Of a stretch of 64,000 nt of DNA, positions 1 through 64,000 are shown in pieces. This DNA is from an uncultured Clostridia bacterium (GTDB lineage: Bacteria; Bacillota; Clostridia; Oscillospirales; Oscillospiraceae). The DNA lies in the NCBI GenBank assembly GCA_947173485.1, contig CAMWFH010000001.1:62001-126000 (forward strand), written 5' to 3'. Numbering within the stretch: the first letter of the stretch is position 1; every line of letters starts with the position of its first letter. A program made the translations under genes and the position numbers. Below the pieces are notes generated by a model. It ran no database searches. It was given only the letters and a program-made list of their open reading frames with translations, and was not told the origin of the DNA.

Positions 1-722
1 TCGACGGTATCTCAGTCTTTGCGGAGATCGAGAGCTGGACTCCGGAGAAGGAGGAGGAACTGCTCCACTTGACAGAGACCACTGGTATCACCGTCTGTGA
101 GTTCTGCTTCTCTGGAAAGGACTACGGAAAGCTGATGCACAAGGACCCGGCCACCGCCGCCCGCTCTAAAAGGATCTATGAGCGCGCCATCGCGATCGGC
201 AACCAGCTGGGCTCTGTCTCGGAGCTGGAGTACCAGTACACGGTCCGGGAGGAGATTCCCCTCCTGTACCCCTATCTGAAGATGGACCCGACGGAACAGG
301 CGCGCTTCTGCGGCATCTACGCATCCCTGGCCAGTCAGGCGGAGGGGGACTCCTGCCTTCTGCTGGAGCCGATCAACCGGTATGAGTCACCCTATCTGAA
401 CACCCTGCGGGACAACGCGGAGATCCTGGAGCAGGTAGCCCTGCCCCGGACTGGGCTCTTGTTCGACACCTTCCACATGGCTCTGGAGGAGACGGACCTG
501 TGTGACGCCTTCCGCCGCTACGCGCCTCTGATCCGCCATGTGCATCTGGGGGACCACAACCGCCTGCTGCCCGGGAAGGGGAACCTGCCCTGGCCCCGGT
601 TCCTGTCGGTCCTCCAGGAGACCGGCTACCAGGGCTTCGTCAACCTGGAATGCGCGGTGCTGGGCGAGGATGTGCCGGCGCAGCTGGCCAATACGGTCCG
701 GTTCCTCCGGTCCCTGTCCTAA
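1..722 (+). CDS. Sugar phosphate isomerase/epimerase, TIM barrel (5' partial)
   Basis: The reading frame is open from the left edge of the window, so the true start lies upstream and only the last 240 residues or so are present. The protein resembles the xylose-isomerase-like TIM-barrel (AP endonuclease 2) family. Supporting signals are a LLEPINRYE segment, where a metal-binding Glu is expected, LLFDTFHM (Asp/His), IRHVHLGDHNR (His...Asp/His) and a final GFVNLECAV strand. Such enzymes isomerise or epimerise ketoses and sugar acids. It lies 22 nt before a DeoR regulator and upstream of a zinc alcohol dehydrogenase on the same strand, which suggests a polyol or sugar-acid catabolic operon. The exact substrate cannot be read from the sequence; hydroxypyruvate isomerase or tagatose/psicose epimerase are alternatives. 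Confidence 0.8.
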   Translation, partial: DGISVFAEIESWTPEKEEELLHLTETTGITVCEFCFSGKDYGKLMHKDPATAARSKRIYERAIAIGNQLGSVSELEYQYTVREEIPLLYPYLKMDPTEQARFCGIYASLASQAEGDSCLLLEPINRYESPYLNTLRDNAEILEQVALPRTGLLFDTFHMALEETDLCDAFRRYAPLIRHVHLGDHNRLLPGKGNLPWPRFLSVLQETGYQGFVNLECAVLGEDVPAQLANTVRFLRSLS

Positions 723-744
723 AGAGGGATATGGAGGTGGTATT

Positions 745-1533
745 TTGAAAGCCAGCGAACGCTATCAGGATTTCTTGGAGCTTTTGGCCCAAAAGGGCCG
801 GCTGGATCTGGGGGAGATCTGCGAGCATTTCAGCGTATCCGACTCCACTGCCCGCCGCCTGTGCATCGAGGCAGAGAAAAAGGGCAAAGGGATCCGCATC
901 TATGGCGGCGGCATACAGTCCTTGAAGATACTCGCCGCCCAGGTGGAGTACTCCTTCGAGAACAAGACGGAGGAGCATATGGCGGAGAAAGCGGTCATCG
1001 GACGCTACGCCAGCTCTCTAGTGGAGTCCAACGAGGTGATCTATGTCTCCAGCGGGACCACCACCCAGCAGTTCATGCTCCATCTGGCAAAGCGTATCGA
1101 AAACGGGGAACTCAGCAATGTATCCGTGATGACCAATTCCTTCTCCTTCGTGGAGATGGCCTCTGACAGATTTTCCGTGATCCTGACCGGCGGCCGGTAC
1201 CGGCGGGGCCGGCGGGATTTTGCCGGGGAGGTGGCAGAGGCCTCCCTCCAGGGCGCCCACTTCAGCAAGTGCTTCATCGGCATCGATGGTGTGGAGCTGC
1301 CCCGAGGGACCGTCGCCTCCGATGCGGACACCGTCAACCTGGACCGGATCGCGGTCGCCTGCTCCGATGCCGCCTTTATCCTTGCTGACTACAGCAAATT
1401 CATCTCCCGGTCCTATATCCGCTGCCAGCCGCTGCTGCCGAAGCATATCATCATCACCGACAGCGGTGTGAGCGAGACCTTTGCCCAGCTGGCAGCGGAC
1501 AGCGGGATCTCCCTAAAGATCGTACCGATGTGA
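745..1533 (+). CDS. DeoR/GlpR-family transcriptional regulator
   Basis: This is a 262-residue DNA-binding repressor with an N-terminal winged helix-turn-helix (about residues 5-60, including the pattern LGEICEHFSVSDSTARR) followed by a DeoR C-terminal sugar-phosphate-binding domain (VIYVSSGTTTQQF, MTNSF, LTGGRYRRG, FIGIDGV). The TTG start at 745 is chosen because GGAGGTGG at 734-740 sits just upstream and the protein then begins with the expected helix-turn-helix; an upstream ATG in the same frame would overlap the previous gene by almost 200 bases. DeoR proteins usually respond to phosphorylated sugars and control their neighbours, so it probably regulates this operon. Its stop is followed closely by the dehydrogenase gene. 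Confidence 0.88.
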   Translation: MKASERYQDFLELLAQKGRLDLGEICEHFSVSDSTARRLCIEAEKKGKGIRIYGGGIQSLKILAAQVEYSFENKTEEHMAEKAVIGRYASSLVESNEVIYVSSGTTTQQFMLHLAKRIENGELSNVSVMTNSFSFVEMASDRFSVILTGGRYRRGRRDFAGEVAEASLQGAHFSKCFIGIDGVELPRGTVASDADTVNLDRIAVACSDAAFILADYSKFISRSYIRCQPLLPKHIIITDSGVSETFAQLAADSGISLKIVPM

Positions 1534-1559
1534 TGGCATCGCCAAAGGAGGAAACGCTT

Positions 1560-2579
1560 ATGAAGGCACTGCTGTTCCACGGCCCCCATTCCCTCTCCCT
1601 GGTCGACCGGGAGATCCCCCAGCCGGCGCCTGGTCAGGTCCTCTTGAAGATCGCCGCCGCAGGGATCTGCGGCACAGATGTCCATATCCTTCGGGGCAGC
1701 GCTCCCGCCGGGGCCCCGGTGATCCTCGGTCACGAGGTGTCCGGCGAGGTCGCGGCGGTGGGCAGCGGCGTCACCCACCTCAAAACAGGTGACCGGGTCA
1801 CGGTCGATCCCAACGTATACTGCGGGCACTGCTCCTTCTGCCGGAGCGGCGATGTGCATCTGTGCGTCAACAATCGCTGCTTTGGCATCTACGCCGATGG
1901 CGGCTTTGCCCAGTACGCCGTCATCTCCGCCGATTTCGCCTATAAGCTGCCAGACAGCATGACATGGCTGGAGGGCGCGATGGTCGAGCCCGCCGCCTGC
2001 TGTATGCACGGGGCCGAGATGGCCCAGTACCGCACCGGCGACAGCTTGCTGATCCACGGCGCCGGCGCCATCGGCGCGCTCCATGTACAGTATGCGCGGC
2101 TGCGGGGCGTTTCTACCATCCTGGTCAGCGACCCCATCGCCCACCGCCGGGAGCTGGCCCTGGAGCTGGGGGCGGACTATGCCTTTGACCCCTTGACCCA
2201 GGACCTGTACCGGGAGGTCAGAAAGATCCTTCCCGATGGCCCGCGGGTCATCATGGACTGCTCCGGGGTCCCCCGCGTCGTAGAGGAATCGGTCCGGCAG
2301 GTCCGCTGGGGCGGGCGGGTCGTTCTGTTCGGGATCTGCCCTGCGGACCAGGATATCTCCATCGCCCCTGCCTATATCAACGACCGGGAGATCACCCTCT
2401 GCGGCTCCTATGATTACATCCAGCTCCACCAGGCCGCCATCGACCTGATAGCCGCCGGCCGGCTCCGGGTACAACCCCTGATCTCCCACACCTTCCCCCT
2501 GACGGCCTACGAGCAGGCCTTTGCTACCTTTGGCACCAGCCGGTCTATGAAGATCATGCTGCTGCCGAACGAAGCATAA
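1560..2579 (+). CDS. Zinc-dependent medium-chain alcohol (polyol) dehydrogenase
   Basis: A 339-residue MDR-family NAD(P)-dependent dehydrogenase of the sorbitol/threonine dehydrogenase type. Catalytic zinc ligands are visible as Cys37 in ICGTD and His58-Glu59 in LGHEV. The structural zinc site is Cys88/Cys91/Cys94/Cys102. The Rossmann nucleotide-binding loop is HGAGAIGAL. The start at 1560 follows AAAGGAGG (1543-1550). It probably oxidises a secondary hydroxyl on a polyol or sugar acid made or used by the adjacent isomerase, under control of the upstream DeoR protein. The precise substrate (L-iditol/sorbitol, L-threonine, galactitol phosphate) cannot be assigned from sequence alone. Confidence 0.88.
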   Translation: MKALLFHGPHSLSLVDREIPQPAPGQVLLKIAAAGICGTDVHILRGSAPAGAPVILGHEVSGEVAAVGSGVTHLKTGDRVTVDPNVYCGHCSFCRSGDVHLCVNNRCFGIYADGGFAQYAVISADFAYKLPDSMTWLEGAMVEPAACCMHGAEMAQYRTGDSLLIHGAGAIGALHVQYARLRGVSTILVSDPIAHRRELALELGADYAFDPLTQDLYREVRKILPDGPRVIMDCSGVPRVVEESVRQVRWGGRVVLFGICPADQDISIAPAYINDREITLCGSYDYIQLHQAAIDLIAAGRLRVQPLISHTFPLTAYEQAFATFGTSRSMKIMLLPNEA

Positions 2580-2580
2580 A

Positions 2581-2640
2581 AGTGCAAAAAAATAGCACTC
2601 CCCATGGAACAGCGGCATCCGCCGCCGCTCCATGGGGAGC
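2581..2640 (-). terminator. Intrinsic terminator between convergent genes
   Basis: An 11-bp stem (2598-2608 with 2629-2639) is extended by an inner AGCGG/CCGCT pairing. Read on the minus strand it is followed by a run of seven T (2585-2591), so it fits as the intrinsic terminator of the SUKH gene transcript. On the plus strand it can also stop the dehydrogenase operon, though without a U-tract. Confidence 0.75.
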
Positions 2641-2666
2641 ATCTGTATCGTAAAGGCTCACGCCTC

Positions 2667-3149
2667 CTATTCCCGGATATGGATCATCTCCAGGAACGCG
2701 GTGAAGCTCTCCGCCACCAGGCAGTCCTCCGGGTCCTCCAAAAAGACGTCATAGTCCTCGTGGAAGATATACCAGATCTTCTCGCCCTTTCCATCGGCCT
2801 GGATATAGTAGAAGTCCCCGGCCTCATCGGAGCAGAAGGGGACGATGGTATCCGGCAGGAAGCCGTCCATCCGCTGCCACTCCAGCAGGGTGTCGATGGT
2901 GTGGGTATGGGTGGTGAAGTGGACGCCGATGGGACGGAAGTCCGACAGGGACAGAGCGTCCTCATCCTCCTCCGGGTCCTCTGTCACCACGAAGTCCACG
3001 TCCCGCCGGAACCAGCCGCCATTTTGGATCTGGTAGAACGCCTTCATCGCCTGGGGCAGAACGACACCAAAAGCCTGTTCAAAGTCCGCCAGGGCCTGGG
3101 CGGACGCGCCGCCGTTCTCATGGGGCTGCAAAAGCTCCTCTGGTGTCAT
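2667..3149 (-). CDS. SUKH (SMI1/KNR4) family protein, possible immunity protein
   Basis: A 160-residue acidic cytoplasmic protein with SUKH-superfamily landmarks: YQIQNGGW near residue 50, IVPFCSDEAGDFYYI near residue 105 (the family usually shows an FAxDxxGD-like strand) and a C-terminal SFTAFLEMI helix. The ATG at 3149 is preferred over one at 3161 because GGAGGG lies five bases before it. SUKH proteins are widespread as immunity proteins of contact-dependent and polymorphic toxin systems, but no toxin gene is seen here. The gene sits directly behind a DUF4177-like gene and prfC on the same strand and is probably co-transcribed with them. A role other than immunity is possible. Confidence 0.75.
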   Translation of the reverse strand: MTPEELLQPHENGGASAQALADFEQAFGVVLPQAMKAFYQIQNGGWFRRDVDFVVTEDPEEDEDALSLSDFRPIGVHFTTHTHTIDTLLEWQRMDGFLPDTIVPFCSDEAGDFYYIQADGKGEKIWYIFHEDYDVFLEDPEDCLVAESFTAFLEMIHIRE

Positions 3150-3161
3150 ACAGCCCTCCAT

Positions 3162-3368
3162 TTACTCATCCCTTTGAAATATAAGTGACATGGTCTCGAT
3201 ATCGCCTGTGCCCCTTGTCTCGATAGGGATATATCCTTCAAAGGACCAACCGGACTCAATGTGCCCTTTAATGATCTCCTCCGCTCCCTCAAAGGAATAC
3301 TTTGTTCCCTTTCCAAGGCCATATCCGCACAGCGTCGATCTGACCCTTACAAATTCGACCTTTTTCAT
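3162..3368 (-). CDS. Small DUF4177-like protein
   Basis: A 68-residue protein starting MKKVEFVRVR and ending SLIFQR, with a SGWSFEGYIPI strand in the middle. The layout (N-terminal beta strand, helix, GW-containing strand, final aromatic/basic strand) is that of DUF4177-type small proteins of unknown function. Its stop codon abuts the SUKH start region, and it lies about 30 bases after the prfC stop, so the three genes look like one transcript. An ATG at 3395 in the same frame is possible, but GGAG at about 12 bases before 3368 makes the shorter form at least as likely. No biochemical role can be proposed. Confidence 0.6.
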   Translation of the reverse strand: MKKVEFVRVRSTLCGYGLGKGTKYSFEGAEEIIKGHIESGWSFEGYIPIETRGTGDIETMSLIFQRDE

Positions 3369-3398
3369 CCGAAAAAGCAACTCCTTTCCCCCCACTGC

Positions 3399-4982
3399 TC
3401 ACTGCACCGACAGCCACTCCGCCAGCTCCAGTCCCGGATTGTGCTTGCAGAGGAAGTCCGCAGCCCACTGGCCCCCGAAGGCCACCAGGGTCCGGCCCTT
3501 GAAGTCCTCCAGCAGCGCCGCGCCGGTACAGAGGGTCAGGTCTCCCGGCGGGCAGGGGCAGGCGGCGATCAGGCGCAGGTGCTCATAGGGCAGGCCGTCG
3601 GTGTACAGCTCCACGCCGTACTCGTTCTTCATCCGGTACTGGAACACATCGAATTGCAGGGTGCCCACCACCCCTACGATGACCTCCTCCATGCCGGCTC
3701 CTGGCACCTTGAAGATCTGGATCGCGCCCTCCTGGGCGATCTGCTCGGTGCCCTTGATGAACTGCTTGCGCTTCATGGTGTCCTTGGGGGCCACCCGCAT
3801 GAAATGCTCCGGCTCAAAGGTGGGGATACCGGCGAAGCGGAACTTCTTCCCCGGCACGGTGACCGTGTCGCCGATGGAGAAGAGGCCCGGGTCAAAGACA
3901 CCGATGATGTCCCCGGCGAAGGCCTCATCGATGATCTCCCGCTCGGCGGCCATCATCTGCTGGGGCTGGCTCAGGCGCATCTTCTTGCCGGACTGGACGT
4001 GGAAATACTCCGCGTCCCGCTGGAACTTGCCAGAGCAGATCCGCATGAAGGCCAGCCGGTCCCGGTGGGCCTTGTTCATATTGGCCTGGATCTTGAACAC
4101 GAAGGCGGAGAAGTCCGGGGAGAACACGTCCACCTCCCCGCAGTCGGCGGTGCGGCTAAGGGGGGCGGTGGTCAGGCGCAAGAACGCCTCCAGGAAGGGC
4201 TCCACGCCGAAATTGGTCAGCGCTGAGCCGAAGAACACCGGACTGAGGGCACCGCATCGTACCGCCTCCAGGTCGAACTCCCGGCCGGCCCCCAGCAGCT
4301 CCACCTCCTCCCGGAGCGCCTCCGCCTGGGCCGTGCCCAGCAGGTCCGGCAGGTCCGGGCTCTCCAGGGCTATGGCCGTGACAGCGGCCTTCTTCCCGTG
4401 GCCTGCGCCGGAGAAGAGCAGCAGCTGCTCCTGCTCCCGGTCGTAGACCCCCTGGAAGCTCTTGCCGGAGCCGATGGGCCAGTTGACGGGGTAGGTGTCG
4501 ATGCCCAGCTCCCGCTCCACCTCCTCGCAGAGGGAGAGGGGGTCCCGAGCCTCCCGGTCCATCTTGTTGATGAAGGTGAAGATGGGGATATGCCGCAGGG
4601 CGCAGACTCGGAAGAGCTTCCTGGTCTGGGGCTCCACGCCCTTGGCGGCGTCGATGACCATCACGGCGGAGTCGGCGGCCATGAGGGTCCGGTAGGTGTC
4701 CTCGGAGAAGTCCTGGTGGCCGGGGGTGTCCAAGATATTGACGCAGAACCCGCCGTGCTGGAACTGCATGACGGAGGAGGTGACAGAGATGCCTCTCTGC
4801 TTCTCGATCTCCATCCAGTCGGAGGTGGCGGCCCGGGCCCGCTTGCCCTTGACCTCCCCGGCCTGGGCGATGGCCCCGCCGTAGAGCAGGAGCTTTTCTG
4901 TTAGGGTGGTCTTGCCGGCATCGGGGTGGGAGATGATGGCGAAGGTCCGCCGGCGGGAGATCTCTTGATGCAGCTGGTCCAT
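3399..4982 (-). CDS. prfC: Peptide chain release factor 3
   Basis: A 527-residue translational GTPase that recycles RF1/RF2 from the ribosome after peptide release. The G motifs are all present: G1 ISHPDAGKTTLTEKLL (about 18-33), switch region with EKQRGISVTSSVMQF, G3 DTPGHQDF and G4 FINKMDREA. The length and the N-terminal TFAIISHPDAGKTT with KGKRARAATSDW are characteristic of RF3 rather than EF-G, which would be near 690 residues. The start follows AAGGAGG with six-base spacing. It has its own promoter at 5021-5049 and is separated from the upstream EF-G paralog by a terminator, so the two GTPases are independent units. Confidence 0.95.
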   Translation of the reverse strand: MDQLHQEISRRRTFAIISHPDAGKTTLTEKLLLYGGAIAQAGEVKGKRARAATSDWMEIEKQRGISVTSSVMQFQHGGFCVNILDTPGHQDFSEDTYRTLMAADSAVMVIDAAKGVEPQTRKLFRVCALRHIPIFTFINKMDREARDPLSLCEEVERELGIDTYPVNWPIGSGKSFQGVYDREQEQLLLFSGAGHGKKAAVTAIALESPDLPDLLGTAQAEALREEVELLGAGREFDLEAVRCGALSPVFFGSALTNFGVEPFLEAFLRLTTAPLSRTADCGEVDVFSPDFSAFVFKIQANMNKAHRDRLAFMRICSGKFQRDAEYFHVQSGKKMRLSQPQQMMAAEREIIDEAFAGDIIGVFDPGLFSIGDTVTVPGKKFRFAGIPTFEPEHFMRVAPKDTMKRKQFIKGTEQIAQEGAIQIFKVPGAGMEEVIVGVVGTLQFDVFQYRMKNEYGVELYTDGLPYEHLRLIAACPCPPGDLTLCTGAALLEDFKGRTLVAFGGQWAADFLCKHNPGLELAEWLSVQ

Positions 4983-5020
4983 GGACTGCCTCCTTGTGGC
5001 ATAGCATATGATAGCAGTTT

Positions 5021-5049
5021 AGTATACCACGCCCCCGCCGGCTTTGCAA
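5021..5049 (-). promoter_or_regulatory. Sigma-A-type promoter of prfC
   Basis: On the minus strand TTGCAA (5044-5049), a 17-base spacer and TATACT (5021-5026) lie about 40 bases upstream of the prfC start. The hexamers and spacing fit a housekeeping promoter. Confidence 0.8.
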
Positions 5050-5061
5050 GGACAAGATCGG

Positions 5062-5096
5062 CAAAAAATGTCCGGCCCCCCTCAGAGGGCCGGACA
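5062..5096 (-). terminator. Intrinsic terminator of the EF-G paralog gene
   Basis: A ten-base GC-rich stem (5069-5078 with 5087-5096) is followed on the minus strand by a run of six T (5063-5068). It lies just after the stop of the EF-G-like gene and before the prfC promoter. Confidence 0.9.
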
Positions 5097-5122
5097 TCTA
5101 TATCTCTCACAGGAAGGGCGTC

Positions 5123-7189
5123 TTACTCCTCTGCCAGGGCCTTGGCCTCGGCGATCGCCTTCTCCTGGGCGGCGGCGGGGCAGTCCTCATAGCGGATGAA
5201 GTGGAAGGTGAAGGACCCCTTGGACTGGGTCATGGACCGCAGGTCGATGGCGTAGGTCATCATCTCCGCCATAGGCACCTCGGCCTCCACCACCTGGTCG
5301 CCGTCGCCGGTGGGGTTCATGCCCATGATCCGGCCCCGGCGCTTGTTCAGGTCGCCTAAGATATCGCCCATGTAGCTGTCGGGGATGGTGACCTTCAGCT
5401 CGCCGATGGGCTCCAGCAGCACGGGGGACGCCTCGGGCAGGGCGGCCTTATAGGCCAGCTGGGCGGCGGTCTTGAAGGCGATCTCGGAGGAGTCCACCGG
5501 GTGATAGGAGCCGTCCACCAGGGTGGCCTTCAGGAACACCATGGGGTAGCCCGCCAGCACACCGTGGACGCAGGCCTCCCGCAGGCCCTTCTCCACCGCG
5601 GGGAAGAAGTTCTTGGGCACGCTGCCGCCGAAGACCTCCTCGGCAAAGACCATGTCCTCCTGCTCGTCCTGGGGCTCGAACACGATCCACACGTCGCCGA
5701 ACTGGCCGCTGCCGCCGGTCTGCTTCTTGTGGCGTCCCTGCTTCTTCACCTGCTTGCGGATCTTCTCGCGATAGGCCACCCGGGGGGTATCCAGCTCGGC
5801 GTCCACGCCGAACCGGCTCTTCAGCTTGCTCACCAGCACGTCGATCTGGATGTCGCCGGCGCCGGAGACCACCACCTGGTGGGTCTCGGCGTTGTTGACC
5901 ACGCTGAAGGTGGGATCTTCTTCGTTGAGGCGGTTGAGGCCGGTGCCCACCTTCTCCTCCTGGCCTCGGGTCTTGGGGGCGATGGCCCGGGAGTAGCAGG
6001 GCTCGGCGAAGGTCACGGGGGCGAGCTTCACGATCTTCTTGGAGTCGCAGAGGGTGTCGCCGGTGCGGACATAGTCCATCTTGGCGATGGCGCCGATATC
6101 GCCGCAGGAGATCTCCTTGACCTCCTCGGTCTTCTTGCCCCGGATGGTGTAGAGCCGGCCCAGCTTCTCGCTCTTGCCGGTGGTGGTATTGTAGAGGGCC
6201 ATGTCGCCGGTGATCTTACCGGAGACCACCTTCACCAGGGAGTACTTGCCGTACTGGTCGGAGATGGTCTTGAACACGATGGCGGCGGTGGCGCCGCTGG
6301 GATCCCGGGCGACCTCCACGGCGTCCCCGCTCTCGCTCTCGCCGGTCTCGGCGGGCATCTCCGTGGGGGCGGGGACCAGGTCCACGATGGTCTGGAGCAG
6401 CATCTCGGTGCCCAGGCCCGTGAGGGCGCTGCCGCAGAGGACGGGGGCCAGGGTGCCCTCCCGGATGCCCACCTTCAGGCCGGTGATGATCTCCTCCTTG
6501 GTGAAGGGCTCGCCGGAGAAGAACTTCTCCATGTTCTCCTCGGTGGTCTCGGCCACGGCCTCCATCAGCTCGTTGTACAGCTCGTCCAGCACGTCCATCT
6601 TGCCCTCGGGGATGGGGATCTCCTGGCGCTTGGCCTTCTTGTCGGTGCCCATCTTATAGGCCTTGCGGTTGATCACATCGATGATGCCGATGGTGTGCTT
6701 ATCGTCGTCCCAGATGGGGGCCACCACGGGGGCGATGGACTTGCTGAGCTTCTCCCGGAGCGCGGCCAGGGTATTGGAGAAGTTAGCGTTCTCGTCGTCC
6801 TCCTTGGAGATATACACGATGCAGGGCTTGTTCTGGCTCTTGAGATACTTCCAGCACCGCTCCGCGCCCACGCTGAGGCCGTCCTTGCTGGCGCAGACCA
6901 GCACGCCCACCTCGGCGGCCCGGACGCCGGACTGCATCTCCCCGGCAAAGTCGAAGTTGCCCGGGGCATCCAGCACGTTGATCTTCACGCCCTGGTACAT
7001 GACGGGGGTCATGGCCAGGGAGATGGAGATCTGCCGTTTGATCTCCTCCGGGTCATAGTCGCAGACGGTGTTGCCGTCGGCGCTCCGGCCCAGACGGTCC
7101 GTCACGCCGGTGAGGTAGAGCATACTCTCCACCAGAGAGGTCTTGCCGCTGCCGCCGTGGCCCAAGAGGCAGATGTTGCGAATGTCCAT
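5123..7189 (-). CDS. Elongation factor G-like translational GTPase (EF-G paralog)
   Basis: A 688-residue protein with full EF-G domain order (GTPase, OB-fold domain II, domains III-V). It belongs to the divergent EF-G paralog group and not to canonical FusA: the P-loop is LLGHGGSGKTSL instead of AHIDAGKTT, G3 is DAPGNFDF, and the usual NKxD of G4 reads SKED. Domain IV/V landmarks such as GSGQFGDVWI and YHPVDSSEIAFK are retained. Such paralogs are common in Clostridia and thermophiles; their role (translation under stress, ribosome recycling, or a non-canonical factor) is not settled. It is transcribed alone from a strong promoter (7255-7283) and ended by a hairpin terminator. GGAG about ten bases before the ATG supports the start. 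Confidence 0.88.
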   Translation of the reverse strand: MDIRNICLLGHGGSGKTSLVESMLYLTGVTDRLGRSADGNTVCDYDPEEIKRQISISLAMTPVMYQGVKINVLDAPGNFDFAGEMQSGVRAAEVGVLVCASKDGLSVGAERCWKYLKSQNKPCIVYISKEDDENANFSNTLAALREKLSKSIAPVVAPIWDDDKHTIGIIDVINRKAYKMGTDKKAKRQEIPIPEGKMDVLDELYNELMEAVAETTEENMEKFFSGEPFTKEEIITGLKVGIREGTLAPVLCGSALTGLGTEMLLQTIVDLVPAPTEMPAETGESESGDAVEVARDPSGATAAIVFKTISDQYGKYSLVKVVSGKITGDMALYNTTTGKSEKLGRLYTIRGKKTEEVKEISCGDIGAIAKMDYVRTGDTLCDSKKIVKLAPVTFAEPCYSRAIAPKTRGQEEKVGTGLNRLNEEDPTFSVVNNAETHQVVVSGAGDIQIDVLVSKLKSRFGVDAELDTPRVAYREKIRKQVKKQGRHKKQTGGSGQFGDVWIVFEPQDEQEDMVFAEEVFGGSVPKNFFPAVEKGLREACVHGVLAGYPMVFLKATLVDGSYHPVDSSEIAFKTAAQLAYKAALPEASPVLLEPIGELKVTIPDSYMGDILGDLNKRRGRIMGMNPTGDGDQVVEAEVPMAEMMTYAIDLRSMTQSKGSFTFHFIRYEDCPAAAQEKAIAEAKALAEE

Positions 7190-7254
7190 ACCTGTTTGTC
7201 TCCTTCCAAATGTAGCTCCTCCCGGTGGGAGGAAAAGTCGCGATTCATAAGGTC

Positions 7255-7283
7255 ATTATATACCAGATCGTCCCCTTTGACAA
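7255..7283 (-). promoter_or_regulatory. Strong sigma-A-type promoter of the EF-G paralog
   Basis: Minus-strand TTGTCA (7278-7283), 17-base spacer and a perfect TATAAT (7255-7260). The 5' UTR of about 60 bases contains a small CCTCC/GGAGG hairpin (around 7222-7236) that could affect access to ribosome sites; that regulatory idea is speculative. Confidence 0.85.
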
Positions 7284-7359
7284 CCAGGAATTTTGGCGAT
7301 CTTACTTTTTTTCTGCAAGTTCCCCAAAAGGCCGCCATCCTCCCGGCCCGCCAGTCTTT

Positions 7360-7914
7360 TTACGCCGGCCCCTCCGGCAGGGGATCGAAGCAGAACACGC
7401 TGAAAAAGGCGGTGACGCCCGGTCCGCAGTCATAGTCCATGCCGCAGGCGCCGGCCATCTCCCGGACAAAGATGCAGTAGGCCGACAGGCAGGAGAACCG
7501 CTTATCCGGGAAGCGGCAGGGCTCTCCCGCCGTGATGGCGCAGGGGGCGCAAAGGTCGCAGCCGCCGGCCCCGATCATCAGCACCGGCTCCTCCAGAGTC
7601 TCCCGGAGGGCGCAGGTCATCCGGTTGTGGCGGCTCTTGGCGGGCTTGGTCTGGCTCTCGTCCAAGGAATCGTCGATATCCCACATGGTCTGCATCACCA
7701 GCGCCCGCCGCCAGCCCAGCACCCGGGCCCGCATCTCCTCCACGCTGCCGCAGTCCGGCGGGCAGGCGTAGTTGGCCCCATACTTCCCGCAGACGTTCTC
7801 TGCGCACAGGGGCCGGAAGGAGGGGACGAACACCAGATCCTTGGTGTCCATCACGGCGGCATCGGCAAAGCCTGCTGCCAGGGCCTGTTCGACCAGCCAT
7901 TTCTCATCCATCAT
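7360..7914 (-). CDS. DUF2284 predicted metal-binding protein
   Basis: A 184-residue cysteine-rich protein. The clusters VCGKYGANYACPPDCGSV (about 35-53), GGCDLCAPCAITAGEPC and the final CGMDYDCGP are typical of the DUF2284 family, which is thought to bind metal, possibly an iron-sulfur cluster. The start is MMDEKWL, with GAGGGGG just upstream (the second ATG at 7911 is equally possible); the frame runs on further upstream only into the glycogen debranching gene and has no family similarity there. It sits 14 bases after that gene and is probably co-transcribed with it. The biochemical role is unknown. Confidence 0.82.
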   Translation of the reverse strand: MMDEKWLVEQALAAGFADAAVMDTKDLVFVPSFRPLCAENVCGKYGANYACPPDCGSVEEMRARVLGWRRALVMQTMWDIDDSLDESQTKPAKSRHNRMTCALRETLEEPVLMIGAGGCDLCAPCAITAGEPCRFPDKRFSCLSAYCIFVREMAGACGMDYDCGPGVTAFFSVFCFDPLPEGPA

Positions 7915-7928
7915 AGCGCTGCCCCCTC

Positions 7929-10049
<2,121 letters not shown>

Positions 10050-10078
10050 ACGTTGGTCCCTCCTTTTGATCGGTGTCC

Positions 10079-10107
10079 ATTATACTACATCCTGGAAAGC
10101 CCCGCAA
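10079..10107 (-). promoter_or_regulatory. Promoter of the glgX-DUF2284 unit
   Basis: Minus-strand TTGCGG (10102-10107), 17-base spacer, perfect TATAAT (10079-10084), 30 bases before the glgX start. Confidence 0.75.
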
Positions 10108-10111
10108 GGTC

Positions 10112-10140
10112 AAAAAAACGCGCCGGACGCCCTCCGGCGC
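10112..10140 (-). terminator. Intrinsic terminator of the cobalamin-uptake operon
   Basis: An eight-base stem (10120-10127 with 10133-10140) is followed on the minus strand by seven T (10112-10118). It lies 24 bases after the ECF S-component stop and immediately before the glgX promoter. Confidence 0.88.
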
Positions 10141-10163
10141 CCGGCTTATCGATCAGATCGCCC

Positions 10164-10733
10164 CTACCGCCCTTTGAGCAGCCGCTCCAGAAGGTCCCGG
10201 CAGGGCCGGAACAGCACCAGAGCGATGACGAAGTTGCCGATGCAGTGGGGGATATCGAAGGGGATGCACGAGATCCAGTAGGCCAGGGCCGCGGCCCAGC
10301 CGCTGACCAGCAGGTAGGGGATGGTACACAGGGTCCCGAAGGCCAGGCCAAAGGCCCCGGACAGGATGGCCCAGGGCAGAGGGGCGCGGACCTTGCGCAT
10401 AGGCATGGCCAGCAGCACCAGCACCAGCCAGACATACAGATAGTTGACCGACCAGATCCCAAAGCCGAAGGTCAGGAACTCCATGGCCACATAGACGTAG
10501 ACCGCGAACAGGGCCCGCCAGCCCATCACCGCCACCAGCACCATGATCAGCAGGGACACCGGCTCGATGTTGGGCAGGCCCGCCATGGCCAGCTTGCCCA
10601 CGAACATGATGGCCCCCATCAGTCCCAGCAGCACGATATCCCGGGCGGCCAGCGCGCCCCTCCTGCCGGAGACAGCTCTCCGGGTCCCTCTATCACCGCT
10701 GTTCTGGCTCACAGCATCCCGCTCACCCGTCAT
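10164..10733 (-). CDS. ECF transporter S component, probable cobalamin/corrinoid uptake
   Basis: A 189-residue integral membrane protein with about five or six hydrophobic helices starting near residue 30 and a short basic cytoplasmic N terminus. The segment LLGLMGAIMFVGKLAM resembles the helix 1 region of ECF S components, the substrate-binding subunits of energy-coupling-factor vitamin transporters. Its ATG overlaps the end of the DUF4430 gene by 11 bases, so the two are translationally coupled, and the pair lies behind a cobalamin riboswitch. Together this argues for vitamin B12 or corrinoid precursor uptake. The shared energising EcfA/A'/T module is not in the window and must be encoded elsewhere. 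The substrate assignment rests on the riboswitch and partner. Confidence 0.8.
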   Translation of the reverse strand: MTGERDAVSQNSGDRGTRRAVSGRRGALAARDIVLLGLMGAIMFVGKLAMAGLPNIEPVSLLIMVLVAVMGWRALFAVYVYVAMEFLTFGFGIWSVNYLYVWLVLVLLAMPMRKVRAPLPWAILSGAFGLAFGTLCTIPYLLVSGWAAALAYWISCIPFDIPHCIGNFVIALVLFRPCRDLLERLLKGR

Positions 10734-11127
10734 AGCCCACCGTCAAGGTCAGCTCGAACCGGTCGCCGTCGGCGATGGGTGTGGTGTCCGCGCCGGTGTC
10801 CACCCGCTCGCCGCCCTTGGTCACCTTCCACCACTCCTGGGTCCCCTCATCAGCGGTCTCCCCGTCGGCGGTGCGGATGTAGAGGCCGTAGGCGCCCTGG
10901 TCGTTCACTACCACGTTCCCCTCCACCATGGCCGGGCCTAAGTAGGCCTCCGCCGTCTTTAGGGTGAAGTCCTTGGTCGATCCGTCCTTATGGACCACTT
11001 GGACGGTGATGGTCTTGTCCCCCGCTGTCCCCTTGGGGGTCAAAGTCCGGTACACCACCAGCAGCACGGCCGCCGCCGCCGCCAGGACGGCCAGGGCGAG
11101 CAGGGTCTTTCTCGTCTCTTTCTTCAT
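10723..11127 (-). CDS. DUF4430 (transcobalamin-like C-terminal domain) membrane-anchored protein
   Basis: A 134-residue protein with one N-terminal hydrophobic segment (about 8-27) that should anchor it outside the membrane, then a DUF4430 domain: strand TITVQVVHKDG, LGPAMVEG, YGLYIRTADG and the family-typical EWWKVTKGGE, ending in FELTLTVGY. DUF4430 is the transcobalamin-like C-terminal fold, known from cobalamin-binding surface proteins. No lipobox cysteine is visible, so a signal anchor is more likely than lipidation. AGGAGGA lies eight bases before the start. It is the first gene behind the cobalamin riboswitch and overlaps the ECF S gene, so it may capture corrinoids for that transporter. 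Confidence 0.85.
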   Translation of the reverse strand: MKKETRKTLLALAVLAAAAAVLLVVYRTLTPKGTAGDKTITVQVVHKDGSTKDFTLKTAEAYLGPAMVEGNVVVNDQGAYGLYIRTADGETADEGTQEWWKVTKGGERVDTGADTTPIADGDRFELTLTVGYDG

Positions 11128-11178
11128 CTGTACAGTCCTCCTAAACAGTATGATCCCACTTTATATCTATCTCTCTAT

Positions 11179-11208
11179 AAAAAAGCGCGGCCATCCAGGA
11201 TGACCGCG
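11179..11208 (-). terminator. Riboswitch expression-platform terminator
   Basis: An 11-bp stem with one G-U pair (11186-11196 with 11198-11208, loop tightened in practice) is followed on the minus strand by six T (11179-11184). It lies between the cobalamin aptamer and the DUF4430 start, so ligand binding probably favours transcription termination. Confidence 0.75.
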
Positions 11209-11257
11209 GTCTAGGCAGATCGATCCCTCGCGATCTGGAACATGACTGTTCCTACAT

Positions 11258-11440
11258 GCCGCAGCAGGGAGGTCTCCTGACTTGCAGATCCTCACGCGCC
11301 GCCGCCTTCCCGGTCCTGGGACCAGTGGCTGCCGTCTGGGCCAGGCGGCGCGCTCCCTGCATACAGTGACGAGATCGTACAGGCCTCTCACCTGTTTCCC
11401 TCCGCCCTGCCTGGAGGCGGGGCTTTCCTGCTGCTCTATG
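11258..11440 (-). promoter_or_regulatory. Cobalamin riboswitch aptamer
   Basis: Read on the minus strand the conserved cobalamin-element blocks occur in order: closing stem GCAGCAG (11428-11434) pairing with CTGCTGC (11261-11267), the ACAGGTGA...CCTGT hairpin (11379-11395), CAGGGAGC (11352-11359), the B12-box core GCCACTG (11323-11329), a GGGAAGGCG block near 11305-11315 and AGTCAGGAGACCTC (11269-11282). The order and spacing match the known class. It lies upstream of the DUF4430/ECF S pair with a terminator hairpin between, filling most of the 393-base gap between 11127 and 11521. Confidence 0.93.
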
Positions 11441-11520
11441 AAATAATACTATGTGATATGCTTTTATGCGTTATGGACAGGATACCACAGTTTTATCCAA
11501 AGTACAAGGGCAAGATCGCC

Positions 11521-12432
11521 TCAGCTCCCCCAGAACAGGGCCTGGGCGTTGTCGTAGAAGATCCGCTGCTTGTCCGCCTGGCGGAGGGCCGGGTGGTCCG
11601 CCACGAAGTCGATGAAATGCCGGTAGGTGTCCCTCGTCATGGCGGAGGGCATATCGCTGCCCCACAGCAGCCGCTCCGCCCCCAGCCGCTCCACCGCCAT
11701 CTGGAGGTAGGACCGGGCCGTGGGATAGGGGTAGGTCTCCGGGCGGCTGTTGAGGCACAGCGCCGCCAGGTCGAACCAGACGTTGGGCAGGGCCAGCTTA
11801 TCCAGAGACTGTTTCAGCAGCTCCCCGTCCCCCAGCTGGGGCGACAGGAGGTGGCAGACCACGAAGGGCATATCGGGATAGCGGAGGATGGTCCGCCGGA
11901 GGGCGTCCACCTGCCAGCTGACGCTGCGGGGCTTGCCGATGTCGATCACGAAGGTGAGGCCGCGGTCGGCGGCATGGCGGCAGGCGGCGTCCATCACCTC
12001 CCCGTCCAGGGCCAGGGGCGGGTGATTGGCCATCAGGCCGGAGCCGCTGCTGACCTCGAACTTGACGATTCGAAACCCCAGCTCATCAAAGAGGTGGGCC
12101 CGGATCTTGTCCACCTGGCCGGAAAAGGGGTCATAGGAGGCCGCGCCGGTGAACCGGTCAGGGTAGGCGCGCATTGCCTCGTAGGTGTAGAGATTCTGGA
12201 AGCCGAAGTAGTTGCCTTGGAGCAGCACCGCCTTCTCCACCCCGTGGGCGTCCATCACCCGCAGCAGGGCCTCCGGCGGCGCGGCGTACTCGCCGATCTC
12301 CGGCGGCAGGATCTGAAAGGTCTGCCCGGTGGCATAGACGGCCCGGCCGCCGCCACAGGGGCGCAGTTCCCCCTGGGAGCCGGTACCGGCGATACATTGG
12401 ACCACATGGGCGTGGGCATCGATGATCTTCAT
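11521..12432 (-). CDS. Amidohydrolase-family (amidohydrolase-2) metal-dependent hydrolase
   Basis: A 303-residue TIM-barrel hydrolase. It begins MKIIDAHAHVV, the HxH metal site at the end of the first strand, and continues with IVKFEVSSG, FVIDIG, FVVCHLLS (metal His) and ends in LLWGSDMPSA, where the catalytic Asp of the amidohydrolase-2 group (decarboxylases and lactonases such as LigI or ACMSD relatives) is located. The start at 12432 follows GGGAGGG; the frame remains open further upstream but only by overlapping the carboxypeptidase gene. It begins 13 bases after dacF on the same strand and is probably in its transcript. The substrate is unknown. Confidence 0.85.
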   Translation of the reverse strand: MKIIDAHAHVVQCIAGTGSQGELRPCGGGRAVYATGQTFQILPPEIGEYAAPPEALLRVMDAHGVEKAVLLQGNYFGFQNLYTYEAMRAYPDRFTGAASYDPFSGQVDKIRAHLFDELGFRIVKFEVSSGSGLMANHPPLALDGEVMDAACRHAADRGLTFVIDIGKPRSVSWQVDALRRTILRYPDMPFVVCHLLSPQLGDGELLKQSLDKLALPNVWFDLAALCLNSRPETYPYPTARSYLQMAVERLGAERLLWGSDMPSAMTRDTYRHFIDFVADHPALRQADKQRIFYDNAQALFWGS

Positions 12433-12445
12433 GGCAGGCCCTCCC

Positions 12446-13822
12446 TCACCGGCGGCGGCCCCGGTAGTTGCTGCCGCTGTAGGCGTTGTAGGTGTGCTTA
12501 TTGTGGCGGTTCTGCCGCCGGCGCTTGGTCCACAGGTGGATGCCCACCGACAGGATGACGATGGCCGCCGCCGCCGCGCCGGCGATATACCAGACCTTCT
12601 TCTGGGACAAGAACGCCAGCGCCTGCCGGCGGAACACCAGCAGACGGGAGGCCTCCACGCTGCTGTTGGCCAGCAGGGGCACCGTGGCATAGATGGTATC
12701 GCCATCGCGGAGGGTCAGCTCTCCCAGCACGTCCCCCTCGGAGACCGGGGCGTCGATCGGCTCCTGGTAGATGACGATCTCCCGCTCCACCTCCTCCGGC
12801 GGCAGGTCCACCGGCAGCAGGCGCTCCACGCCCCGCTCCGGCTTGACCACTACCTGTCCCACCTCGGAGAGCTCCACCTTCACCTCCTGGAGCAGCTCCC
12901 GGCCGGTGAGCAGGGTCTGGCGGGAGAAGGACTGGAAGCCCCACTCGAACAGCCGGACCATCTCGGTGAAGCTCTGGTTCTGGCTGCCTCCGTTCTCCAG
13001 CTTCACCGTCTCCGCCCCCAGAACGATCCCTAGGAGGCTGCGCCCGCCCTTGGTGGCGGTGGAGGCCAGGCAGTTGCCCGCCTTGGAGGTGTAGCCGGTC
13101 TTGATGCCGTGGGCGGCGCTGTAGACATACCCCGCCGCCCGGTAGGGGGAGAGGAGGAGGTTGGTGGTGTAGTAGGTCCGGGCCGGGGACTGGTCCGTGG
13201 CGGGCTTGGTGAAGTGGCGGGTATCGCAGAGGGGCATGAAATCCTCATGCTCCATGGCCTCTTGGATGATGAGGTACAGGTCCCAGGCGGTGGTGTAGTG
13301 GTCATCGTCCGGCAGGCCGTTGGTGGTGACGAAGTGGGTGTTGGTGCAGCCTAGATCCTCCGCCTTGGCGTTCATCCGGGCCACGAAGCCCTCGATGCTG
13401 CCGTCCAAGGCCTCCGCTAAGATGTTGCAGGCCTCGTTGGCGGAGGCCACCATGGCGCACTTGAGCAGGGTGTCCACCGTGTGGGCGTCACCGGCCTTGA
13501 TGGCGGCGTTGCTGCCCTCCGGGGGCACGGCGTCGATGGCGCTGGCGCTGGCGGTGAGGACCGTGTCCAAGGCAAGGCGCCCATCGTCCACCGCCTCCAG
13601 CACCAGCAGGGCGGTCATGATCTTGGTCAGGCTGGCGGGGGGCAGGCGGTCGTGGATGTTCTGGGTGTGGAGGACCTCCCCGGTGTCCGGGTCCAGCAGC
13701 AGCGCGGCCCTGGCCGCCACCTCCATCTTCTCGATGGCCTGGGCGGGGACGCAGATGGACAGGGCCAGGGACACGGTCAGGAACAGGGCCAGGAAAAAAG
13801 CGGATAAACGTTTTGCTCTCAT
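12446..13822 (-). CDS. dacF: D-alanyl-D-alanine carboxypeptidase (S11, DacF/PBP5 type)
   Basis: A 458-residue penicillin-binding protein that trims the terminal D-Ala of peptidoglycan stem peptides. Signal peptide 1-29, SxxK active site at Ser64-Lys67 in PPASLTKIM, SxN in VASANEACN and KTG in HGIKTGYTS. A PBP5-like beta-rich C-terminal domain is followed by a membrane anchor near 420-440 (YIAGAAAAAIVILSVG) and a basic tail. Unlike the amphipathic anchor of E. coli PBP5, this is a full transmembrane helix. The start follows GGAGA at 11 bases and removes an unrelated 69-residue upstream extension. Its promoter (13916-13944) overlaps the comEA-like gene start region. Confidence 0.92.
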   Translation of the reverse strand: MRAKRLSAFFLALFLTVSLALSICVPAQAIEKMEVAARAALLLDPDTGEVLHTQNIHDRLPPASLTKIMTALLVLEAVDDGRLALDTVLTASASAIDAVPPEGSNAAIKAGDAHTVDTLLKCAMVASANEACNILAEALDGSIEGFVARMNAKAEDLGCTNTHFVTTNGLPDDDHYTTAWDLYLIIQEAMEHEDFMPLCDTRHFTKPATDQSPARTYYTTNLLLSPYRAAGYVYSAAHGIKTGYTSKAGNCLASTATKGGRSLLGIVLGAETVKLENGGSQNQSFTEMVRLFEWGFQSFSRQTLLTGRELLQEVKVELSEVGQVVVKPERGVERLLPVDLPPEEVEREIVIYQEPIDAPVSEGDVLGELTLRDGDTIYATVPLLANSSVEASRLLVFRRQALAFLSQKKVWYIAGAAAAAIVILSVGIHLWTKRRRQNRHNKHTYNAYSGSNYRGRRR

Positions 13823-13848
13823 GTGTTTATTTCTCCGAAGACCTATGG

Positions 13849-13854
13849 TATAAT
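13849..13854 (+). promoter_or_regulatory. Possible -10 element for the ComEA-like gene operon
   Basis: A perfect TATAAT on the plus strand, 17 bases after a poor -35 (TTTATT at 13826-13831) and about 90 bases before the GTG at 13947. If used, transcripts from it and from the divergent dacF promoter overlap across about 70 bases. Confidence 0.4.
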
Positions 13855-13915
13855 GGACCTGGGAAGGGACGCCCTTCCAAATTCTACAGATCTCGACAGG
13901 GTATTTTCGCGACTT

Positions 13916-13944
13916 AGTATAGCAAAAAATCCGTAGGAGTTCAA
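13916..13944 (-). promoter_or_regulatory. Sigma-A-type promoter of dacF
   Basis: Minus-strand TTGAAC (13939-13944), 17-base spacer, TATACT (13916-13921), about 95 bases upstream of the dacF start and within the ribosome-site region of the divergent ComEA-like gene. Confidence 0.8.
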
Positions 13945-13946
13945 GT

Positions 13947-14369
13947 GTGAAAAATAAGGGATCTTTGACCAGGGCTGAAACGGGCCTTCTGGTCCTGACA
14001 GGGGTCTTCCTCTGTCTTATGGTATGCATCGTCCACCATTCCCAGACCGGGACGATCTCTGGAGACTATACCATCATCACCCAGCAGGCGCCGCCGGAGC
14101 CGGTGACGCCGGTGGTGGAGCCCCGGGGCCCGGTGGATATCAACACCGCCAGCGCCGAGGCCCTCCAGCAGCTGCGGGGCGTCGGCCCCGCCATCGCGGA
14201 GCGGATCGTGGCCTACCGGACCGAGCATGGGCCCTTCACCTCCGTGGAGGAGCTGCTGGAGGTCCGGGGCATCGGCGAGGTCACCCTGGCGGAGATCCGG
14301 GAGGAGATCACCCTGGGGGACGCGGGCGGTCTCGAAGAAGATTTGGAAAACATGGAAAACATCCATTGA
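13947..14369 (+). CDS. ComEA-like helix-hairpin-helix DNA-binding protein
   Basis: A 140-residue protein with one N-terminal membrane helix (about 11-29), an extracytoplasmic linker rich in Pro/Thr and a C-terminal double helix-hairpin-helix: VDINTASAEALQQLRGVG and VEELLEVRGIGEVTLAEI. This is the ComEA layout, where the protein binds incoming DNA at the outer face of the membrane during transformation. No ComEC or other competence gene is adjacent, so a competence role is inferred from the family only. GTG start at 13947 with TAGGAG eight bases upstream. It lies 16 bases before the response regulator and probably shares its transcript. Confidence 0.85.
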   Translation: MKNKGSLTRAETGLLVLTGVFLCLMVCIVHHSQTGTISGDYTIITQQAPPEPVTPVVEPRGPVDINTASAEALQQLRGVGPAIAERIVAYRTEHGPFTSVEELLEVRGIGEVTLAEIREEITLGDAGGLEEDLENMENIH

Positions 14370-14385
14370 GCAGATAGGAGACAGC

Positions 14386-15063
14386 ATGAAGATCTTAGTG
14401 GTAGACGATGAGCGGCTGCTGGTCAAGGGCATCAAATTCAACCTGGAGAACGAGGGCTACCAGGTGGAGACCGCCTTCAACGGCCTGGCGGCGGTGGAGC
14501 TGGCCCGCAACGGCCAGTTCGACCTGATCATCCTGGACCTGATGATGCCGGAGCTGGACGGGCTGGAGGCCTGCCTGCGGATCCGGGAGTTCTCCAACGT
14601 GCCCATCATCATGCTCACCGCTCGGGGGGAGGACCGGGACAAGATCATCGGCTTCGAGTGCGGTGCCGACGACTATGTGACCAAGCCCTTCAACATCCTG
14701 GAGCTGAAGGCCCGTGTCCGGGCCCTGCTGCGCCGGTCCGGCGCCGGGGACGCCGCCAGGGGCGGCGTCATCACCGCCGGCCGGCTGGGGCTGGACCCCA
14801 AGCAGCGGGTGGCCCTCCGGGACGGGGCGGCGGTGGATCTGACCGCCAAGGAGTACGACCTCTTCGAGCTGCTAGTGCGCAACCCCAACCGGGTCTACAG
14901 CCGGGAGAACCTGATGAACGTGGTCTGGGGCTACAGCTACAGCGGCGACTACCGGACCGTGGATGTCCATATCCGCCGGCTGCGGGAGAAGCTGGAGGAG
15001 GACCCGGCCTCGCCGGTCCATATCCTGACCAAGTGGGGAGTGGGGTACTATTTTAAGGGGTAG
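14386..15063 (+). CDS. OmpR/PhoB-family response regulator (MtrA/WalR-like)
   Basis: A 225-residue regulator with an N-terminal receiver domain (VVDDER acidic pair, phospho-acceptor Asp in LIILDLMMPELDG near 51, LTARGED, KPFN with the conserved Lys) and a C-terminal winged helix (LTAKEYDLFELL, RTVDVHIRRLREKLE, VGYYFKG). GGAG precedes the ATG. It is the first of three tightly packed genes with a histidine kinase and a GerMN lipoprotein. That order matches actinobacterial mtrA-mtrB-lpqB, a cell-envelope and division-linked two-component system, and the domain content also resembles WalR. The target genes are not visible here. Confidence 0.92.
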   Translation: MKILVVDDERLLVKGIKFNLENEGYQVETAFNGLAAVELARNGQFDLIILDLMMPELDGLEACLRIREFSNVPIIMLTARGEDRDKIIGFECGADDYVTKPFNILELKARVRALLRRSGAGDAARGGVITAGRLGLDPKQRVALRDGAAVDLTAKEYDLFELLVRNPNRVYSRENLMNVVWGYSYSGDYRTVDVHIRRLREKLEEDPASPVHILTKWGVGYYFKG

Positions 15064-15064
15064 T

Positions 15065-16459
15065 CTGCAAGTCAAGATCGCCTTCAGCTACATCCTGGTG
15101 ATCGTGGCCGTCCTGGTGCTGCTGAACACCTATCCGCTGATCATGAGCCAGGACATGATCTTCCCCGCCAAGGAGACCGCCCTGCGCTCCTCCATCGCCT
15201 CCCTCACCGCCTCTCTGGCGGGTCTGGAGGAGCTGGACCGGGAGAACGTGCCGGCGGCGCTGGAGCGGGTGGAGCTGACGGGCGTCTCCCGGGCGGTGGT
15301 CACCGATGAGCAGGGCCAGATCCTCTACGACACCCGGGACGTGGGCAACGCCACCGGGCGGTACGCCTTCTATACGGAGCTGGTCCAGGCCCTGGAGGGC
15401 TACGATGCCCTCTACTCCGCCTACCAGGAGGGCGCCTTCCGGTCCAGCGCCGCCTCCCCGGTGCTCTACCGGGGGGAGATCATCGGGGCGGTGTATGTCT
15501 ACGAGTACGATGTCCAGCAGGGGGCCCTGCTGGACACCCTCCAGAGCAACCTGCTGAGCATCTCCGCCGGCGTGGGGGCGGTGGTGCTGACGGTGAGCCT
15601 GGTCCTGAGCAAGGCCATCACCTCCCGGATCAACGAGCTTTTGGCGGCGATCCGCAGCGTGCGGGAGGGCAGCTACGACCATCGGGCCGCGGTGACGGGC
15701 CACGACGAGGTGGCCCAGCTGGCCCAGGCTTTCAACGACCTGACGGACCGGCTGCGGGTGACGGAGGACGCCCGCCGGCAGTTCGTGGCCGACGCCTCCC
15801 ACGAGCTGAAGACCCCCTTGGCCTCCATCCGCCTGCTGACCGACTCCCTCCTCCAGACGGAGGAGATGGACGAGGACATGACCCGGGAATTTTTGATGGA
15901 CATCGGCCAGGAGGCGGAGCGGCTGAGCAACATCACCGAGGACCTGCTGCGCCTGACCCAGCTGGACAGCGGCGTGGTGGGGGCGGCGGAGCCGGTGGAG
16001 GTGGCGCCCATCATCCACCGGGTGCTGAAGATGCTGCGCATCCAGGCGGAGGAGCGGGATATCCGCCTCACCGCCCAGATCGACGATCCCTGCGCCATCC
16101 TGGCCACCCAGGGGGAGGTCCACCAGATGGTCTACAACCTGACGGAGAACGCGGTCAAATACGACCTGGACGGGGGATATGTCCTGGTGCGCCTGTCCGT
16201 GGAGGAGGGCATGGGGGTCATCCAGGTCTCCGACAACGGCATCGGCATCCCCGAGGGGGACCGGAGCCGGGTGTTCGAGCGGTTCTACCGGGTGGACAAG
16301 GCCCGCTCCCGGGCCGCCGGCGGCACCGGACTGGGCCTGTCCATCGTCCGGGACACGGTGAAGCGCCGGGGCGGCACCATCTCCCTGGCCCCCGGCGCGG
16401 AGGGCGGGTCCGTTTTCACCATCCGAATGCCTCTGGCAAGAGAGGAGGAGGCCCTATGA
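15065..16459 (+). CDS. Sensor histidine kinase with dCache-free extracytoplasmic loop and HAMP (MtrB-like)
   Basis: Domains in order: first membrane helix (SYILVIVAVLVLLNTYPLI), extracytoplasmic loop of about 140 residues, second helix (VGAVVLTVSLVLS), HAMP, dimerisation helix with H-box DASHELKTPLASIR, then ATPase with N box YNLTENAVKYD, G1 DNGIGIP and G2 GTGLGLSIVR. The start is unusual: no ATG, GTG or TTG exists between the in-frame stop at 15026 and a GTG at 15098, and starting at 15098 would delete the front of the first helix. I place it at CTG 15065, which follows AAGGGG (15055-15060); ATT 15050 is another option. It overlaps the next gene by ATGA. Confidence 0.85.
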   Translation: MQVKIAFSYILVIVAVLVLLNTYPLIMSQDMIFPAKETALRSSIASLTASLAGLEELDRENVPAALERVELTGVSRAVVTDEQGQILYDTRDVGNATGRYAFYTELVQALEGYDALYSAYQEGAFRSSAASPVLYRGEIIGAVYVYEYDVQQGALLDTLQSNLLSISAGVGAVVLTVSLVLSKAITSRINELLAAIRSVREGSYDHRAAVTGHDEVAQLAQAFNDLTDRLRVTEDARRQFVADASHELKTPLASIRLLTDSLLQTEEMDEDMTREFLMDIGQEAERLSNITEDLLRLTQLDSGVVGAAEPVEVAPIIHRVLKMLRIQAEERDIRLTAQIDDPCAILATQGEVHQMVYNLTENAVKYDLDGGYVLVRLSVEEGMGVIQVSDNGIGIPEGDRSRVFERFYRVDKARSRAAGGTGLGLSIVRDTVKRRGGTISLAPGAEGGSVFTIRMPLAREEEAL

Positions 16460-17403
16460 GACGGCTGCTGCCCGCCCTGCTGTCCCTGGCGCTGCTGCTG
16501 GCTGGCTGCGGCCGGCATCCGGCGGAGGACGCCCCGGACATCACCCTATACTACATCGCCGCCGACCTGGCCGACACCGCCGGAGGCGACGCCATCCGGG
16601 CGGTACCGGCGTCCATCGAGGGCCTTGAAGAGCTGGAGACCTGGGAGGCGGCGGCGTTGCTCCTGTCCCGCCTGGCCGAGAGCGGCGACGGCTGGGTCAG
16701 CCCCCTGCCCGCCGGGGTCACGGTGGAGGACATCGCCCTCCAGGGCCGGCGGGTCTATGTGGACTTCTCCCGGGGCTACGGCAGTCTCACCGGTATCCGC
16801 CTCAGCCTGGCGGACTACTGTGTCGCTTTGTCCCTGTGCCAGCTGGAGGAGGTCTCCTCGGTCTATATCACCGCCGCCGGCCAGCCCCTCAGCCTCCGGG
16901 GCAGCCAGGTGCTGATGGAGCAGGACGTGGTCCTCTCCGGCATGGAGGACATCGTTCGGACGGTGGCGGTCTCCCTCTGGTTCCTGGACGGCGGCGGCGC
17001 TCTGGTCCAGGAGCAGCGGGAGCTGGAGCTGTACGAGGGGCAGACCCTGGCGGAGGCCCTGGCCGCCGCCCTGGAGGAGGGCCCCCAGGACCGGGGGCGC
17101 AGCGCCGTCCTGCCGGCGGGGTTCACCATCCGCAGCGTCCGGGTGGAGGACGGGGTCTGCTGGCTGAACATCCTCTCCGACAGCATGGCCCTCCTGCCGG
17201 AGGCGGCAGCGGACCAGGAGATCGTCCTCCAGGCCATCAGCCGGACCTTCCTGGCGCTGGAGTCCGTCCAGGAGCTGCGGCTGCTGGTGGACGGCACGGA
17301 GACGGACTTCTTCGGCCAGGTCCACATGGCCCCCTACAGCGTCCTGCCGGCCGGGCCCGCCGTTGGACTGGAGGATGCGGGGCCCTCGCCGTATCCGTCC
17401 TAA
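16456..17403 (+). CDS. GerMN-domain lipoprotein (LpqB/GerM-like)
   Basis: A 315-residue exported lipoprotein. Signal peptide and lipobox LLLAGC put the lipidated Cys at position 18. Two GerMN-like modules follow (roughly 45-165 and 185-300), each with the strand pair seen in GerM and LpqB: GRRVYVDFSRGYGSL and VCWLNILSDSMALL, and helices in which family members carry LADYCVALSLCQL-like segments. The start overlaps the kinase stop by ATGA, so synthesis is coupled to the kinase. By analogy with LpqB, which interacts with the MtrB sensor, this protein may modulate the adjacent kinase from outside the membrane; that is inference. It could instead be a spore-germination or envelope factor. Confidence 0.82.
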   Translation: MRRLLPALLSLALLLAGCGRHPAEDAPDITLYYIAADLADTAGGDAIRAVPASIEGLEELETWEAAALLLSRLAESGDGWVSPLPAGVTVEDIALQGRRVYVDFSRGYGSLTGIRLSLADYCVALSLCQLEEVSSVYITAAGQPLSLRGSQVLMEQDVVLSGMEDIVRTVAVSLWFLDGGGALVQEQRELELYEGQTLAEALAAALEEGPQDRGRSAVLPAGFTIRSVRVEDGVCWLNILSDSMALLPEAAADQEIVLQAISRTFLALESVQELRLLVDGTETDFFGQVHMAPYSVLPAGPAVGLEDAGPSPYPS

Positions 17404-17469
17404 AACGGAGAGGACAGCCGGCGGCATCTGTGATAGGATGCTTCAGAGCATAAAAAGGAGGGATCCTCA

Positions 17470-18309
17470 ATGAATTGGATCGACGGCATGAACCGGGCCC
17501 TGGACTATGCGGAGGCCCACCTCACCGAGCCCCTGACCGCGGAGGACCTGGCGAAGCTGGCGGGCTGCCCCAGCTACCACTTCCAGCGGATCTTCACCTA
17601 TATCGCCGGGGTCCCCCTGTCGGAGCACCTGCGCCGGCGGCGGATGAGCCGGGCGGCGGCGGCGCTCCTGGGGGGAGACAAGGTGATCGATGTGGCCCTC
17701 CGCTATGGCTACGACTCCCCCACCGCCTTCAACCGGGCCTTCCAGTCGGTCCATGGCGTGCCCCCCTCCCAGGTCCAGCGGGCGGACGCCTCCCTTCGGT
17801 CCTATCCGCCGCTGCGCCTCCATCTGACGGTGACCGGCGGGGAAAAACTGGAGTACCGCGTCGAAAAGCGCCCCGCCTTCTCCATCACCGGCCTCTCCGC
17901 CCCCTTGGGCAGCGAGCTGGAGAGCAATTTCCAGGCGGTGCCCCAGCTCTGGGGGAAGGCCGCCGCCGAAGGGTGGATCCCCCGGCTGATGGGCTGTATG
18001 ACCGGGGAGCCCCAGGGGCTCCTAGGGGTCAGCGCCTGCTGCGAGGGGGCGCAGTGGCGCTACTATATCGCCGTGGCCGGCCAGGGCGGGCCGGAGAGCT
18101 ACATCGTCCCGGCAGCCATATGGGCCATCTTCCCTGGGGAGGGGCCCATGCCGGAGGCGGTCCAGGCCCTGGAGCGGCGGGTGGTGACCGAGTGGCTGCC
18201 CACCTCCGGCTATCTCTACGCCAACGCCCCGGACATCGAGGTCTACCTGAACGCCGACCCCGCCCATGCCCGGTTCGAGGTGTGGCTGCCGGTGGAGCCG
18301 GCTGAATAG
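17470..18309 (+). CDS. AraC-family regulator with GyrI-like effector-binding domain
   Basis: A 279-residue protein with an N-terminal AraC double helix-turn-helix (about 1-105; LTAEDLAKLAGCPSYHFQRIF and ALRYGYDSPTAFNRAFQSV) and a C-terminal GyrI/SOUL-like effector-binding domain (about 120-279; YRVEKRPAFSITGL, then GYLYANAPDIEVYL). This is the Rob/SoxS-GyrI arrangement, often linked to multidrug or toxic-compound responses. AAGGAGGG lies seven bases upstream of the ATG. It is followed by a strong bidirectional terminator shared with the convergent RND efflux operon; a regulatory connection to that operon is possible but not shown. Confidence 0.9.
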   Translation: MNWIDGMNRALDYAEAHLTEPLTAEDLAKLAGCPSYHFQRIFTYIAGVPLSEHLRRRRMSRAAAALLGGDKVIDVALRYGYDSPTAFNRAFQSVHGVPPSQVQRADASLRSYPPLRLHLTVTGGEKLEYRVEKRPAFSITGLSAPLGSELESNFQAVPQLWGKAAAEGWIPRLMGCMTGEPQGLLGVSACCEGAQWRYYIAVAGQGGPESYIVPAAIWAIFPGEGPMPEAVQALERRVVTEWLPTSGYLYANAPDIEVYLNADPAHARFEVWLPVEPAE

Positions 18310-18312
18310 CAG

Positions 18313-18356
18313 CAAAAAAGCGGGAAGTCCGAGAGATGGACTTCCCGCTTTTTTGC
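18313..18356. terminator. Bidirectional intrinsic terminator
   Basis: An 11-bp stem (18320-18330 with 18338-18348) is flanked by six A on the left and six T on the right, so it works in both directions, between the AraC gene (plus) and the RND gene (minus). Confidence 0.95.
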
Positions 18357-18358
18357 TG

Positions 18359-21300
18359 TCATTGGGCCGCCGGGACCTTCTCCGGCGTTTTTTTGCGCTT
18401 CCGGTGGAAGATATGGCCCAAGTTGTCGATCACCGCGTAGTAGACCGGGGTGAACACCAGGGTGATGACGGTGGAGATCGTCATGCCGGAGATCATGGTG
18501 ATGCCCATATCGGAGAGCATCTCGTTGGTCTCCCCGATCCCCAGGGCCATGGGCACCATGGCCAGGATGGTGGTCAGGGTGGTCATCAGGATGGGCCGGA
18601 TCCGCAGGGGGCAGGCGTGGAGGATGGCGGTCTCCCGGTCCTCCCCCATCTCCCGGCGGATCTTGATGTACTCCACCAGGATGATGGAGGAGTTGACCAC
18701 CGTGCCCGCCAGCATGATGATGGACACCAGGGAGATCATGGAGAGGTCCCGCCCCGTGACGGGGAGGCCGAAGAGGGAGCCGGTGAAGGCCACCGGGAGA
18801 ATCAGCATGACCATGACGGGCATGAGGAAGCTCTCGAACTGCACCGCCAGGACGAAGTACACCAGCAGCAGCGCCGCCGCCAGGGCGATGAGCAGGTCGC
18901 CGAAGCTCTCCATCATGGTCTCATAGGAGCCGTCGGTCTCCACGGCGTAGCCCTGGGGGAAGGTGTAGTTATTCAGAATCTCCCAGACGGCGGCGGTCAT
19001 GGCGGCGGTGTCGCCGCTGACGGAATCGCCGGAGATGGTGACCTGCCGGGTCTGGTTGGCCCGGACGATGGTCTGGGGGGCCTGTTCAATGGAGACGCTG
19101 GCCACGGAGCCCAGGGGCACCGTGCCGCCCATGGCGGAGGGCACGCCCATGGACTTCAGCGCGTCCAGGCTTTTTGCCGCCGCGCCGCCGCCCCGGACCA
19201 CTACGTTCAGCTCGCGGCTGTTGATGGTGACCTTGGTGGCGGTGGAGCCGGTGAGCTCCGAGCGGACCGCCTGGCCGATGGAGGCGGCGGTGAGGCCGTA
19301 CTGGGCGGCGGCCTCCCGGTTGACGGTGACCTTTACCTGGGGCACCTCGTCGGAGAGGGAGCTCTTCACGTTCACCGCGTCGGGCAGGGCTTCGATTTGG
19401 GAAATCAGGTCGTTTGCCAGGAATTCCAGGATGTCGTAATCGTCGCCCTCGATGTTGACCGCGATATCCCCTCCGCCGCCCATCATGGCGCTGGAATCGG
19501 AGGCGGAGACGGTAATCTCACAGCCCGCCACGTCCCGCACAGCCGCCCGGAGGGCCTGGGCAATCTCGTTGCTGCTCCGCTGGCGCTGGGACTTGGAGCC
19601 GATGTCCAGCATCATGGTGACGGACTCGTCGGAGGCGATGTAGAACATCTCCTCGATCTCCGGGACCGTCTCCTCCGTGATGGCGGACACCCGGCCGGCG
19701 ATGACGGAGGTCTCGTTCAGCTGAGACCCGATGGGCATTCCGATATTGACGGTAATCTGCCCCTGGTCCATGTCGGGAATGAGGACCATCTTGGTGTTCA
19801 CCAGGGTGACGCCGAAGAGCACCACCAGGCCGAAGGAGGCCGCCATGCCCAAAAACAGGTGATGGACAAAGAAGCTCAGGATTTTCAGGTAGAGGCTGCT
19901 GATCTTCCCGGTCAGCCGCTTCAGGGGCCCGGGCTGCTTCCCGGCCTGCCGCTCCTGGCGGCGGCGCACCTTCTCCTCGTCCAGGGTGAAATAGCAGAGG
20001 AGGGGCACCAGGGTCAGGGAAATGACCAGGGAGGCGAAGATGAGGGACGCGATGGTAAGGCAGAAGTCCTTGAACATCATCCCCGCCATGCCCCCGGTGA
20101 GGGCCAGGGGGACGAACACCGCCTCGGTGGTGAGGGTGGAGGCCAGGACGGAGGAGGTGACCTCCTTCGTGCCCTCGATGCAGGCGTCCGCCCGGCTGCG
20201 GCCCTCGGCGGAGAAGCGGTAGATGTTCTCCAGCACCACGATGGAGTTGTCCACGATCATGCCCACGCCCATGGCGATGCCGCCCAGGCTCATCATGTTC
20301 AGTGTCAGGTCCATCACGTCCATCAGCACCAGCACCGCCAGGATGCACACCGGCATGGATACGATGATGGTCAGGGTGGCGCCGCCCCGGCGCAGGAACA
20401 GCAGCACCACCACCGCCGCCAGCACCATGCCCTGGAGGATGTTCTGGAAGGCGGAGTCCACCGTCTGGTTGATGTACTCGCTGGCCACATAGGGGGCGGT
20501 GTAGCGGATGCCGGCGTTGTCCTTTTGCAGGCTGTCCAGCCGCTCCAGCACCGCCTCGGACACGGTGACCTCGTTGGCGGAGGACTGCTTGGAGACCTGT
20601 AGGATGACGCAGGCCGTCCGGCCCACCTTGGCGATGCCCTCCGGGTCCTTGTCCTCCAGCACCACGTTGGCCACCTCGCTGAGGCGCACCATGCCGCCGG
20701 TGGGCAGGGTCAGGAGCATATCAGCCACGTCCTCCACCGAGTGGAACTTGGCGTCGGTACTGACGGTCAGGGTCTTGGACCCGTTCTCCAGGTCGCCGCC
20801 GGGGTAGAGCAGGTTCTGCCCCGCTAAAAACTGGGCGATGTAGCTGTTGCTAAGGCCCAACCCGGCGGCCCGGGCGGCATCGATCTCCACGGCGATCTGC
20901 TGGCCCACGCCGCCGGCCACGGTGACCTGGGCCACGCCGTCGATCCGCTCCAGGGCCGGGGCCACGGTGTCCTCCGCCAGGGTCTGGAGCTTGGCCAGGT
21001 CGTCCCCCATCAGGGCGATCATGGCGGTGGGCATCAGCTCGCTGATGTTCATGTTGATGATCACCGGGTCCATGGCGTCCTCCGGCAGGCTCACCCGGTC
21101 GAACTGCTCCCGGAGCTTGGTGGCGGCGATGTCCAGGTCCGTGCCGTCCACATAGGTGATCTGGATCTGGCAGACGCCGTCAGCGGAGGAGGAGGAGATG
21201 GAATCCACGCCGGGGACGGACATGATGGCCGCCTCCAGGGGCCGGGTCACCAGCTCCTCCATATCGCTGGGGCTGGCGCCGATGTAGTAGCAGGCCACCA

Positions 21301-21436
21301 CCGCCATAGGCATCTCCATCTCGGGGATCAGGGCCATTTGCAGCTGGGTGCCGTACATGACGCCGAAGATGGCCACCATGACCGCCGCCAGGATGGTGGC
21401 TACCTTATGTTGGATACAGGCTTTCGCAATATTCAT
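18359..21436 (-). CDS. RND efflux pump permease (AcrB/HAE1 family)
   Basis: A 1025-residue proton-driven efflux transporter with the full RND length: helix 1 at about 10-30, a large porter loop, helices 2-6 after residue 330, a second large loop and a final helix bundle. The helix-4 proton-relay region reads GVGMIVDNSIVVLENI, keeping the first of the two aspartates of AcrB, with Asn in place of the second. The start overlaps the adaptor gene by ATGA. It is the last gene of a tetR/tolC-like/adaptor/RND operon. Substrates (drugs, bile acids, lipids) are not predictable. The presence of all three efflux components in a lineage usually regarded as single-membraned is notable. Confidence 0.93.
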   Translation of the reverse strand: MNIAKACIQHKVATILAAVMVAIFGVMYGTQLQMALIPEMEMPMAVVACYYIGASPSDMEELVTRPLEAAIMSVPGVDSISSSSADGVCQIQITYVDGTDLDIAATKLREQFDRVSLPEDAMDPVIINMNISELMPTAMIALMGDDLAKLQTLAEDTVAPALERIDGVAQVTVAGGVGQQIAVEIDAARAAGLGLSNSYIAQFLAGQNLLYPGGDLENGSKTLTVSTDAKFHSVEDVADMLLTLPTGGMVRLSEVANVVLEDKDPEGIAKVGRTACVILQVSKQSSANEVTVSEAVLERLDSLQKDNAGIRYTAPYVASEYINQTVDSAFQNILQGMVLAAVVVLLFLRRGGATLTIIVSMPVCILAVLVLMDVMDLTLNMMSLGGIAMGVGMIVDNSIVVLENIYRFSAEGRSRADACIEGTKEVTSSVLASTLTTEAVFVPLALTGGMAGMMFKDFCLTIASLIFASLVISLTLVPLLCYFTLDEEKVRRRQERQAGKQPGPLKRLTGKISSLYLKILSFFVHHLFLGMAASFGLVVLFGVTLVNTKMVLIPDMDQGQITVNIGMPIGSQLNETSVIAGRVSAITEETVPEIEEMFYIASDESVTMMLDIGSKSQRQRSSNEIAQALRAAVRDVAGCEITVSASDSSAMMGGGGDIAVNIEGDDYDILEFLANDLISQIEALPDAVNVKSSLSDEVPQVKVTVNREAAAQYGLTAASIGQAVRSELTGSTATKVTINSRELNVVVRGGGAAAKSLDALKSMGVPSAMGGTVPLGSVASVSIEQAPQTIVRANQTRQVTISGDSVSGDTAAMTAAVWEILNNYTFPQGYAVETDGSYETMMESFGDLLIALAAALLLVYFVLAVQFESFLMPVMVMLILPVAFTGSLFGLPVTGRDLSMISLVSIIMLAGTVVNSSIILVEYIKIRREMGEDRETAILHACPLRIRPILMTTLTTILAMVPMALGIGETNEMLSDMGITMISGMTISTVITLVFTPVYYAVIDNLGHIFHRKRKKTPEKVPAAQ

Positions 21437-22608
21437 GTGCCCTCCCCGGTCACGATCCGGACCGTCTCGCCGTCAGAGAGGTAGGCCTGGCCCACGATCA
21501 CCAGCTGCTGCCCTGCCGACAGGCCCGCTGTCACCTCGGTGACGCCGTTGCCGGTGAGGCCGGTGGTGACGGTCACATACCTGGCCGTGTCCCCCTCCAC
21601 CACATAGACGTACTGGGTCCCGCCGGCGGTGAGGATGGCCTCGGTGGGGATGACCACGGTGTCGGCGGAGGTATCGGTGCGGAAGGTCACATCGGCGAAC
21701 ATCCCGGAGAGGAGGCCGGTGACGTCATTGGGCACGGAGACGGTGACGGTATAGAGCTTGGTCTGCATATTGGCGGACTTCTCCACCGTCCGAACGGCCC
21801 CCACGAAGGTAAGGCCCAGGGCGCTGACGGTCACGTCCACCGCATCCCCCACGCTGAGCTTGGGCACTAGGGCCTCGGAGACGGACACGGCGATCTTCAT
21901 CTGGTCCGCCCCATCGATCACCGCCACCGGGCTGGAGGCAGACACATAGCCGTTCTCCACGGCGGAGAGGGACACCAGGGTCCCGGAGGCGGGGGCGATC
22001 ACATTGCCCCGGCTGTCCACGTTCTCCAGCACCATGCTCAGCTGCTCCACGTTGGACTTGTAGCTCTGCATCCCCGCCTCCAGCTGGGCCATGGTGGAGT
22101 CCCGCTGGGCTTTTGTGCTGAGCAGGGTCAGCTCCGCCTGGTCGATCTCCAGCTGGGAGGCCGCGCCGATGGCGAACAGGGCCTTCAGGTCCTCCAGGTT
22201 CTTCTCCAGCAGGCCGATCTGGGTCTCGAAGATGGCGGCCTGATCCTCGTAGCTCTTCACCGCGGCGTTGTAGCTGATGGTGGCGGCGTTATAGGAGGCC
22301 AGGGTGCTGGCCAGGTCCAGGGTGCAGAGGGTCTGGCCGGCCTGGACCGTGTCCCCCGCGTCCACATAGACGGCGGTACACTTGGCGTTGACGGCCACCA
22401 TGACGATGGCCTGGTCCTCGGCCACGATCCGGCCGGAGACCTTGTTCTCTGTGGCGATGGTGTCCAGGGCGATGGTCTGGACCTGGACCGGCACGCCGGA
22501 GCCCTCCGGCTCACCGTCCTGGGTCTCATCGTCCTGCTGGCCACAGGCGGCCAGGGACAGGGCCAGGGTCAGAGAGAGCAGCAGGGCCAGGATACGTTGA
22601 TGGTTCAT
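21433..22608 (-). CDS. RND/HlyD-type periplasmic adaptor lipoprotein
   Basis: A 391-residue membrane fusion protein. The lipobox LSLAACGQ puts the lipidated Cys at about 22. Then a barrel-sandwich (lipoyl) half-motif (VYVDAGDTVQAGQTLCTLD), a coiled-coil hairpin rich in Gln/Glu (about 85-165), the second lipoyl half (VIAPASGTLVSLSAVENGYV), a beta-barrel domain and a membrane-proximal domain ending AYLSDGETVRIV. It should bridge the RND permease to the TolC-like component. The ribosome site GGAGG is about 13 bases upstream, longer than usual. It lies 34 bases after the TolC-like gene. Confidence 0.9.
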   Translation of the reverse strand: MNHQRILALLLSLTLALSLAACGQQDDETQDGEPEGSGVPVQVQTIALDTIATENKVSGRIVAEDQAIVMVAVNAKCTAVYVDAGDTVQAGQTLCTLDLASTLASYNAATISYNAAVKSYEDQAAIFETQIGLLEKNLEDLKALFAIGAASQLEIDQAELTLLSTKAQRDSTMAQLEAGMQSYKSNVEQLSMVLENVDSRGNVIAPASGTLVSLSAVENGYVSASSPVAVIDGADQMKIAVSVSEALVPKLSVGDAVDVTVSALGLTFVGAVRTVEKSANMQTKLYTVTVSVPNDVTGLLSGMFADVTFRTDTSADTVVIPTEAILTAGGTQYVYVVEGDTARYVTVTTGLTGNGVTEVTAGLSAGQQLVIVGQAYLSDGETVRIVTGEGT

Positions 22609-22642
22609 AGCGTGTTGTCGTCCTCCTTATACGGTATGGCGT

Positions 22643-23905
22643 TCAGCTGATGATGCCGTGGTCCACGGCCCAGCGGTAGTTGTTGTAGGCGGTGAAGAGG
22701 TCCAGGGCGGCGGTGGTCACGGTGTCCTGGGCGGCGGCGACCTCGTCCTGGGCGGTGAGCAGGGCGTTCCGGGAGATCGCGCCCTGGTCATACTTCAGCG
22801 CCGCGGCGGCGTGGTCCGCCTTTTTGGTCTCCAGGGCCGCCCGGGCGGCGGCGAGGACCTGGACACCGTCGGTGACCTTCTGGTACAGGGTGCGGAACTT
22901 CATCTCGAAGTTTTGGCAGGTGGCGCTGTAGGTGTACTGGGAGGCCTGCCAGGTGTGTTCCGCCATGACGGCCTCATAGCGGGTGGAGCTGTAGCCGTAC
23001 TGCTTTTTGGCGTCCTTGTAGTCCTCCTCCGCGTCCTCCAGGGTCTTTTTCGCAGCGTAGAGCTCATAGCTGGCGGCGATGGCCTTCTCCAGGTCCGCCT
23101 CCAGGTCCATCTCCGCCACCTGGTCCGCTGTCACCTCCGGCAGGGCCCCCAGGTCGATCGTCCCGGTGAGCTCCCCGCCGATCATCAGCTCCAGCTGCAT
23201 CTTGTAGTTCTCGATGTTGGCCACCAGGGTCTGCCGGGAGGAACGCAGGGCGGTCCGGTTGGCGGTGACATCCTGCAAGGTCAACGCGGAGATCTGCCCC
23301 AGCTCATGGCGCAGCTCCATCTCCTGGATGGTCCGGTCCAGGGTGGCCAGGCCCCGGTCCACGGTCACCAGGGAGTCCTCCATCCCGATCAGGGCTATGT
23401 AGAGGGCCTGGGAAGCCATCACGATCTGGTCCTGGGCCGAGCGGAGCTGGCGGACCACGTCGGCGTTGTCCGCCTGGAGCTTGCCGTCCCGGAGGTCGTC
23501 GAAGGTGTCCCGCAGGCTGTCGTAGGCCTGGGTCATGGACTGGACCGAGGCGGAGGTCATGGCGGTCCCCAGGCCAGGCATCATCCCTCCCACCATACTG
23601 TCCACCGCGCTGCCCATGGAAATGAACTGCCACTGGGCCTGGGCGATATTGTTCAGGTTATCCCGCAGGGTGTCCTCCATCCGGTCGTAGTCGATGGACT
23701 GGATGGAGGCGATGGTCTCCTCCAGGGCCAGCAGGTTGAAGTTGTTCTCCCGCAGCCGCTGGTCCAGGTTGGCGAAGCTGACGCTGCCCACCGGGTCCGG
23801 CTGGATGGCCCCCGCCTCTGCCTCGTCCGCCAGCACCGCCGGCGCGCCGCAGAGGGACAGGAGCAGCACCGCCGAGAGCAGCAGGGCTGTTATTTTTCGT
23901 TTCAT
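22643..23905 (-). CDS. TolC-like efflux component (alpha-helical, exported)
   Basis: A 420-residue exported protein with a signal peptide (about 1-26, ending AVLADEA) followed by two repeats of long amphipathic helices, rich in Ala, Gln and Asp with heptad patterning. Repeat-like boundaries include SVSFANLDQRLRENNFNLL near the start and LKYDQGAISRNALLTAQDEV near the end; the latter is a typical TolC-family signature. It lies between the TetR and adaptor genes. In a Gram-positive-type envelope it cannot form a classical outer-membrane channel, so it may act as a wall-spanning conduit or as part of the adaptor complex. GGAGG seven bases before the ATG supports the start. Confidence 0.78.
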   Translation of the reverse strand: MKRKITALLLSAVLLLSLCGAPAVLADEAEAGAIQPDPVGSVSFANLDQRLRENNFNLLALEETIASIQSIDYDRMEDTLRDNLNNIAQAQWQFISMGSAVDSMVGGMMPGLGTAMTSASVQSMTQAYDSLRDTFDDLRDGKLQADNADVVRQLRSAQDQIVMASQALYIALIGMEDSLVTVDRGLATLDRTIQEMELRHELGQISALTLQDVTANRTALRSSRQTLVANIENYKMQLELMIGGELTGTIDLGALPEVTADQVAEMDLEADLEKAIAASYELYAAKKTLEDAEEDYKDAKKQYGYSSTRYEAVMAEHTWQASQYTYSATCQNFEMKFRTLYQKVTDGVQVLAAARAALETKKADHAAAALKYDQGAISRNALLTAQDEVAAAQDTVTTAALDLFTAYNNYRWAVDHGIIS

Positions 23906-23919
23906 AGACCTTCCTCCTT

Positions 23920-24534
23920 CTATGTAGCCGTACAGACCGCCCCTTGGCGGACGATCTCCACCCTGGTGACCAGGGTCTGTCGGATCGCCTCACGGCGATC
24001 CGGGTCGCATAGTGTTTCGATGATCGCCGAGCCGAGGGCGAACAGCAGCAGGGAGCAGACCTGCCTGGTGAACGCCTCATCCCGCTGCCGCAGGCCGGTG
24101 GTATCGACCTTGGCGGCGATCGAGAGCGGGAACCTGTCCGGCCCCTGGGAGATGACATTGTGCATGATGACCTCCGGGTTCAGCCGGAACAGCTTGATGC
24201 ACCGGATCAGGTTCTCATCCGCCTCGTTTCGTCGAAAGACCAGCCCGTCATAGGCTTGCAGGATAACGGCGAACACGTCTCCTTGGGCGTTTTGCAGCGC
24301 ATGGGTGAAGAGATCGTCAAAGAACTGCGCCACGCCCTCCAGCATATAGGCCAGCAGGTCTTCCTTTTTGTTCTCGAAATACTGATAAAAGCTGCCTCTG
24401 GGGATCCCGGCGGCCTGGATGATCCGGTTGATGGACACATCCCCATAGGGCACCCGTGTAAATTCCTCCCAGGCCGCGTCGATCAGCCGTCCGCGCTTTT
24501 CCTCCGACAGGCGGAAAAATGTACCTGTAGGCAC
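23920..24534 (-). CDS. TetR/AcrR-family repressor of the RND efflux operon
   Basis: A 204-residue repressor with an N-terminal TetR helix-turn-helix: FFRLSEEKRGRLIDAAW, then INRIIQAAGIPRGSFYQYF, then KKEDLLAYML. The C-terminal ligand-binding domain is all helical. A GTG at 24534 is preferred, with GGAGGGGG four bases upstream; the frame extends to 24612 but across the promoter and operators. It is the first gene of the efflux operon, 14 bases before the TolC-like gene. A consensus promoter and two tandem operator-like repeats precede it, which predicts autoregulation of the whole operon with derepression by an efflux substrate. Confidence 0.9.
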   Translation of the reverse strand: MPTGTFFRLSEEKRGRLIDAAWEEFTRVPYGDVSINRIIQAAGIPRGSFYQYFENKKEDLLAYMLEGVAQFFDDLFTHALQNAQGDVFAVILQAYDGLVFRRNEADENLIRCIKLFRLNPEVIMHNVISQGPDRFPLSIAAKVDTTGLRQRDEAFTRQVCSLLLFALGSAIIETLCDPDRREAIRQTLVTRVEIVRQGAVCTAT

Positions 24535-24568
24535 TTCGCCCCCTCCTCTCTGCACAGTACATCCAGAA

Positions 24569-24600
24569 AAGTGACAACTCGTCGCAAGTGACAACCTGTC
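24569..24600 (-). promoter_or_regulatory. Tandem TetR operator candidates
   Basis: Two direct 15-bp repeats on the plus strand, AAGTGACAACTCGTC (24569-24583) and AAGTGACAACCTGTC (24586-24600), start-to-start 17 bases and differing at two positions. Each contains an imperfect GACA/TGTC dyad. They lie immediately downstream of the -10, across the probable transcription start of the tetR operon, the expected place for repressor binding. Confidence 0.72.
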
Positions 24601-24603
24601 GTG

Positions 24604-24632
24604 ATTATACACAGGCAGGGTATGTCTGTCAA
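24604..24632 (-). promoter_or_regulatory. Consensus promoter of the tetR-RND efflux operon
   Basis: Minus-strand TTGACA (24627-24632), 17-base spacer, TATAAT (24604-24609): both hexamers are perfect. Such a strong promoter implies tight repression, consistent with the tandem repeats next to it. Confidence 0.92.
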
Positions 24633-24664
24633 GGGCGGTTTTATGAATGATCTGTTAAGAATAC

Positions 24665-24702
24665 GGAAAACGGACCCAACTGCCAATTTTGCAGCTGGGT
24701 CC
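24665..24702 (-). terminator. Probable terminator of the blaI-blaR1 operon
   Basis: A 12-base stem with one mismatch (24672-24683 with 24691-24702) is followed on the minus strand by a short T-rich tract (GTTTTCC). It is just beyond the blaR1 stop. Confidence 0.65.
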
Positions 24703-24723
24703 ACAGGTGTTTTTGTGCAGTTT

Positions 24724-27237
24724 TCAGTCCTCCATGTCCAGGGGGAAGATGCGGTTGATGCGGCTGGGCGGACCGTCGGTGATGACCTCGTGGCCGATCA
24801 GCTCATGCTCAGCATTATAGACCGGATAGGTCCCCGGCGTCCTGGGATTCTCCCGGCGCTCCATCATATCTTCGTAAGTGATGTAATACCAGCTGATATC
24901 CGGCTCCCCTAAGCAGCTGTTCTTGCAGCCTACCAGGTCAGGGTAGTAGCCCACATAGCCAGCCAGGTCTTTGGCACCGTAGGTCTCCCCTCTGCTGTTC
25001 CGATGCCAGTCACCGTCCTCGCCAACGTATTTTTCCAGCAGCCCCGCTTCCCAAGGGGTCAGATCCCTTGCTGATGCACACCACAGTTTGCTATCTGGAT
25101 GTAGCGTGTCCTCACGATGCGGCCTGTTCTCTACCGGGGCAGTCCCTGCGCATGGGAGCAGCCGGACGGGGTCGCCCTGGGCCAATCTGTCCAGCAGAGC
25201 TTCCTTGCTGTCGATACAACAATTATCCCACACAAATGTGGCATATCCAACAACGGTCGTTTCGTCCAGTTCATATACCTGTACTGCAAGACCAAAATCG
25301 AGGCTCCGTCCTTCCCAGTCGCCATTCTCGCCGCCACACCACTCTAAATACGCCTCGATCTCCTCCTCCGTTTGGAGGGGATAGGAGTAAGGATAGAGCC
25401 TCTCCCGTTTCAGATAGCCAGTGGTCTCCCGGTCGATCTGGTACCAGATCAGGTCCGGCACGTCCTCGTAGCCGTCCGCCTCGGTCCAGCGTCCGTAGGT
25501 ATGGCCCAGGCTGTTGACGGGGTACTTGGACTCCGGCTCCGCAGGCACCACATCTGGAACAGCCGCCGCTGGCACAGGGGGCGTCTCCGGCTGGGACGGC
25601 AGGGCTTCCGGCAGATCATCCGGGACGGGGCGTTCGCTGGTCGTATACACCCGAAAGTTGGCGGTCACGCTCTTGCTCTCATGCGTACTTACCTTCACAG
25701 TCATCTCACTGCTGGGATTCGCCGGTTTGAATATCACCGTGCTGAAGCTGCTTATGTTGACCGTGCAATTTTCCGCCCCAGCGGGGAAATAGCCCACATC
25801 AACAGTCGCCATAGTGGAAGGCAGCCCGTCCACATCCACGGCGATATAGGTACCGTTGCCCACATGGAGCGTGTCGCCAAGCACCCGCCCCACGGCTTCC
25901 GTATCGCCGATGGGCACCTTCGCTTTACCATGCCAGCACCTGAGCTTGCCGCCATGCTGGATGGTCTCCGCCGGAGTCAGGAAGAACACCCAATACTCCG
26001 TACCATCCGGCAGCACACCGGAGTCCACCAGACCGTAGTTGGCATTTTCATCATAGGGGCGGATAAGCGTGATGGATATGCCCTTGCTGAAAAGATCAAA
26101 AACAGCGCTGGTCCTTTGATGGCGAGGCCCTTCCGGCGGCTGTACGCTCCCCAGCGTCTCCACTAAGCGGTCGGTCCCCGGCATCCCCTTCGCCGGGGTG
26201 CCGGCGAACACGGCGGCCATGGTGCATACCAGCACCAATGCGGCCAGGACGGCGGCGGCGGTCAGCTTCCGGCTCTTCATGATGGCGGTGATCCTCTCCT
26301 TGATAGCCGCCTGGCCGCTGTAGCTGCTGCACAGGGGCAGCTGGCGCTGGGCCTCGGCGTGGAGCAGGGTCAGGGCGTAGCCGGGCCGGGCCGGCAGGCC
26401 GAAGGCGCGCACCACCGCCTCATCGCAGGACAGCTCCAGGTCCCGGTTGGCGTACACATACATACACCACACCATCGGGTCGAACCAGTGGACGCACACC
26501 GCCACAGCCAGCAGCAGCTTCCACCACACGTCCCGGCGGCGGATATGGACGTACTCATGGGCCAGCACATACCGCAGGCCCTCCCGGTCGGTCCAGTCCG
26601 TCTTGTCAGGGAAGAGGACCGTGGGATGCAGGAGGCCGTAGGTCAGCGGGGCCGTCACCGCACCGCTCTGGCGGAACCGGACCCGCGCTCTGGGGTGGTC
26701 CATCCGCCACCGGGCCAGGACCTCGTTCTCCACCGGCTCCGCCCGGCGCAGCACCCGCCAGCACCGCCAGTACGCTCCCAGGAACCACACCGCCAGCAGG
26801 CAGGCCCCCGCTATGTAGACCGCTGTCACGATCTCCGCCGCCCCAGGGGCCTCGTCCACCGGCGACGGGCTCCCAGTCCCGGCGGGGGCCCGGTCCGGCG
26901 CGGCGGGCACAATAGGCGCGATCTCCGTTGGAACAGGTCCTCTATCCGGCACAGCGGACACGCCGCCCGGCATGACAAGGACCGGCGATACCGGCTCTAC
27001 CGGCTCCACCGGCTCCGGCGGGATAGCCTCCTCCTGCGCCAGCTCCCACAGGGCCTCCGCGCCGCTATAGACGCTCACCGGCGACGGCACCGCCACCGGC
27101 ACCAGCAGCCGGGCCAGGGCCACGGCCCACAGGAGAAGGAACGTCCACTTGGGCAGCCGGTACAGCGCCAGCCGCCGCAGCAGCAGGATCGCGGCGATCA
27201 GCACCGCGCCGCTGCAACTCATCTCCCAGATCGTCAC
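24724..27237 (-). CDS. BlaR1-like M56 membrane metallopeptidase with a large novel sensor region
   Basis: An 837-residue protein. The N-terminal half has helices at about 8-20 and 30-50, a Pro-rich loop, a helix near 140, then the zinc-protease core with LAHEYVHIRRRD (HExxH near residue 226), ANRDLELSCDEAVV and KERITAIM, and another helix near 325. The C-terminal 500 residues are extracytoplasmic and do not show the SxxK penicillin-binding domain of true BlaR1; they include a beta-rich part, a Pro-rich hinge and a Trp/Tyr-rich final region with repeated ENGDW/EDGDW-like motifs. GTG start with GGAGG six bases upstream, 14 bases after blaI. It should cleave or trigger cleavage of the BlaI repressor; the signal is unknown. 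Confidence 0.85.
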   Translation of the reverse strand: MTIWEMSCSGAVLIAAILLLRRLALYRLPKWTFLLLWAVALARLLVPVAVPSPVSVYSGAEALWELAQEEAIPPEPVEPVEPVSPVLVMPGGVSAVPDRGPVPTEIAPIVPAAPDRAPAGTGSPSPVDEAPGAAEIVTAVYIAGACLLAVWFLGAYWRCWRVLRRAEPVENEVLARWRMDHPRARVRFRQSGAVTAPLTYGLLHPTVLFPDKTDWTDREGLRYVLAHEYVHIRRRDVWWKLLLAVAVCVHWFDPMVWCMYVYANRDLELSCDEAVVRAFGLPARPGYALTLLHAEAQRQLPLCSSYSGQAAIKERITAIMKSRKLTAAAVLAALVLVCTMAAVFAGTPAKGMPGTDRLVETLGSVQPPEGPRHQRTSAVFDLFSKGISITLIRPYDENANYGLVDSGVLPDGTEYWVFFLTPAETIQHGGKLRCWHGKAKVPIGDTEAVGRVLGDTLHVGNGTYIAVDVDGLPSTMATVDVGYFPAGAENCTVNISSFSTVIFKPANPSSEMTVKVSTHESKSVTANFRVYTTSERPVPDDLPEALPSQPETPPVPAAAVPDVVPAEPESKYPVNSLGHTYGRWTEADGYEDVPDLIWYQIDRETTGYLKRERLYPYSYPLQTEEEIEAYLEWCGGENGDWEGRSLDFGLAVQVYELDETTVVGYATFVWDNCCIDSKEALLDRLAQGDPVRLLPCAGTAPVENRPHREDTLHPDSKLWCASARDLTPWEAGLLEKYVGEDGDWHRNSRGETYGAKDLAGYVGYYPDLVGCKNSCLGEPDISWYYITYEDMMERRENPRTPGTYPVYNAEHELIGHEVITDGPPSRINRIFPLDMED

Positions 27238-27250
27238 GTCCGGCCTCCTT

Positions 27251-27604
27251 TCACCGCAGCTCCTCTATCAACCGCTTCAGCTCGTCGATCTCCTCCGCCG
27301 GCAGGGGCCGCCCGCTGAGAAGGGAGGCGAACAGCAGGGACGCGGACCCCTCAAAGACCTGGTCCACCAGCTCCGCCGCCGCCTGCTCCCGGCTCTCCTC
27401 CCGCCCGATCAGGGCGTGACAGAGGAAATTCGGCTCCCGCCGCTCGACGGCCCCCTTGGCGATGCACTTCTTGATGACGGTATAGGTGGTGTTCTTGTTC
27501 CAGATGTCCGCCAGCTGGAGGGCGATCTCCCGGGCGGTGGTGTCCCCCCGCTGCCACAGCACCTCCATCACCCGCCGCTCGCTGTCGAATAGCTTGATGC
27601 CCAT
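27251..27604 (-). CDS. blaI: BlaI/MecI/CopY-family repressor
   Basis: A 117-residue winged-helix repressor: FDSERRVMEVLWQRGDTTAREIALQL is the usual N-terminal start of the family (only part quoted: ERRVMEVLWQRGDTTAREI), followed by NKNTTYTVIKKCIAKGAVERRE (recognition helix and wing) and a C-terminal dimerisation helix ending DELKRLIEELR. AAAGGAGG nine bases before the ATG at 27604 fixes the start; the upstream in-frame extension crosses an operator. The gene precedes the BlaR1-like protease and is preceded by two operator dyads. No beta-lactamase gene is in the window, so the regulated function may be the pair itself or distant genes. Confidence 0.92.
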   Translation of the reverse strand: MGIKLFDSERRVMEVLWQRGDTTAREIALQLADIWNKNTTYTVIKKCIAKGAVERREPNFLCHALIGREESREQAAAELVDQVFEGSASLLFASLLSGRPLPAEEIDELKRLIEELR

Positions 27605-27628
27605 CCTCTGGTCCTCCTTTTTCGTCGT

Positions 27629-27664
27629 ACTATCCAAGTAGTTTTTATATACTACCATGATAGT
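27629..27664 (-). promoter_or_regulatory. Two BlaI-type operator dyads
   Basis: Plus-strand ACTATCCAAGTAGT (27629-27642) and ACTACCATGATAGT (27651-27664) are near-perfect inverted repeats of the form ACTA-N6-TAGT, 22 bases apart centre to centre, two helical turns. The second covers part of the -10 and spacer; the first lies near the start of transcription. This is the expected arrangement for cooperative BlaI-type repression. Confidence 0.82.
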
Positions 27665-27677
27665 CTATATTTGTCAA
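27649..27677 (-). promoter_or_regulatory. Promoter of blaI-blaR1
   Basis: Minus-strand TTGACA (27672-27677), 17-base spacer, TAGTAT (27649-27654). It overlaps one operator dyad and begins about 14 bases downstream of the T-run that ends antisense copy 1. Confidence 0.85.
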
Positions 27678-27692
27678 GTCCCAAATGTAGAC

Positions 27693-27822
27693 AAAAAAGA
27701 AGTGACCGCCCAAGCCCACACAGCCTAGCGGTCACTTCTTGACCCTAGTACAGGGGCCGGCCACTCACCGGCAGCGCCCCTTCTATTTTTAATATGACTG
27801 CTTTCTTTCCATTTGTCAATTC
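27693..27822 (-). repeat. Decayed copy of the antisense-RNA half of the type I toxin locus (copy 1)
   Basis: About 125 bases aligned by eye with roughly three-quarters identity to 28033-28160. It keeps the terminator stem (27697-27709 with 27728-27740) with a minus-strand T-run, the GCGCTGCCGG core and the -35 TTGACA (27814-27819), but its -10 reads CATATT (27791-27796) instead of TATACT. The end of a toxin frame (Lys-Lys-Lys-stop) remains at 27693-27704 with no toxin body. Together with the blaI promoter region, this fills most of the gap from 27605 to 27965. Confidence 0.75.
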
Positions 27823-27827
27823 GCCTA

Positions 27828-27856
27828 TTGCATTTTTTGTCGATATATGGTATCTT
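27828..27856 (+). promoter_or_regulatory. Promoter of the holin-like toxin mRNA
   Basis: Plus-strand TTGCAT (27828-27833), 17-base spacer, TATCTT (27851-27856). It would give a 5' UTR of about 100 bases containing a GGGGGCA/TGCCCCC hairpin (near 27919-27938) before the toxin start. Confidence 0.6.
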
Positions 27857-27965
27857 GATAAACAGGAAAGAGTATTCTTTCAGCGCTGCCAGTAACGGTA
27901 GGCGGTCGGCCCCCGACAGGGGGCAGCTTCTTGCCCCCTGATCCTAGGAAAGGGGGGCCTTGCCC

Positions 27966-28046
27966 ATGACTACATCCGAAGTATTACAACTTTGTTTAGT
28001 TATCATCGGCATTTGTAGCCTGTTCATCCAGGCAAAAAAGAAGTAA
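27966..28046 (+). CDS. Type I toxin, putative holin-like toxin (26 residues)
   Basis: A 26-residue peptide, MTTSEVLQLCLVIIGICSLF followed by IQAKKK: short polar N terminus, single hydrophobic helix and Lys-rich tail, as in the putative holin-like toxin (Hol-Tox) and TxpA-type families of Firmicutes, whose members damage the membrane when over-produced. A G-rich tract (AGGAAAGGGGGG, 27947-27958) lies before the ATG. The stop codon is inside a 13-bp stem whose other strand is the terminator of an antisense RNA. A long leader, an opposing promoter 110 bases downstream and 5'-3' complementarity mark it as a type I toxin-antitoxin system. Confidence 0.82.
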   Translation: MTTSEVLQLCLVIIGICSLFIQAKKK

Positions 28047-28126
28047 CCGCCCCAGCCCCCAAAGCTTAGCGGTTACTTCTTAACCCTAGCGCAGGGGCTG
28101 ACCGCTTACCGGCAGCGCCCTTTCTA
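28036..28126 (-). ncRNA. Antisense RNA antitoxin (RatA-like)
   Basis: Predicted RNA of about 90 bases read leftward from the promoter at 28132-28160 and ended by the hairpin 28038-28050/28069-28081 followed by six T on the minus strand. It overlaps the 3' end of the toxin message tail to tail, as RatA does with TxpA, and carries the GCGCTGCCGGTAA core that also occurs in the toxin 5' UTR. It should pair with the toxin message and prevent translation or promote decay. Confidence 0.75.
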
Positions 28127-28131
28127 TGTTT

Positions 28132-28160
28132 AGTATACCCGCTTTTTATCGATTTGTCAA
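28132..28160 (-). promoter_or_regulatory. Strong promoter of the antisense RNA
   Basis: Minus-strand TTGACA (28155-28160), 17-base spacer, TATACT (28132-28137). It is closer to consensus than the toxin promoter, as expected for an unstable antitoxin RNA made in excess. Confidence 0.88.
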
Positions 28161-28180
28161 CTGTTTCATTTTCAGCGCAG

Positions 28181-28209
28181 TTGACGTTTGGTCTGCTATT
28201 TGCTATACT
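28181..28209 (+). promoter_or_regulatory. Promoter of the ModE-like gene (leaderless transcript)
   Basis: Plus-strand TTGACG (28181-28186), 17-base spacer, TATACT (28204-28209). The ATG at 28216 is only six bases after the -10, so transcription should begin at or within a base or two of the start codon. Confidence 0.8.
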
Positions 28210-28215
28210 GCTGAT

Positions 28216-28572
28216 ATGAAAAAGGAGATGTATCCAAAACTGACCATACGGCTCTTCACGGACCAAAAGTGCTTTGGTCCTGGGGTCGCTATGCTGATGC
28301 ACCGGGTGGAGGAACACCGTTCCCTCCGCTCTGCCGCCATGTCTATGGAGATGGCCTACTCCAAGGCTTGGGCCATGATGCGCAACGCAGAGGCCGGCTT
28401 CGGCTTCAAGCTCCTCCACTCCACCACCGGCGGACGGGGCGGCGGCGGCGCGGAGCTGACCGAGGAGGGTCGGGCCCTCCTGGCCGCCTACGACGCCTAC
28501 ACAGCGGCGCTGGACCGTCAGGCAAAGGAACTGTTCGCCCAGCACTTCGCCGCTTTTTTGGGAAATCGGTAG
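28216..28572 (+). CDS. ModE-like winged helix-turn-helix regulator
   Basis: A 118-residue protein matching the N-terminal DNA-binding part of the molybdate regulator ModE and the LysR-type fold: KLTIRLFTDQKCFGPGVAML, RSLRSAAMSMEMAYSKAWAM (helix-turn-helix), then GFKLLHSTTGGRGGGGAELT, which is the typical wing with its GGxxGGG turn, and a C-terminal helix. There is no molybdate-binding (MOP) domain, and no molybdate transport or cofactor genes are nearby, so the effector is uncertain. No ribosome site precedes the ATG, and the promoter position predicts a leaderless message. An internal ATG at 28228 has GGAG touching it and is less likely. Confidence 0.85.
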   Translation: MKKEMYPKLTIRLFTDQKCFGPGVAMLMHRVEEHRSLRSAAMSMEMAYSKAWAMMRNAEAGFGFKLLHSTTGGRGGGGAELTEEGRALLAAYDAYTAALDRQAKELFAQHFAAFLGNR

Positions 28573-28667
28573 AAGGACTTGGTCTGGTATATGCCAGCCT
28601 GCTATGAGGTGTGCTACCCAGTTAGGCGGGGCTTGACAAACTGGAGCGAAAAAACGGAGGAACGCGC

Positions 28668-31049
28668 ATGAGAAAGATGACTGCATTCTTAATGCTCTGC
28701 GCTCTGGCTGCCAGTCTGATGACCTTTCCGTCAGAAGCCTACGATGTGGGCAAGATCGACGAATACCAGACGCTCAGTATAGGTTGCCTACATATTGCCG
28801 CGATAAAAGCAGACGGTTCTCTATGGCTCTGGGGAAATGGTCTTGATGGGCAGATAGGAAATGGCGGCGGCAATACCAGTGAGCCGGTAAAAATATTGGA
28901 CGATGTGGCTGCTATGAGCTGTGGCGATACATTTACCGCAGCGATAAAAAACGATGGCACTCTTTGGATGTGGGGCAACCGTTTTGATTCCGCTCCCGCA
29001 AAGATCATGGATGATGTTGTCGCCGTGAGCGGTGAAGATCTGCTTTGTGGTGTGATAAAAAGCGACGGAACTCTGTGGGTATGGGGAGCGATCGCCAAAG
29101 AAGAAGGACGCTATGACGCACTTATCAGCTATGCTGACCCGATCAGGCTCTCCGGTGATGTAGTCAGTGTAAGTGTGAATGGTTCGGGCCTTGCTTACAT
29201 CAAAAAGGATGGCACTGTTTGGACGTGGGGGAGCAACAGTTATGGCCAACGCGGGGACGGAACGCAGGGCGGCCTTTCCCCTACGATGAAAACACTGCCC
29301 ACGCAGGTCCAGAGTTTGAGCGGCGCAGTCTCTGTCAGTTGCAGTAAAGGGTATTGTTATTTCGCGGTCATACTGTCAGACGGCTCTTTGTGGATGTGGG
29401 GAGACAACAATTATGGCCAGTTGGGCATTGGCCGCACCGGAAACGGTCAGTACAGCAGCATGGGAAGTTCTGATCACCCGATTCAAACGATCCCTGTCAA
29501 AGTTATGGACCAGATCTCCTCTGTCTTTTGCGGTGCGGGCTCCACAGCGGCTATCAAAAATGATGGGACATTTTGGACATGGGGGGACGCCCCCTCTGGT
29601 ATGCTGGGCTATCAGGACTATGACACAAGGTATACTATAAATGACCCTGACTGGATCACTGGTGGTACAGGGGTAAGGACAACTCCGAAACAGGTAGAAA
29701 ACTTCATCGTAAAGCTTGACGGTGCTGTTCCGCCTGGACCGGACTACATCTACGATGTCCCCGACCCCGGCGCCAGCGTCGTCCTCCCCACGGAGGAGCT
29801 GGAGCAAGTGAAGGACACCGGCACCGCAACGGAGGCTGTGCAGACCTTGACGAACCAAATGACCAGTGAGCAGAAGTCCTCCGCCACCGGCATGGACCTA
29901 GCCGCCCTCTACGCTGAGACGGCCACGGCCAAAGCCGCCCAAAAGACCGTCAGCGGCAGCGAGGTGATCATCAACGCCGCCGCCGTGGCGGACCTGGAGA
30001 AAATCGCTATGTCCACCAGCAGCGCCGTGGAGACGGCCCTGGTCAGCGGCGGCGTGGCGACAGCCCGGTATCTGTCCAACACGGTCACCCTGGCCACCAA
30101 CGCCACTGGCAAGATCTCCATCAAGATCGACCCGGATATCCTCACCACAGAGGTGGACAAGATCCGGGTGGAGACCCCCACCTATGCCCTGACCCTCAAA
30201 ACAGAGGACCTAAAAGCGGACCTGACGGAGATTCTGACCATCACCATGGAGGACGTGGGCGCGGGCTACGCCGCCGGACGGTCTAACGGAAAAGTGGTCG
30301 TGGCAGTGGACCTGCCCAAGGGCAAGACCACTGACCCGGTCACCCTCTCCCTGCCCACCGACAGCGGCAGCACCACCTACCAGGCCGTTGTGAATACAGC
30401 GGGTAAGTCCACATCCAGTAAATACAATCCGGCGACCGTGACCATAGACGGCAAGATCAGCAGCTCCGGCAGCTACACCGTCCAGACCAACGAGAAAAAT
30501 TTCACCGACATCACCAATAAAAGCGCGGAGATGCAGGCGGCCATCCGGTATCTCGCCTCCAAGGGCATCATCAACGGCAAGACATCTACCACCTTCGACC
30601 CGGACGGCAGCATCAACCGGGCGGAGATCGCCGCTCTCCTGGTCCGAGCCCTGGGCAAGCTGGACAACGCCGCTACGAATAGTTTTACGGACGTAAAGTC
30701 CTCCGATTGGTACTATTCCGCCGCCGGGTCCAGCCAGAAGAACGGCCTCATCAAGGGCTACGAAGACAAGACCTTCCGGGGCACCACCACCATCAGCAAG
30801 GTCCAGATCGTAGCCGTAGCCAGCCGGGTGCTGATGAACGAGATGGGCTACACCGCCGCCGGCAACACGGCGAACTACCTGGGCAAGTACAGCGACACCG
30901 TGGACAAATGGGCCCAAGGCGAAGTCGCCCTGGCCACCCGTGAGAACTTAGTCGTCTACCGCACCGATGGTACCTTCTCCGGCAGCAAAAACATGACCCG
31001 AGGGGACGCCGCCATCATCATCTACCGCCTCTTCCAGCGCATCTGGTAA
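28668..31049 (+). CDS. Secreted RCC1-repeat / SLH-domain surface protein
   Basis: A 793-residue exported protein. Signal peptide 1-24. Residues about 35-340 hold six RCC1-type blades, recognisable by LWLWGNG, LWMWGN, LWVWG, VWTWGSNSYGQRG, LWMWGDNNYGQLG and FWTWGD, predicting a beta-propeller. A central region (about 360-610) is Thr/Ala-rich and beta-strand-like. The last 190 residues carry three SLH modules (FTDITNKSAEMQAAIRYLAS, FTDVKSSDWYYSA, YSDTVDKWAQGEVALA) that bind cell-wall polymers. CGGAGGA precedes the ATG. By eye the propeller part is clearly AT-richer and uses different codons than the C-terminal part, suggesting a domain fusion or a horizontally acquired front end. Ligand unknown. 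Confidence 0.88.
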   Translation: MRKMTAFLMLCALAASLMTFPSEAYDVGKIDEYQTLSIGCLHIAAIKADGSLWLWGNGLDGQIGNGGGNTSEPVKILDDVAAMSCGDTFTAAIKNDGTLWMWGNRFDSAPAKIMDDVVAVSGEDLLCGVIKSDGTLWVWGAIAKEEGRYDALISYADPIRLSGDVVSVSVNGSGLAYIKKDGTVWTWGSNSYGQRGDGTQGGLSPTMKTLPTQVQSLSGAVSVSCSKGYCYFAVILSDGSLWMWGDNNYGQLGIGRTGNGQYSSMGSSDHPIQTIPVKVMDQISSVFCGAGSTAAIKNDGTFWTWGDAPSGMLGYQDYDTRYTINDPDWITGGTGVRTTPKQVENFIVKLDGAVPPGPDYIYDVPDPGASVVLPTEELEQVKDTGTATEAVQTLTNQMTSEQKSSATGMDLAALYAETATAKAAQKTVSGSEVIINAAAVADLEKIAMSTSSAVETALVSGGVATARYLSNTVTLATNATGKISIKIDPDILTTEVDKIRVETPTYALTLKTEDLKADLTEILTITMEDVGAGYAAGRSNGKVVVAVDLPKGKTTDPVTLSLPTDSGSTTYQAVVNTAGKSTSSKYNPATVTIDGKISSSGSYTVQTNEKNFTDITNKSAEMQAAIRYLASKGIINGKTSTTFDPDGSINRAEIAALLVRALGKLDNAATNSFTDVKSSDWYYSAAGSSQKNGLIKGYEDKTFRGTTTISKVQIVAVASRVLMNEMGYTAAGNTANYLGKYSDTVDKWAQGEVALATRENLVVYRTDGTFSGSKNMTRGDAAIIIYRLFQRIW

Positions 31050-31056
31050 AAAACAC

Positions 31057-31081
31057 AGGCCGGGGAACAGCTCCCCGGCCT
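31057..31081 (+). terminator. Probable terminator of the RCC1-SLH gene
   Basis: A nine-base GC-rich stem (31057-31065 with 31073-31081) followed by a weak T-rich tract (TATCCTTTTCC). Confidence 0.65.
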
Positions 31082-31161
31082 ATCCTTTTCCCCTCCCGGC
31101 GCATAACTTCCCAGCTTTGGCAGAGACTAAGGCCACAACACCAAAATTGGGAGGTTTTCTA

Positions 31162-32082
31162 ATGCAAAAGCGATCTGCCCGTCTGCTGCTCTCTGTGTTC
31201 ATCCTGACCCTCTTCGCCCTGCCCGCCGCCGCGTCCCCCGAGGCCCCGGCCGCGGGCCCCGTATCCCACGATCTCCAGGTCACCACCTATAAGGACATCC
31301 CCTATATCGGCCAGCTGCTGGCTGACGGGGAGGACCTGCTCTATGTCATCGTGGATCAGCCCAAGCGGGGGACCGTCGCCCTGGAGGGCGACACCTTCGT
31401 CTACACCCCCAAGGCCGGCAAGACCGGCAAGGACGCCTTCACCTACGCCGCCATGGACGCCGCCGGGACCACCGGCGCGCCGGCCACCGTCACCGTCACG
31501 GTGGAGAAGCGGCGCAGTCAGGTGACCTACAGCGACATGGCCGGCCGCTCCGGCTACGCCGCCGCCATCGCCCTGGCGGAGGAGGGCATCTATGTGGGCC
31601 GGCAGCTGGGGGCCCAGCGGTTCTTTGACCCGGACGCCCAGGTCACCCGCACGGAGTTCCTCTCCATGGCCATGGAGGCCGCCGGCGTCCTGGTGGACCA
31701 CGCAGTGAGCCTCACCGGCTTTGCCGATGACGACGCCATCCCCACCTGGGCCAAGAGCTACGCCTCCGCCGCCGCCCGGGAGGGCGTGATCCGGGGCGTG
31801 TCCACCCAGGAGGGCATCGCCTTCTTAGGGGAGAACCCCATCACCCTCCAGGAGGCCGCCGCCATCATGGACCGCCTGCTGGACGTGGCGGACGTCTATC
31901 TGGAGGACGCGGCCAGCTGGTCCAGTCAGGCCATGGCCAATATGGAGAGCGTGCAGGTGGTCTCCGCCGGCAGCTTCGACCAGACGGGCCAGCCGGTGAC
32001 CATGGTCCAGGCGGCGGAGATCCTGACCGCGGCCATGGAGCTGCTGGAGTCCCGCCGTCCCGCCAGTATCTTCCCCTGGTAA
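31162..32082 (+). CDS. Secreted SLH-domain protein with an Ig/cadherin-like module
   Basis: A 306-residue exported protein. Signal peptide about 1-26. Residues about 35-115 form a beta-sandwich-like module (GTVALEGDTFVYTPKAGKTG, DAFTYAAMDAAG, ATVTVTVEK), typical of bacterial Ig/cadherin-like tandem domains. The rest holds two or three degenerate SLH motifs (SGYAAAIALAEEGIYVGRQL, VTRTEFLSMAMEAAG, WAKSYASAAAREGVIRGV). GGAGG seven bases before ATG 31162 sets the start. It follows the larger SLH protein, separated by a hairpin. It probably has a cell-wall or S-layer-associated role. Confidence 0.85.
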   Translation: MQKRSARLLLSVFILTLFALPAAASPEAPAAGPVSHDLQVTTYKDIPYIGQLLADGEDLLYVIVDQPKRGTVALEGDTFVYTPKAGKTGKDAFTYAAMDAAGTTGAPATVTVTVEKRRSQVTYSDMAGRSGYAAAIALAEEGIYVGRQLGAQRFFDPDAQVTRTEFLSMAMEAAGVLVDHAVSLTGFADDDAIPTWAKSYASAAAREGVIRGVSTQEGIAFLGENPITLQEAAAIMDRLLDVADVYLEDAASWSSQAMANMESVQVVSAGSFDQTGQPVTMVQAAEILTAAMELLESRRPASIFPW

Positions 32083-32091
32083 CAGAACAAG

Positions 32092-32128
32092 AAGTCCGTC
32101 CTCCAGCGATCGGAGGACGGACTTTTGC
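32092..32128 (+). terminator. Terminator after the second SLH gene
   Basis: A 13-bp stem (32092-32104 with 32112-32124) ending in TTTT. A short direct repeat (GACTTTTGCTGTTT) follows at about 32120-32154. The gene on the other strand ends at 32183. Confidence 0.85.
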
Positions 32129-32182
32129 TGTTTTGACAGACTTTTGCTGTTTGATAAAGCAGCGGCCCTGCCGGCAGGCCCG

Positions 32183-34993
32183 TCAGCCGTTACCCCGGAA
32201 GATGCTGTCCAGGAACCCGGACAGGCCGCCCCCTTCCCCGCCGGGCTCGCCGGGCTCAGAGGGAGTCGTGGGATCTGTGGGCGTGGTGGGGCCAGACGAA
32301 TCGGTGGGGTCCGTTGGCGTCGTATCCGTCGGGGGGATCATGCCGGAATCCGAGGGCGGGACGTAGTCCGGCGGCAGGATGATGGGGTTGCCCTCCGCAT
32401 CCACCGGGTTGCCGAACTCGTCATAGTAGATATCCTGTCCCGGGTCCACCGGCGGATTCCAGGTCTCGGCGGTGTGGTCGGGGCACAGCCCCCGCCGCAG
32501 CCAGGTCTCCACCAAGGCGTCGTCGTCCTCCGCCGCGATGGGGATGCCGTCCACCGTCTGCTGCTCCCCGGTCTCCAGGTCGATATAGGTGCTGCTGCCC
32601 CCCTTGCGGTAGACCGTGTCCCGGTGGACCGTGGTCACCAGGATCTCCTGGACGTTCTCCTCCGGGCAGTATTGGCCGGCCAGGTGGCGGACCTCCGTGG
32701 TGGTGCCGTCCTCCGCCGTGACCGTGTGGGTGCAGACCTCGATGGTCACATGGCAGCTGCACTCCCCCTCCGGCTCCATGCCCACCGCCGCCCGGACCGT
32801 CTGGACCCGCTTGGCCTGGTCGCAGGCCTCGGTGGCCAGGAGACCGCAGTCTAAGCAGGTGGTGATGAAGTGGGTGCCGGTGCTGGGGGTGGCGAACTCC
32901 CGGTTGGGCAGCTCCTTATGGATCTCCTCCATCACCAGCTTCCAGAGCGTGTTGGCGGGACTGGTGGGGAACTTGCCGATGTCCGCGTTGGACTTGGGGT
33001 AGCCCACCCACACCGCCGCGCAGTAGTAGGGGGTGTAGCCCACGAAGTAGCGGTCGTAGTTGTTGGTGGTGGTGCCGGTCTTGCCGGCGATGTTCATGCC
33101 GCTGAAATTGGCGCTGGCCCCGGTGCCGCCGCTGGACATGGTCTCCTTCATCAGCTCCGTCATCATGAAAGCGGTGGAGGAGCTCATCGCCATCCAGGAC
33201 TGGCTGGGGTTCTCCAGGATCACGCTGCCGCTGACAGGGTCCCCGTTGGCGTCCAGCTCCCCATCGGCATCCATGACCAGGGTATAGAACTTGGGCTGGG
33301 TGTAGATGCCGCTGTTGGCGAAGGAGGAGTAGGCCGCCGCCATCTCCAGGGTGGAGACGCCGTAGGTCAGGCCGCCCATGGCCAGGGGGGCCTCGGCGAT
33401 ATCCCGGGAATCCAGCTCAAAGCCCAGCTTCTCCGTCAAGAACTCGAAGGAGGAGGCGAAGGTCAGCTGCTGGAGGGCCCGGACCGCCGTGGTGTTGGTG
33501 GACACCTGGATCGCCGTGCGCATGGGGATCAATCCCCGGTAGCGCTGAGGGGTGTTCCGGGGGTAGCCGCCGCTGCCGCTGTCGTTGAGGCGCACCGGGT
33601 AATCGTCGATGATGGAGGCCGGGGAGATGATCCCGGCGTCCATGGCTGGGGCATACACCGACACCGGCTTGAAGGCCGAGCCGCAGGGCCGGTGGCTCAG
33701 GGCCAGGTTCTCGATCCGGCTGGCGGTCTTTTCCCCGATGCCCCCTACGATGCCCACCACGTTCCCGGTATAGGGGTCCATGATGGTGATGGCCGATTGC
33801 AGCTGGTCGCCCTTGCTGTTCTGCTTGTCCAGGTTGCTCTGGTCCTCATAGACGCTCTCGGCGATCTCCTGGATATCCAGGTCCACCGTGGCGTAGATCT
33901 TATAGCCGGCGGAATAGAGCAGCTGCTCCGCCGCCCCCCGGGAGATCTTCATCTTCTCCGCCAGGTCGTCCCGCACGTCGTTGAACAGGGCGTCCACGAA
34001 GTAGGAGAACACGTTGTCGTTGGACCGGACGATGGGCTGGCCGTTCTCGTCCAGCTCCTCCTCCCCGCCGCCGTGGAGGGCCTCATACTCTGGGGTGCCC
34101 ACGAAGATCAGCTCCTCGTTCTTGGCCCGCTCATACTGGCTCTCGCCGATGGACCCGGACTCCTTCATGGTCCACAGCACGTCCACCTGCCGGTTCCGGG
34201 CGGCCTCCTTCTGCCAATCCGCCCCCAGGGGGTTGTACTTGGAGGGGTTCTTGGTCAGTCCCACGATCATGGCGCTCTCTGCCAGGGTCAGCTCGCTGAC
34301 GTCCTTGCCGAAGTAGGTGTCGGCCGCCGCCTGGACGCCGTAGGCGTGGTTGCCGAAGTAGACCAGGTTGAGGTACGTCTCCAGGATCTCTTCCTTTTTA
34401 TAGTTGTTCTCCAGCTCCAGCGCCCGGAAGATCTCGGTGATCTTCCGCTTGACGGTGCCCTCGTTCTCCCCCGTCAGGTTCTTGATGGTCTGCTGGGTGA
34501 TGGTGGAGCCGCCGAAGGTGTCCTTCATGCTGAAGAACATATTCAGCACCGCCCCGCCGGTCCGCTTCCAGTCCACCCCGTGGTGCTGCCAGAAGCGGGT
34601 GTCCTCGATGCACACCAGGGCCTCCACCAGGTGGTCCGGCAGCTGGTCGAAGGTGACCAGGGTCCGGTTCTCCGTGCCCATCAGCCGCTGGAGCTCCTTC
34701 CACTCCCCGGTGGAGCGGTCCTGGTAGTAGACCACGGAGGTCTGCTGCATCGTGAAGGCGCCCATATCCACCTTCAGCTCCGGGGCCAGGGTGTTCTGGA
34801 CGTACTGCATGAAGATCCATAAGAACATCCCCACCGTCAGGCAGCCCATGACGGCCAGGGTCCCCAGCACCTTGAGGATGGTGGTGAAGATCCGAAGGCC
34901 CCGGCGGCCCCTTTTGCTCCTGCTCCGACCGTTGCTACCTGCGCTCGCCTTCCTCTTTTCCGGCGGGCTGTTCAGCACGCGTTTTCCTTCCAA
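32183..34993 (-). CDS. Class A penicillin-binding protein (PBP1A-type)
   Basis: A 936-residue bifunctional peptidoglycan glycosyltransferase/transpeptidase. Basic cytoplasmic N terminus (1-35), membrane helix (about 38-65), GT51 domain with EDTRFWQHHGVDWKRT, GGSTITQQTIKN and the RKITEIFRALELE helix, then transpeptidase with SxxK in CGSAFKPVS, SxN in VSTNTTAV and KTG in AGKTGTTTNNYD. The C terminus beyond about 745 is a cysteine-containing extension followed by a Pro/Thr/Asp-rich tail. TTG start at 34993 with GGAGG seven bases upstream; the nearby ATG leads to an early stop. Transcribed alone from a TTGACA/TATGAT promoter. Confidence 0.93.
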   Translation of the reverse strand: MEGKRVLNSPPEKRKASAGSNGRSRSKRGRRGLRIFTTILKVLGTLAVMGCLTVGMFLWIFMQYVQNTLAPELKVDMGAFTMQQTSVVYYQDRSTGEWKELQRLMGTENRTLVTFDQLPDHLVEALVCIEDTRFWQHHGVDWKRTGGAVLNMFFSMKDTFGGSTITQQTIKNLTGENEGTVKRKITEIFRALELENNYKKEEILETYLNLVYFGNHAYGVQAAADTYFGKDVSELTLAESAMIVGLTKNPSKYNPLGADWQKEAARNRQVDVLWTMKESGSIGESQYERAKNEELIFVGTPEYEALHGGGEEELDENGQPIVRSNDNVFSYFVDALFNDVRDDLAEKMKISRGAAEQLLYSAGYKIYATVDLDIQEIAESVYEDQSNLDKQNSKGDQLQSAITIMDPYTGNVVGIVGGIGEKTASRIENLALSHRPCGSAFKPVSVYAPAMDAGIISPASIIDDYPVRLNDSGSGGYPRNTPQRYRGLIPMRTAIQVSTNTTAVRALQQLTFASSFEFLTEKLGFELDSRDIAEAPLAMGGLTYGVSTLEMAAAYSSFANSGIYTQPKFYTLVMDADGELDANGDPVSGSVILENPSQSWMAMSSSTAFMMTELMKETMSSGGTGASANFSGMNIAGKTGTTTNNYDRYFVGYTPYYCAAVWVGYPKSNADIGKFPTSPANTLWKLVMEEIHKELPNREFATPSTGTHFITTCLDCGLLATEACDQAKRVQTVRAAVGMEPEGECSCHVTIEVCTHTVTAEDGTTTEVRHLAGQYCPEENVQEILVTTVHRDTVYRKGGSSTYIDLETGEQQTVDGIPIAAEDDDALVETWLRRGLCPDHTAETWNPPVDPGQDIYYDEFGNPVDAEGNPIILPPDYVPPSDSGMIPPTDTTPTDPTDSSGPTTPTDPTTPSEPGEPGGEGGGLSGFLDSIFRGNG

Positions 34994-35070
34994 AACATAT
35001 CCTCCTTTTCCACTGCGTTATATGACATCCCCCCGGAGGCGGGACAGATCTCTTCCTCCTGTAATAGAGT

Positions 35071-35099
35071 ATCATACCCGGTTTGGTACATGTTGTCAA
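35071..35099 (-). promoter_or_regulatory. Promoter of the class A PBP gene
   Basis: Minus-strand TTGACA (35094-35099), 17-base spacer, TATGAT (35071-35076), about 75 bases before the TTG start. Confidence 0.85.
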
Positions 35100-35181
35100 C
35101 GATCTTGGCATCTACTTTTTATATTTGTGGGGACAATAAAAAGCGGCCCAAGATTTTTTTCGATTTATTGTGCTTTCCTAC

Positions 35182-35210
35182 TTGCAGTCTGCCGGAAAAG
35201 GCGGTATAAT
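35182..35210 (+). promoter_or_regulatory. Promoter of the DUF1292 gene
   Basis: Plus-strand TTGCAG (35182-35187), 17-base spacer, TATAAT (35205-35210), about 30 bases before the ATG. Confidence 0.85.
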
Positions 35211-35241
35211 GTGAGCGGACACAAGAGAGGAGGGGCTGCCT

Positions 35242-35529
35242 ATGGAAGAGAGCTTCGGTCCCGATTTCGTCACCATCACCGATGAAGACGGCAACGACAT
35301 CGAATTGGAACTGATCGATATGCTGGAGCATAACGGGCAGACCTACATCGCCTTCTTCCCCGCGCTGGACGAGGAGGACGAGGCCGACAGCGAGGAGCTG
35401 GGCCTGATCATCCTGAAGCGCATCATGGAGGACGGGGAGGAGATCCTGTCCACCCCGGACAGCGATGAGGAGCTCAACGAGGTCTACGAGCTGTTCATGG
35501 AGCAGCTTTTTGAGGACGAGGACGAGTAA
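35242..35529 (+). CDS. DUF1292 (YrzB-like) small acidic protein
   Basis: A 95-residue, very acidic cytoplasmic protein. The pattern FVTITDEDGNDIELELIDML, then YIAFFPA, then LGLIILKRI followed by a Glu-rich C-terminal helix (NEVYELFMEQLFEDEDE) matches DUF1292. Family members are common in Firmicutes, often near ruvX and alaS, but their function is unknown; neither neighbour is present here. GAGGAGG precedes the ATG and a near-consensus promoter lies just upstream, so it is expressed on its own. A T-rich terminator-like hairpin follows at 35535-35568. Confidence 0.88.
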   Translation: MEESFGPDFVTITDEDGNDIELELIDMLEHNGQTYIAFFPALDEEDEADSEELGLIILKRIMEDGEEILSTPDSDEELNEVYELFMEQLFEDEDE

Positions 35530-35946
35530 AGTCTATCCCCCTGCGGGGTTTGTGAGGGGTCTTTTTTTAACCCACATTTCGTTATTCGGGATGCCGGATC
35601 GTTCCGTGGTTTGCAGGCCTCCCGGCCGTCTTTTGCGGCTGGCTGGATGTTGGAAGCAGTAAAGCGGAGCGTAGGCGACCCACCTGCCTAGAATAGTGCA
35701 GGTTATAACGAGGCTCCCACGGCTTCTGCGGGGCTTGGCGCCGGCTTAGCCGGCGCCATTTTTACAGTCTTGCCGGCTCTGCCGGTGCCATTTCTATAGC
35801 TCCACCCCCCCTTCTTCCCTTTCTTTCCCCTGCGCAACCACCAGTTGCGCAGGTTCCAGGTCCCCCTGGTGGCTTCGCAACCGCTCTTTTGTTAGACTGA
35901 TGTCATGGCAGACTGCCAGATCATATCAAATCAGGAGGTATCCCCC
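35530..35946 (+). other. Hairpin-rich intergenic region, possible ncRNA
   Basis: No convincing gene lies in these 417 bases. In order: a C-rich/G-rich hairpin with seven T (35535-35568) ending the DUF1292 transcript; a segment at 35578-35735 with long-range pairings (TCGTTAT 35579-35585 with ATAACGA 35705-35711; CCGTGG 35603-35608 with CCACGG 35717-35722; GCCTC with GAGGC inside) and two local hairpins; a strong terminator at 35737-35763; a second similar hairpin ending near 35795; a perfect ten-base stem (35829-35838 with 35844-35853); and a CCAGG/CCTGG hairpin before the next gene. It could encode a structured RNA of about 180 bases, but no known family was recognised. Confidence 0.45.
35737..35763 (+). 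terminator. Strong intrinsic terminator not adjacent to a recognised gene
   Basis: A nine-base GC-only stem (35737-35745 with 35749-35757) followed by ATTTTT. It lies 200 bases beyond the DUF1292 terminator. An imperfect direct repeat of its right side (GCCGGNGCCATTTNTA) recurs at about 35776-35798. Confidence 0.8.
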
Positions 35947-36522
35947 ATGACATTAGGTGAAACGATCTTGTACCACCGCAAAAAGGCCCAGCTCTCCCAG
36001 GAGGCCCTGGCGGAACTGGTGGGCGTCTCCCGGCAGGCCGTGAGCAAGTGGGAGCTGGACGAGGCCACCCCGGAGGTGGCCAAGCTGGTCTCCCTGGCCG
36101 GGGCGTTCCATATCACCGTGGACCAATTCCTCAGCGGTCAGGCGGAGCCCGCGCAGACGCCGCCCCCTGCGCCTCCGGCCAAGCCGGACCATCTCTCCTT
36201 CCTGGGCAGGCTCATCCGTCGCTACGGCTGGCTGGCCGGGGTCTATGTCGCTCTCTCCGGCGCGGGCGTGGCCATCGTGGGCGGCATCGCCCGCTACGCC
36301 TTCCGGCAGATGTTCGCCGTCACGATGGGCGATCTGTTTGGCGATATCAGCGGCTTCGGCGTACTGCCTGGCGAGATGGCCGTTCCCACCGGCATCTCCC
36401 AAATGGGGCAGATATTCGTCAACATCGCCACCTTTATCATGGTGCTGGGCATTTTGACCGTCATCGCCGGCATCGTCCTGGCCATCGTCCTTTGGAGAAA
36501 GGGGCGGCGGGACGAGCCTTGA
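35947..36522 (+). CDS. XRE-family regulator with C-terminal membrane helices
   Basis: A 191-residue protein: N-terminal helix-turn-helix of the Cro/XRE type (TLGETILYHRKKAQLSQEAL, VGVSRQAVSKWELDEATPEV), a Pro-rich linker (about 67-80), then two membrane segments (about 98-120, WLAGVYVALSGAGVAIVGGI, and about 162-185, TFIMVLGILTVIAGIVLAIV). This DNA-binding-plus-membrane layout is common in Clostridia and thought to couple envelope state to transcription, but targets are unknown. AGGAGGT with six-base spacing precedes ATG 35947. The SUFU-domain gene starts 25 bases downstream and is probably co-transcribed. Confidence 0.88.
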   Translation: MTLGETILYHRKKAQLSQEALAELVGVSRQAVSKWELDEATPEVAKLVSLAGAFHITVDQFLSGQAEPAQTPPPAPPAKPDHLSFLGRLIRRYGWLAGVYVALSGAGVAIVGGIARYAFRQMFAVTMGDLFGDISGFGVLPGEMAVPTGISQMGQIFVNIATFIMVLGILTVIAGIVLAIVLWRKGRRDEP

Positions 36523-36547
36523 ATTTTTAGAGCAGGAGGATGTACTC

Positions 36548-37297
36548 ATGTCCCAAGAGACCAGCCCCGGCGGCAGCACGATCTACCGCTACCAGGACCC
36601 GTCGGACCCCTCTCCCCAGATCTCCGGCGTCTATGCCCGGGAGATCCAGGCCCATTTTGACCAGGCGTTCCCGGACCGGCAGCATTTCGCCATCCATGTC
36701 CCCGACGCCTCCCCGATCGATGTACATATCCTCCCGCCCAAGGAGAAGGACGGCTACTACGTCATCTACACCTCCGGCATGAGCGACCTGCCCATGACCC
36801 TGCCGCCGGATATCGACGAGCCGGAGAAGTGGCAGTACGCGGAGCTGTATATGTTCCTGCCCCCCACCTGGCAGTTCGGCCTGCCGGAGGACGACCGTCT
36901 CTCCAATAAGCGCTCAAAGGGGCAGTTCCCGCCCCAGTACCACTGGCCCGTCACCCTGCTGCGCTTCCTGGGCCAGTTCCCCCACGCCTATAAGACCTGG
37001 CTGGGCTGGGGCCACACCATGCCCAACGGCCCCAGCTACGCCCCCATCTGCGAGGGGACCACCATGGGCGGGGTGGTGCTGGACATCATCCGGGGCGTCC
37101 CGCCTATGGAGACCCGGGACGGCAAGCGGGTCAACTTCTTCTTCGTCATCCCCGCCTACAAGGAGGAGATCGAGTACAAGCTGAAGTACGGCATGAAGGC
37201 CCTGACGGACCGCTTCGCGGAGGGCGACCTGCCCCTGGTGGTGGATATCCGCCGGCCCAACCTCTGCCCGGACTTCAAGGAGGTCCTGGACGGCTGA
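36548..37297 (+). CDS. Suppressor-of-fused (SUFU) domain protein
   Basis: A 249-residue cytoplasmic protein of the bacterial SUFU-domain family. Family-like segments include DVHILPPKEKDGYYVIYTSG, WQYAELYMFLPPTWQF, WPVTLLRFLGQFPHAYKTWL, GHTMPNG and INFFFVIPAYKEE-like VNFFFVIPAYKEEIEYKL. Bacterial SUFU proteins, like SUKH proteins, recur as immunity proteins in polymorphic toxin systems, but here no toxin gene is adjacent. GGAGG lies eight bases before the ATG. It follows an XRE membrane regulator and is ended by a bidirectional terminator. A general protein-protein interaction role is an alternative. Confidence 0.85.
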   Translation: MSQETSPGGSTIYRYQDPSDPSPQISGVYAREIQAHFDQAFPDRQHFAIHVPDASPIDVHILPPKEKDGYYVIYTSGMSDLPMTLPPDIDEPEKWQYAELYMFLPPTWQFGLPEDDRLSNKRSKGQFPPQYHWPVTLLRFLGQFPHAYKTWLGWGHTMPNGPSYAPICEGTTMGGVVLDIIRGVPPMETRDGKRVNFFFVIPAYKEEIEYKLKYGMKALTDRFAEGDLPLVVDIRRPNLCPDFKEVLDG

Positions 37298-37318
37298 GCC
37301 GGCCAACGGCTATATATG

Positions 37319-37351
37319 CAAAGGCGCTGCCCGCTTGGACAGCGCCTTTTT
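37319..37351. terminator. Bidirectional terminator between SUFU and XRE genes
   Basis: An eight-base stem (37321-37328 with 37341-37348) followed by a run of five T (37347-37351) on the plus strand, and a short A stretch on the other side. Confidence 0.8.
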
Positions 37352-37370
37352 CGCCGCGTTCCCGCCGGTC

Positions 37371-38153
37371 TCACAGGCCCCGCTGCCGGCGGAGCCGGTC
37401 CAGCAGGAACAGCGCCCCGGCAGAGACGGCCAGCTGGAGGAGCAGCACCAGGTCCCCCGCCCCTAAAAAGGGCAGGTCCAGCGTCCATGCCAGGATGGCC
37501 CGGATCAGGAGGTGGGCCACCGCCGCCAGCGCCAGCACGACCGCCGCCGCCAACCGACGCCGGTCCGCCAGGGTCTGGCATACCCAGTATACGCCCCACA
37601 GATAGGCCGCACCCACCGCCGCCAGCCAGATCCCCACGGAAAAGACCTGCCAGACCGTGTTGACCGCCAGGATGAGCAGGAAAGGGCCGATCAGGAGGGT
37701 CAGCATCGTCAGGGCGGGGGCGATCCCTCTCCGTCCGCACCGGATCAGGGGGACCAGGACCAGCCATGCAAATATGATGGAGCTGACGGGAAAGACCGAC
37801 CAGGTGATGCCTGCGTTCATGGCCAGGTCGCAGATCAGGCAGACGATCTCCCCGATCAGCAGCGCCAGGGAGAACAGCACCGCCGCTACCTGCCGCCAGT
37901 GCCGCCGCTCCGGCGGCGGCGCCAGAGGCCGCGCCGGCTCCTGGGCGGTGTCCCCGGAGAGCAGGTCGTCCACCGTCACCTCCAGCAGCGCCGCCAGGGG
38001 CTGCAAGAGCGCGATATCGGGGCTGCTCTGGCCTCGTTCCCACTTTGAGACGGCCTTGTCGGTCACGTTGAGGCAGGCGGCCAGGTCCCGCTGGGTCATG
38101 CCCCGCTGCCGCCGCCGCTCCGCGATGAAAAGGCCCATCTGTATATTGTCCAT
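37371..38153 (-). CDS. XRE-family regulator fused to a polytopic membrane domain
   Basis: A 260-residue protein with an N-terminal XRE helix-turn-helix (LFIAERRRQRGMTQRDLAAC, LNVTDKAVSKWERGQSSPDI, ending in the family-typical VTVDDLLSGD near 66) and a C-terminal membrane domain of about six helices from residue 88 to 250. It resembles the XRE membrane regulator at 35947 in its helix-turn-helix but has more helices. GGAGGAGGAG precedes the ATG. It is transcribed toward the SUFU gene and divergently from ktrB. No target is known. Confidence 0.85.
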   Translation of the reverse strand: MDNIQMGLFIAERRRQRGMTQRDLAACLNVTDKAVSKWERGQSSPDIALLQPLAALLEVTVDDLLSGDTAQEPARPLAPPPERRHWRQVAAVLFSLALLIGEIVCLICDLAMNAGITWSVFPVSSIIFAWLVLVPLIRCGRRGIAPALTMLTLLIGPFLLILAVNTVWQVFSVGIWLAAVGAAYLWGVYWVCQTLADRRRLAAAVVLALAAVAHLLIRAILAWTLDLPFLGAGDLVLLLQLAVSAGALFLLDRLRRQRGL

Positions 38154-38288
38154 CGTCTCCTCCTCCTGTCCCTGTTCTGCCCCCTATCATAGCAGGTCCG
38201 CCGCCCCTTTGCAATCCACCGTTCGTTCCATCCCGCCCTGATTCGGCGCTCGACCAGCGGTAGAGCGGGATAAATTTTCCGTCTGCCC

Positions 38289-38316
38289 TTGCAATCTTTG
38301 ACAAAATGTTTATAAT
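38289..38316 (+). promoter_or_regulatory. Promoter of the ktrB-ktrA operon
   Basis: Plus-strand TTGCAA (38289-38294), 16-base spacer, TATAAT (38311-38316), 25 bases before the TTG start. Confidence 0.75.
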
Positions 38317-38340
38317 AGTCCCAGAAAGGGGGGACCGTCC

Positions 38341-39678
38341 TTGAAGCAAAAACGGATCTGGCTCTCCCCCAACCGGATCATCGCGCTGGGCTTTCTGGCC
38401 ATCATCCTCTGCGGCGCGCTGCTGCTGATGCTGCCTGTCACCAGCCGGACGGGGCAGGGGCTGCCCTTCCTGGACAGCCTGTTCACCGCCACCTCCGCCA
38501 CCTGTGTCACAGGGCTGGTGGTGGCGGACACCTGGACCCAGTTCAACCTGCTGGGCCAGTTCATCGTGCTGCTGATGATCCAGGTGGGGGGCCTGGGCTA
38601 TATGACCCTGGTACTGATGACCGCCATGCTGCGGCGGCAGAAGATCGGCCTGCGGCAGCGGTCGGTGATGATGGAGAGCGTGGGGGCCCTGCGGCTGAGC
38701 GACTCGGTCGATCTGGTCCGCTACATCCTGGCCGGCACCGCCGCCATCGAGGGGACCGGCGCGGTGCTGTTGGCGGTCCGGTTCGTCCCGGAGCTGGGCT
38801 TCTGGCGGGGCTGCTGGTACGCCGTTTTCCACAGCATCTCCGCCTTCTGCAACGCCGGCTTCGACCTGATGGGCTTCCGAGCGCCCTACAGCTCCCTGAC
38901 CCACTATATCTACGATCCCCTGGTGAATCTGACCGTCTGCGCCCTGGTGCTGCTGGGGGGACTGGGCTTTCTGGTCTGGCAGGACATCTGGAAGAACGGC
39001 CTCCGGTTCCGCCGCTACAGCCTCCACAGCAAGCTGATCCTCTCCGCCAGCGTGGTGCTGACCTTTGGCGGCGCGGTCCTCTTCTGGGCGGCGGAGAGCC
39101 AGGGAGTGCTGGCGGGGATGACCGGGCCCCAGCAGGCGTTGGTGTCCCTGTTCCAGTCCGTGGCGCCCCGGACGGCGGGGTTCAACACGGTAGACCTGGC
39201 CGCCCTGGGGGGCGCGGGGGGACTGCTGGAGGTGGTGCTGATGTTCATCGGCGCCGGCCCCGGCTCCACCGGCGGCGGCGTGAAGATCACCACGGTCTTG
39301 GTCTGCCTGATGGCCCTGGCCAGCTTCGTCCGGGGCCGGCAGGAGGTCAAGGCCTTCGACCGCCGGCTGGACAGCGGGCAGGTCCAGCGGGCGGCGGTGA
39401 GCGTGACGCTCTATATGGTCCTGGCCATCACGGGGTGCTTCCTCCTGCTGGCCAGCCAGCGCTTCCCCCTCCAGGACGCCCTGTTCGAGGTCTTCTCGGC
39501 CATGAGCACCGTGGGACTGAGCACTGGCATCACCCGGGCCCTGTCGCCGCTGAACCGGCTGATCGTCATCGTGATGATGTTCGCCGGGCGCATCGGCAGT
39601 CTGACCATACTCATGGCGGTGGCGGAGCGCCTGCCCCCACGGGTCAAGGACCCGGTGGAACAGATCGTGATCGGCTGA
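38341..39678 (+). CDS. ktrB: Potassium uptake channel subunit, TrkH/KtrB family
   Basis: A 445-residue membrane protein of the KtrB length class (TrkH is usually longer, near 480). It shows the fourfold helix-P-loop-helix pattern; selectivity-filter-like loops read ATSATCVTGLVV, SAFCNAGFDLMGF, APRTAGFNTVDL and MSTVGLSTGIT. The gate loop GAGPGSTGGGVKITT is characteristic. TTG start at 38341, with a G-rich ribosome site. The downstream RCK protein (KtrA-like) starts 69 bases later, giving a complete Ktr-type potassium uptake system driven by Na+ or H+. It lies behind a good housekeeping promoter. Confidence 0.93.
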   Translation: MKQKRIWLSPNRIIALGFLAIILCGALLLMLPVTSRTGQGLPFLDSLFTATSATCVTGLVVADTWTQFNLLGQFIVLLMIQVGGLGYMTLVLMTAMLRRQKIGLRQRSVMMESVGALRLSDSVDLVRYILAGTAAIEGTGAVLLAVRFVPELGFWRGCWYAVFHSISAFCNAGFDLMGFRAPYSSLTHYIYDPLVNLTVCALVLLGGLGFLVWQDIWKNGLRFRRYSLHSKLILSASVVLTFGGAVLFWAAESQGVLAGMTGPQQALVSLFQSVAPRTAGFNTVDLAALGGAGGLLEVVLMFIGAGPGSTGGGVKITTVLVCLMALASFVRGRQEVKAFDRRLDSGQVQRAAVSVTLYMVLAITGCFLLLASQRFPLQDALFEVFSAMSTVGLSTGITRALSPLNRLIVIVMMFAGRIGSLTILMAVAERLPPRVKDPVEQIVIG

Positions 39679-39747
39679 CAGGACCCGTCCAGAAAAGCGG
39701 CGCCGCTGCTTTTGGGACACCTGATGGGACACTTGAAAGGAGACGCT

Positions 39748-40395
39748 ATGGCTGCATCTTTTTTGATCATCGGCTTAGGCCGTTTCGGCACCAACCTGGC
39801 TCTGCGGCTGATGGAGTCCGGCAATGAGGTGATGGTCATCGACAACAACGAGGAATCCATCGACCACATCGCCCCCTTCGTCACCCAGGCCAAGATCGGG
39901 GACTGCATGGACGAGGAGGTCCTCCGCTCCCTGGGGGTGGACGGGTTCGACTTCTGCTTCGTCTGCATCAGCGAGCAGTTCCAGTCCTCCCTGGAGATCA
40001 CCTCCCTGCTGAAGGAGCTGGGAGCGCCCATGGTGATATCGAAGGCCGACCGGGACCTCCACGCCCGGCTGCTGCTGAAGATCGGCGCGGACGAGGTGGT
40101 GTTCCCCGAGCGGGACATGGCCCAGCGGACGGCCATGCGCTTCAGTGTCAACGGCGCGCTGGAGTATATCGAGCTGGCCCCGGGCTACGCCATCTTCGAG
40201 CTGGCCGTGCCGGAGGCCTGGGTGGGCAAGAGCCTGCTGGAGCTGGATGTCCGCAACAAGTGGAACGTGAACATCATCGGCTGCAAGGAGGACGGGGCCA
40301 TCTGTCCGATCACTGCCGCCAGCTACACCTTCCAGGCCGGCACCCATATCCTGGTGGCCGGCGGGGCCAAGGATGTGGCCACGATGATGAAGTGA
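39748..40395 (+). CDS. ktrA: Potassium uptake regulatory subunit, KtrA/TrkA (RCK) family
   Basis: A 215-residue peripheral membrane protein. RCK_N Rossmann domain with GLGRFGTNLALRL (about 9-21), acidic strand end VMVIDNNEE and GDCMDEEVLRSLGV; then RCK_C domain (about 140-215; ELAVPEAWVGKSLLELDV, THILVAGGAKDV). It gates the KtrB channel in response to nucleotides (ATP/ADP) and possibly cyclic di-AMP at the RCK_C domain; the latter follows from family knowledge. AAAGGAGA seven bases before ATG 39748 fixes the start. It is followed by an exonuclease gene 11 bases later. Confidence 0.93.
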   Translation: MAASFLIIGLGRFGTNLALRLMESGNEVMVIDNNEESIDHIAPFVTQAKIGDCMDEEVLRSLGVDGFDFCFVCISEQFQSSLEITSLLKELGAPMVISKADRDLHARLLLKIGADEVVFPERDMAQRTAMRFSVNGALEYIELAPGYAIFELAVPEAWVGKSLLELDVRNKWNVNIIGCKEDGAICPITAASYTFQAGTHILVAGGAKDVATMMK

Positions 40396-40406
40396 GGAGG
40401 CCGGGT

Positions 40407-41093
40407 ATGGACTATACCGCCCTACAGAGCCTCTTTGCCCCCTTCGACACCGTGCTGGCCCTGGACACGGAGACCACCGGCATCCGCTACGCCCAGGACC
40501 GGATCATCGAGCTGGCGGTGACCCGCCTGGAGGACGGGCAGGTCACCGGGGAGATGGACCGGCTCATCAAGCTGCCCCCCGGCGTCCGGCTGCCGCCGGA
40601 GATCGTCCGCATCACCCATATCACCGACCATATGCTGGCGGAGGAGGGGGTGGAGGCGGAGACCGCCTGCCGGGAGTTCCTGGCGCTGCTGGAGGGGGAG
40701 CGGCCCCTGGTCATCGCCTACAACGCCCACTTCGACCTGTCCTTCCTGTTCTACTTCTTAGACCGGCTGGGCCAGGCCCACCGCCTGCGGGGCGTCAAGC
40801 TGCTGGACGCCCTGACCGTCTACAAGGACCGCCGGCCCTACCCCCACCGGCTGGAGAACGCCATCGAGGCCTACCACCTCACCGGCGTCCAGAACAGCCA
40901 CCGGGCCCTTGACGACACCGCCGCCATGCTGGCCCTGCTGGAAGCCATGGCCGAGGAGGAGGACGACCTCCAGCGCTACATAAACCTCTTTGGTTTCAAC
41001 CCCCGCTACGGGGTGGAGGGCCGGAGGATCGGCTCTGTCACCTACCGCCCCCAGCCCTATAACAGCCGCTGCAAGCTCTATGAGCTGGCGTAA
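40407..41093 (+). CDS. DnaQ-type 3'-5' exonuclease domain protein
   Basis: A 228-residue DEDDh exonuclease. Catalytic motifs: Asp-Glu in VLALDTETTGIRY (about 19-21), Asp in VIAYNAHFDLSF, and His/Asp in SHRALDDTAA. The fold matches the proofreading domain of DNA polymerase III epsilon/PolC and related repair or RNA-processing nucleases. There is no polymerase part, so it is a free-standing nuclease. GAGGAGG precedes the ATG. It lies at the end of the ktr operon by position, although functional relation to potassium uptake is not expected. Confidence 0.9.
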   Translation: MDYTALQSLFAPFDTVLALDTETTGIRYAQDRIIELAVTRLEDGQVTGEMDRLIKLPPGVRLPPEIVRITHITDHMLAEEGVEAETACREFLALLEGERPLVIAYNAHFDLSFLFYFLDRLGQAHRLRGVKLLDALTVYKDRRPYPHRLENAIEAYHLTGVQNSHRALDDTAAMLALLEAMAEEEDDLQRYINLFGFNPRYGVEGRRIGSVTYRPQPYNSRCKLYELA

Positions 41094-41099
41094 AAACGC

Positions 41100-41130
41100 C
41101 GTGGCCCCTGCTGTACGCAGGGGCCATAGT
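41100..41130. terminator. Hairpin between convergent exonuclease and LysM-CAP genes
   Basis: A perfect ten-base stem (41102-41111 with 41117-41126). The T-tract on the plus strand is weak (TAGTGTTTG). Confidence 0.6.
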
Positions 41131-41151
41131 GTTTGCGCCGGGGGCCGGTGA

Positions 41152-41751
41152 TCAGCCCATGAAGAGCTGAGTCCAGTAGTTCCCGCTGGCGCAGTAGCCC
41201 ACGCCGATCTGGGTGTAGGCGGCGCTCAGGATATTGGCCCGGTGGCCGCTGGAGTTCATCCAGGCGTTCACCACGGCGGCGGGGGTCCGCTGTCCGTAGG
41301 CGATGTTCTCCCCGGCGGACCGGGCGGAGATGCCGAAGGCGGTCATCATCTGGAAGGGCGTTCCATATGTAGGGCTGGTGTGGGAAAAATAGCCCTTGGC
41401 GGACATCTCCTCCGACTTATACCTGGCCACCCGCGCCAGCTCCCAGTTGGCGGTCAGGGCGGGCAGGCCGTTCCGGGCGCGGATCTCGTTCACCAGACGG
41501 ACCACCTCCCCCTCATAGTCCAGGGTGGCATCCGCCACCTGGGGGATCGTGAGCCGCTGGCCCGGATAGATCAGATCCGGGTCGGCCACCTGGGGGTTGG
41601 CGGCGATGATCTCACTGGTGCCCACCTGATAGCGGGCGGCGATCTTCCACATCGTGTCCCCCCGGACCACCGTATAGGAGAGGGGAGCGGCGGAGGCGGC
41701 AGCCGTCAGCAGCGCCGCGGCCAGCGCGAACAGGACCATTCGTTTTTTCAT
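41152..41751 (-). CDS. Secreted LysM and CAP (SCP/YkwD-like) domain protein
   Basis: A 199-residue exported protein: signal peptide (about 1-22, ending SAAPL), one LysM cell-wall-binding motif (about 24-68; YTVVRGDTMWKIAARY, IIAANPQVADPDLIYPGQRL) and a CAP domain (about 80-199; VVRLVNEIRARNGLPAL, MSAKGYFSHTSP, GENIAYG, VVNAWMNSSGHRANILS, IGVGYC). The CAP His/Glu residues of the cleft are present (SHTSP, AGENI, GHRANI). These YkwD-like proteins are common in spore formers and are secreted to the wall; function unclear. AGGAGGT lies eight bases before ATG 41751; an upstream in-frame extension lacks a signal. Confidence 0.92.
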   Translation of the reverse strand: MKKRMVLFALAAALLTAAASAAPLSYTVVRGDTMWKIAARYQVGTSEIIAANPQVADPDLIYPGQRLTIPQVADATLDYEGEVVRLVNEIRARNGLPALTANWELARVARYKSEEMSAKGYFSHTSPTYGTPFQMMTAFGISARSAGENIAYGQRTPAAVVNAWMNSSGHRANILSAAYTQIGVGYCASGNYWTQLFMG

Positions 41752-41797
41752 TTGGTAAGACCTCCTATGGTTGGTTCGCCCTTGCAAGAACAGTGTA

Positions 41798-41826
41798 ATT
41801 GTAACTCTTTTGTTACTATTTTGCAA
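41798..41826 (-). promoter_or_regulatory. Promoter of the LysM-CAP gene
   Basis: Minus-strand TTGCAA (41821-41826), 17-base spacer, TACAAT (41798-41803), about 45 bases before the ATG. Confidence 0.7.
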
Positions 41827-41912
41827 ATGCAATGCTTTCCTATGCCGGAAAAAACAGGGAGCGCCCGCCGCCTGGCAGGCACTCCCTTTCTATGTCCCCT
41901 CTGTCTATAGTG

Positions 41913-42392
41913 TCACTTCACGATCTCCAGCAGGGCGTCGCCCACCTCCACGGAGGCGGCCGCCGTGGGGGTCACGCTGGAGAAGCTGTCTGCCTCCATC
42001 AGGATATGGATGACCACTGCGGGGTGCTGGGCCGCCGCGATCTTCTCCAGATCCATCTCGATCAGGGGCTGGCCCTTCTTCACCCGGTCCCCCTCCTTGA
42101 CCAGGGCGGTGAAGCCGTCGCCCTTCATCTCCACGGTGTCCACGCCGATATGGAGCAGGATCTCCAGACCGCCGCCCCGAAGGCCCAGGGCGTGGCAGCT
42201 GTCGGGCAGCTGGAGGACCTCCCCGTCAAAGGGGGCGTGGATCTGGCGCTCCGCCGGGTCCACCCCGATACAGGGCCCCAGGATGCCCTGGGAGAACACG
42301 TCGTCGGGGATCTCCGCCATCGGTACCACCTTCCCCTTGACAGAGGCAGGGAACACAAGGGGCTTCTTCCGCAGCTTATCAAACAGTCCCAT
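41913..42392 (-). CDS. PTS EIIA-Glc-type phosphotransfer protein
   Basis: A 159-residue cytoplasmic EIIA of the glucose/N-acetylglucosamine class. The two active-site histidines are visible in LPDSCHALGL (about residue 68) and in EILLHIGVDTV (about residue 83, the phosphorylated one). The flanking EMKGDGFTALVKEGDRVKKG motif is typical. The EIICB gene at 44465 has no fused EIIA, so this protein should supply the phosphate to it. AGGAGG precedes the ATG. Last gene of the nagE-nagB-nagA operon, 43 bases after nagA. It could also serve in carbon-catabolite signalling. Confidence 0.92.
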   Translation of the reverse strand: MGLFDKLRKKPLVFPASVKGKVVPMAEIPDDVFSQGILGPCIGVDPAERQIHAPFDGEVLQLPDSCHALGLRGGGLEILLHIGVDTVEMKGDGFTALVKEGDRVKKGQPLIEMDLEKIAAAQHPAVVIHILMEADSFSSVTPTAAASVEVGDALLEIVK

Positions 42393-42435
42393 TCGTATAT
42401 CCTCCTATGTTATACTACAGCTCGTATATCTCGCA

Positions 42436-43563
42436 TCATCCCGGCAGGACCCGTCCCTTCTGGATGACCTGGCGGATCTCCAGCTTCTCATCTGCCAGGA
42501 TGACGTTGCCCCACCGGCCGGGGGCCAGGCTGCCGTAGTCGGCCTCCACGCCGATGCTGCGGGCGGGGTTCTCGCTGGCGGCCCGGAGGGCGCTCTCCAG
42601 GGGCACCCCCATCTCCAGCACCGCCCGGCGCATACAGGCATACAGATCCGTCACGCTGCCGGCGATGGTCTCGGGATGCTCCGTCAGCTCCGCCCTGGCC
42701 CCCCGCACAGTCACGTCCTGGCCCCCCAGGGTATACTGACCATCGGGCAGGCCGCAGGCCCGCATACTGTCGGAGATCAGGATGACCCGGCTGTCGCCGA
42801 AGGTCTGGAAGGTGAAGCGGACCATGGCCGGGTGGACGTGGATGCCGTCGGCGATCAGCTCCACCTCGGCTCCCGCCTCCAGGGCGGCGATGATCGGCCC
42901 TGGCTCCCGGTGGCTGATGCCCGGCATGGCGTTGTAAAGATGGGTCAGATGGCTGGCCCCGGCGGCAAAGGCCGCCTTGGCGGTGTCGTAGCCGGCGCAG
43001 GTGTGGGCCAAGGAGATCCGCACCTCCCGGCAGCAGTCCCGGATGCACGCCAAGGCCCCCGGCTCCTCCGGGGCCATATCCAGCAGCTTCACCAGGCCGC
43101 CGCTGCGCACCTGGAGGCGGCGGACCATGGCAGCGTCCGCCCGCTGGATATAGGCCGGGTTCTGAGCGCCGATCTTATGGGGGCTGATGAAGGGCCCCTC
43201 CAGGTTGATGCCCACCAGGTCCGCCCCCTGGCCGTTCCGGTGGGCGGCAGCCACATCCATCACCTGCCCCAGCAGCTCCTCCGGGTAGGTCATGGTGGCG
43301 GGACAGATCGCCAGCACCCCCCGCTTGGCCAGGTGATCGGCGATGGCCTGGAGGCCCTCCCCGCTGGCGTCACAGAGGTCGTGGGAGACCGCCCCGTGGA
43401 AGTGGATGTCCACCAGCCCCGGCAGGGCATAGAGCCCCTGGGCGTCCAGGACCTCCTCCCCAGGGATGGGCGGCGCGTCTATGATCCGCCCCTCCCGGAT
43501 GACCAGGTCCCCGGAGATAAAGCGGTGGTCCGGGCCGAATATCTTGGCATGTCGAACGATCAT
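42436..43563 (-). CDS. nagA: N-acetylglucosamine-6-phosphate deacetylase
   Basis: A 375-residue amidohydrolase that removes acetate from GlcNAc-6-phosphate to yield glucosamine-6-phosphate. Key signals: VDIHFHGAVSHD (HxH), the metal Glu in GINLEGPFISP, His in SLAHTCAGYD, HLYNAMPGISHREPG (His and Asn of substrate binding) and catalytic Asp in LISDSMRACGL. GGGAGG six bases before the ATG supports the start. It directly follows nagB (16 bases) and feeds it. Confidence 0.95.
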   Translation of the reverse strand: MIVRHAKIFGPDHRFISGDLVIREGRIIDAPPIPGEEVLDAQGLYALPGLVDIHFHGAVSHDLCDASGEGLQAIADHLAKRGVLAICPATMTYPEELLGQVMDVAAAHRNGQGADLVGINLEGPFISPHKIGAQNPAYIQRADAAMVRRLQVRSGGLVKLLDMAPEEPGALACIRDCCREVRISLAHTCAGYDTAKAAFAAGASHLTHLYNAMPGISHREPGPIIAALEAGAEVELIADGIHVHPAMVRFTFQTFGDSRVILISDSMRACGLPDGQYTLGGQDVTVRGARAELTEHPETIAGSVTDLYACMRRAVLEMGVPLESALRAASENPARSIGVEADYGSLAPGRWGNVILADEKLEIRQVIQKGRVLPG

Positions 43564-43579
43564 CCTATCCTCCCGCCTC

Positions 43580-44305
43580 TCAGATCAGGTGCAGGGCCTC
43601 CTCGTCGCCCACCAGGGTGACGTCCGGGTGCATTTGCAGGATGGAGGCGGGGACCTCCGGCGTCACCGGCCCGAAAAATGCCTGCTTGACGATCTCCGCC
43701 TTGCTACCGCCGCTCACCGCCAGCAGCACCTTCCTGGCCTGCATGATGGTCTTGATGCCCATGGTGTAAGCCTGGCGGGGCACCTCCTCCCGGCTGGCGA
43801 AGAAGCGCTTGTTGGCCTCGATGGTGCTCTCCGTCAGGTCCACACAGTGGGTCCCCAGTTCAAAGGCGGCTCCCGGCTCGTTGAAGCCGATATGACCGTC
43901 GATGCCGATGCCCAGCAGCTGGAGGTCGATGCCCCCCAGGTCGTGGATGATCTGGTCATACCTGGCGCAGGCCGCCGCCGCGTCCGGGTCCGTGCCCTCC
44001 GGCAGGTGGATGCGGCTGGGGTCGATGTTCACCAGGTCGAAGAAGTGGACGTGCATGAAGTGCCAGTAGCTCTGTTCGTGGTCCCGGGGCAGGCCCCGGT
44101 ACTCGTCCAGGTTGACGGTGGTCACCTCGCTGAGGTCCAGGTCCCCCTTGTTGTACCACTCCACCAGCTGCTTATAGGTCCCCACCGGCGTCCCGCCGGT
44201 GGCCAGGCCCAGCACGCAGTGGGGCTTCATGATGATCTGGGCGGAGATGATGTTGGCGGCCTTCCGGGACATATCGTTGTAGTCCTTGGCACGGATGATC
44301 TTCAT
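43580..44305 (-). CDS. nagB: Glucosamine-6-phosphate deaminase
   Basis: A 241-residue isomerase/deaminase that converts glucosamine-6-phosphate to fructose-6-phosphate and ammonia. Motifs: LGLATGGTPVGTYKQLV, VNLDEYRGLPRDHEQSYWH (catalytic Asp), GIGIDGHIGFNEPG (Asp/His/Glu catalytic group). AGGAGGT seven bases before the ATG. A gap of 159 bases separates it from the EIICB gene and contains a GC-rich 12-bp-class hairpin (near 44380-44415) and an AT-rich dyad with GTTAT/ATAAC arms (44335-44355) just before its ribosome site; these may act as a processing site or an operator. Confidence 0.95.
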   Translation of the reverse strand: MKIIRAKDYNDMSRKAANIISAQIIMKPHCVLGLATGGTPVGTYKQLVEWYNKGDLDLSEVTTVNLDEYRGLPRDHEQSYWHFMHVHFFDLVNIDPSRIHLPEGTDPDAAAACARYDQIIHDLGGIDLQLLGIGIDGHIGFNEPGAAFELGTHCVDLTESTIEANKRFFASREEVPRQAYTMGIKTIMQARKVLLAVSGGSKAEIVKQAFFGPVTPEVPASILQMHPDVTLVGDEEALHLI

Positions 44306-44464
44306 GGGAAATACCTCCTGTATGATATCTTTCTGTTATAACAAATCATGATAACGCCTCCCCCGCTCCGGGGGATAGGACAGCGCCGCAGGCAGGCGGT
44401 GAACGCCCGCCTGCGGCAGCAGGTGGTCATACAGAGGGGACCAGACCTCTGCGGCAAAGGGGGA

Positions 44465-45949
44465 TCAGCACATCTTCTTCATCTCGTCAAAGACGAATTG
44501 GACCTTGGGCCCGATGATGACCTGGACCGCGGTCTTGCTGGGCCGGATGATGCCGGAGGCCCCGGAGGACTTGATCTTCTTCTCGTCCACCTTCAGGTTG
44601 TCCTTCACCTCCAGGCGCAGCCGGGTGATGCAGTGGTCCAGCTCGGCGATGTTGTCCTTTCCGCCCAGGCCCTCCAGGATGACCTTGGCCATGGCGGTAT
44701 AGTCGTTGTTGGCCAGCTCGATCTTCATCTCGCTGTCCGCGTCGTCGTCCTCACGGCCGGGGGTCTTCAGATCCCACTTCTTGATGGCGAAGTTGAACAC
44801 CAGGAAGAACACCACGAAGGCGGCGATACCGGTGGGCAGGATGACCCAGGTGTTGTTGGCAGCGGGCAGAGCGGCGGAGAAGAGCAGGTCCGTAGCGCCG
44901 GCGGAGAACATGAAGCCGGCCCGGAAGCCCATGGCCACCGTGATGGCAGCAAAGACGCCGTAGAGCAGGGAGTAGACCACATACAGCGGGAAGGCCAGGA
45001 ACATGAAGGCGAACTCGAAGGGCTCGGTGACGCCGCAGAGGAAAGCGCAGACGGCGGCGGAGCCCACGATGCCGATGGCGTACTTCTGCTTGCTGCTCTT
45101 GGCGTTGCGGATCATAGCCAGGGCCGCACCGGGGATACCGAACATCATGCAGGGGAAGAAGCCGGCCATGTACATACCGATGGACCAGTTGGCGCCCTGG
45201 GCCACTTTACCCATGGGGAACCAGTAGGCGGTCAGGTCACCGATGCCGATGGTGTCGAACCAGAACACGTTGTTCAGCGCGTGGTGGAGACCAGTGGGGA
45301 TCAGCAGCCGGTTCAGGAAGGCATAGATGCCCACGCCGACGACGCCCATGCTCTTGATGCCGTTGCCGATGGCCACCAGGATGCCGAAGATCACCGGCCA
45401 GGCAAACAGCAGCACCACGGAAGCCAGGATGGATACCACGCCGGTGACGATGGCCACGCTCCGCTTGCCGGAGAAGAAGGCCAGCACGTCGGGCAGCTTG
45501 GTGTCTTTGAACTTATTGTAGCAGACGGAACCGATGATACCGGCCAGGATGCCGATAAAGGGGTTGGCGATCTTGCCGAAGGCCACCTCATTGGTGGACC
45601 CGGCCACACACATGGCGGGGGCGATGGTCGCCACCACGCCGGGGCTGAGCAGGTTGGTCATCATCAGCCAGGAGACCAGGCCGGCTACGCCGCCGGTGCC
45701 GTCGTTGTCCTTGCTCAGGCCAACGCCCACGCCGATGGCGAAGAGGATGGCCATATTATCGATGACCGCGCCGCCAGCCTTGATCAGGAAAAACCCGACC
45801 ACATAGGCAACGCCGCTGGTGGGGGCATCCGGCACGCCCATAGCGCCGGGGGCCAAAGCGTAGCCCAAGCCCATCAGGATACCGCAGATAGGCAGCACGG
45901 CTACCGGCAGCATCAATGCCTTGCCGAGCTTCTGGAGTTTCTTCATCAT
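44465..45949 (-). CDS. nagE: N-acetylglucosamine-specific PTS EIICB
   Basis: A 494-residue membrane permease and phosphotransfer protein. The EIIC domain (about 1-390) has ten or so helices and family segments LMLPVAVLPICGILMGLGYA, IPTGLHHALNNVFW (substrate-site His) and CGVTEPFEFAFMFLA (Glu of the GITE-like motif). A hydrophilic linker (about 400-420) leads to the EIIB domain, whose phosphorylated Cys is in ELDHCITRLRLEV. There is no EIIA domain; a separate EIIA lies at the end of the operon. The first of two adjacent ATGs (45949) is chosen, six bases after GGAGG. A structured leader precedes it. Confidence 0.93.
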   Translation of the reverse strand: MMKKLQKLGKALMLPVAVLPICGILMGLGYALAPGAMGVPDAPTSGVAYVVGFFLIKAGGAVIDNMAILFAIGVGVGLSKDNDGTGGVAGLVSWLMMTNLLSPGVVATIAPAMCVAGSTNEVAFGKIANPFIGILAGIIGSVCYNKFKDTKLPDVLAFFSGKRSVAIVTGVVSILASVVLLFAWPVIFGILVAIGNGIKSMGVVGVGIYAFLNRLLIPTGLHHALNNVFWFDTIGIGDLTAYWFPMGKVAQGANWSIGMYMAGFFPCMMFGIPGAALAMIRNAKSSKQKYAIGIVGSAAVCAFLCGVTEPFEFAFMFLAFPLYVVYSLLYGVFAAITVAMGFRAGFMFSAGATDLLFSAALPAANNTWVILPTGIAAFVVFFLVFNFAIKKWDLKTPGREDDDADSEMKIELANNDYTAMAKVILEGLGGKDNIAELDHCITRLRLEVKDNLKVDEKKIKSSGASGIIRPSKTAVQVIIGPKVQFVFDEMKKMC

Positions 45950-46313
45950 GATCTTCTTCCTCCCAAATTTCTCTCTCCGAAAAGAAAGCGAACCGCCTGG
46001 TCCTGCGGCCCGCAGGTACAAAGGAGACTGCCCAGCTGCCGGGCGGACATCTCCGTTTTGTCCCCCGCCGGGGGACAAAACGAGGGGGGCTCCCCCCTCG
46101 GCGCGGCTGCGCCAGATGTTCTATCCTATACCCAAAAGCTATATACAGTCTCTAATAACAGTTACATTTTAGCATATCCTGGAGAGGATCGGAAGGTCGT
46201 TTTGCATTTTTTGGTGTTTTGACGGTGAAATTTTTGCATCGTCTGTAAAATATTGCTCAAAGTTCTGGATAAGCGCCGCTTTTACCGATAAATTGGATAT
46301 ATATTCCAAGAAA
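45950..46313 (-). promoter_or_regulatory. Structured leader and promoter region of nagE
   Basis: No gene is seen in this 364-base stretch. Nearest the gene it holds a hairpin with 13-base perfect arms (46054-46066 with 46070-46082) and directly upstream of that, sharing its edge, a second perfect stem (46082-46089 with 46092-46099). On the minus strand the second hairpin is followed at once by GTTTTGT, so it resembles an attenuator whose U-tract would be sequestered by the next hairpin. The AT-rich part (46140-46313) is the likely promoter area, but no good -35/-10 pair was found. A palindrome AAGCGGCGCTT near 46275 is a poor match to a cre site. Confidence 0.5.
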
Positions 46314-47669
46314 CTATTGGTCATTATCCCCTATCTCCCCCAGAAAGTGCAGGAAGTAGGTCAGGGCCAGCAGGTCCGCGCTGCCGCCGGGGGACAGGCC
46401 CGCCTGGATGAAGGACCGGTCCAAGGCCGTCAGGACGGCCCGGTCCGGGAAGGGCGTCTCCCGCAGCAGGGCCGACAGCTGCTCCACCACCTCCAGCTGG
46501 ACCGCCCGTCCGCCCCGGGCGGCCAGGTTGGTATCGTTGGAGACGGTGATGAGGGCCAGCAGCACGGCCCGGCCGGCCTCATGCAGACTGAGCCCCTGGG
46601 CCAGCCCCGCCCGCAGCATGGGCAGGCCCACCTCCCCCACGGCGGGGAACCCGGCCTCCGCCTGGCCCCGGGCCCCGGTGATGCCATACTGCCGGTACAG
46701 CCGCTCCCCCGCCGTCCGGCCCGCTGCGGCGGGCAGCTCCCGCTCCGCGATCCCCGCCGCCATCTCCCGGCACATAGCCAGCACCGCCGCCGGCGTCCCC
46801 CAGGCAGCGCGGGGGAGCCGCCCCAGGGCCCCGCAGAGGATGCCCATGGAGAAGATCGCCCCCTTGTGGGTGTTGACGCCGCCGGTGGCCCGCTTCATGG
46901 CCCGCTCCGCCCGCTTCCCCGGCCAGCGGAGGCGCCGGAGGGTCTCTGTTGGCGGCAGGTCCGCCGTCTCCTGCCCGATCTCCACGCACTGCTTGAAGTA
47001 GAACTCCAGGGCCGGCACGCTGGCCATGAAGGTGAAGATGTCCATATCCAGGTGGCTCCCGCTGTTCTCCAGGTCCACCAGCCCCGGCTTAGGGGTGGTG
47101 CAGACCTCATACAGCAGGCTCCGGCAGGCCAGCTGGGCCGCCAGCTCTGCCGGCAGCTGCCGGAAGGTCCCCTCCAGCAGGGCGCGGGTCTTGGCCTGGA
47201 GCGCCTCCACCGGATGGACCCGGCGGCTGGCGCAGGCCTTCGCCGGGCCGCCGCAGACCAGGCAGCGCCGCTCCGGCAGGCCCAGGGCGGACCGGTCCAC
47301 CTTCTCCCCTGTGGGGGCCAGCACGTCCATATCGAAGAGACGGCCCACCGGCGAGCCGTCCTCGATCTCCACCATCAGCCCCTTGACCGCCTCCGGCGCC
47401 GCCTCCAGCAGGTAGAAGGCCTCGTTCCCCGTGTCCTCCCAGTAGACCTCCGACCGGAGGACCGGCAGGCCGGCGTCCTCTAGCTGCTCCTCCAGGAGCC
47501 GCTGTCCATACCGGAACCCCTGGCGGATCAGCTCGCTGTTCTTCACCGGTCCGGCGATGTTCATAGTGAAGCAGATCAGCGCGCTGCCGCCCTCCCGGAG
47601 CAGGGCCTGCTGCCGCCGGGCCCGCCGCTCCCGGGCCTCCAGCATCTCTGTCAAGGTGATCTCTCCCAT
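46314..47669 (-). CDS. citXG: Fused CitX-CitG: citrate lyase prosthetic-group synthesis and transfer
   Basis: A 451-residue two-domain protein. The N-terminal part (about 1-165) matches CitX, which attaches the phosphoribosyl-dephospho-CoA group to the citrate lyase acyl carrier protein (EARERRARRQQALL, FTMNIAGPVKNSELI, RLFDMDVL). The C-terminal part (about 185-451) matches CitG, which makes that group from dephospho-CoA and ATP (YEVCTTPKPGLVDLENSGSH, ATGGVNTHKGAIFSMGIL, LITVSNDTNLAARGG, LSPGGSADLLALTYFLHF). Fused forms of this length are known in Clostridia. No citCDEF citrate lyase genes are present in the window. GGAGAAGG precedes ATG 47669, with three 13-bp repeats just upstream. Confidence 0.9.
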   Translation of the reverse strand: MGEITLTEMLEARERRARRQQALLREGGSALICFTMNIAGPVKNSELIRQGFRYGQRLLEEQLEDAGLPVLRSEVYWEDTGNEAFYLLEAAPEAVKGLMVEIEDGSPVGRLFDMDVLAPTGEKVDRSALGLPERRCLVCGGPAKACASRRVHPVEALQAKTRALLEGTFRQLPAELAAQLACRSLLYEVCTTPKPGLVDLENSGSHLDMDIFTFMASVPALEFYFKQCVEIGQETADLPPTETLRRLRWPGKRAERAMKRATGGVNTHKGAIFSMGILCGALGRLPRAAWGTPAAVLAMCREMAAGIAERELPAAAGRTAGERLYRQYGITGARGQAEAGFPAVGEVGLPMLRAGLAQGLSLHEAGRAVLLALITVSNDTNLAARGGRAVQLEVVEQLSALLRETPFPDRAVLTALDRSFIQAGLSPGGSADLLALTYFLHFLGEIGDNDQ

Positions 47670-47684
47670 GGTCCTTCTCCTTCT

Positions 47685-47723
47685 TCTCTGATGGTCCGAT
47701 CTGATAGTCCGACCTGATAGTCC
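47685..47723 (-). repeat. Three tandem 13-bp repeats upstream of citXG
   Basis: On the minus strand GGACTATCAGGTC, GGACTATCAGATC and GGACCATCAGAGA follow each other without gaps (47711-47723, 47698-47710, 47685-47697). They lie between a hairpin (47723-47750) and the citXG ribosome site, so they would be in the 5' part of the citXG message or act as an operator. No regulator binding such a repeat is recognised. Confidence 0.7.
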
Positions 47724-47750
47724 AAGAGCGGCCTTGAAAGGCCGCTCTTG
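47723..47750 (-). terminator. Hairpin after the lipoprotein gene
   Basis: A perfect 12- to 13-base stem (47724-47735 with 47739-47750), just beyond the lipoprotein stop. It lacks a clear U-run, so it may be a terminator, an RNA-stability element or a partial attenuator of read-through to citXG. Confidence 0.55.
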
Positions 47751-47755
47751 CGCGC

Positions 47756-48613
47756 TCATGGCAGTCTGGTGACCTCGTCGGCCTCGATATCCAGCTGGTA
47801 GAGGCTCTCGTTGTCCGCGCTGAGGTAGTAGATCCCCAGGATGCCGTTGGTGTCCTCCTGCCGGCGGGCGTACACATGGAACCGGTGGCAGTTCTGCCCA
47901 TCGATCATAGCCATGCCCGACGCGTAGTAGATCCGGTAGTTCTCCATGGTCTCCCCCTCCAGGCCCAGGCGCTCCGGGGGCTGGGCATAGAGGTAGTTGA
48001 TCTGGTCGGTCAGCACGCTGTCAGAGGCGGGCACGTCCCCTTCCCCGGGCTCCGGCTCCTCGACCTCCGGCTCCGGGGGCTCCAGCAGGATCTCCCCCTC
48101 CACATGGGACACCGCCACATACACCGTACCGGTCCCCTCCGCCCAGCCCAAGGCCACCCGGAAGGTCTGTCCCCGGATAGCGGAGGGTCGGGCCAGCACC
48201 AGGGTCCGGTTTCGGATGTTCCGCAAGGCCGGGACCTCCTCCAGGATGATATTGTCCGCGTCCGTGGCCACGAAGCCCACGTCCTCCTTGGTCAGCGTCT
48301 CCATATAGGACTGGACCAGGGCCATGGGGCTCGGCACCTGCTTGTAGTGGTAGACGTACACCGCCCCCTGGTTCACCGTCTCGTCGATCTGGTCCTCCTC
48401 CTTGGTCTCCTCGCTCAGCTCGTCCTCCGGGCCCAGGATCTGCACCAGATGGCCCTCCTCCTCGCCGATGAGGGTGTCTATGGCGACCACCGAATCCCGG
48501 TCCAGCTCATAGATCTCCATAGGGTCCGGCAGGCGGCTCCCGCAGCCGGCCAGCAGCAGGAGCAGGAGCGCTCCAAAAAGGGCGGCAGGGCCCCGTTTGC
48601 TCGTGTCCCTCAT
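47756..48613 (-). CDS. Lipoprotein of unknown function, downstream of the FtsA-like gene
   Basis: A 285-residue exported lipoprotein; the lipobox LLLLAGCGS puts the lipidated Cys near residue 24. The mature protein is acidic with a Glu/Pro-rich linker (about 180-205) separating two folded parts: the N-terminal part contains AVYVYHYKQVPSPMALVQSY and the C-terminal part NYRIYYASGMAMIDGQNCHRF and GIYYLSADNESLYQLDI. No family was recognised. ATG 48613 is preferred, with GAGGTG nine bases upstream; a GTG at 48625 is possible. It follows the FtsA-like gene by about 20 bases, so the two probably work together at the cell envelope. Confidence 0.75.
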   Translation of the reverse strand: MRDTSKRGPAALFGALLLLLLAGCGSRLPDPMEIYELDRDSVVAIDTLIGEEEGHLVQILGPEDELSEETKEEDQIDETVNQGAVYVYHYKQVPSPMALVQSYMETLTKEDVGFVATDADNIILEEVPALRNIRNRTLVLARPSAIRGQTFRVALGWAEGTGTVYVAVSHVEGEILLEPPEPEVEEPEPGEGDVPASDSVLTDQINYLYAQPPERLGLEGETMENYRIYYASGMAMIDGQNCHRFHVYARRQEDTNGILGIYYLSADNESLYQLDIEADEVTRLP

Positions 48614-48634
48614 AGTTGTTGGCACCTCGCTTAT

Positions 48635-50608
48635 CTATCCCTCCGCATAGCGGATCACGATCTCGTCAAAGTTTTGAAGTATCTGGGTGAAAAGGCCGTT
48701 CTGCCCGTTGACCAGCAGGTCCACCGGCCGGTCCAGGTTGTCGAAGTCTATGCCGGACCGGTCCAGCAGGTCCATCAGATAGTAGGGCCCGCCATCGGGC
48801 TTGGCCGGCAGGGCCAGCGCCGCGCCGTTCAGATGGACCAGCAGGGAGCGGCCCTTGGGCGGCTTGGCTGCCGGCTCCTCTGCCGGGCTCTCCGGCACGG
48901 CAGGCAGCTCCTCCGGCAGGGCCTCTTCCGCCGCCGGGTCCTCCGGGACCGCCGGTACGGCCTCTGGCACCGGTTCCGGTGCCTTTTCCGGCAGGCTCTC
49001 CGCCTCCTCCGTCTGGGCGATGGCAAAGGGCTCCTCATAGGTCAGGACCTGGTCCCCCACATGGAGCTCTGTCTCCAGGGGCACCGGGTGGCCGTTGACC
49101 GTGACGCCGCCGGGGAAATCCGCCCCCAGTAGGTCCGCCAGGGTCCGATGGGCGTCCCGCCCGGAGACTGCGGGGCGAAAGACGATCGAATCCCCCGCGT
49201 AGACCAGGGCGGAGGGCGTGGCCTCTGCGCCGTTCAGCAGCAACGTGGAGGGCACCGCCGGCTCGCCCCGAAAGACCATCCTCTGTCCATCGATGGTCAC
49301 GCTCAGGTTCTTCCCCGTCCGGCCCAGCAGGTCGGTGGAGGTGTAGCCGTTCATCATCAGCAGGTCCAGGGCCGTCAGGGTACCACTGCGGAAGAGCTTG
49401 GCCTGCTGGCCGTTGAGCAGGATCCGGTAGCTGTCGCTGATCAGCCCCAGGCCCGCGGAGACCGCGATCCCCAGGGGCGTAGCATACTCCGGGTCGTTCA
49501 GCTCGTACTCCTTGGAGAAGGCGCTGATATCGTAGTTGTTGCCCGCCAGGGCCACCCGGCGCTCATCCATCTCCAGCGCTTTCGCCACCAGCTCCCGCAG
49601 TCCAAGCAGCTTGCTGCCGCCCCCCGCCAGGAACAGCGCCGAGGGCGGGCCTCCGTTGATCTCCCGCACCTGGCGGGCCACCTCCTGGGCCAGGGACGCC
49701 GCGGCGGCGGACACTGCCTCCTGGACCTGGGCGCTGGGCACGCTCTGCTCCAGCCCCAGCACGTCCCGGTAGACGATGTTGGTGCTGCCCAGCTCCATCT
49801 TCATCCGCTCCGCCGTCTTGAAGTCCACCAGATACCGGCGCATCAGCTCCTCGGTGATCTCATCCCCGGCCACGGTGGCCATGGTGTAGCCCACCACGGC
49901 TCCGTCCCGGCAGACGGCGATATCGGAGGTGCCGGCGCCGATATCCGTCAGCACCAGGTTCAGCAGCCGCAGGTCCGCGGGGATGACGGCGTTCAGCGCC
50001 GCGATCGGCTCCAGGGTCAGGCTGGCCACCTCCAGGCCCGCCGCCGCCATGACGGCATACAGGCTCTCCACCACCTCACTGGGCAGGAAGGTGGCCACCA
50101 CGTCCGCCTCCAGCAGGCGGCCGCTGTGCCCCTTCAGGGTCGCCAGGGGATACCGGTCCAGCTGGTAGCTGGATACGGTGTAGCCCACCAGATAGGACCG
50201 CCGCTGGTCGTCCTCCCGGTCCGAGGACAGCGCCGCCTCCGCCTCGGAGACCGCGCCGCTCTCCAAGCGGCTGATCAGGTCGCTGTCGATCCGGGTCACC
50301 TGGGGCAGCTCCAGGGCATAGTGTCCCCGCTCCGTCCGCAGGGCCCGCCCGGCGGCGGCCACGCAGACCCGGGTCAGAGAGCAGCCCAACCGCTGCTCCA
50401 GGCGCTCCGTCACATGGCGGGCCACCTTGGCCACCTGGTCGATGTCCTCGATCTGGCCGTCCAGCATAGCCCGCTTGCTGTGCTCCTCCTTCTCGATCGC
50501 CAGGACCTCCAGCCGTTCCTCCATGGTCCGGCCCACCACGCCGATGATGCTGCGCGTCCCGATATCCAAGGCAAATATCAGATCCTGTTTTCTCATTTCC
50601 TCGGCCAT
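48635..50608 (-). CDS. FtsA-like actin-family protein with long C-terminal extension
   Basis: A 657-residue protein. Residues about 8-375 carry the actin-family ATPase of FtsA/PilM: FALDIGTRSIIGVV (phosphate 1), LVLTDIGAGTSDIAV (phosphate 2), LFLAGGGSKLLGL (adenosine), and an FtsA 1C-like insertion. True FtsA is near 420 residues; here the C-terminal 280 residues add two beta-rich modules separated by a Pro/Glu/Ala-rich linker (about 525-585), instead of the usual amphipathic membrane helix. No ftsZ is adjacent, so this is likely a paralog rather than the divisome FtsA. GGAG eight bases before the ATG. A partner lipoprotein gene follows. Confidence 0.82.
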   Translation of the reverse strand: MAEEMRKQDLIFALDIGTRSIIGVVGRTMEERLEVLAIEKEEHSKRAMLDGQIEDIDQVAKVARHVTERLEQRLGCSLTRVCVAAAGRALRTERGHYALELPQVTRIDSDLISRLESGAVSEAEAALSSDREDDQRRSYLVGYTVSSYQLDRYPLATLKGHSGRLLEADVVATFLPSEVVESLYAVMAAAGLEVASLTLEPIAALNAVIPADLRLLNLVLTDIGAGTSDIAVCRDGAVVGYTMATVAGDEITEELMRRYLVDFKTAERMKMELGSTNIVYRDVLGLEQSVPSAQVQEAVSAAAASLAQEVARQVREINGGPPSALFLAGGGSKLLGLRELVAKALEMDERRVALAGNNYDISAFSKEYELNDPEYATPLGIAVSAGLGLISDSYRILLNGQQAKLFRSGTLTALDLLMMNGYTSTDLLGRTGKNLSVTIDGQRMVFRGEPAVPSTLLLNGAEATPSALVYAGDSIVFRPAVSGRDAHRTLADLLGADFPGGVTVNGHPVPLETELHVGDQVLTYEEPFAIAQTEEAESLPEKAPEPVPEAVPAVPEDPAAEEALPEELPAVPESPAEEPAAKPPKGRSLLVHLNGAALALPAKPDGGPYYLMDLLDRSGIDFDNLDRPVDLLVNGQNGLFTQILQNFDEIVIRYAEG

Positions 50609-50667
50609 AGCTTCTCCTTTTTATACCCTCCTTTTTACACCTCCGGGGACAGGTAACGGGGCAACGC

Positions 50668-50702
50668 ATATATGGCGTCCCACGGAATGGGACGCCATAT
50701 AT
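50668..50702 (-). terminator. Hairpin after the chemoreceptor gene
   Basis: A perfect 15-base stem (50668-50682 with 50688-50702) just beyond the MCP stop and upstream of the FtsA-like gene. There is no U-run, so termination is plausible but not certain. Confidence 0.6.
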
Positions 50703-50722
50703 ATCGGTCCGCGATCCGCGGC

Positions 50723-52543
50723 TCAGTACTTCACGCCTCCGAAGGGGTTGGAGTCAGACCCGCTGCCCAGCATAGGCGGCTCGCTGTCGCCCCAGCTGGT
50801 GGCGGAGCCGCCGCTGAAGGAGGAACTGCTGCCACTATAGGAAGAGGCAGGAGAGAAGGAGCCGCTGCCGAAACCGGCCTTGCTGCTCACATGGAACTCG
50901 GCCATCAGCTGGTGCATGATGTTAGCCTGGGAGCTGAGCTGCTCGCTGGCCGCCGCGCACTCCTCGCTGGTAGCGGAGTTGGTCTGCACCACGGCAGAGA
51001 TCTGATCGATGCCCTCGGTGACCTGGGCGATGGCAGTGGTCTGGCTCTCCACGCTCTCGGTCACGTTCTCCATCATGGTGACCACCTTCTCGGCCAGGAC
51101 CATGGTCTGGGCCAGGGACTCCGTCACCTTCTCCACGGCGCTGGCACCCTCCTTCACGGCGGCCACGCTGCCATCGATCAGCCCCTTGGTGGCCTTGGCG
51201 GCCTCGTCGGACTTACTGGCCAGGTTGCGCACCTCATCGGCCACCACGGCGAAGCCCTTACCGGCGGAACCGGCCCGGGCGGCCTCCACGGCGGCATTCA
51301 GCGCCAGGATATTGGTCTGGAAGGCGATGTTCTCGATTGTGGCGATGATCTTGGAGATCTCCTGAGAGGAGGTGGAGATGTTCTCCATGGCCACGTTCAG
51401 CTGCTTCACATACTCGTTGCTGGCCGTGACCTGGGCGCCGGCCTGGTTGACGTGCTCCCGTGCCTCCTCCGCGGAAGCGGCGGTCTGCTTAGAGGTATTG
51501 GAGATATCGTTGATGGTGGCGGACAGCTCCTCCACGCTGCTGGCCTGCTCGGTAGCGCCCTGGGCCAGGGACTGGGAGGAGTTGGACACCTGATCCGCGC
51601 CAGCGGAGACCTGGTCGGCGGACCGGGAGATGTTGGAGATGGTCTCGCTCATCCGCAGGACGAACTGGTTGATGCTGTCCTGGATGGGCTTCAGGTCGCC
51701 GGGGAAGGTGGCAGTCAGTTCCACATCGAAATTGCCCTTGGCCATCTGGCCAGTGATATTAGAGATATCATGGATCACGGCATTCAGGACCGTCTGGCTG
51801 GTCCGCAGAGCATCGCACATCTCGCCCAGCTCGTTCTTACCATTGAACGTGACAGGGATCGCCAGGTCGCCCTGACTGAAGCCCACCAGAGCGCCCCGCA
51901 CTTGGGAGGAGGGCTCCACGATGGAGCGGATGATCCGGCCGGCCATCAGGATGACCACGATGGTGGCGATGACCATCACGCCGATGACGATGCCGATCCC
52001 AATGTTGGAGACCAGCTCCTGCCGCTTGATGATCTCCGCCTGGGCCTTGGCCAGGGCCTCGGCGGCAGCCGTGCCGGCGGAGGCGGCGGCATCCAGCTTG
52101 GGCGTGCAGCTCTCCACCAGCATATCCACCGCCTTCATCCGGTCGGTGGCCACCACTGCGGCGATGGCGGTGGCGTCAGCCTTCCATGTGTCGATAGCAT
52201 TGGCGAAGGCGTCCAGTGTGCTCCGGTCCTCCAGGGGGAAGACCTCCTTCAGATGGGCAAACTCAGCATCCAGCTCCCCCAGCTTATTGGTGGCCGTGGT
52301 GATGCTGCTGGTCTTCCCGGAGAGGGCGGCGTCCCGCAGGTTCCGGGCGGCGATGTTGTAATCGATCCGGCAGTCCGCGATCAGAGCGGTGGCCTCCACA
52401 TAGCGGTCGATGATGTCGTTGTACGAGTTCTTCTGGGAATTCATCATGATGAGCTCCGCCACGATGATGATCGCAGAGATCAGGATGGTGATGCCGAAGC
52501 CTACGATCAGGCTCTTTTTGATGGACATATTCTTGAAGTTCAT
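50723..52543 (-). CDS. Methyl-accepting chemotaxis protein
   Basis: A 606-residue chemoreceptor. Helix 1 (about 11-33), four-helix-bundle-type ligand domain (about 35-180), helix 2 (about 183-205), HAMP (about 206-260) and a long coiled-coil signalling domain. The kinase-binding tip reads [20 protein letters not shown] followed by [20 protein letters not shown], and flanking Glu/Gln pairs mark methylation sites. The C terminus is a flexible Ser/Gly-rich tail without the NWETF pentapeptide. GGAGG ten bases before the ATG. It is encoded alone; the ligand is unknown. Upstream (52544-52707) are small GC hairpins and no clear promoter. Confidence 0.95.
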
Positions 52544-52707
52544 ATGTAGCGTTCCTCCTAATTATTTTCTGCCGCCGTTCTCATCCGGCGTCAGATAAGT
52601 CCATATGCTCCCCTGCTCCGCAGGATCTGGGTGTCCCCGCGCCTTGGCGCTATGGATCGATCGCTCCATGACAGCTCTACCATCCTATCCTTAAGATCCG
52701 TGGGAGA

Positions 52708-53421
52708 TCAAACGATGTCCCCGTATTTCCCGTTGCGCACGTCCCCCACCAGCCGTCCATCGGACAGCGTGACCACCCGGCGGCGCATGATGTTCACATA
52801 CTGGCTGGCGTGGGTCGCCATGATCACCGTGGTGCCCCGGGCGTTGAGGTCGTTGAGCAGCTGCATCATGTCCCAGATGTTGTCGTCGTCCAAGTTGGCC
52901 GTCAGCTCATCCACCAGCAGGATGGAGGGGCTGATCACCAGCGCCCGGGCCAGCTCGGCCCGGCGGCACTCCCCCAGGGACAGCTCCACCGGGTAGTGGC
53001 TCCCCGCCCCCTTCAGCCCCACGATGCCCAGGGCCTTCTCCACCGTCTCCTCCGCCTCCCGGCGCAGGCCGCCGGCCCGGGCGGCCAGCAACAGGTTCTC
53101 CTGGATGGTCCGCTTGCGGATCAGCAGAGACTGCTGGCTGACGATGCCAAAGGTCTTGGAGAGGTGGGACCGCCAGGGGCCGAAGAACCGGCCCACGTTC
53201 ACGCCGTTGAGCAGCACCAGTCCCTTGTCGGCCCGGATCTCGCCGGAGATCAGCTTGAGCAGGGTGCTCTTGCCGGCGCCGGAGCTGCCGATCAGAAAGA
53301 CGAACTCCCCCTGGTAGACGGTCAGGTCGATGTCCCGCACGGCATAGTGCTTGCGCTTATTTTTCCCTCTGCCCTCCAGGGGGTAGATCTTCGATACATT
53401 TTCCAGGCGTATTTCTGCCAT
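52708..53421 (-). CDS. FtsE-like ABC transporter ATPase (orphan)
   Basis: A 237-residue ATP-binding subunit. Walker A GSSGAGKST (about 45-53), Q-loop FGIVSQQSLL, signature LSLGECRRAELARALV (the second Gly of LSGGE is Leu here), Walker B ILLVDELTANLD and H-loop IMATHASQYV. The overall pattern (VRDIDLTVYQGEFVFLIG, MRRRVVTLSDGRLV) is FtsE/LolD-like, but no FtsX-type permease is adjacent. The start at 53421 follows GGGGGAG closely. It has its own promoter (53484-53512). A cell-division or macrolide-export-type role is possible; which permease it serves is unknown. Confidence 0.85.
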   Translation of the reverse strand: MAEIRLENVSKIYPLEGRGKNKRKHYAVRDIDLTVYQGEFVFLIGSSGAGKSTLLKLISGEIRADKGLVLLNGVNVGRFFGPWRSHLSKTFGIVSQQSLLIRKRTIQENLLLAARAGGLRREAEETVEKALGIVGLKGAGSHYPVELSLGECRRAELARALVISPSILLVDELTANLDDDNIWDMMQLLNDLNARGTTVIMATHASQYVNIMRRRVVTLSDGRLVGDVRNGKYGDIV

Positions 53422-53483
53422 GGCTCCCCCATCTTTCAAAAGCGAAGGGACGACGCGCCCGTCCACGCTGGTCTGTCCTCTCT

Positions 53484-53512
53484 ATTATAGCGAATCCTTT
53501 CCCGAATGAAAA
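53484..53512 (-). promoter_or_regulatory. Promoter of the FtsE-like gene
   Basis: Minus-strand TTTTCA (53507-53512), 17-base spacer, TATAAT (53484-53489), about 60 bases before the ATG. Confidence 0.65.
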
Positions 53513-53632
53513 GAGGAAACATTTCCAAAAAGCAGCTGCGGACCTGTCAAAAATTTTCGTCCCACCAGGCCGATATCCGGCATTTTGCACAGAAGCGCCC
53601 GTTTCCCCCGCTGAAACGCATAAACAGCCCGT

Positions 53633-53654
53633 CCCTGGCCCCGAAGGGCCAGGG
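53633..53654 (-). terminator. UUCG-capped hairpin after the fliD-fliS operon
   Basis: A perfect nine-base stem (53633-53641 with 53646-53654) with a TTCG tetraloop on the minus strand, ten bases after the last flagellar gene. No strong U-run follows, so the terminator call is moderate. Confidence 0.6.
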
Positions 53655-53664
53655 GGGCGTCTCA

Positions 53665-54048
53665 TCATCTATTGTAGTAGGAATCCTTCCCGGCCAGACG
53701 GGTGTTCAGCCGGCGGTCCAGCACCAGGATCTGCTCTAGGAGCCGGCGGGCGATGCCCACCTGGTCGATGTAGGCCGCCTCCTCCCGGATCTGGGGAGGG
53801 GCCCCGTCCAGCAGTGCCTGGAGGCGGGAGTCGTCCTCGATCTTGGACCGCCGGTCGGCGATAATCGTTTGCAGCTCCTTCAGGTGGAGGATCGGCTCCT
53901 GCCGCATGGCCACCAGCAGCTTCACGGAGACCTGGTCGTTGCGGTCCAGGGCCTCGCCCAGCTGCCGGCTCACGTCCATGACCTCCACCAGATAGTTGTA
54001 CTTCCGCCGCTCTAAGACGGTCAGCTCCATCCAGTCGTTCCCGGTCAT
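53665..54048 (-). CDS. Flagellar-region helical protein, FliT-position
   Basis: A 127-residue, mainly helical protein (LTVLERRKYNYLVEVMDVSR, LGEALDRNDQVSVKLLVAMR, ARRLLEQILVLDRRLNTRL). It starts four bases after the fliS stop, with only a weak GGGAAGCGG ribosome site, so translation is probably coupled. By position after fliD-fliS it occupies the place of FliT, the FliD chaperone, and the size and helix content would fit, but the sequence similarity is too weak to assert it. An FlgN-like chaperone is another option. Confidence 0.65.
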   Translation of the reverse strand: MTGNDWMELTVLERRKYNYLVEVMDVSRQLGEALDRNDQVSVKLLVAMRQEPILHLKELQTIIADRRSKIEDDSRLQALLDGAPPQIREEAAYIDQVGIARRLLEQILVLDRRLNTRLAGKDSYYNR

Positions 54049-54051
54049 GGT

Positions 54052-54429
54052 CTACCGCTTCCCGCCGCTGTTCTTCTCGGCGGTGTGGAAGGCGTCCCGC
54101 ATCTCCCGCAGCATGGGCTGGAGCTCCTCCAGCACCCGCTTGTTGCGGCCGATCCGGATCCGGCCCAGCTGATAGGTGAAGTACTCGTACATCCGGCTCA
54201 GGTCTCTGCTGATGGGATACTGACGGTCCAGAGTCTCGTCCAGATAGCTGACGATGTTGACGCACCGGTCGACACAGTCCTCGAACTGGGGGTAGTCCTC
54301 CTTATCCAGTGCCAGGGAGGCCATCGCCGCCCGTTTGACCAGCTCGTCGTACAGCATCAGCAGCAGCTCTCCAGAGGTCATGGAGTTGATGGATTGTTGC
54401 TTGTACTGCTGATAGCCCCGTCTATCCAT
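54052..54429 (-). CDS. fliS: Flagellin export chaperone FliS
   Basis: A 125-residue four-helix-bundle chaperone that binds the C terminus of flagellin before export. The N-terminal YQQYKQQSINSMTSGELLLM and LYDELVKRAAMA are diagnostic of FliS, as is the YEYFTYQLGRIRI helix. It lies 30 bases after fliD and directly before a FliT-position gene. Flagellin itself is not in the window. AAGGAAA before the ATG supports the start. Confidence 0.95.
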   Translation of the reverse strand: MDRRGYQQYKQQSINSMTSGELLLMLYDELVKRAAMASLALDKEDYPQFEDCVDRCVNIVSYLDETLDRQYPISRDLSRMYEYFTYQLGRIRIGRNKRVLEELQPMLREMRDAFHTAEKNSGGKR

Positions 54430-54459
54430 ATCGTCTTTTCCTTTCCTTGCTCAGCCGTA

Positions 54460-56919
54460 TCAGCCGCCGCCCATCAAACCTGCCAGGGTGGAGCTCTGGG
54501 AGTTCATCTGGTTGATCAGCAGCTCCAGACGGGTGAATTGGTTGGTATAGTAGTCCACCCGGTCGGACAGCTTATCCTGCCACTTCTCGATCTGGGTGTT
54601 GATGTTCTCCAGCTGCTTCTGATAGTTGTTGTTCAGAAGAGAGATGGAGCTCAGGGGCGTGCCCGCCTCCTGGACCAAAACGCCCTTCACCGCGCCGGTG
54701 AGGCCGGCGTAGCGGTCCAACTGGGTCTTCATGTTCTGCATGATGCCGTTGGAGGAGGCGCCGCTGTCTTTGCTCTTGGTGAACAGCTCCGCCACGGAAT
54801 CCGGGTCGGTCTCCAGCACCTCCCGCAGCTTCTTCTCGTCCAGGGTGATGCTCATGGAGCCGTCCACGCTGCTGAAGGACTGGGAGATCCCCATCCGGTT
54901 GAGGAGGCTGCCGTCGGCGCCGGAGAGATTGAACACGTCCTGCATCCCCCGGTAGAGGCTGGAGAGGTTGTAGTCCCCGAAGAGGATGCCCTGCTTAGCC
55001 TTCTCCTCATAGCGCTCGATGGCGCTCTCGCTCATGCCGGCCTTGTCTTCCTCGGTCAGGGGCTCATAGCTCTTGAAGTCCCCGGTGGAATCCTGATAGG
55101 GCAGGGTGGAGTAGGCCGACTTGATCTCCGCCATCATCTCGTTGTAATCGGTGATCATAGACTTGACAGCGTCTACGATCTTATCGCTGTCCACGCTGGT
55201 CTTGAAGCCCACCTTCTCGTCGTTGGGGATGTCCTTTAGCTCTTCATTCTTCTTATCCGCGTTGAAGGTGTCCTTCAGGGCGATATTGAGCCCGTCCAGG
55301 GTGAAATTGTTGCTGCTGCGGGTCAGCTCCTTCTCCACACCGTTGATGGTCACATGCAGCTTGGCGTCATCGCCCGCGGTATAGGCCGCGCCCTCGTCCT
55401 CTGTCGAGCCAAAGATGTTCTGGGCCAGGCCCTCGGCCATGTCGATCTTGGCCTGGGAGCCGGTCTCCTTGGTGGTGAAGAGGAACTGCCCGGTGGCCTG
55501 GGAGAAGCTGACCTTCACACCGGCCTTGCTGTTGGCGTTGATATCGCTCATGATGGTGGAGAGCTTGGTATCCTTGCCGTAGCTGCCGATGGTCTCGCCG
55601 TTGATGACCAGGTCGTACTTGCCCTCGATCTCCTTGCCGTCCTTATCCTTGGAGGGCGTGGCCCCCTTAAAGGCGTCCTCGCCCATCAGCTCCTCCAGGG
55701 TCTTGTTGGTGTTGAGGTAGCTGGTGGCGGTCTTGCCGATGCCCAGCATATCGCCGCTGTCGGCATTGATCAGCAAGCTGGAGCCGTCTTCGATCTTGAA
55801 TTGCAGCCGGAGCTGGTCCTTGCCGTCATAAGTACCCAGGTTCTCCACCTTGATCTTATCGCCGAACTCCTTTTGGAACGCCGCCGACAGCTTCTCGGTG
55901 AACTTGGTGGCCAGATCCTTCTCCGCCACCTCTTCCCCGTCGATGGTGAACTTGCCGTCCTTGCTCTTCTCGATCGTGGGCATCTTGATCTGCTTGACGG
56001 TGCCGTCCAGGTTGACGTTCATCTGCTTGCCGGAGATGGCCTCGAAGTTGTCCACCATATGGGTGAACTCGGTGCTGTCCTTCACCTTGAAAGAGTTGAC
56101 CCGGTCCTCCAGGGTGGTGGACTTCAGGTCGCCCAGGCCCAGGGTCTTCTTGACGCTGTCGCTGGCGCCGTTGATGTAGACGCTGTTGCCGGCGCTGCTC
56201 TTATCGGCGAAGGAGATGGTGCCGTCGCTGCCCACGGAGACCTTGATCCGGTCGGCGGCGCTGACAGCGCCGCTGTTCAGGGCGATCTGCTGGTCGGCCA
56301 GCTTCTCGTTGATCATCTTGGCCAGGCTGTCGGCCTTCTCCTTGGCGGTGGTCCCTGTCACCTTATCCTTCGACGGGTCGAAGCTGATGCTGACCACCTT
56401 GCTGCCGTACACCAAGGACAGACTGCCGTTCAGGGTGCCCTGCTCGGTCTGCCCGCTGAGAGAGATCGCCCCGGCGGCCTTGATCACGGTATTCTCGTCC
56501 TGCTTGATCTTGCTGGCGGTGGAGTAACGGGCGGCGGAAGCCAGCTGGCTCACCCGGTCGATCACGATCTCGCTGCTGGTCTTGCCGCTGGCGCTGACCT
56601 TCTCCGCATTCTTCCCGGTGGTATCCACATTGACGCTGCCGCTGAAGAAGGAGGATGAGAGCAGATTGGTGCCGGAGGTATAAGAGGCATAATTGTTGCT
56701 GAACCCCACCATCTTAGAGATGATGCTCCGGTATGCGTCCTGTTTCCACTCGATCTTGGTCGCCTGCTGGCCTAACTGCGTGATCTTGGTCTGGTAGCTC
56801 TTCACCAGCCCTTCGATCATGCTCTCGGTATCCATCCCGCTGGCCAGCCCGCTGATGGTATTGGTGCTGTTCATCAGGCTGCTGAGAGTATTTGAGCTTT
56901 TTACGCCGCTGATCCCCAT
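54460..56919 (-). CDS. fliD: Flagellar filament cap protein FliD
   Basis: An 819-residue secreted filament-capping protein. The N-terminal region ISGLASGMDTESMIEGLVKS is the FliD_N signature; the C-terminal region (about 570-819) contains FliD_C with long coiled coils (LSSISLLNNNYQKQLENINT, WQDKLSDRVDYYTNQFTRLE). It is considerably longer than enteric FliD (about 470), with the extra length in the surface-exposed middle (about 200-560), which carries adhesin-like strand repeats. No signal peptide, as expected for type III export. GGAG ten bases before the ATG; a SigD-type promoter precedes it. First gene of fliD-fliS. Confidence 0.93.
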   Translation of the reverse strand: MGISGVKSSNTLSSLMNSTNTISGLASGMDTESMIEGLVKSYQTKITQLGQQATKIEWKQDAYRSIISKMVGFSNNYASYTSGTNLLSSSFFSGSVNVDTTGKNAEKVSASGKTSSEIVIDRVSQLASAARYSTASKIKQDENTVIKAAGAISLSGQTEQGTLNGSLSLVYGSKVVSISFDPSKDKVTGTTAKEKADSLAKMINEKLADQQIALNSGAVSAADRIKVSVGSDGTISFADKSSAGNSVYINGASDSVKKTLGLGDLKSTTLEDRVNSFKVKDSTEFTHMVDNFEAISGKQMNVNLDGTVKQIKMPTIEKSKDGKFTIDGEEVAEKDLATKFTEKLSAAFQKEFGDKIKVENLGTYDGKDQLRLQFKIEDGSSLLINADSGDMLGIGKTATSYLNTNKTLEELMGEDAFKGATPSKDKDGKEIEGKYDLVINGETIGSYGKDTKLSTIMSDINANSKAGVKVSFSQATGQFLFTTKETGSQAKIDMAEGLAQNIFGSTEDEGAAYTAGDDAKLHVTINGVEKELTRSSNNFTLDGLNIALKDTFNADKKNEELKDIPNDEKVGFKTSVDSDKIVDAVKSMITDYNEMMAEIKSAYSTLPYQDSTGDFKSYEPLTEEDKAGMSESAIERYEEKAKQGILFGDYNLSSLYRGMQDVFNLSGADGSLLNRMGISQSFSSVDGSMSITLDEKKLREVLETDPDSVAELFTKSKDSGASSNGIMQNMKTQLDRYAGLTGAVKGVLVQEAGTPLSSISLLNNNYQKQLENINTQIEKWQDKLSDRVDYYTNQFTRLELLINQMNSQSSTLAGLMGGG

Positions 56920-57005
56920 ATCAACTCGCTCCTTTTCTCGGTTTTATGGTAGTCAAGTACGTTTTAAGAAAAACGATAGAAAAGGCCGGAACCCTCTGTA
57001 CTTTT

Positions 57006-57032
57006 TTATCGTCATGTAGTATAGTAAAGTTA
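57006..57032 (-). promoter_or_regulatory. SigD (sigma-28)-type promoter of fliD
   Basis: Minus-strand TAACTTTA (57025-57032), 11-base spacer and GACGATAA (57006-57013), compared with the sigma-28 consensus TAAAGTTT-N11-GCCGATAA: five of eight and seven of eight positions match. It lies about 85 bases upstream of the fliD ATG, as expected for a late flagellar gene. Confidence 0.78.
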
Positions 57033-57081
57033 AGACTTTCCGCAAAGATTTTATACGAAAGATTCTATGGGAGGGGATATC

Positions 57082-57870
57082 TTGTCTGCGATCATTTCCA
57101 TCACCAACCAAAAGGGCGGCGTCGGGAAAACGACGGCCTCCTGTTCCCTGCTGGCCGGCCTGCGCCAGCGGGGCGCCCATGTCCTGGGCATCGACCTGGA
57201 CCCCCAGGGCTCCCTGGGCTTCTGTCTGGGCCTGGACATCGACAGCTGCGCCACCATCTACGATGTGATGCGGGGCAGCAGGCCCATCCGGGAGGTCATC
57301 GTTCCCTCGGAGTGCGGGGACATCCTGCCCTCCAACATCCTCCTCTCCGCCGCGGAGCTGGAGTTCAACCGGGCGGGCCGGGAGTTCCTGCTGAAGAACG
57401 CCCTGGCGGAGATCCAGGACGAGTACGACTACGTCATCATCGACACGCCCCCGGCGCTGAACGTCCTCACGGTCAACGCCTATGTGGCCTCCGACGGCCT
57501 GATCATCCCCATGGCCCCGGAGATCCTGAGCCTGCTGGGAGTGGCCCAGATCCGGGAGACCATCGACACCGTCCGCCGGTGCTACAACTCCCGCCTGCGG
57601 GTCCTGGGCATCCTGCTCAACAAGTTCAACCAGCGCTTCACCCTCAACCGGGAGGTGCTGGAGATGGCCAGCCAGATCGCCGGCCAGCTGGACACCAAGG
57701 TCTTTGAGACCAAGATCCACACCAGCGTCTCGGTGGCGGAGGCCCCGGCCCACGGCGAGAGCGTGCTGACCTACGCCCCCAGCTCCAAGCCCGCCCTGGA
57801 CTTCCAGGCCCTCATCGACGAGATCACCAAGGAGTACACCCCGTTCCCCCGGACAGAGACCACACGATAA
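57082..57870 (+). CDS. ParA/Soj/MinD-family ATPase
   Basis: A 262-residue ParA-type ATPase. Deviant Walker A KGGVGKTT (11-18), Walker A' LGIDLDPQGSLGF, Walker B VIIDTPPAL and the late segment LLNKFNQRFTLNREVLEM. The TTG at 57082 is chosen because GGGAGGGG lies six bases upstream and the family consistently starts a few residues before the first strand; an ATG at 57067 overlaps that ribosome site. No ParB or centromere-like repeats are seen. It is divergent from fliD and 12 bases before a ComFB-domain gene. A role in positioning a surface or motility structure, by analogy with FlhG and ParC, is inference. Confidence 0.9.
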   Translation: MSAIISITNQKGGVGKTTASCSLLAGLRQRGAHVLGIDLDPQGSLGFCLGLDIDSCATIYDVMRGSRPIREVIVPSECGDILPSNILLSAAELEFNRAGREFLLKNALAEIQDEYDYVIIDTPPALNVLTVNAYVASDGLIIPMAPEILSLLGVAQIRETIDTVRRCYNSRLRVLGILLNKFNQRFTLNREVLEMASQIAGQLDTKVFETKIHTSVSVAEAPAHGESVLTYAPSSKPALDFQALIDEITKEYTPFPRTETTR

Positions 57871-57882
57871 GGAGAAACGACC

Positions 57883-58872
57883 ATGGCAGCCGCTAAGAAG
57901 AACAGTAAGAGCAACAAGACCGCCCACGTCCTCAACCTGCTGACCGCACCGGGGGGCGAGAAGGAGCCAACCGCCGCCCCGGAGGAGGGCCAGGCGTCCC
58001 CAGTCCAGCAGAGCGCGCCCCCACCGGCCAGCCGGCCCCTGACGCCGCCGATCCTGGAGGTGGCCCGCTCCAATGATGAGCAGCTCTCCGCCCAGATCCA
58101 CGACGCTCTGGCCGCGGAGCTGGAGGCCCTGGACGCGCCCACGCCGCCGCCGGCGCCGGCCAAGCCCGTGACCCTTACGCCTCCGGCCCCCCAGGCCCCT
58201 CCCTCCACCGTGGCAGGACCGGAGAACACCGACCTGTCCGACCAGATCCGCAGTGCCCTGGAGGCGGAGCTGGCCGCCCCACAGCCGGCACCGCAGCCTG
58301 TACCGCCCGCGCCGCAACCGGTACAGCCGGACCCCCAGCCTGTACAGCCCGCGCCGCAACCGGCACAGCCGGACCCCCAGCTCGTACAGCCCGCGCCGCA
58401 ACCGGCACAGCCGGCCCCCCAGCCCGTACAGCCCGCGCCGCAACCGGCACAGCCGGACCCCCAGCCTGTACAGCCTGCGCCCCAACCGGCGCAGCCCGCT
58501 CCTATGACTGCCCAGCAGACCCAGGTCCTCTATGCGCCTGTGCAGCCGGACCCAGTCCCCAAGGCCCCCGCTGTCCCGCCGGAGCCGGAGGACGAATACG
58601 CCTACATCAACGTGATGCAGGCCCTGGTCGAGGAGCTGGCCCCCAGGTATATGAAGATGTTCGGCCTGTGTACCTGCCACCACTGTCAGGTGGACGTGAA
58701 GGCCCTGGCGCTGAACAATCTGAAGCCGAAGTATGTGGTGATCCGCAAGAAGGACGCGATCCCCCGTCTCACCGTCTACGAGGGCCGTTACAGCGCGGAT
58801 ATCTACGCCCAGCTGACCCACGCCTGCCGCGCCGTGATGGAGCATCCTCACCACAGCCCCGACCGGCAGTGA
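57883..58872 (+). CDS. Proline-rich protein with C-terminal ComFB domain
   Basis: A 329-residue protein. A basic N terminus with short helices is followed by a low-complexity Pro/Gln/Ala region; residues about 142-207 are five 14-residue PAPQPVQPDPQPVQ-type units. The last 100 residues are a ComFB domain: AYINVMQALVEELAPRYMKM, CTCHHCQVDVKALALNNLKP with the three-Cys metal motif, then KYVVIRKK. ComFB was first named from the B. subtilis competence operon; related proteins have been reported as cyclic-dinucleotide receptors. Two short helices DEQLSAQIHDALAAELEAL and DQIRSALEAELAA repeat before the Pro-rich part. It is probably co-expressed with the ParA gene 12 bases upstream. Confidence 0.85.
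   Translation: MAAAKKNSKSNKTAHVLNLLTAPGGEKEPTAAPEEGQASPVQQSAPPPASRPLTPPILEVARSNDEQLSAQIHDALAAELEALDAPTPPPAPAKPVTLTPPAPQAPPSTVAGPENTDLSDQIRSALEAELAAPQPAPQPVPPAPQPVQPDPQPVQPAPQPAQPDPQLVQPAPQPAQPAPQPVQPAPQPAQPDPQPVQPAPQPAQPAPMTAQQTQVLYAPVQPDPVPKAPAVPPEPEDEYAYINVMQALVEELAPRYMKMFGLCTCHHCQVDVKALALNNLKPKYVVIRKKDAIPRLTVYEGRYSADIYAQLTHACRAVMEHPHHSPDRQ
58306..58503 (+). repeat. 42-bp tandem coding repeats
   Basis: Units start at 58306, 58348, 58390, 58432 and 58474 (the last partial), each encoding a 14-residue Pro/Gln-rich segment. Near-identity at the DNA level, including third positions, indicates recent expansion by slippage or recombination. Confidence 0.9.
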
Positions 58873-58887
58873 CCATGATACACAGAA

Positions 58888-58917
58888 ATGCCCCGGCAGG
58901 ATGACCTGCCGGGGCAT
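58888..58917. terminator. Hairpin between convergent ComFB and HDOD genes
   Basis: A perfect 13-base stem (58888-58900 with 58905-58917). Neither side has a good U-run, so it is a probable but unproven terminator. Confidence 0.6.
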
Positions 58918-58931
58918 CGTGCTGTTATCTC

Positions 58932-60203
58932 TTATTGGGCCGCGCTGACCGCGTTGGCGGCCCCCATCAGCTGCCGCCAGATGCTGTTGACCTCCTCCAG
59001 GCACTTGAAGTAGGTGTTGGTCAGCAGGTTGACGGGGATCTCCAGCTCCTCCGCCAGGGCGCCGATGGACGCCCAGTCCGCCCGCTCGTAGCAGAGGACC
59101 AGGTCGTACAGGGTGCCGCACCGGCCAGTGTGATGGAGCAGGGCGTCCTTGACCTCCTGGGGGATCGGCAGGCCCGCCAGGATCTCGTCCAGGGGCGCGT
59201 CGATCAGGTAGTTCAGGGTGGAGAACATCCCCATCAGGTAGGCGTCGTTCCGGGAGATGGGCATCCCCTTCGCCAACTTCATCAGCTCGGCGCAGAAGCT
59301 GGCACGCATGAAGGAGGTCTTGAGGAACTCCTCCTGGCCGCCGTCGTCCTTGCCGTCCTCGGTATTGGTCCCCAGCAGGTAGATCCACTGGCGCAGCTGC
59401 CCTAAGCCCATGACCACGATGGCCTGGTGGACGGTGGTGGCCTGGTTGCGCAGGGCGAAGTAGCCGGAGTTGACGATCTTCAGCAGGCTGTAGGTCAGCA
59501 TGGCGTCCATGCTGATGATGTTCTCGATCGCCTCCACGTCCGGCTCATCCTCGTTGATGGCCACCATCAGGCGGAAGAAGTTGCTTTGCAGATAGCTGTT
59601 GGAGTGGACCGTGGTACACAGATGCTCCGCCACATACCGCCCCTCCAGGTAATCCACCTCCATCTCCACCGCCCGCTTGTGGAGCGCCTCGCTGTCGATG
59701 CCGGTGGCGATGCACTGCTTGTTCATGCTGTGGGCCACCTCGATGATGTTGCGCAGGCTGGAGTCCAGGGTGGTCTGGAAGTTGATCTTGATGTAGTCGA
59801 AGTGGTCCATGATGGCAAAGTAGCGGGGCGAGAACTGGAACTCGTTCACCGCGATCTTATAGCCGTCCCGGGAGAAGCGCTCCACGAAGCGCATGGCCAG
59901 GGGATGGATGATCACGCTGTCATCCACCTGGATCACCAGATCGCTGCAGTTGAACAGCCTCGGCGTCTGCTTCATCAGCAGCGTGGTGGTGAAGGTCATA
60001 AAGTTGAGAGAACCCTTCAGCACCTTGTCGGTGTTCTGCGTCAGGAAGCTGTAGATGGTATCCGCCGCCGCGAACTCGTTCGAGCTGCTGGTATCCTCAC
60101 TGCTGTAGGCCTGGTTCTCCCCATGGTATTGGATCTCATATCCGATCGTCTTGTTCTTCAAGTCCTTGATGGGCTTGCGAACGATATACTTGCTGCTGTT
60201 CAT
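58932..60203 (-). CDS. HDOD-domain protein with degenerate EAL domain (YuxH-type)
   Basis: A 423-residue cytoplasmic signalling protein. The N-terminal half (about 5-205) follows the EAL fold: IGYEIQYHGEN, FMTFTTTLLM, VIQVDDSV, YKIAVNEFQF, YIKINFQ. The catalytic EAL Glu/Asp residues are not conserved (for example DDFD/KID positions read KIN), so it is not expected to hydrolyse cyclic di-GMP. The C-terminal half is an HDOD domain (about 205-400; LMVAINEDEPDVEAIENII, TYSLLKIVNSGYFALRN, VHQAIVVMGLGQLRQWIYLL). GGGGAGG precedes ATG 60203. It sits at the end of a cheC-cheD-cheV cluster, so a role in motility or chemotaxis is likely. Confidence 0.87.
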   Translation of the reverse strand: MNSSKYIVRKPIKDLKNKTIGYEIQYHGENQAYSSEDTSSSNEFAAADTIYSFLTQNTDKVLKGSLNFMTFTTTLLMKQTPRLFNCSDLVIQVDDSVIIHPLAMRFVERFSRDGYKIAVNEFQFSPRYFAIMDHFDYIKINFQTTLDSSLRNIIEVAHSMNKQCIATGIDSEALHKRAVEMEVDYLEGRYVAEHLCTTVHSNSYLQSNFFRLMVAINEDEPDVEAIENIISMDAMLTYSLLKIVNSGYFALRNQATTVHQAIVVMGLGQLRQWIYLLGTNTEDGKDDGGQEEFLKTSFMRASFCAELMKLAKGMPISRNDAYLMGMFSTLNYLIDAPLDEILAGLPIPQEVKDALLHHTGRCGTLYDLVLCYERADWASIGALAEELEIPVNLLTNTYFKCLEEVNSIWRQLMGAANAVSAAQ

Positions 60204-60257
60204 AGCTGCCTCCCCATATTCCGCTCCGTGCTCTGGCGGCACACAGCTTCAATTCCT

Positions 60258-61184
60258 TTATTTCTGGCCGCTCTGGATCAAAAGATGATCCATCACGCCC
60301 ACCAGATGCCCGATCTCCGGCTTCGTGAGCTGCTCATCCGCCCCTAGCTGGAGGCCCTTGATGCGCATCTCGTCACTGATGAGAGAGGAGAAGATGATCA
60401 GCGGGACCTTCTTGAAGCGCTCGTTGTCCTTCACCAGCTTCGTCAGCCGGTGACCGTCCATCTGGGGCATCTCGATATCGGTGATGATCAGAGACACCTG
60501 GTCATAGATGTCCCCTCCCTTAGGCAGCTCGCACAGCGCGTCCCAGAGGGCCTTGCCGTCCGGGAAGGAGCGCAGGTTCACATACCCCGCCTTGTGGAGG
60601 GACTCCTTGATCAGCCGGGTCAGCAGCACGCTGTCCTCCGCCATCCAGATGGGATGGGTGTTGCGCTCCCGCAGGCCCAGCGCGTCGATCTCCGCCACCT
60701 GGATGGAGGTCTGGGGCGCGATCTCCGCCACGATCCGCTCGAAGTCCAAGATCGTCACCAGGTCGTCACCGCACTGGGCGATGCCAGTGGCCACCCCCTC
60801 GGCGCCGCCGGAGACCGCTTTGTCCGGCTTCTGGATGTCCGTCCAGGAGATCCGGCTGATCTGGACCACCGAGTGGACCCGGAAGGCGATGAACATCTTG
60901 TTGAAGTTGGTGATGATGAAGATATCCTTCTCTCCCCGCTGTCCGTCGCCCCCATTGAGATACTTGGGCAGATCTACAACAGTCAGGACCTCGTCGCGGG
61001 GCTTGAAGATCCCCTCCACTGCCGCGTGGGCATGGGGCATGGGCTTCACAGGCTCAGCGATCATGATCTCCTTCACCTTGGCCACATTGATGCCATACAG
61101 GTTCCCGTCGATGGTAAACTCCATGATCTCTATCTCGTTGGTCCCGGACTCCAGCAGGATCCCAGTGTTGTGCATCTCCGCCAT
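60258..61184 (-). CDS. cheV: Chemotaxis coupling protein CheV (CheW plus receiver)
   Basis: A 308-residue protein. CheW-like domain (about 1-165; EIMEFTIDGNLYGINVAKVK, AVEGIFKPRDEVLTVVDLPK) couples receptors to CheA; receiver domain (about 175-308; WMAEDSVLLTRL, LIITDIEMPQMDGHRL with the phospho-acceptor Asp, and KPEIGH with the conserved Lys) is phosphorylated by CheA and helps adaptation. ATG 61184 with TAGGAG eight bases upstream is preferred over the GTG at 61193. It lies 44 bases after cheD. Confidence 0.93.
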   Translation of the reverse strand: MAEMHNTGILLESGTNEIEIMEFTIDGNLYGINVAKVKEIMIAEPVKPMPHAHAAVEGIFKPRDEVLTVVDLPKYLNGGDGQRGEKDIFIITNFNKMFIAFRVHSVVQISRISWTDIQKPDKAVSGGAEGVATGIAQCGDDLVTILDFERIVAEIAPQTSIQVAEIDALGLRERNTHPIWMAEDSVLLTRLIKESLHKAGYVNLRSFPDGKALWDALCELPKGGDIYDQVSLIITDIEMPQMDGHRLTKLVKDNERFKKVPLIIFSSLISDEMRIKGLQLGADEQLTKPEIGHLVGVMDHLLIQSGQK

Positions 61185-61228
61185 TTTCGACACTCCTAAC
61201 CATTATAAATTTGTTCTTTCCCCAGCGA

Positions 61229-61714
61229 TCAGAAAATGATATCCTTTTTCCCGTAGGACCGTATGCACGCCTTGCCGCTGGCCACATCGAACAGCAGCGT
61301 CCTGGCGACCGTACCGCCTACATGCTCCTCCAGCAGCCGGACGCCCTCCTTGTTCAGCACGGCGTGGACGCTCTCGATATTGCGCTGGCCGATATTGCCC
61401 AGGGAATTGTTGCCCCCTACGTCGAACATCTTGGCCCCGCCGGCAATCTTCACTGTGATCCTGTTCCGTCTGGCCCCCTGCATCTCCAGCTGCCGCAGGG
61501 TCTCGCGGATCCCTGTATCCGCATATTTCAGGGGATGGGTCCGGCCCGCCTCCATATTCAGCGGCAGCATGACGTGCAGCAGCGCCGCCAGATGGAACAC
61601 GGGATCGTGGAAGCACAGCCCGATGCAGGACCCCAGGGCGTAGGTGATCAGGATCCCATCGCCCTTCGCGATCTTCATGTCGGCGATCCCCACAGTGATC
61701 TTGCTGTCAGCCAT
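61229..61714 (-). CDS. cheD: Chemoreceptor glutamine deamidase CheD
   Basis: A 161-residue protein that deamidates receptor glutamines and partners with CheC. The catalytic Cys is at position 30 in LGSCIGLCFHDP and the His near 47 in LLHVMLP; FDVGGNN and SLGNIGQRNIE follow the family pattern. The ATG overlaps the cheC stop by eight bases (ATGGCTGA), so translation is coupled. An in-frame GTG three codons upstream is a weaker alternative. Confidence 0.93.
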   Translation of the reverse strand: MADSKITVGIADMKIAKGDGILITYALGSCIGLCFHDPVFHLAALLHVMLPLNMEAGRTHPLKYADTGIRETLRQLEMQGARRNRITVKIAGGAKMFDVGGNNSLGNIGQRNIESVHAVLNKEGVRLLEEHVGGTVARTLLFDVASGKACIRSYGKKDIIF

Positions 61715-62333
61715 CCGAGACACCCAGTTTCTTTAGTAAGAAGTTCAAAGACCGGATATCGGGGGAGAGCAGCAGGTGGCAGGGGACCTGCTGGCCGTTG
61801 TAGACGAAATTCCCGCCGATGGTCATGAGATAATCCGACATGCCGCCGTACTCCGCCATGGGCACCGTCAGGATCGCCCCCTGCATATCCAGCGCGAAGG
61901 CCGGCACCGTCAGGTCGATCGACACGCCGCACAGGCCGGAGAAGGCGTTGATGAAGGTGGAGATCATGATGTTGCCGATCTCCACCAGAGCCGACTGCTC
62001 CAGCTCCCCCAGCCCCTCGTAGCTGTCCACCGTCTTGCCCAACATGCTCTCCAGGACCAGGTTCACGAAGGGCAGCTTCTGCACCGAGAGCATGATGCCG
62101 TTGATCTGGCCGCCCATCTTCACCAGCACCCCGGCGGTCACCGACTCCGGCCCGCCGATCCACTCGATGGCCTCGTTGTAGCCCATGATCCGCACCTCGG
62201 GCAGGGTGATATGCACCTCCCGCCCCAGGATCTGGGACAGCGCGGTGGCTGCGTTCCCGGTCCCCACGCTGCCGATCTCCCGCAGGGTATCGATCTCCAA
62301 TGAGTTCAGCTGATCAAAGCTCTTGATCGCCAT
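61707..62333 (-). CDS. cheC: CheY-phosphate phosphatase CheC
   Basis: A 208-residue protein with two CheC/CheX phosphatase signatures: EIGSVGTGNAATALSQILG near residue 20 and ELEQSALVEIGNIMISTFIN near residue 115, each with the Glu...Asn catalytic pair. It dephosphorylates CheY-P and its activity is stimulated by CheD, which overlaps it. It lies 12 bases after the flagellar rod/hook gene. Confidence 0.93.
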   Translation of the reverse strand: MAIKSFDQLNSLEIDTLREIGSVGTGNAATALSQILGREVHITLPEVRIMGYNEAIEWIGGPESVTAGVLVKMGGQINGIMLSVQKLPFVNLVLESMLGKTVDSYEGLGELEQSALVEIGNIMISTFINAFSGLCGVSIDLTVPAFALDMQGAILTVPMAEYGGMSDYLMTIGGNFVYNGQQVPCHLLLSPDIRSLNFLLKKLGVSDG

Positions 62334-62345
62334 ATTTCATCCCCC

Positions 62346-63137
62346 TTAGCTCCGTAATCCATTGATGGTCGTTTCGATCTCGTCGGAGGTCTGCACCATC
62401 TTCAAGGCGTAGCTGTAGGCCCGGGAGGCCTCGATGACCTTGACGAACTCCTCCGCCAGGTCCGTGTTGGAGCCCTCCAGATAGTGCTGGATCACCCGTC
62501 CGGTGCCCAGATACAGATCCCCGTTCTTCTCGATCGGCGTGAAGCGCCCGCTGTTCAGATGCTGCAGGCCCTCCCGGACCACATAGTCGAACACACCGAT
62601 GTCCAGCCGGTCCACACTGATCTCGTCCCGGCTCAGATCTGTGATGTCGATGAAATTGCCCTGCCGGTCCAGCACGCACCGGCCCTCGTTGTCGCTGAGC
62701 CGCCAGACCACCGTGGGCTGGGGCTCGATCTCCTCCCCGGTATCCGGGTCGATCTCCGGCTCGGCGTCCTCCGGGGGCGAGATGGTGAACTGGGAGCGCA
62801 TGAAAGCGCCGTCCCGGGTGAAGGAGATCTCTCCGGTCCGGGGGTCGTAGAGGGCGAAGAAGCCGTTGCCCTCGATGGCGAAGTCGTAGGTCCGCCCAGT
62901 GTCCTGGTAGATGCCGGGACCGAAGTCCACCGTCACCTTGCTGACCTTGGTCCCGCAGCCCCGGGGCAGCTGCTCCTCGTCGATGCCCAGCACATTGCCG
63001 TACATCAGCTGATGGAAGGTCACCTTGCCGGCCTTGAAGCCGTGGGTGCCGATATTGGAGATATTGTTGCCTTGGACGTTCATCTTCTTCTGCTGCATAT
63101 ACGCGCCCACCGCGCCGGTATAGAAGGATAGATTCAT
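62346..63137 (-). CDS. Flagellar rod/hook-basal body protein, FlgF/FlgG family
   Basis: A 263-residue axial protein exported by the flagellar type III system. N-terminal MNLSFYTGAVGAYMQQKKMN, then VQGNNISNIGTHGFKAG (the flagellar basal-body rod motif ANNxANxxTxGFK), IEGNGFFALYD, and a C-terminal VKVIEASRAYSYALKMVQTS helix. ATG 63137 is chosen although its ribosome site (AAAGGTG at ten bases) is modest. Whether it is the distal rod protein FlgG or the proximal FlgF cannot be decided; a second member lies just upstream. Confidence 0.88.
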   Translation of the reverse strand: MNLSFYTGAVGAYMQQKKMNVQGNNISNIGTHGFKAGKVTFHQLMYGNVLGIDEEQLPRGCGTKVSKVTVDFGPGIYQDTGRTYDFAIEGNGFFALYDPRTGEISFTRDGAFMRSQFTISPPEDAEPEIDPDTGEEIEPQPTVVWRLSDNEGRCVLDRQGNFIDITDLSRDEISVDRLDIGVFDYVVREGLQHLNSGRFTPIEKNGDLYLGTGRVIQHYLEGSNTDLAEEFVKVIEASRAYSYALKMVQTSDEIETTINGLRS

Positions 63138-63204
63138 AGCTCCATCACACCTTTCTCTCACTCATCCAGTCATCTTACAGCGCCCGCCCTGTCAGGGCCG
63201 CCTA

Positions 63205-63954
63205 TCAGAGCCGGCCCAGATCGCTGGTGGCCCGGACGATGACCTGGTCGTAGATCTTGCTCATGGTCGCGGCGCTCTGGAGCGCCCGCTGGGTGGTCAT
63301 CATGCTGACCATCTCCCGGATCATGCTCACATTGGACCGCTCGGTCCACTGGTGGTGGATCACCATCTCCCGGTTGACCTGGGCCCCCTCCCCGGTGAAC
63401 AGGCCGAAGGGCGTGCGCTCCAGGGCATCGTTGTCCGGGAAGCTGTAGACCCCCAGGGTCCCCAGATAGGAGTTGTCGCTGGCGTAGATATTGCCCGCGG
63501 TGTCCGCGTGGATCTGGTCGGTGCCCAGCCGGAGGGGCTCCCCCTGGTCATCCAGCACCCGGCCGAACTCGGACATACACAGATACCCGTCGTTGTCCAG
63601 GATGAAGCTGCCGGCACGGGTGTAGGCGGTGCCGTCCGCGGTCTGGATGGCGAAGAAGCCGTCCCCCTCGATGGCGAAATCCAGGGGCAGCTCGGTCTCG
63701 TCGAAGGCCCCCTGGCCGTAGTCCGTATAGAGGACGCTGGGGGCCAGTATGTAGCTCTCCATGCCCATCTCCGTAGAGACGGCCTTGTTCTTATTGCCCA
63801 CCCGGCTGATCATCACCTCCCGGAAGGTGCTGTCGGTATACAGCTCCGCCCGGTAGCCGGCGGTGGAGATATTGGTCATATTGTTGGCCACTACGTCCAG
63901 CCGCCGTTCCTGGGACACCATGCCCGACGTCAGATTGTAGAACCCTTTGAACAT
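63205..63954 (-). CDS. Flagellar rod/hook-basal body protein, FlgF/FlgG family (second member)
   Basis: A 249-residue axial protein: MFKGFYNLTSGMVSQERRLD, VVANNMTNISTAGYRAE (rod motif), LPLDFAIEGDGFFAIQTADG, YTRAGSFILDNDGYLC and a C-terminal MVSMMTTQRALQSAATM helix. GGAG eight bases before the ATG supports the start. It lies 67 bases before the other FlgF/FlgG-type gene, so the pair probably gives the flagellar rod. The operon's promoter is outside the window or in its last 40 bases. Confidence 0.9.
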   Translation of the reverse strand: MFKGFYNLTSGMVSQERRLDVVANNMTNISTAGYRAELYTDSTFREVMISRVGNKNKAVSTEMGMESYILAPSVLYTDYGQGAFDETELPLDFAIEGDGFFAIQTADGTAYTRAGSFILDNDGYLCMSEFGRVLDDQGEPLRLGTDQIHADTAGNIYASDNSYLGTLGVYSFPDNDALERTPFGLFTGEGAQVNREMVIHHQWTERSNVSMIREMVSMMTTQRALQSAATMSKIYDQVIVRATSDLGRL

Positions 63955-64000
63955 TGCTGCACTCCTCTCGACGTTTACTGTCCGCTACTCATATACTGCT

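Follow-up and report, generated by a model that had tools for sequence, protein, structure and literature searches.

A Soj-like ParA ATPase paired with a ComFB-domain protein beside flagellar genes of Oscillospirales, a candidate flagellar positioning system

ParC-ParP and PpfA-TlpT are chemoreceptor positioning systems built on a ParA-like ATPase. Both ParC, a ParA-like ATPase tied to motility, and FlhG (FleN, YlxH), an ATPase of the ParA/MinD fold that is encoded among flagellar genes and governs flagellar number or position, are described systems of this general kind (PMC10241942). ParA partners, including ParB and McdB, use a basic-aliphatic region at their N-terminus to bind their ATPases and to activate them (PMC12204374, PMC12462528), while FleN-FleQ and BcsRQ-BcsE join ATPases of the ParA/MinD fold to partners that bind c-di-GMP. 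Separately, cyanobacterial relatives of ComFB are c-di-AMP/c-di-GMP receptors that control pili and competence (PMC12313861), with published affinities that are low micromolar, and B. subtilis ComFB, which has a zinc site with four Cys ligands, has been proposed to be regulatory (PMC4381287). In a limited literature search, we found no paper that describes a ParA and a ComFB protein as one system.

The pair of genes described here has features in common with each of these systems. Like FlhG, its ATPase is encoded among flagellar genes, and FlhG's job is the one we propose for it, but the ATPase is Soj-like, its partner is a ComFB protein rather than the FlhF GTPase, and FlhF/FlhG and the pair never occur together in the genomes surveyed. 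As in McdA-McdB and ParA-ParB (PMC12204374, PMC12462528), the ATPase comes with a putative partner whose N-terminal peptide is basic-aliphatic; this partner, however, ends in a ComFB domain and has no ParB domain, there is no carboxysome, and the proposed cargo is flagellar. The pair shares with ParC-ParP and PpfA-TlpT a ParA-like ATPase tied to motility, although its partner has no CheW-like or receptor domain (Pfam). The ComFB protein has the domain and fold of B. subtilis ComFB and of cyanobacterial CdgR-ComFB (4WAI, 8HJA). Those proteins are small and act in competence, pili or cell size, whereas the one here has a long linker and a conserved N-terminal peptide, and its gene is preceded by that of a ParA. 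Finally, the receptor in FleN-FleQ and BcsRQ-BcsE is FleQ or BcsE rather than a ComFB protein, and the output is transcription or cellulose secretion.

The gene pair and the control region it shares with fliD

We analyzed a 64,000-nucleotide stretch of DNA (the window) from an uncultured Clostridia bacterium of the Oscillospiraceae, whose genome assembly comprises 3.04 Mb in 47 contigs. The features around the pair are as follows:

54460-56919, minus strand: fliD, divergent neighbor (FliD_C and FliD_N, Pfam)
57006-57033, minus strand: SigD-type promoter-like box, TTAACTTTACTATACTACATGACGATAA, reading towards fliD
57082-57870, plus strand: ParA/Soj-type deviant Walker A ATPase, 262 aa, TTG start (Pfam, Foldseek, invariant residues)
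57883-58872, plus strand: ComFB-domain protein, 329 aa, putative ParA partner or adaptor
58932-60242, minus strand: EAL-HDOD (YuxH-like) protein, convergent neighbor (Pfam), kept in most loci of the long type (see below)

Thus, the original prediction of a ParA gene without a ParB, followed 12 bases later by a gene for a Cys-containing ComFB protein, with both divergent from fliD, is borne out by Pfam matches and coordinates. The ParA gene has a Shine-Dalgarno sequence, GGAGGGG, at 57070-57076, while that of the ComFB gene (AGGAG) overlaps the ParA stop codon. The convergent genes beyond the ComFB gene are, in order, the EAL-HDOD gene, cheV, cheD, cheC and two flgG-like genes (Pfam; cheD and the flgG-like genes were identified by sequence and gene order). 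The EAL match of the EAL-HDOD protein spans only positions 114-235 of the 236 in the profile, so this protein is probably no active phosphodiesterase.

Two other minus-strand genes in the window deserve mention: one for an ABC ATPase (52708-53466; Pfam ABC_tran), which lies beyond fliD-fliS-orf127 and is kept in most flagellar loci that we read, and one for a 657-aa FtsA/PilM/MreB-like protein (48635-50608) near flagellar genes, a 60% identical relative of which adjoins the ABC gene in the flagellar locus of genome G034 (L041). There were no Rfam or tRNA matches in 50000-64000. A plasmid origin was rejected, as no plasmid record covered 80% of the query and the five listed of 38 cover only 5-7%.

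The gap between fliD and parA measures 162 bases, and the pattern of its SigD-type box (TAWN-N14-16-GNCGATA) occurs on the fliD strand in 68 of 76 such intergenic regions, compared to a mean of about 0.45 in shuffled sequences. On the parA strand the pattern occurs in only one of the 76 loci; in the window nothing similar points to parA, and there is no sigma-70-type promoter match in 56850-59000. By its conservation and orientation, the box is a real conserved element and, as a predicted promoter, belongs to fliD and not to parA. The proposal that the two genes share a control region holding a SigD promoter therefore survives for the region and the box, but the orientation of the box towards fliD speaks against a SigD-controlled parA.

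Conservation of the pair, its ATPase lineage and the absence of FlhF/FlhG

Among 120 genomes of the family, ComFB is found in 25 and FliD in 27, with both in 23 (Fisher 2e-18), and the two genomes that have ComFB but lack FliD reach a completeness of only 73% and 85%. ParA lies directly 5' of the ComFB gene in 15 family genomes, 15 further genomes of the order and two of the class; a sixteenth order genome (G320), in which the contig ends before ParA, is still counted as a pair genome. All 31 pair genomes in the family and order surveys have fliD. Pairs fall into a long type and a short type, the latter with a ComFB protein of 145-173 aa, and a divergent fliD adjoins all 24 long-type pairs in whole genomes. 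Moreover, in a named collection, scanned with an alignment of seven closer ComFB rows, a ParA is present at 55 of 55 loci with upstream sequence and a divergent fliD at 51 of these; the relatives found are Oscillospirales (Lawsonibacter, Oscillibacter, Pseudoflavonifractor, Pygmaiobacter, Acutalibacter and others). Since dozens of species keep this arrangement, it is more than chance, and the pair is found next to flagellum genes in many gut Oscillospirales. With this conserved adjacency, half of what the original prediction had staked itself on, a place next to flagellar genes in relatives and a motility phenotype on loss, has come out in its favor.

On the far side of long-type pairs, where covered, the order is EAL-HDOD-cheV-cheD-cheC-flgG-sigD-flhA in many loci and includes fliW, flgL and flgK in others. 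Short-type pairs are divergent from flgM-flgN-flgK-flgL in four genomes (G003, G024, G119 and G196) and near a flagellin-like gene in G044, while the pair of G307 and two pairs of the f6 type are not beside flagellar genes. The f6 pairs (L107 6820-8371 and L108 6956-8324) represent another lineage with a ParA closer to Soj, and both of their genomes have FliD.

The ATPase of the window matches Pfam AAA_31 (PF13614, E 9.5e-51). In Foldseek, Soj/ParA structures rank at the top (E 1e-26, TM about 0.85) with 33-37% identity, compared to 17-23% for FlhG/FleN structures; the fold is nearer to Soj/ParA than to FleN, FlhG or MinD. Across the aligned ParAs of the pairs, the KGGxGK[T/S] motif of the deviant Walker A ATPases and the catalytic Asp are invariant, as are the equivalents of Soj G12, K16 and D40. 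In comparison to a B. subtilis Soj sequence, the equivalent of R189 is kept in 23 of 24 long-type ParAs and that of R218 is lost, while basic residues are conserved at positions 185, 194, 212 and 214. On this pattern of residues, non-specific binding to DNA (the nucleoid) is plausible. In a protein tree, the long-type ParAs form one group (97/90), and together with those of the short type (100/99) they stand apart from Soj; the f6-type ParA is separate, with a weak placement. The tree, considered together with the neighborhoods, points to one old ParA-ComFB association that has mostly been retained with flagellar genes.

We considered that the ATPase might be an ordinary plasmid or chromosome partition protein that happens to lie beside an unrelated ComFB gene, based on its closest structures being those of Soj/ParA. 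However, the ParA gene at 57082-57870 is not followed by the ParB gene that a ParABS system would have; a Soj-ParB pair, as well as a plasmid-like ParA-ParB, is encoded elsewhere in the same genome, and the flagellar ParAs form a clade of their own. The conserved pairing with ComFB, found at every one of the 55 loci mentioned above, and the lack of ParB refute this reading, to which we give almost no probability.

We searched for FlhF and FlhG in 73 FliD-positive genomes of the family and order. FlhF was found in none of the 31 pair genomes (none of 30 if G320 is left out), compared to 19 of the 42 other flagellated genomes (Fisher 4e-6); in the family alone, the counts were 0 of 15 with the pair and 5 of 12 without it (P = 0.01). 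At the cut-off used, the only FlhG match in pair genomes was a weak one in the window's own genome (E 7e-21, 29% identity), which is a MinD-like gene near soj-parB. Both proteins are also absent from the two pair genomes at the class level. Thus, the ATPase of the pair is not of the FlhG class: it is Soj-like by tree and by Foldseek, and it occurs in genomes with neither FlhF nor FlhG. In loci in which flhA and sigD are both visible, sigD directly follows flhA; in B. subtilis, flhF-flhG lie between these two genes. Mutual exclusion of the pair and FlhF/FlhG is a fact of the surveyed sample, and replacement of FlhF/FlhG by the pair is a hypothesis. The latter calls for caution: in 23 flagellated genomes neither FlhF nor the pair is present, such that the pair is not the sole answer to the loss of FlhF/FlhG. 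Furthermore, outside the family most FlhF-positive genomes come from a single other family, which means that the samples lack independence and that the exclusion is in part phylogenetic.

Anatomy of the ComFB protein

The following features were found in the ComFB protein of the window, all on the plus strand:

57916-57942: N-terminal peptide KTAHVLNLL (aa 12-20), putative ParA-binding and ATPase-stimulating motif, conserved in relatives
58051-58131: second conserved helix (aa 57-83), which contains LEVARSNDEQLSAQIHDALAAELE (pattern in relatives and AlphaFold2)
58280-58496: 42-base tandem repeat coding for a Pro/Gln/Ala-rich linker, 5.2 copies, 91% matches
58609-58848: ComFB domain (aa 243-322; PF10719) with CxCxxC and one more Cys, pLDDT mostly above 90

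The N-terminal pattern KTA[HR]V[LM]NL[LI] is matched in 78 of 79 long-type ComFB proteins, all of which keep the K, T and V, and the V is replaced by I in the 79th; the fuller consensus of the 79 is [KRN]-[STG]-[SNT]-K-T-x-[HR]-V-[LM]-x-[LV]-[LIV], which mostly reads KTA[HR]V[LM]NLL. AlphaFold2 places a helix at aa 12-21 with low confidence. The second helix (LSxQIxxALExEL-like) is present in 70 of the 79 relatives and is modeled with a pLDDT of about 73-88 over its core. The linkers of long-type proteins span 79-462 residues, of which on average 77% are P, A, E, Q, S, T or D; they are predicted to be disordered, and AlphaFold2 models that of the window's protein with low confidence.

The C-terminal domain is a member of the Pfam ComFB family (E 7e-15; 55.2 bits compared to a gathering score of 25), and scores 38.4 bits against the NCBIfam equivalog for the late competence protein ComFB (NF052654), below the 120-bit threshold. 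Its four Cys residues are invariant in 20 relatives and appear equivalent to the zinc ligands of 4WAI, which predicts a zinc site here. In Foldseek, the modeled domain matches B. subtilis ComFB (4WAI, E 5e-5) and, in a comparison at the level of the fold, c-di-GMP-bound CdgR (8HJA, E 3e-3, prob 1.0). The suggested link between ComFB proteins and cyclic dinucleotides thus agrees with this fold match and with the published c-di-AMP/c-di-GMP receptors (PMC12313861). The same genome also encodes a second, stand-alone ComFB of 91 aa (L001 1486-1761, plus strand), and no flagellar gene was recognized in the 14 kb around it (L127).

Given the name of ComFB and its control of pili and competence in cyanobacteria (PMC12313861), the pair might position a DNA-uptake machine or type IV pili, as the original prediction had allowed alongside flagella, and stand-alone ComFB genes of several other Clostridia do lie near pilin or PilD-like genes (names read from sequence). 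We consider such a role highly improbable, because half of the pair genomes tested (15 of 30) have no ATPase of the T2SSE family (PilB/PilT class) at E <= 1e-20. Moreover, the cultured Oscillibacter valericigenes Sjm18-20, which carries the pair (L235, 6743-7522 and 7500-8261), is peritrichously flagellated and lacks type IV pilus genes (PMC3558957), and the synteny is flagellar. Thus, a ComFB that is linked to a ParA seems to have its place among flagellar genes, and the flagellar half of that proposal is further backed by the complete co-occurrence of the pair with fliD and by its mutual exclusion with FlhF/FlhG in the surveyed genomes.

The pair might also be a regulator and not a positioner, in which an anti-activator-like ParA and ComFB as second-messenger receptor would control flagellar gene expression, as FleN-FleQ does in Pseudomonas. 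The structural matches of our ParA include FleN-FleQ, both with c-di-GMP and without it, as well as BcsRQ-BcsE with c-di-GMP, and a regulatory role has been proposed for B. subtilis ComFB (PMC4381287). This reading is unlikely in our estimate: neither protein has a DNA-binding transcription factor domain (Pfam), Soj is a nearer relative of the ParA than FleN/FlhG, and the partner is laid out like a cargo adaptor.

In 11 relatives from several lineages, we found EIDALL-like motifs (MSQEDIEKML- or LSDDAIAALF-like) in the linker, in one to six copies each, 35 matches in total, compared to none in 200 shuffles; they resemble motifs that FliY and FliM carry in the window's genome and in its relatives (LSQEEIERLL and LSQSQIDALL), and EIDALL motifs in FliM/FliY bind CheY-P (PMC9126983). 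The window's own ComFB protein has no such motif, and has the 42-base Pro-rich repeat instead. An extreme case of linker expansion is a 581-aa ComFB protein (L174 6534-8279, plus strand) with six MSQEDIE[KR]ML copies and a long EP repeat; a FliY-like protein of the window's genome (L243, minus strand) has two LSQEEIERLL motifs in tandem, of the kind that recurs in the linkers of relatives.

The pair might instead segregate or position chemotaxis clusters, in the manner of ParC-ParP or PpfA-TlpT, and not basal bodies: the EIDALL-like motifs of some linkers could bind CheY-P (PMC9126983), and in most long-type loci the gene order continues from the EAL-HDOD gene straight into cheV-cheD-cheC. We regard this as a possible but rather doubtful alternative, as the constant neighbor is fliD, with fliW, flgL and flgK and not che genes on the far side of other loci, most short-type pairs adjoin flgM, flgN and flgK, and Pfam found no CheW-like or receptor domain in the partner.

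A possible flagellar positioning system

We favor the reading that the pair is a two-protein system of the ParA/MinD class dedicated to the flagellar apparatus, for positioning or control of number, and give it a probability of roughly 0.58. To judge from its sequence, the ComFB protein has the build of a ParA partner, with a basic-aliphatic N-terminus, a linker and a domain that resembles the dimeric ComFB of B. subtilis. According to this model, ParA-ATP dimers would bind the nucleoid, and a dimeric ComFB protein would bridge ParA to its cargo. The dimer of C-terminal ComFB domains would bring two N-terminal peptides together, which would then attach to ParA and stimulate its hydrolysis of ATP; the linker, together with the ComFB domain, would engage the flagellar or chemotaxis machinery, with basal bodies likelier than receptor arrays. 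In this way the system might determine the spacing or the number of flagella in lineages without FlhF/FlhG, with an effect on motility, and binding of cyclic dinucleotides by ComFB may tune it. In favor of the flagellar model are the adjacency to and co-occurrence with fliD, the absence of FlhF/FlhG from the pair genomes, the partner-like N-terminus, the retained ATPase residues and R189 equivalent, the single ParA clade of the long and short flagellar pairs, and the EIDALL-like motifs of some relatives. Features that speak against it are the 23 flagellated genomes with neither FlhF nor the pair, the partly phylogenetic nature of the exclusion, the loss of R218, the lack of an EIDALL-like motif in the window's protein and the non-flagellar pairs of f6 and G307.

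A more specific version, in which the ComFB receptor is itself the cargo adaptor of a second-messenger-gated ParA system that, in much of the flagellated Oscillospirales, replaces FlhF/FlhG in setting how many flagella there are or how they are distributed, is tentative, and we would not bet on it. Nevertheless, the pair is a compact candidate for the placement or counting of flagella in common gut bacteria that lack FlhF/FlhG, and its carriers include a cultured species with a complete genome. If the model is true, ComFB would gain a concrete partner, and one adaptor protein would link cyclic-dinucleotide sensing to a ParA-based positioning motor.
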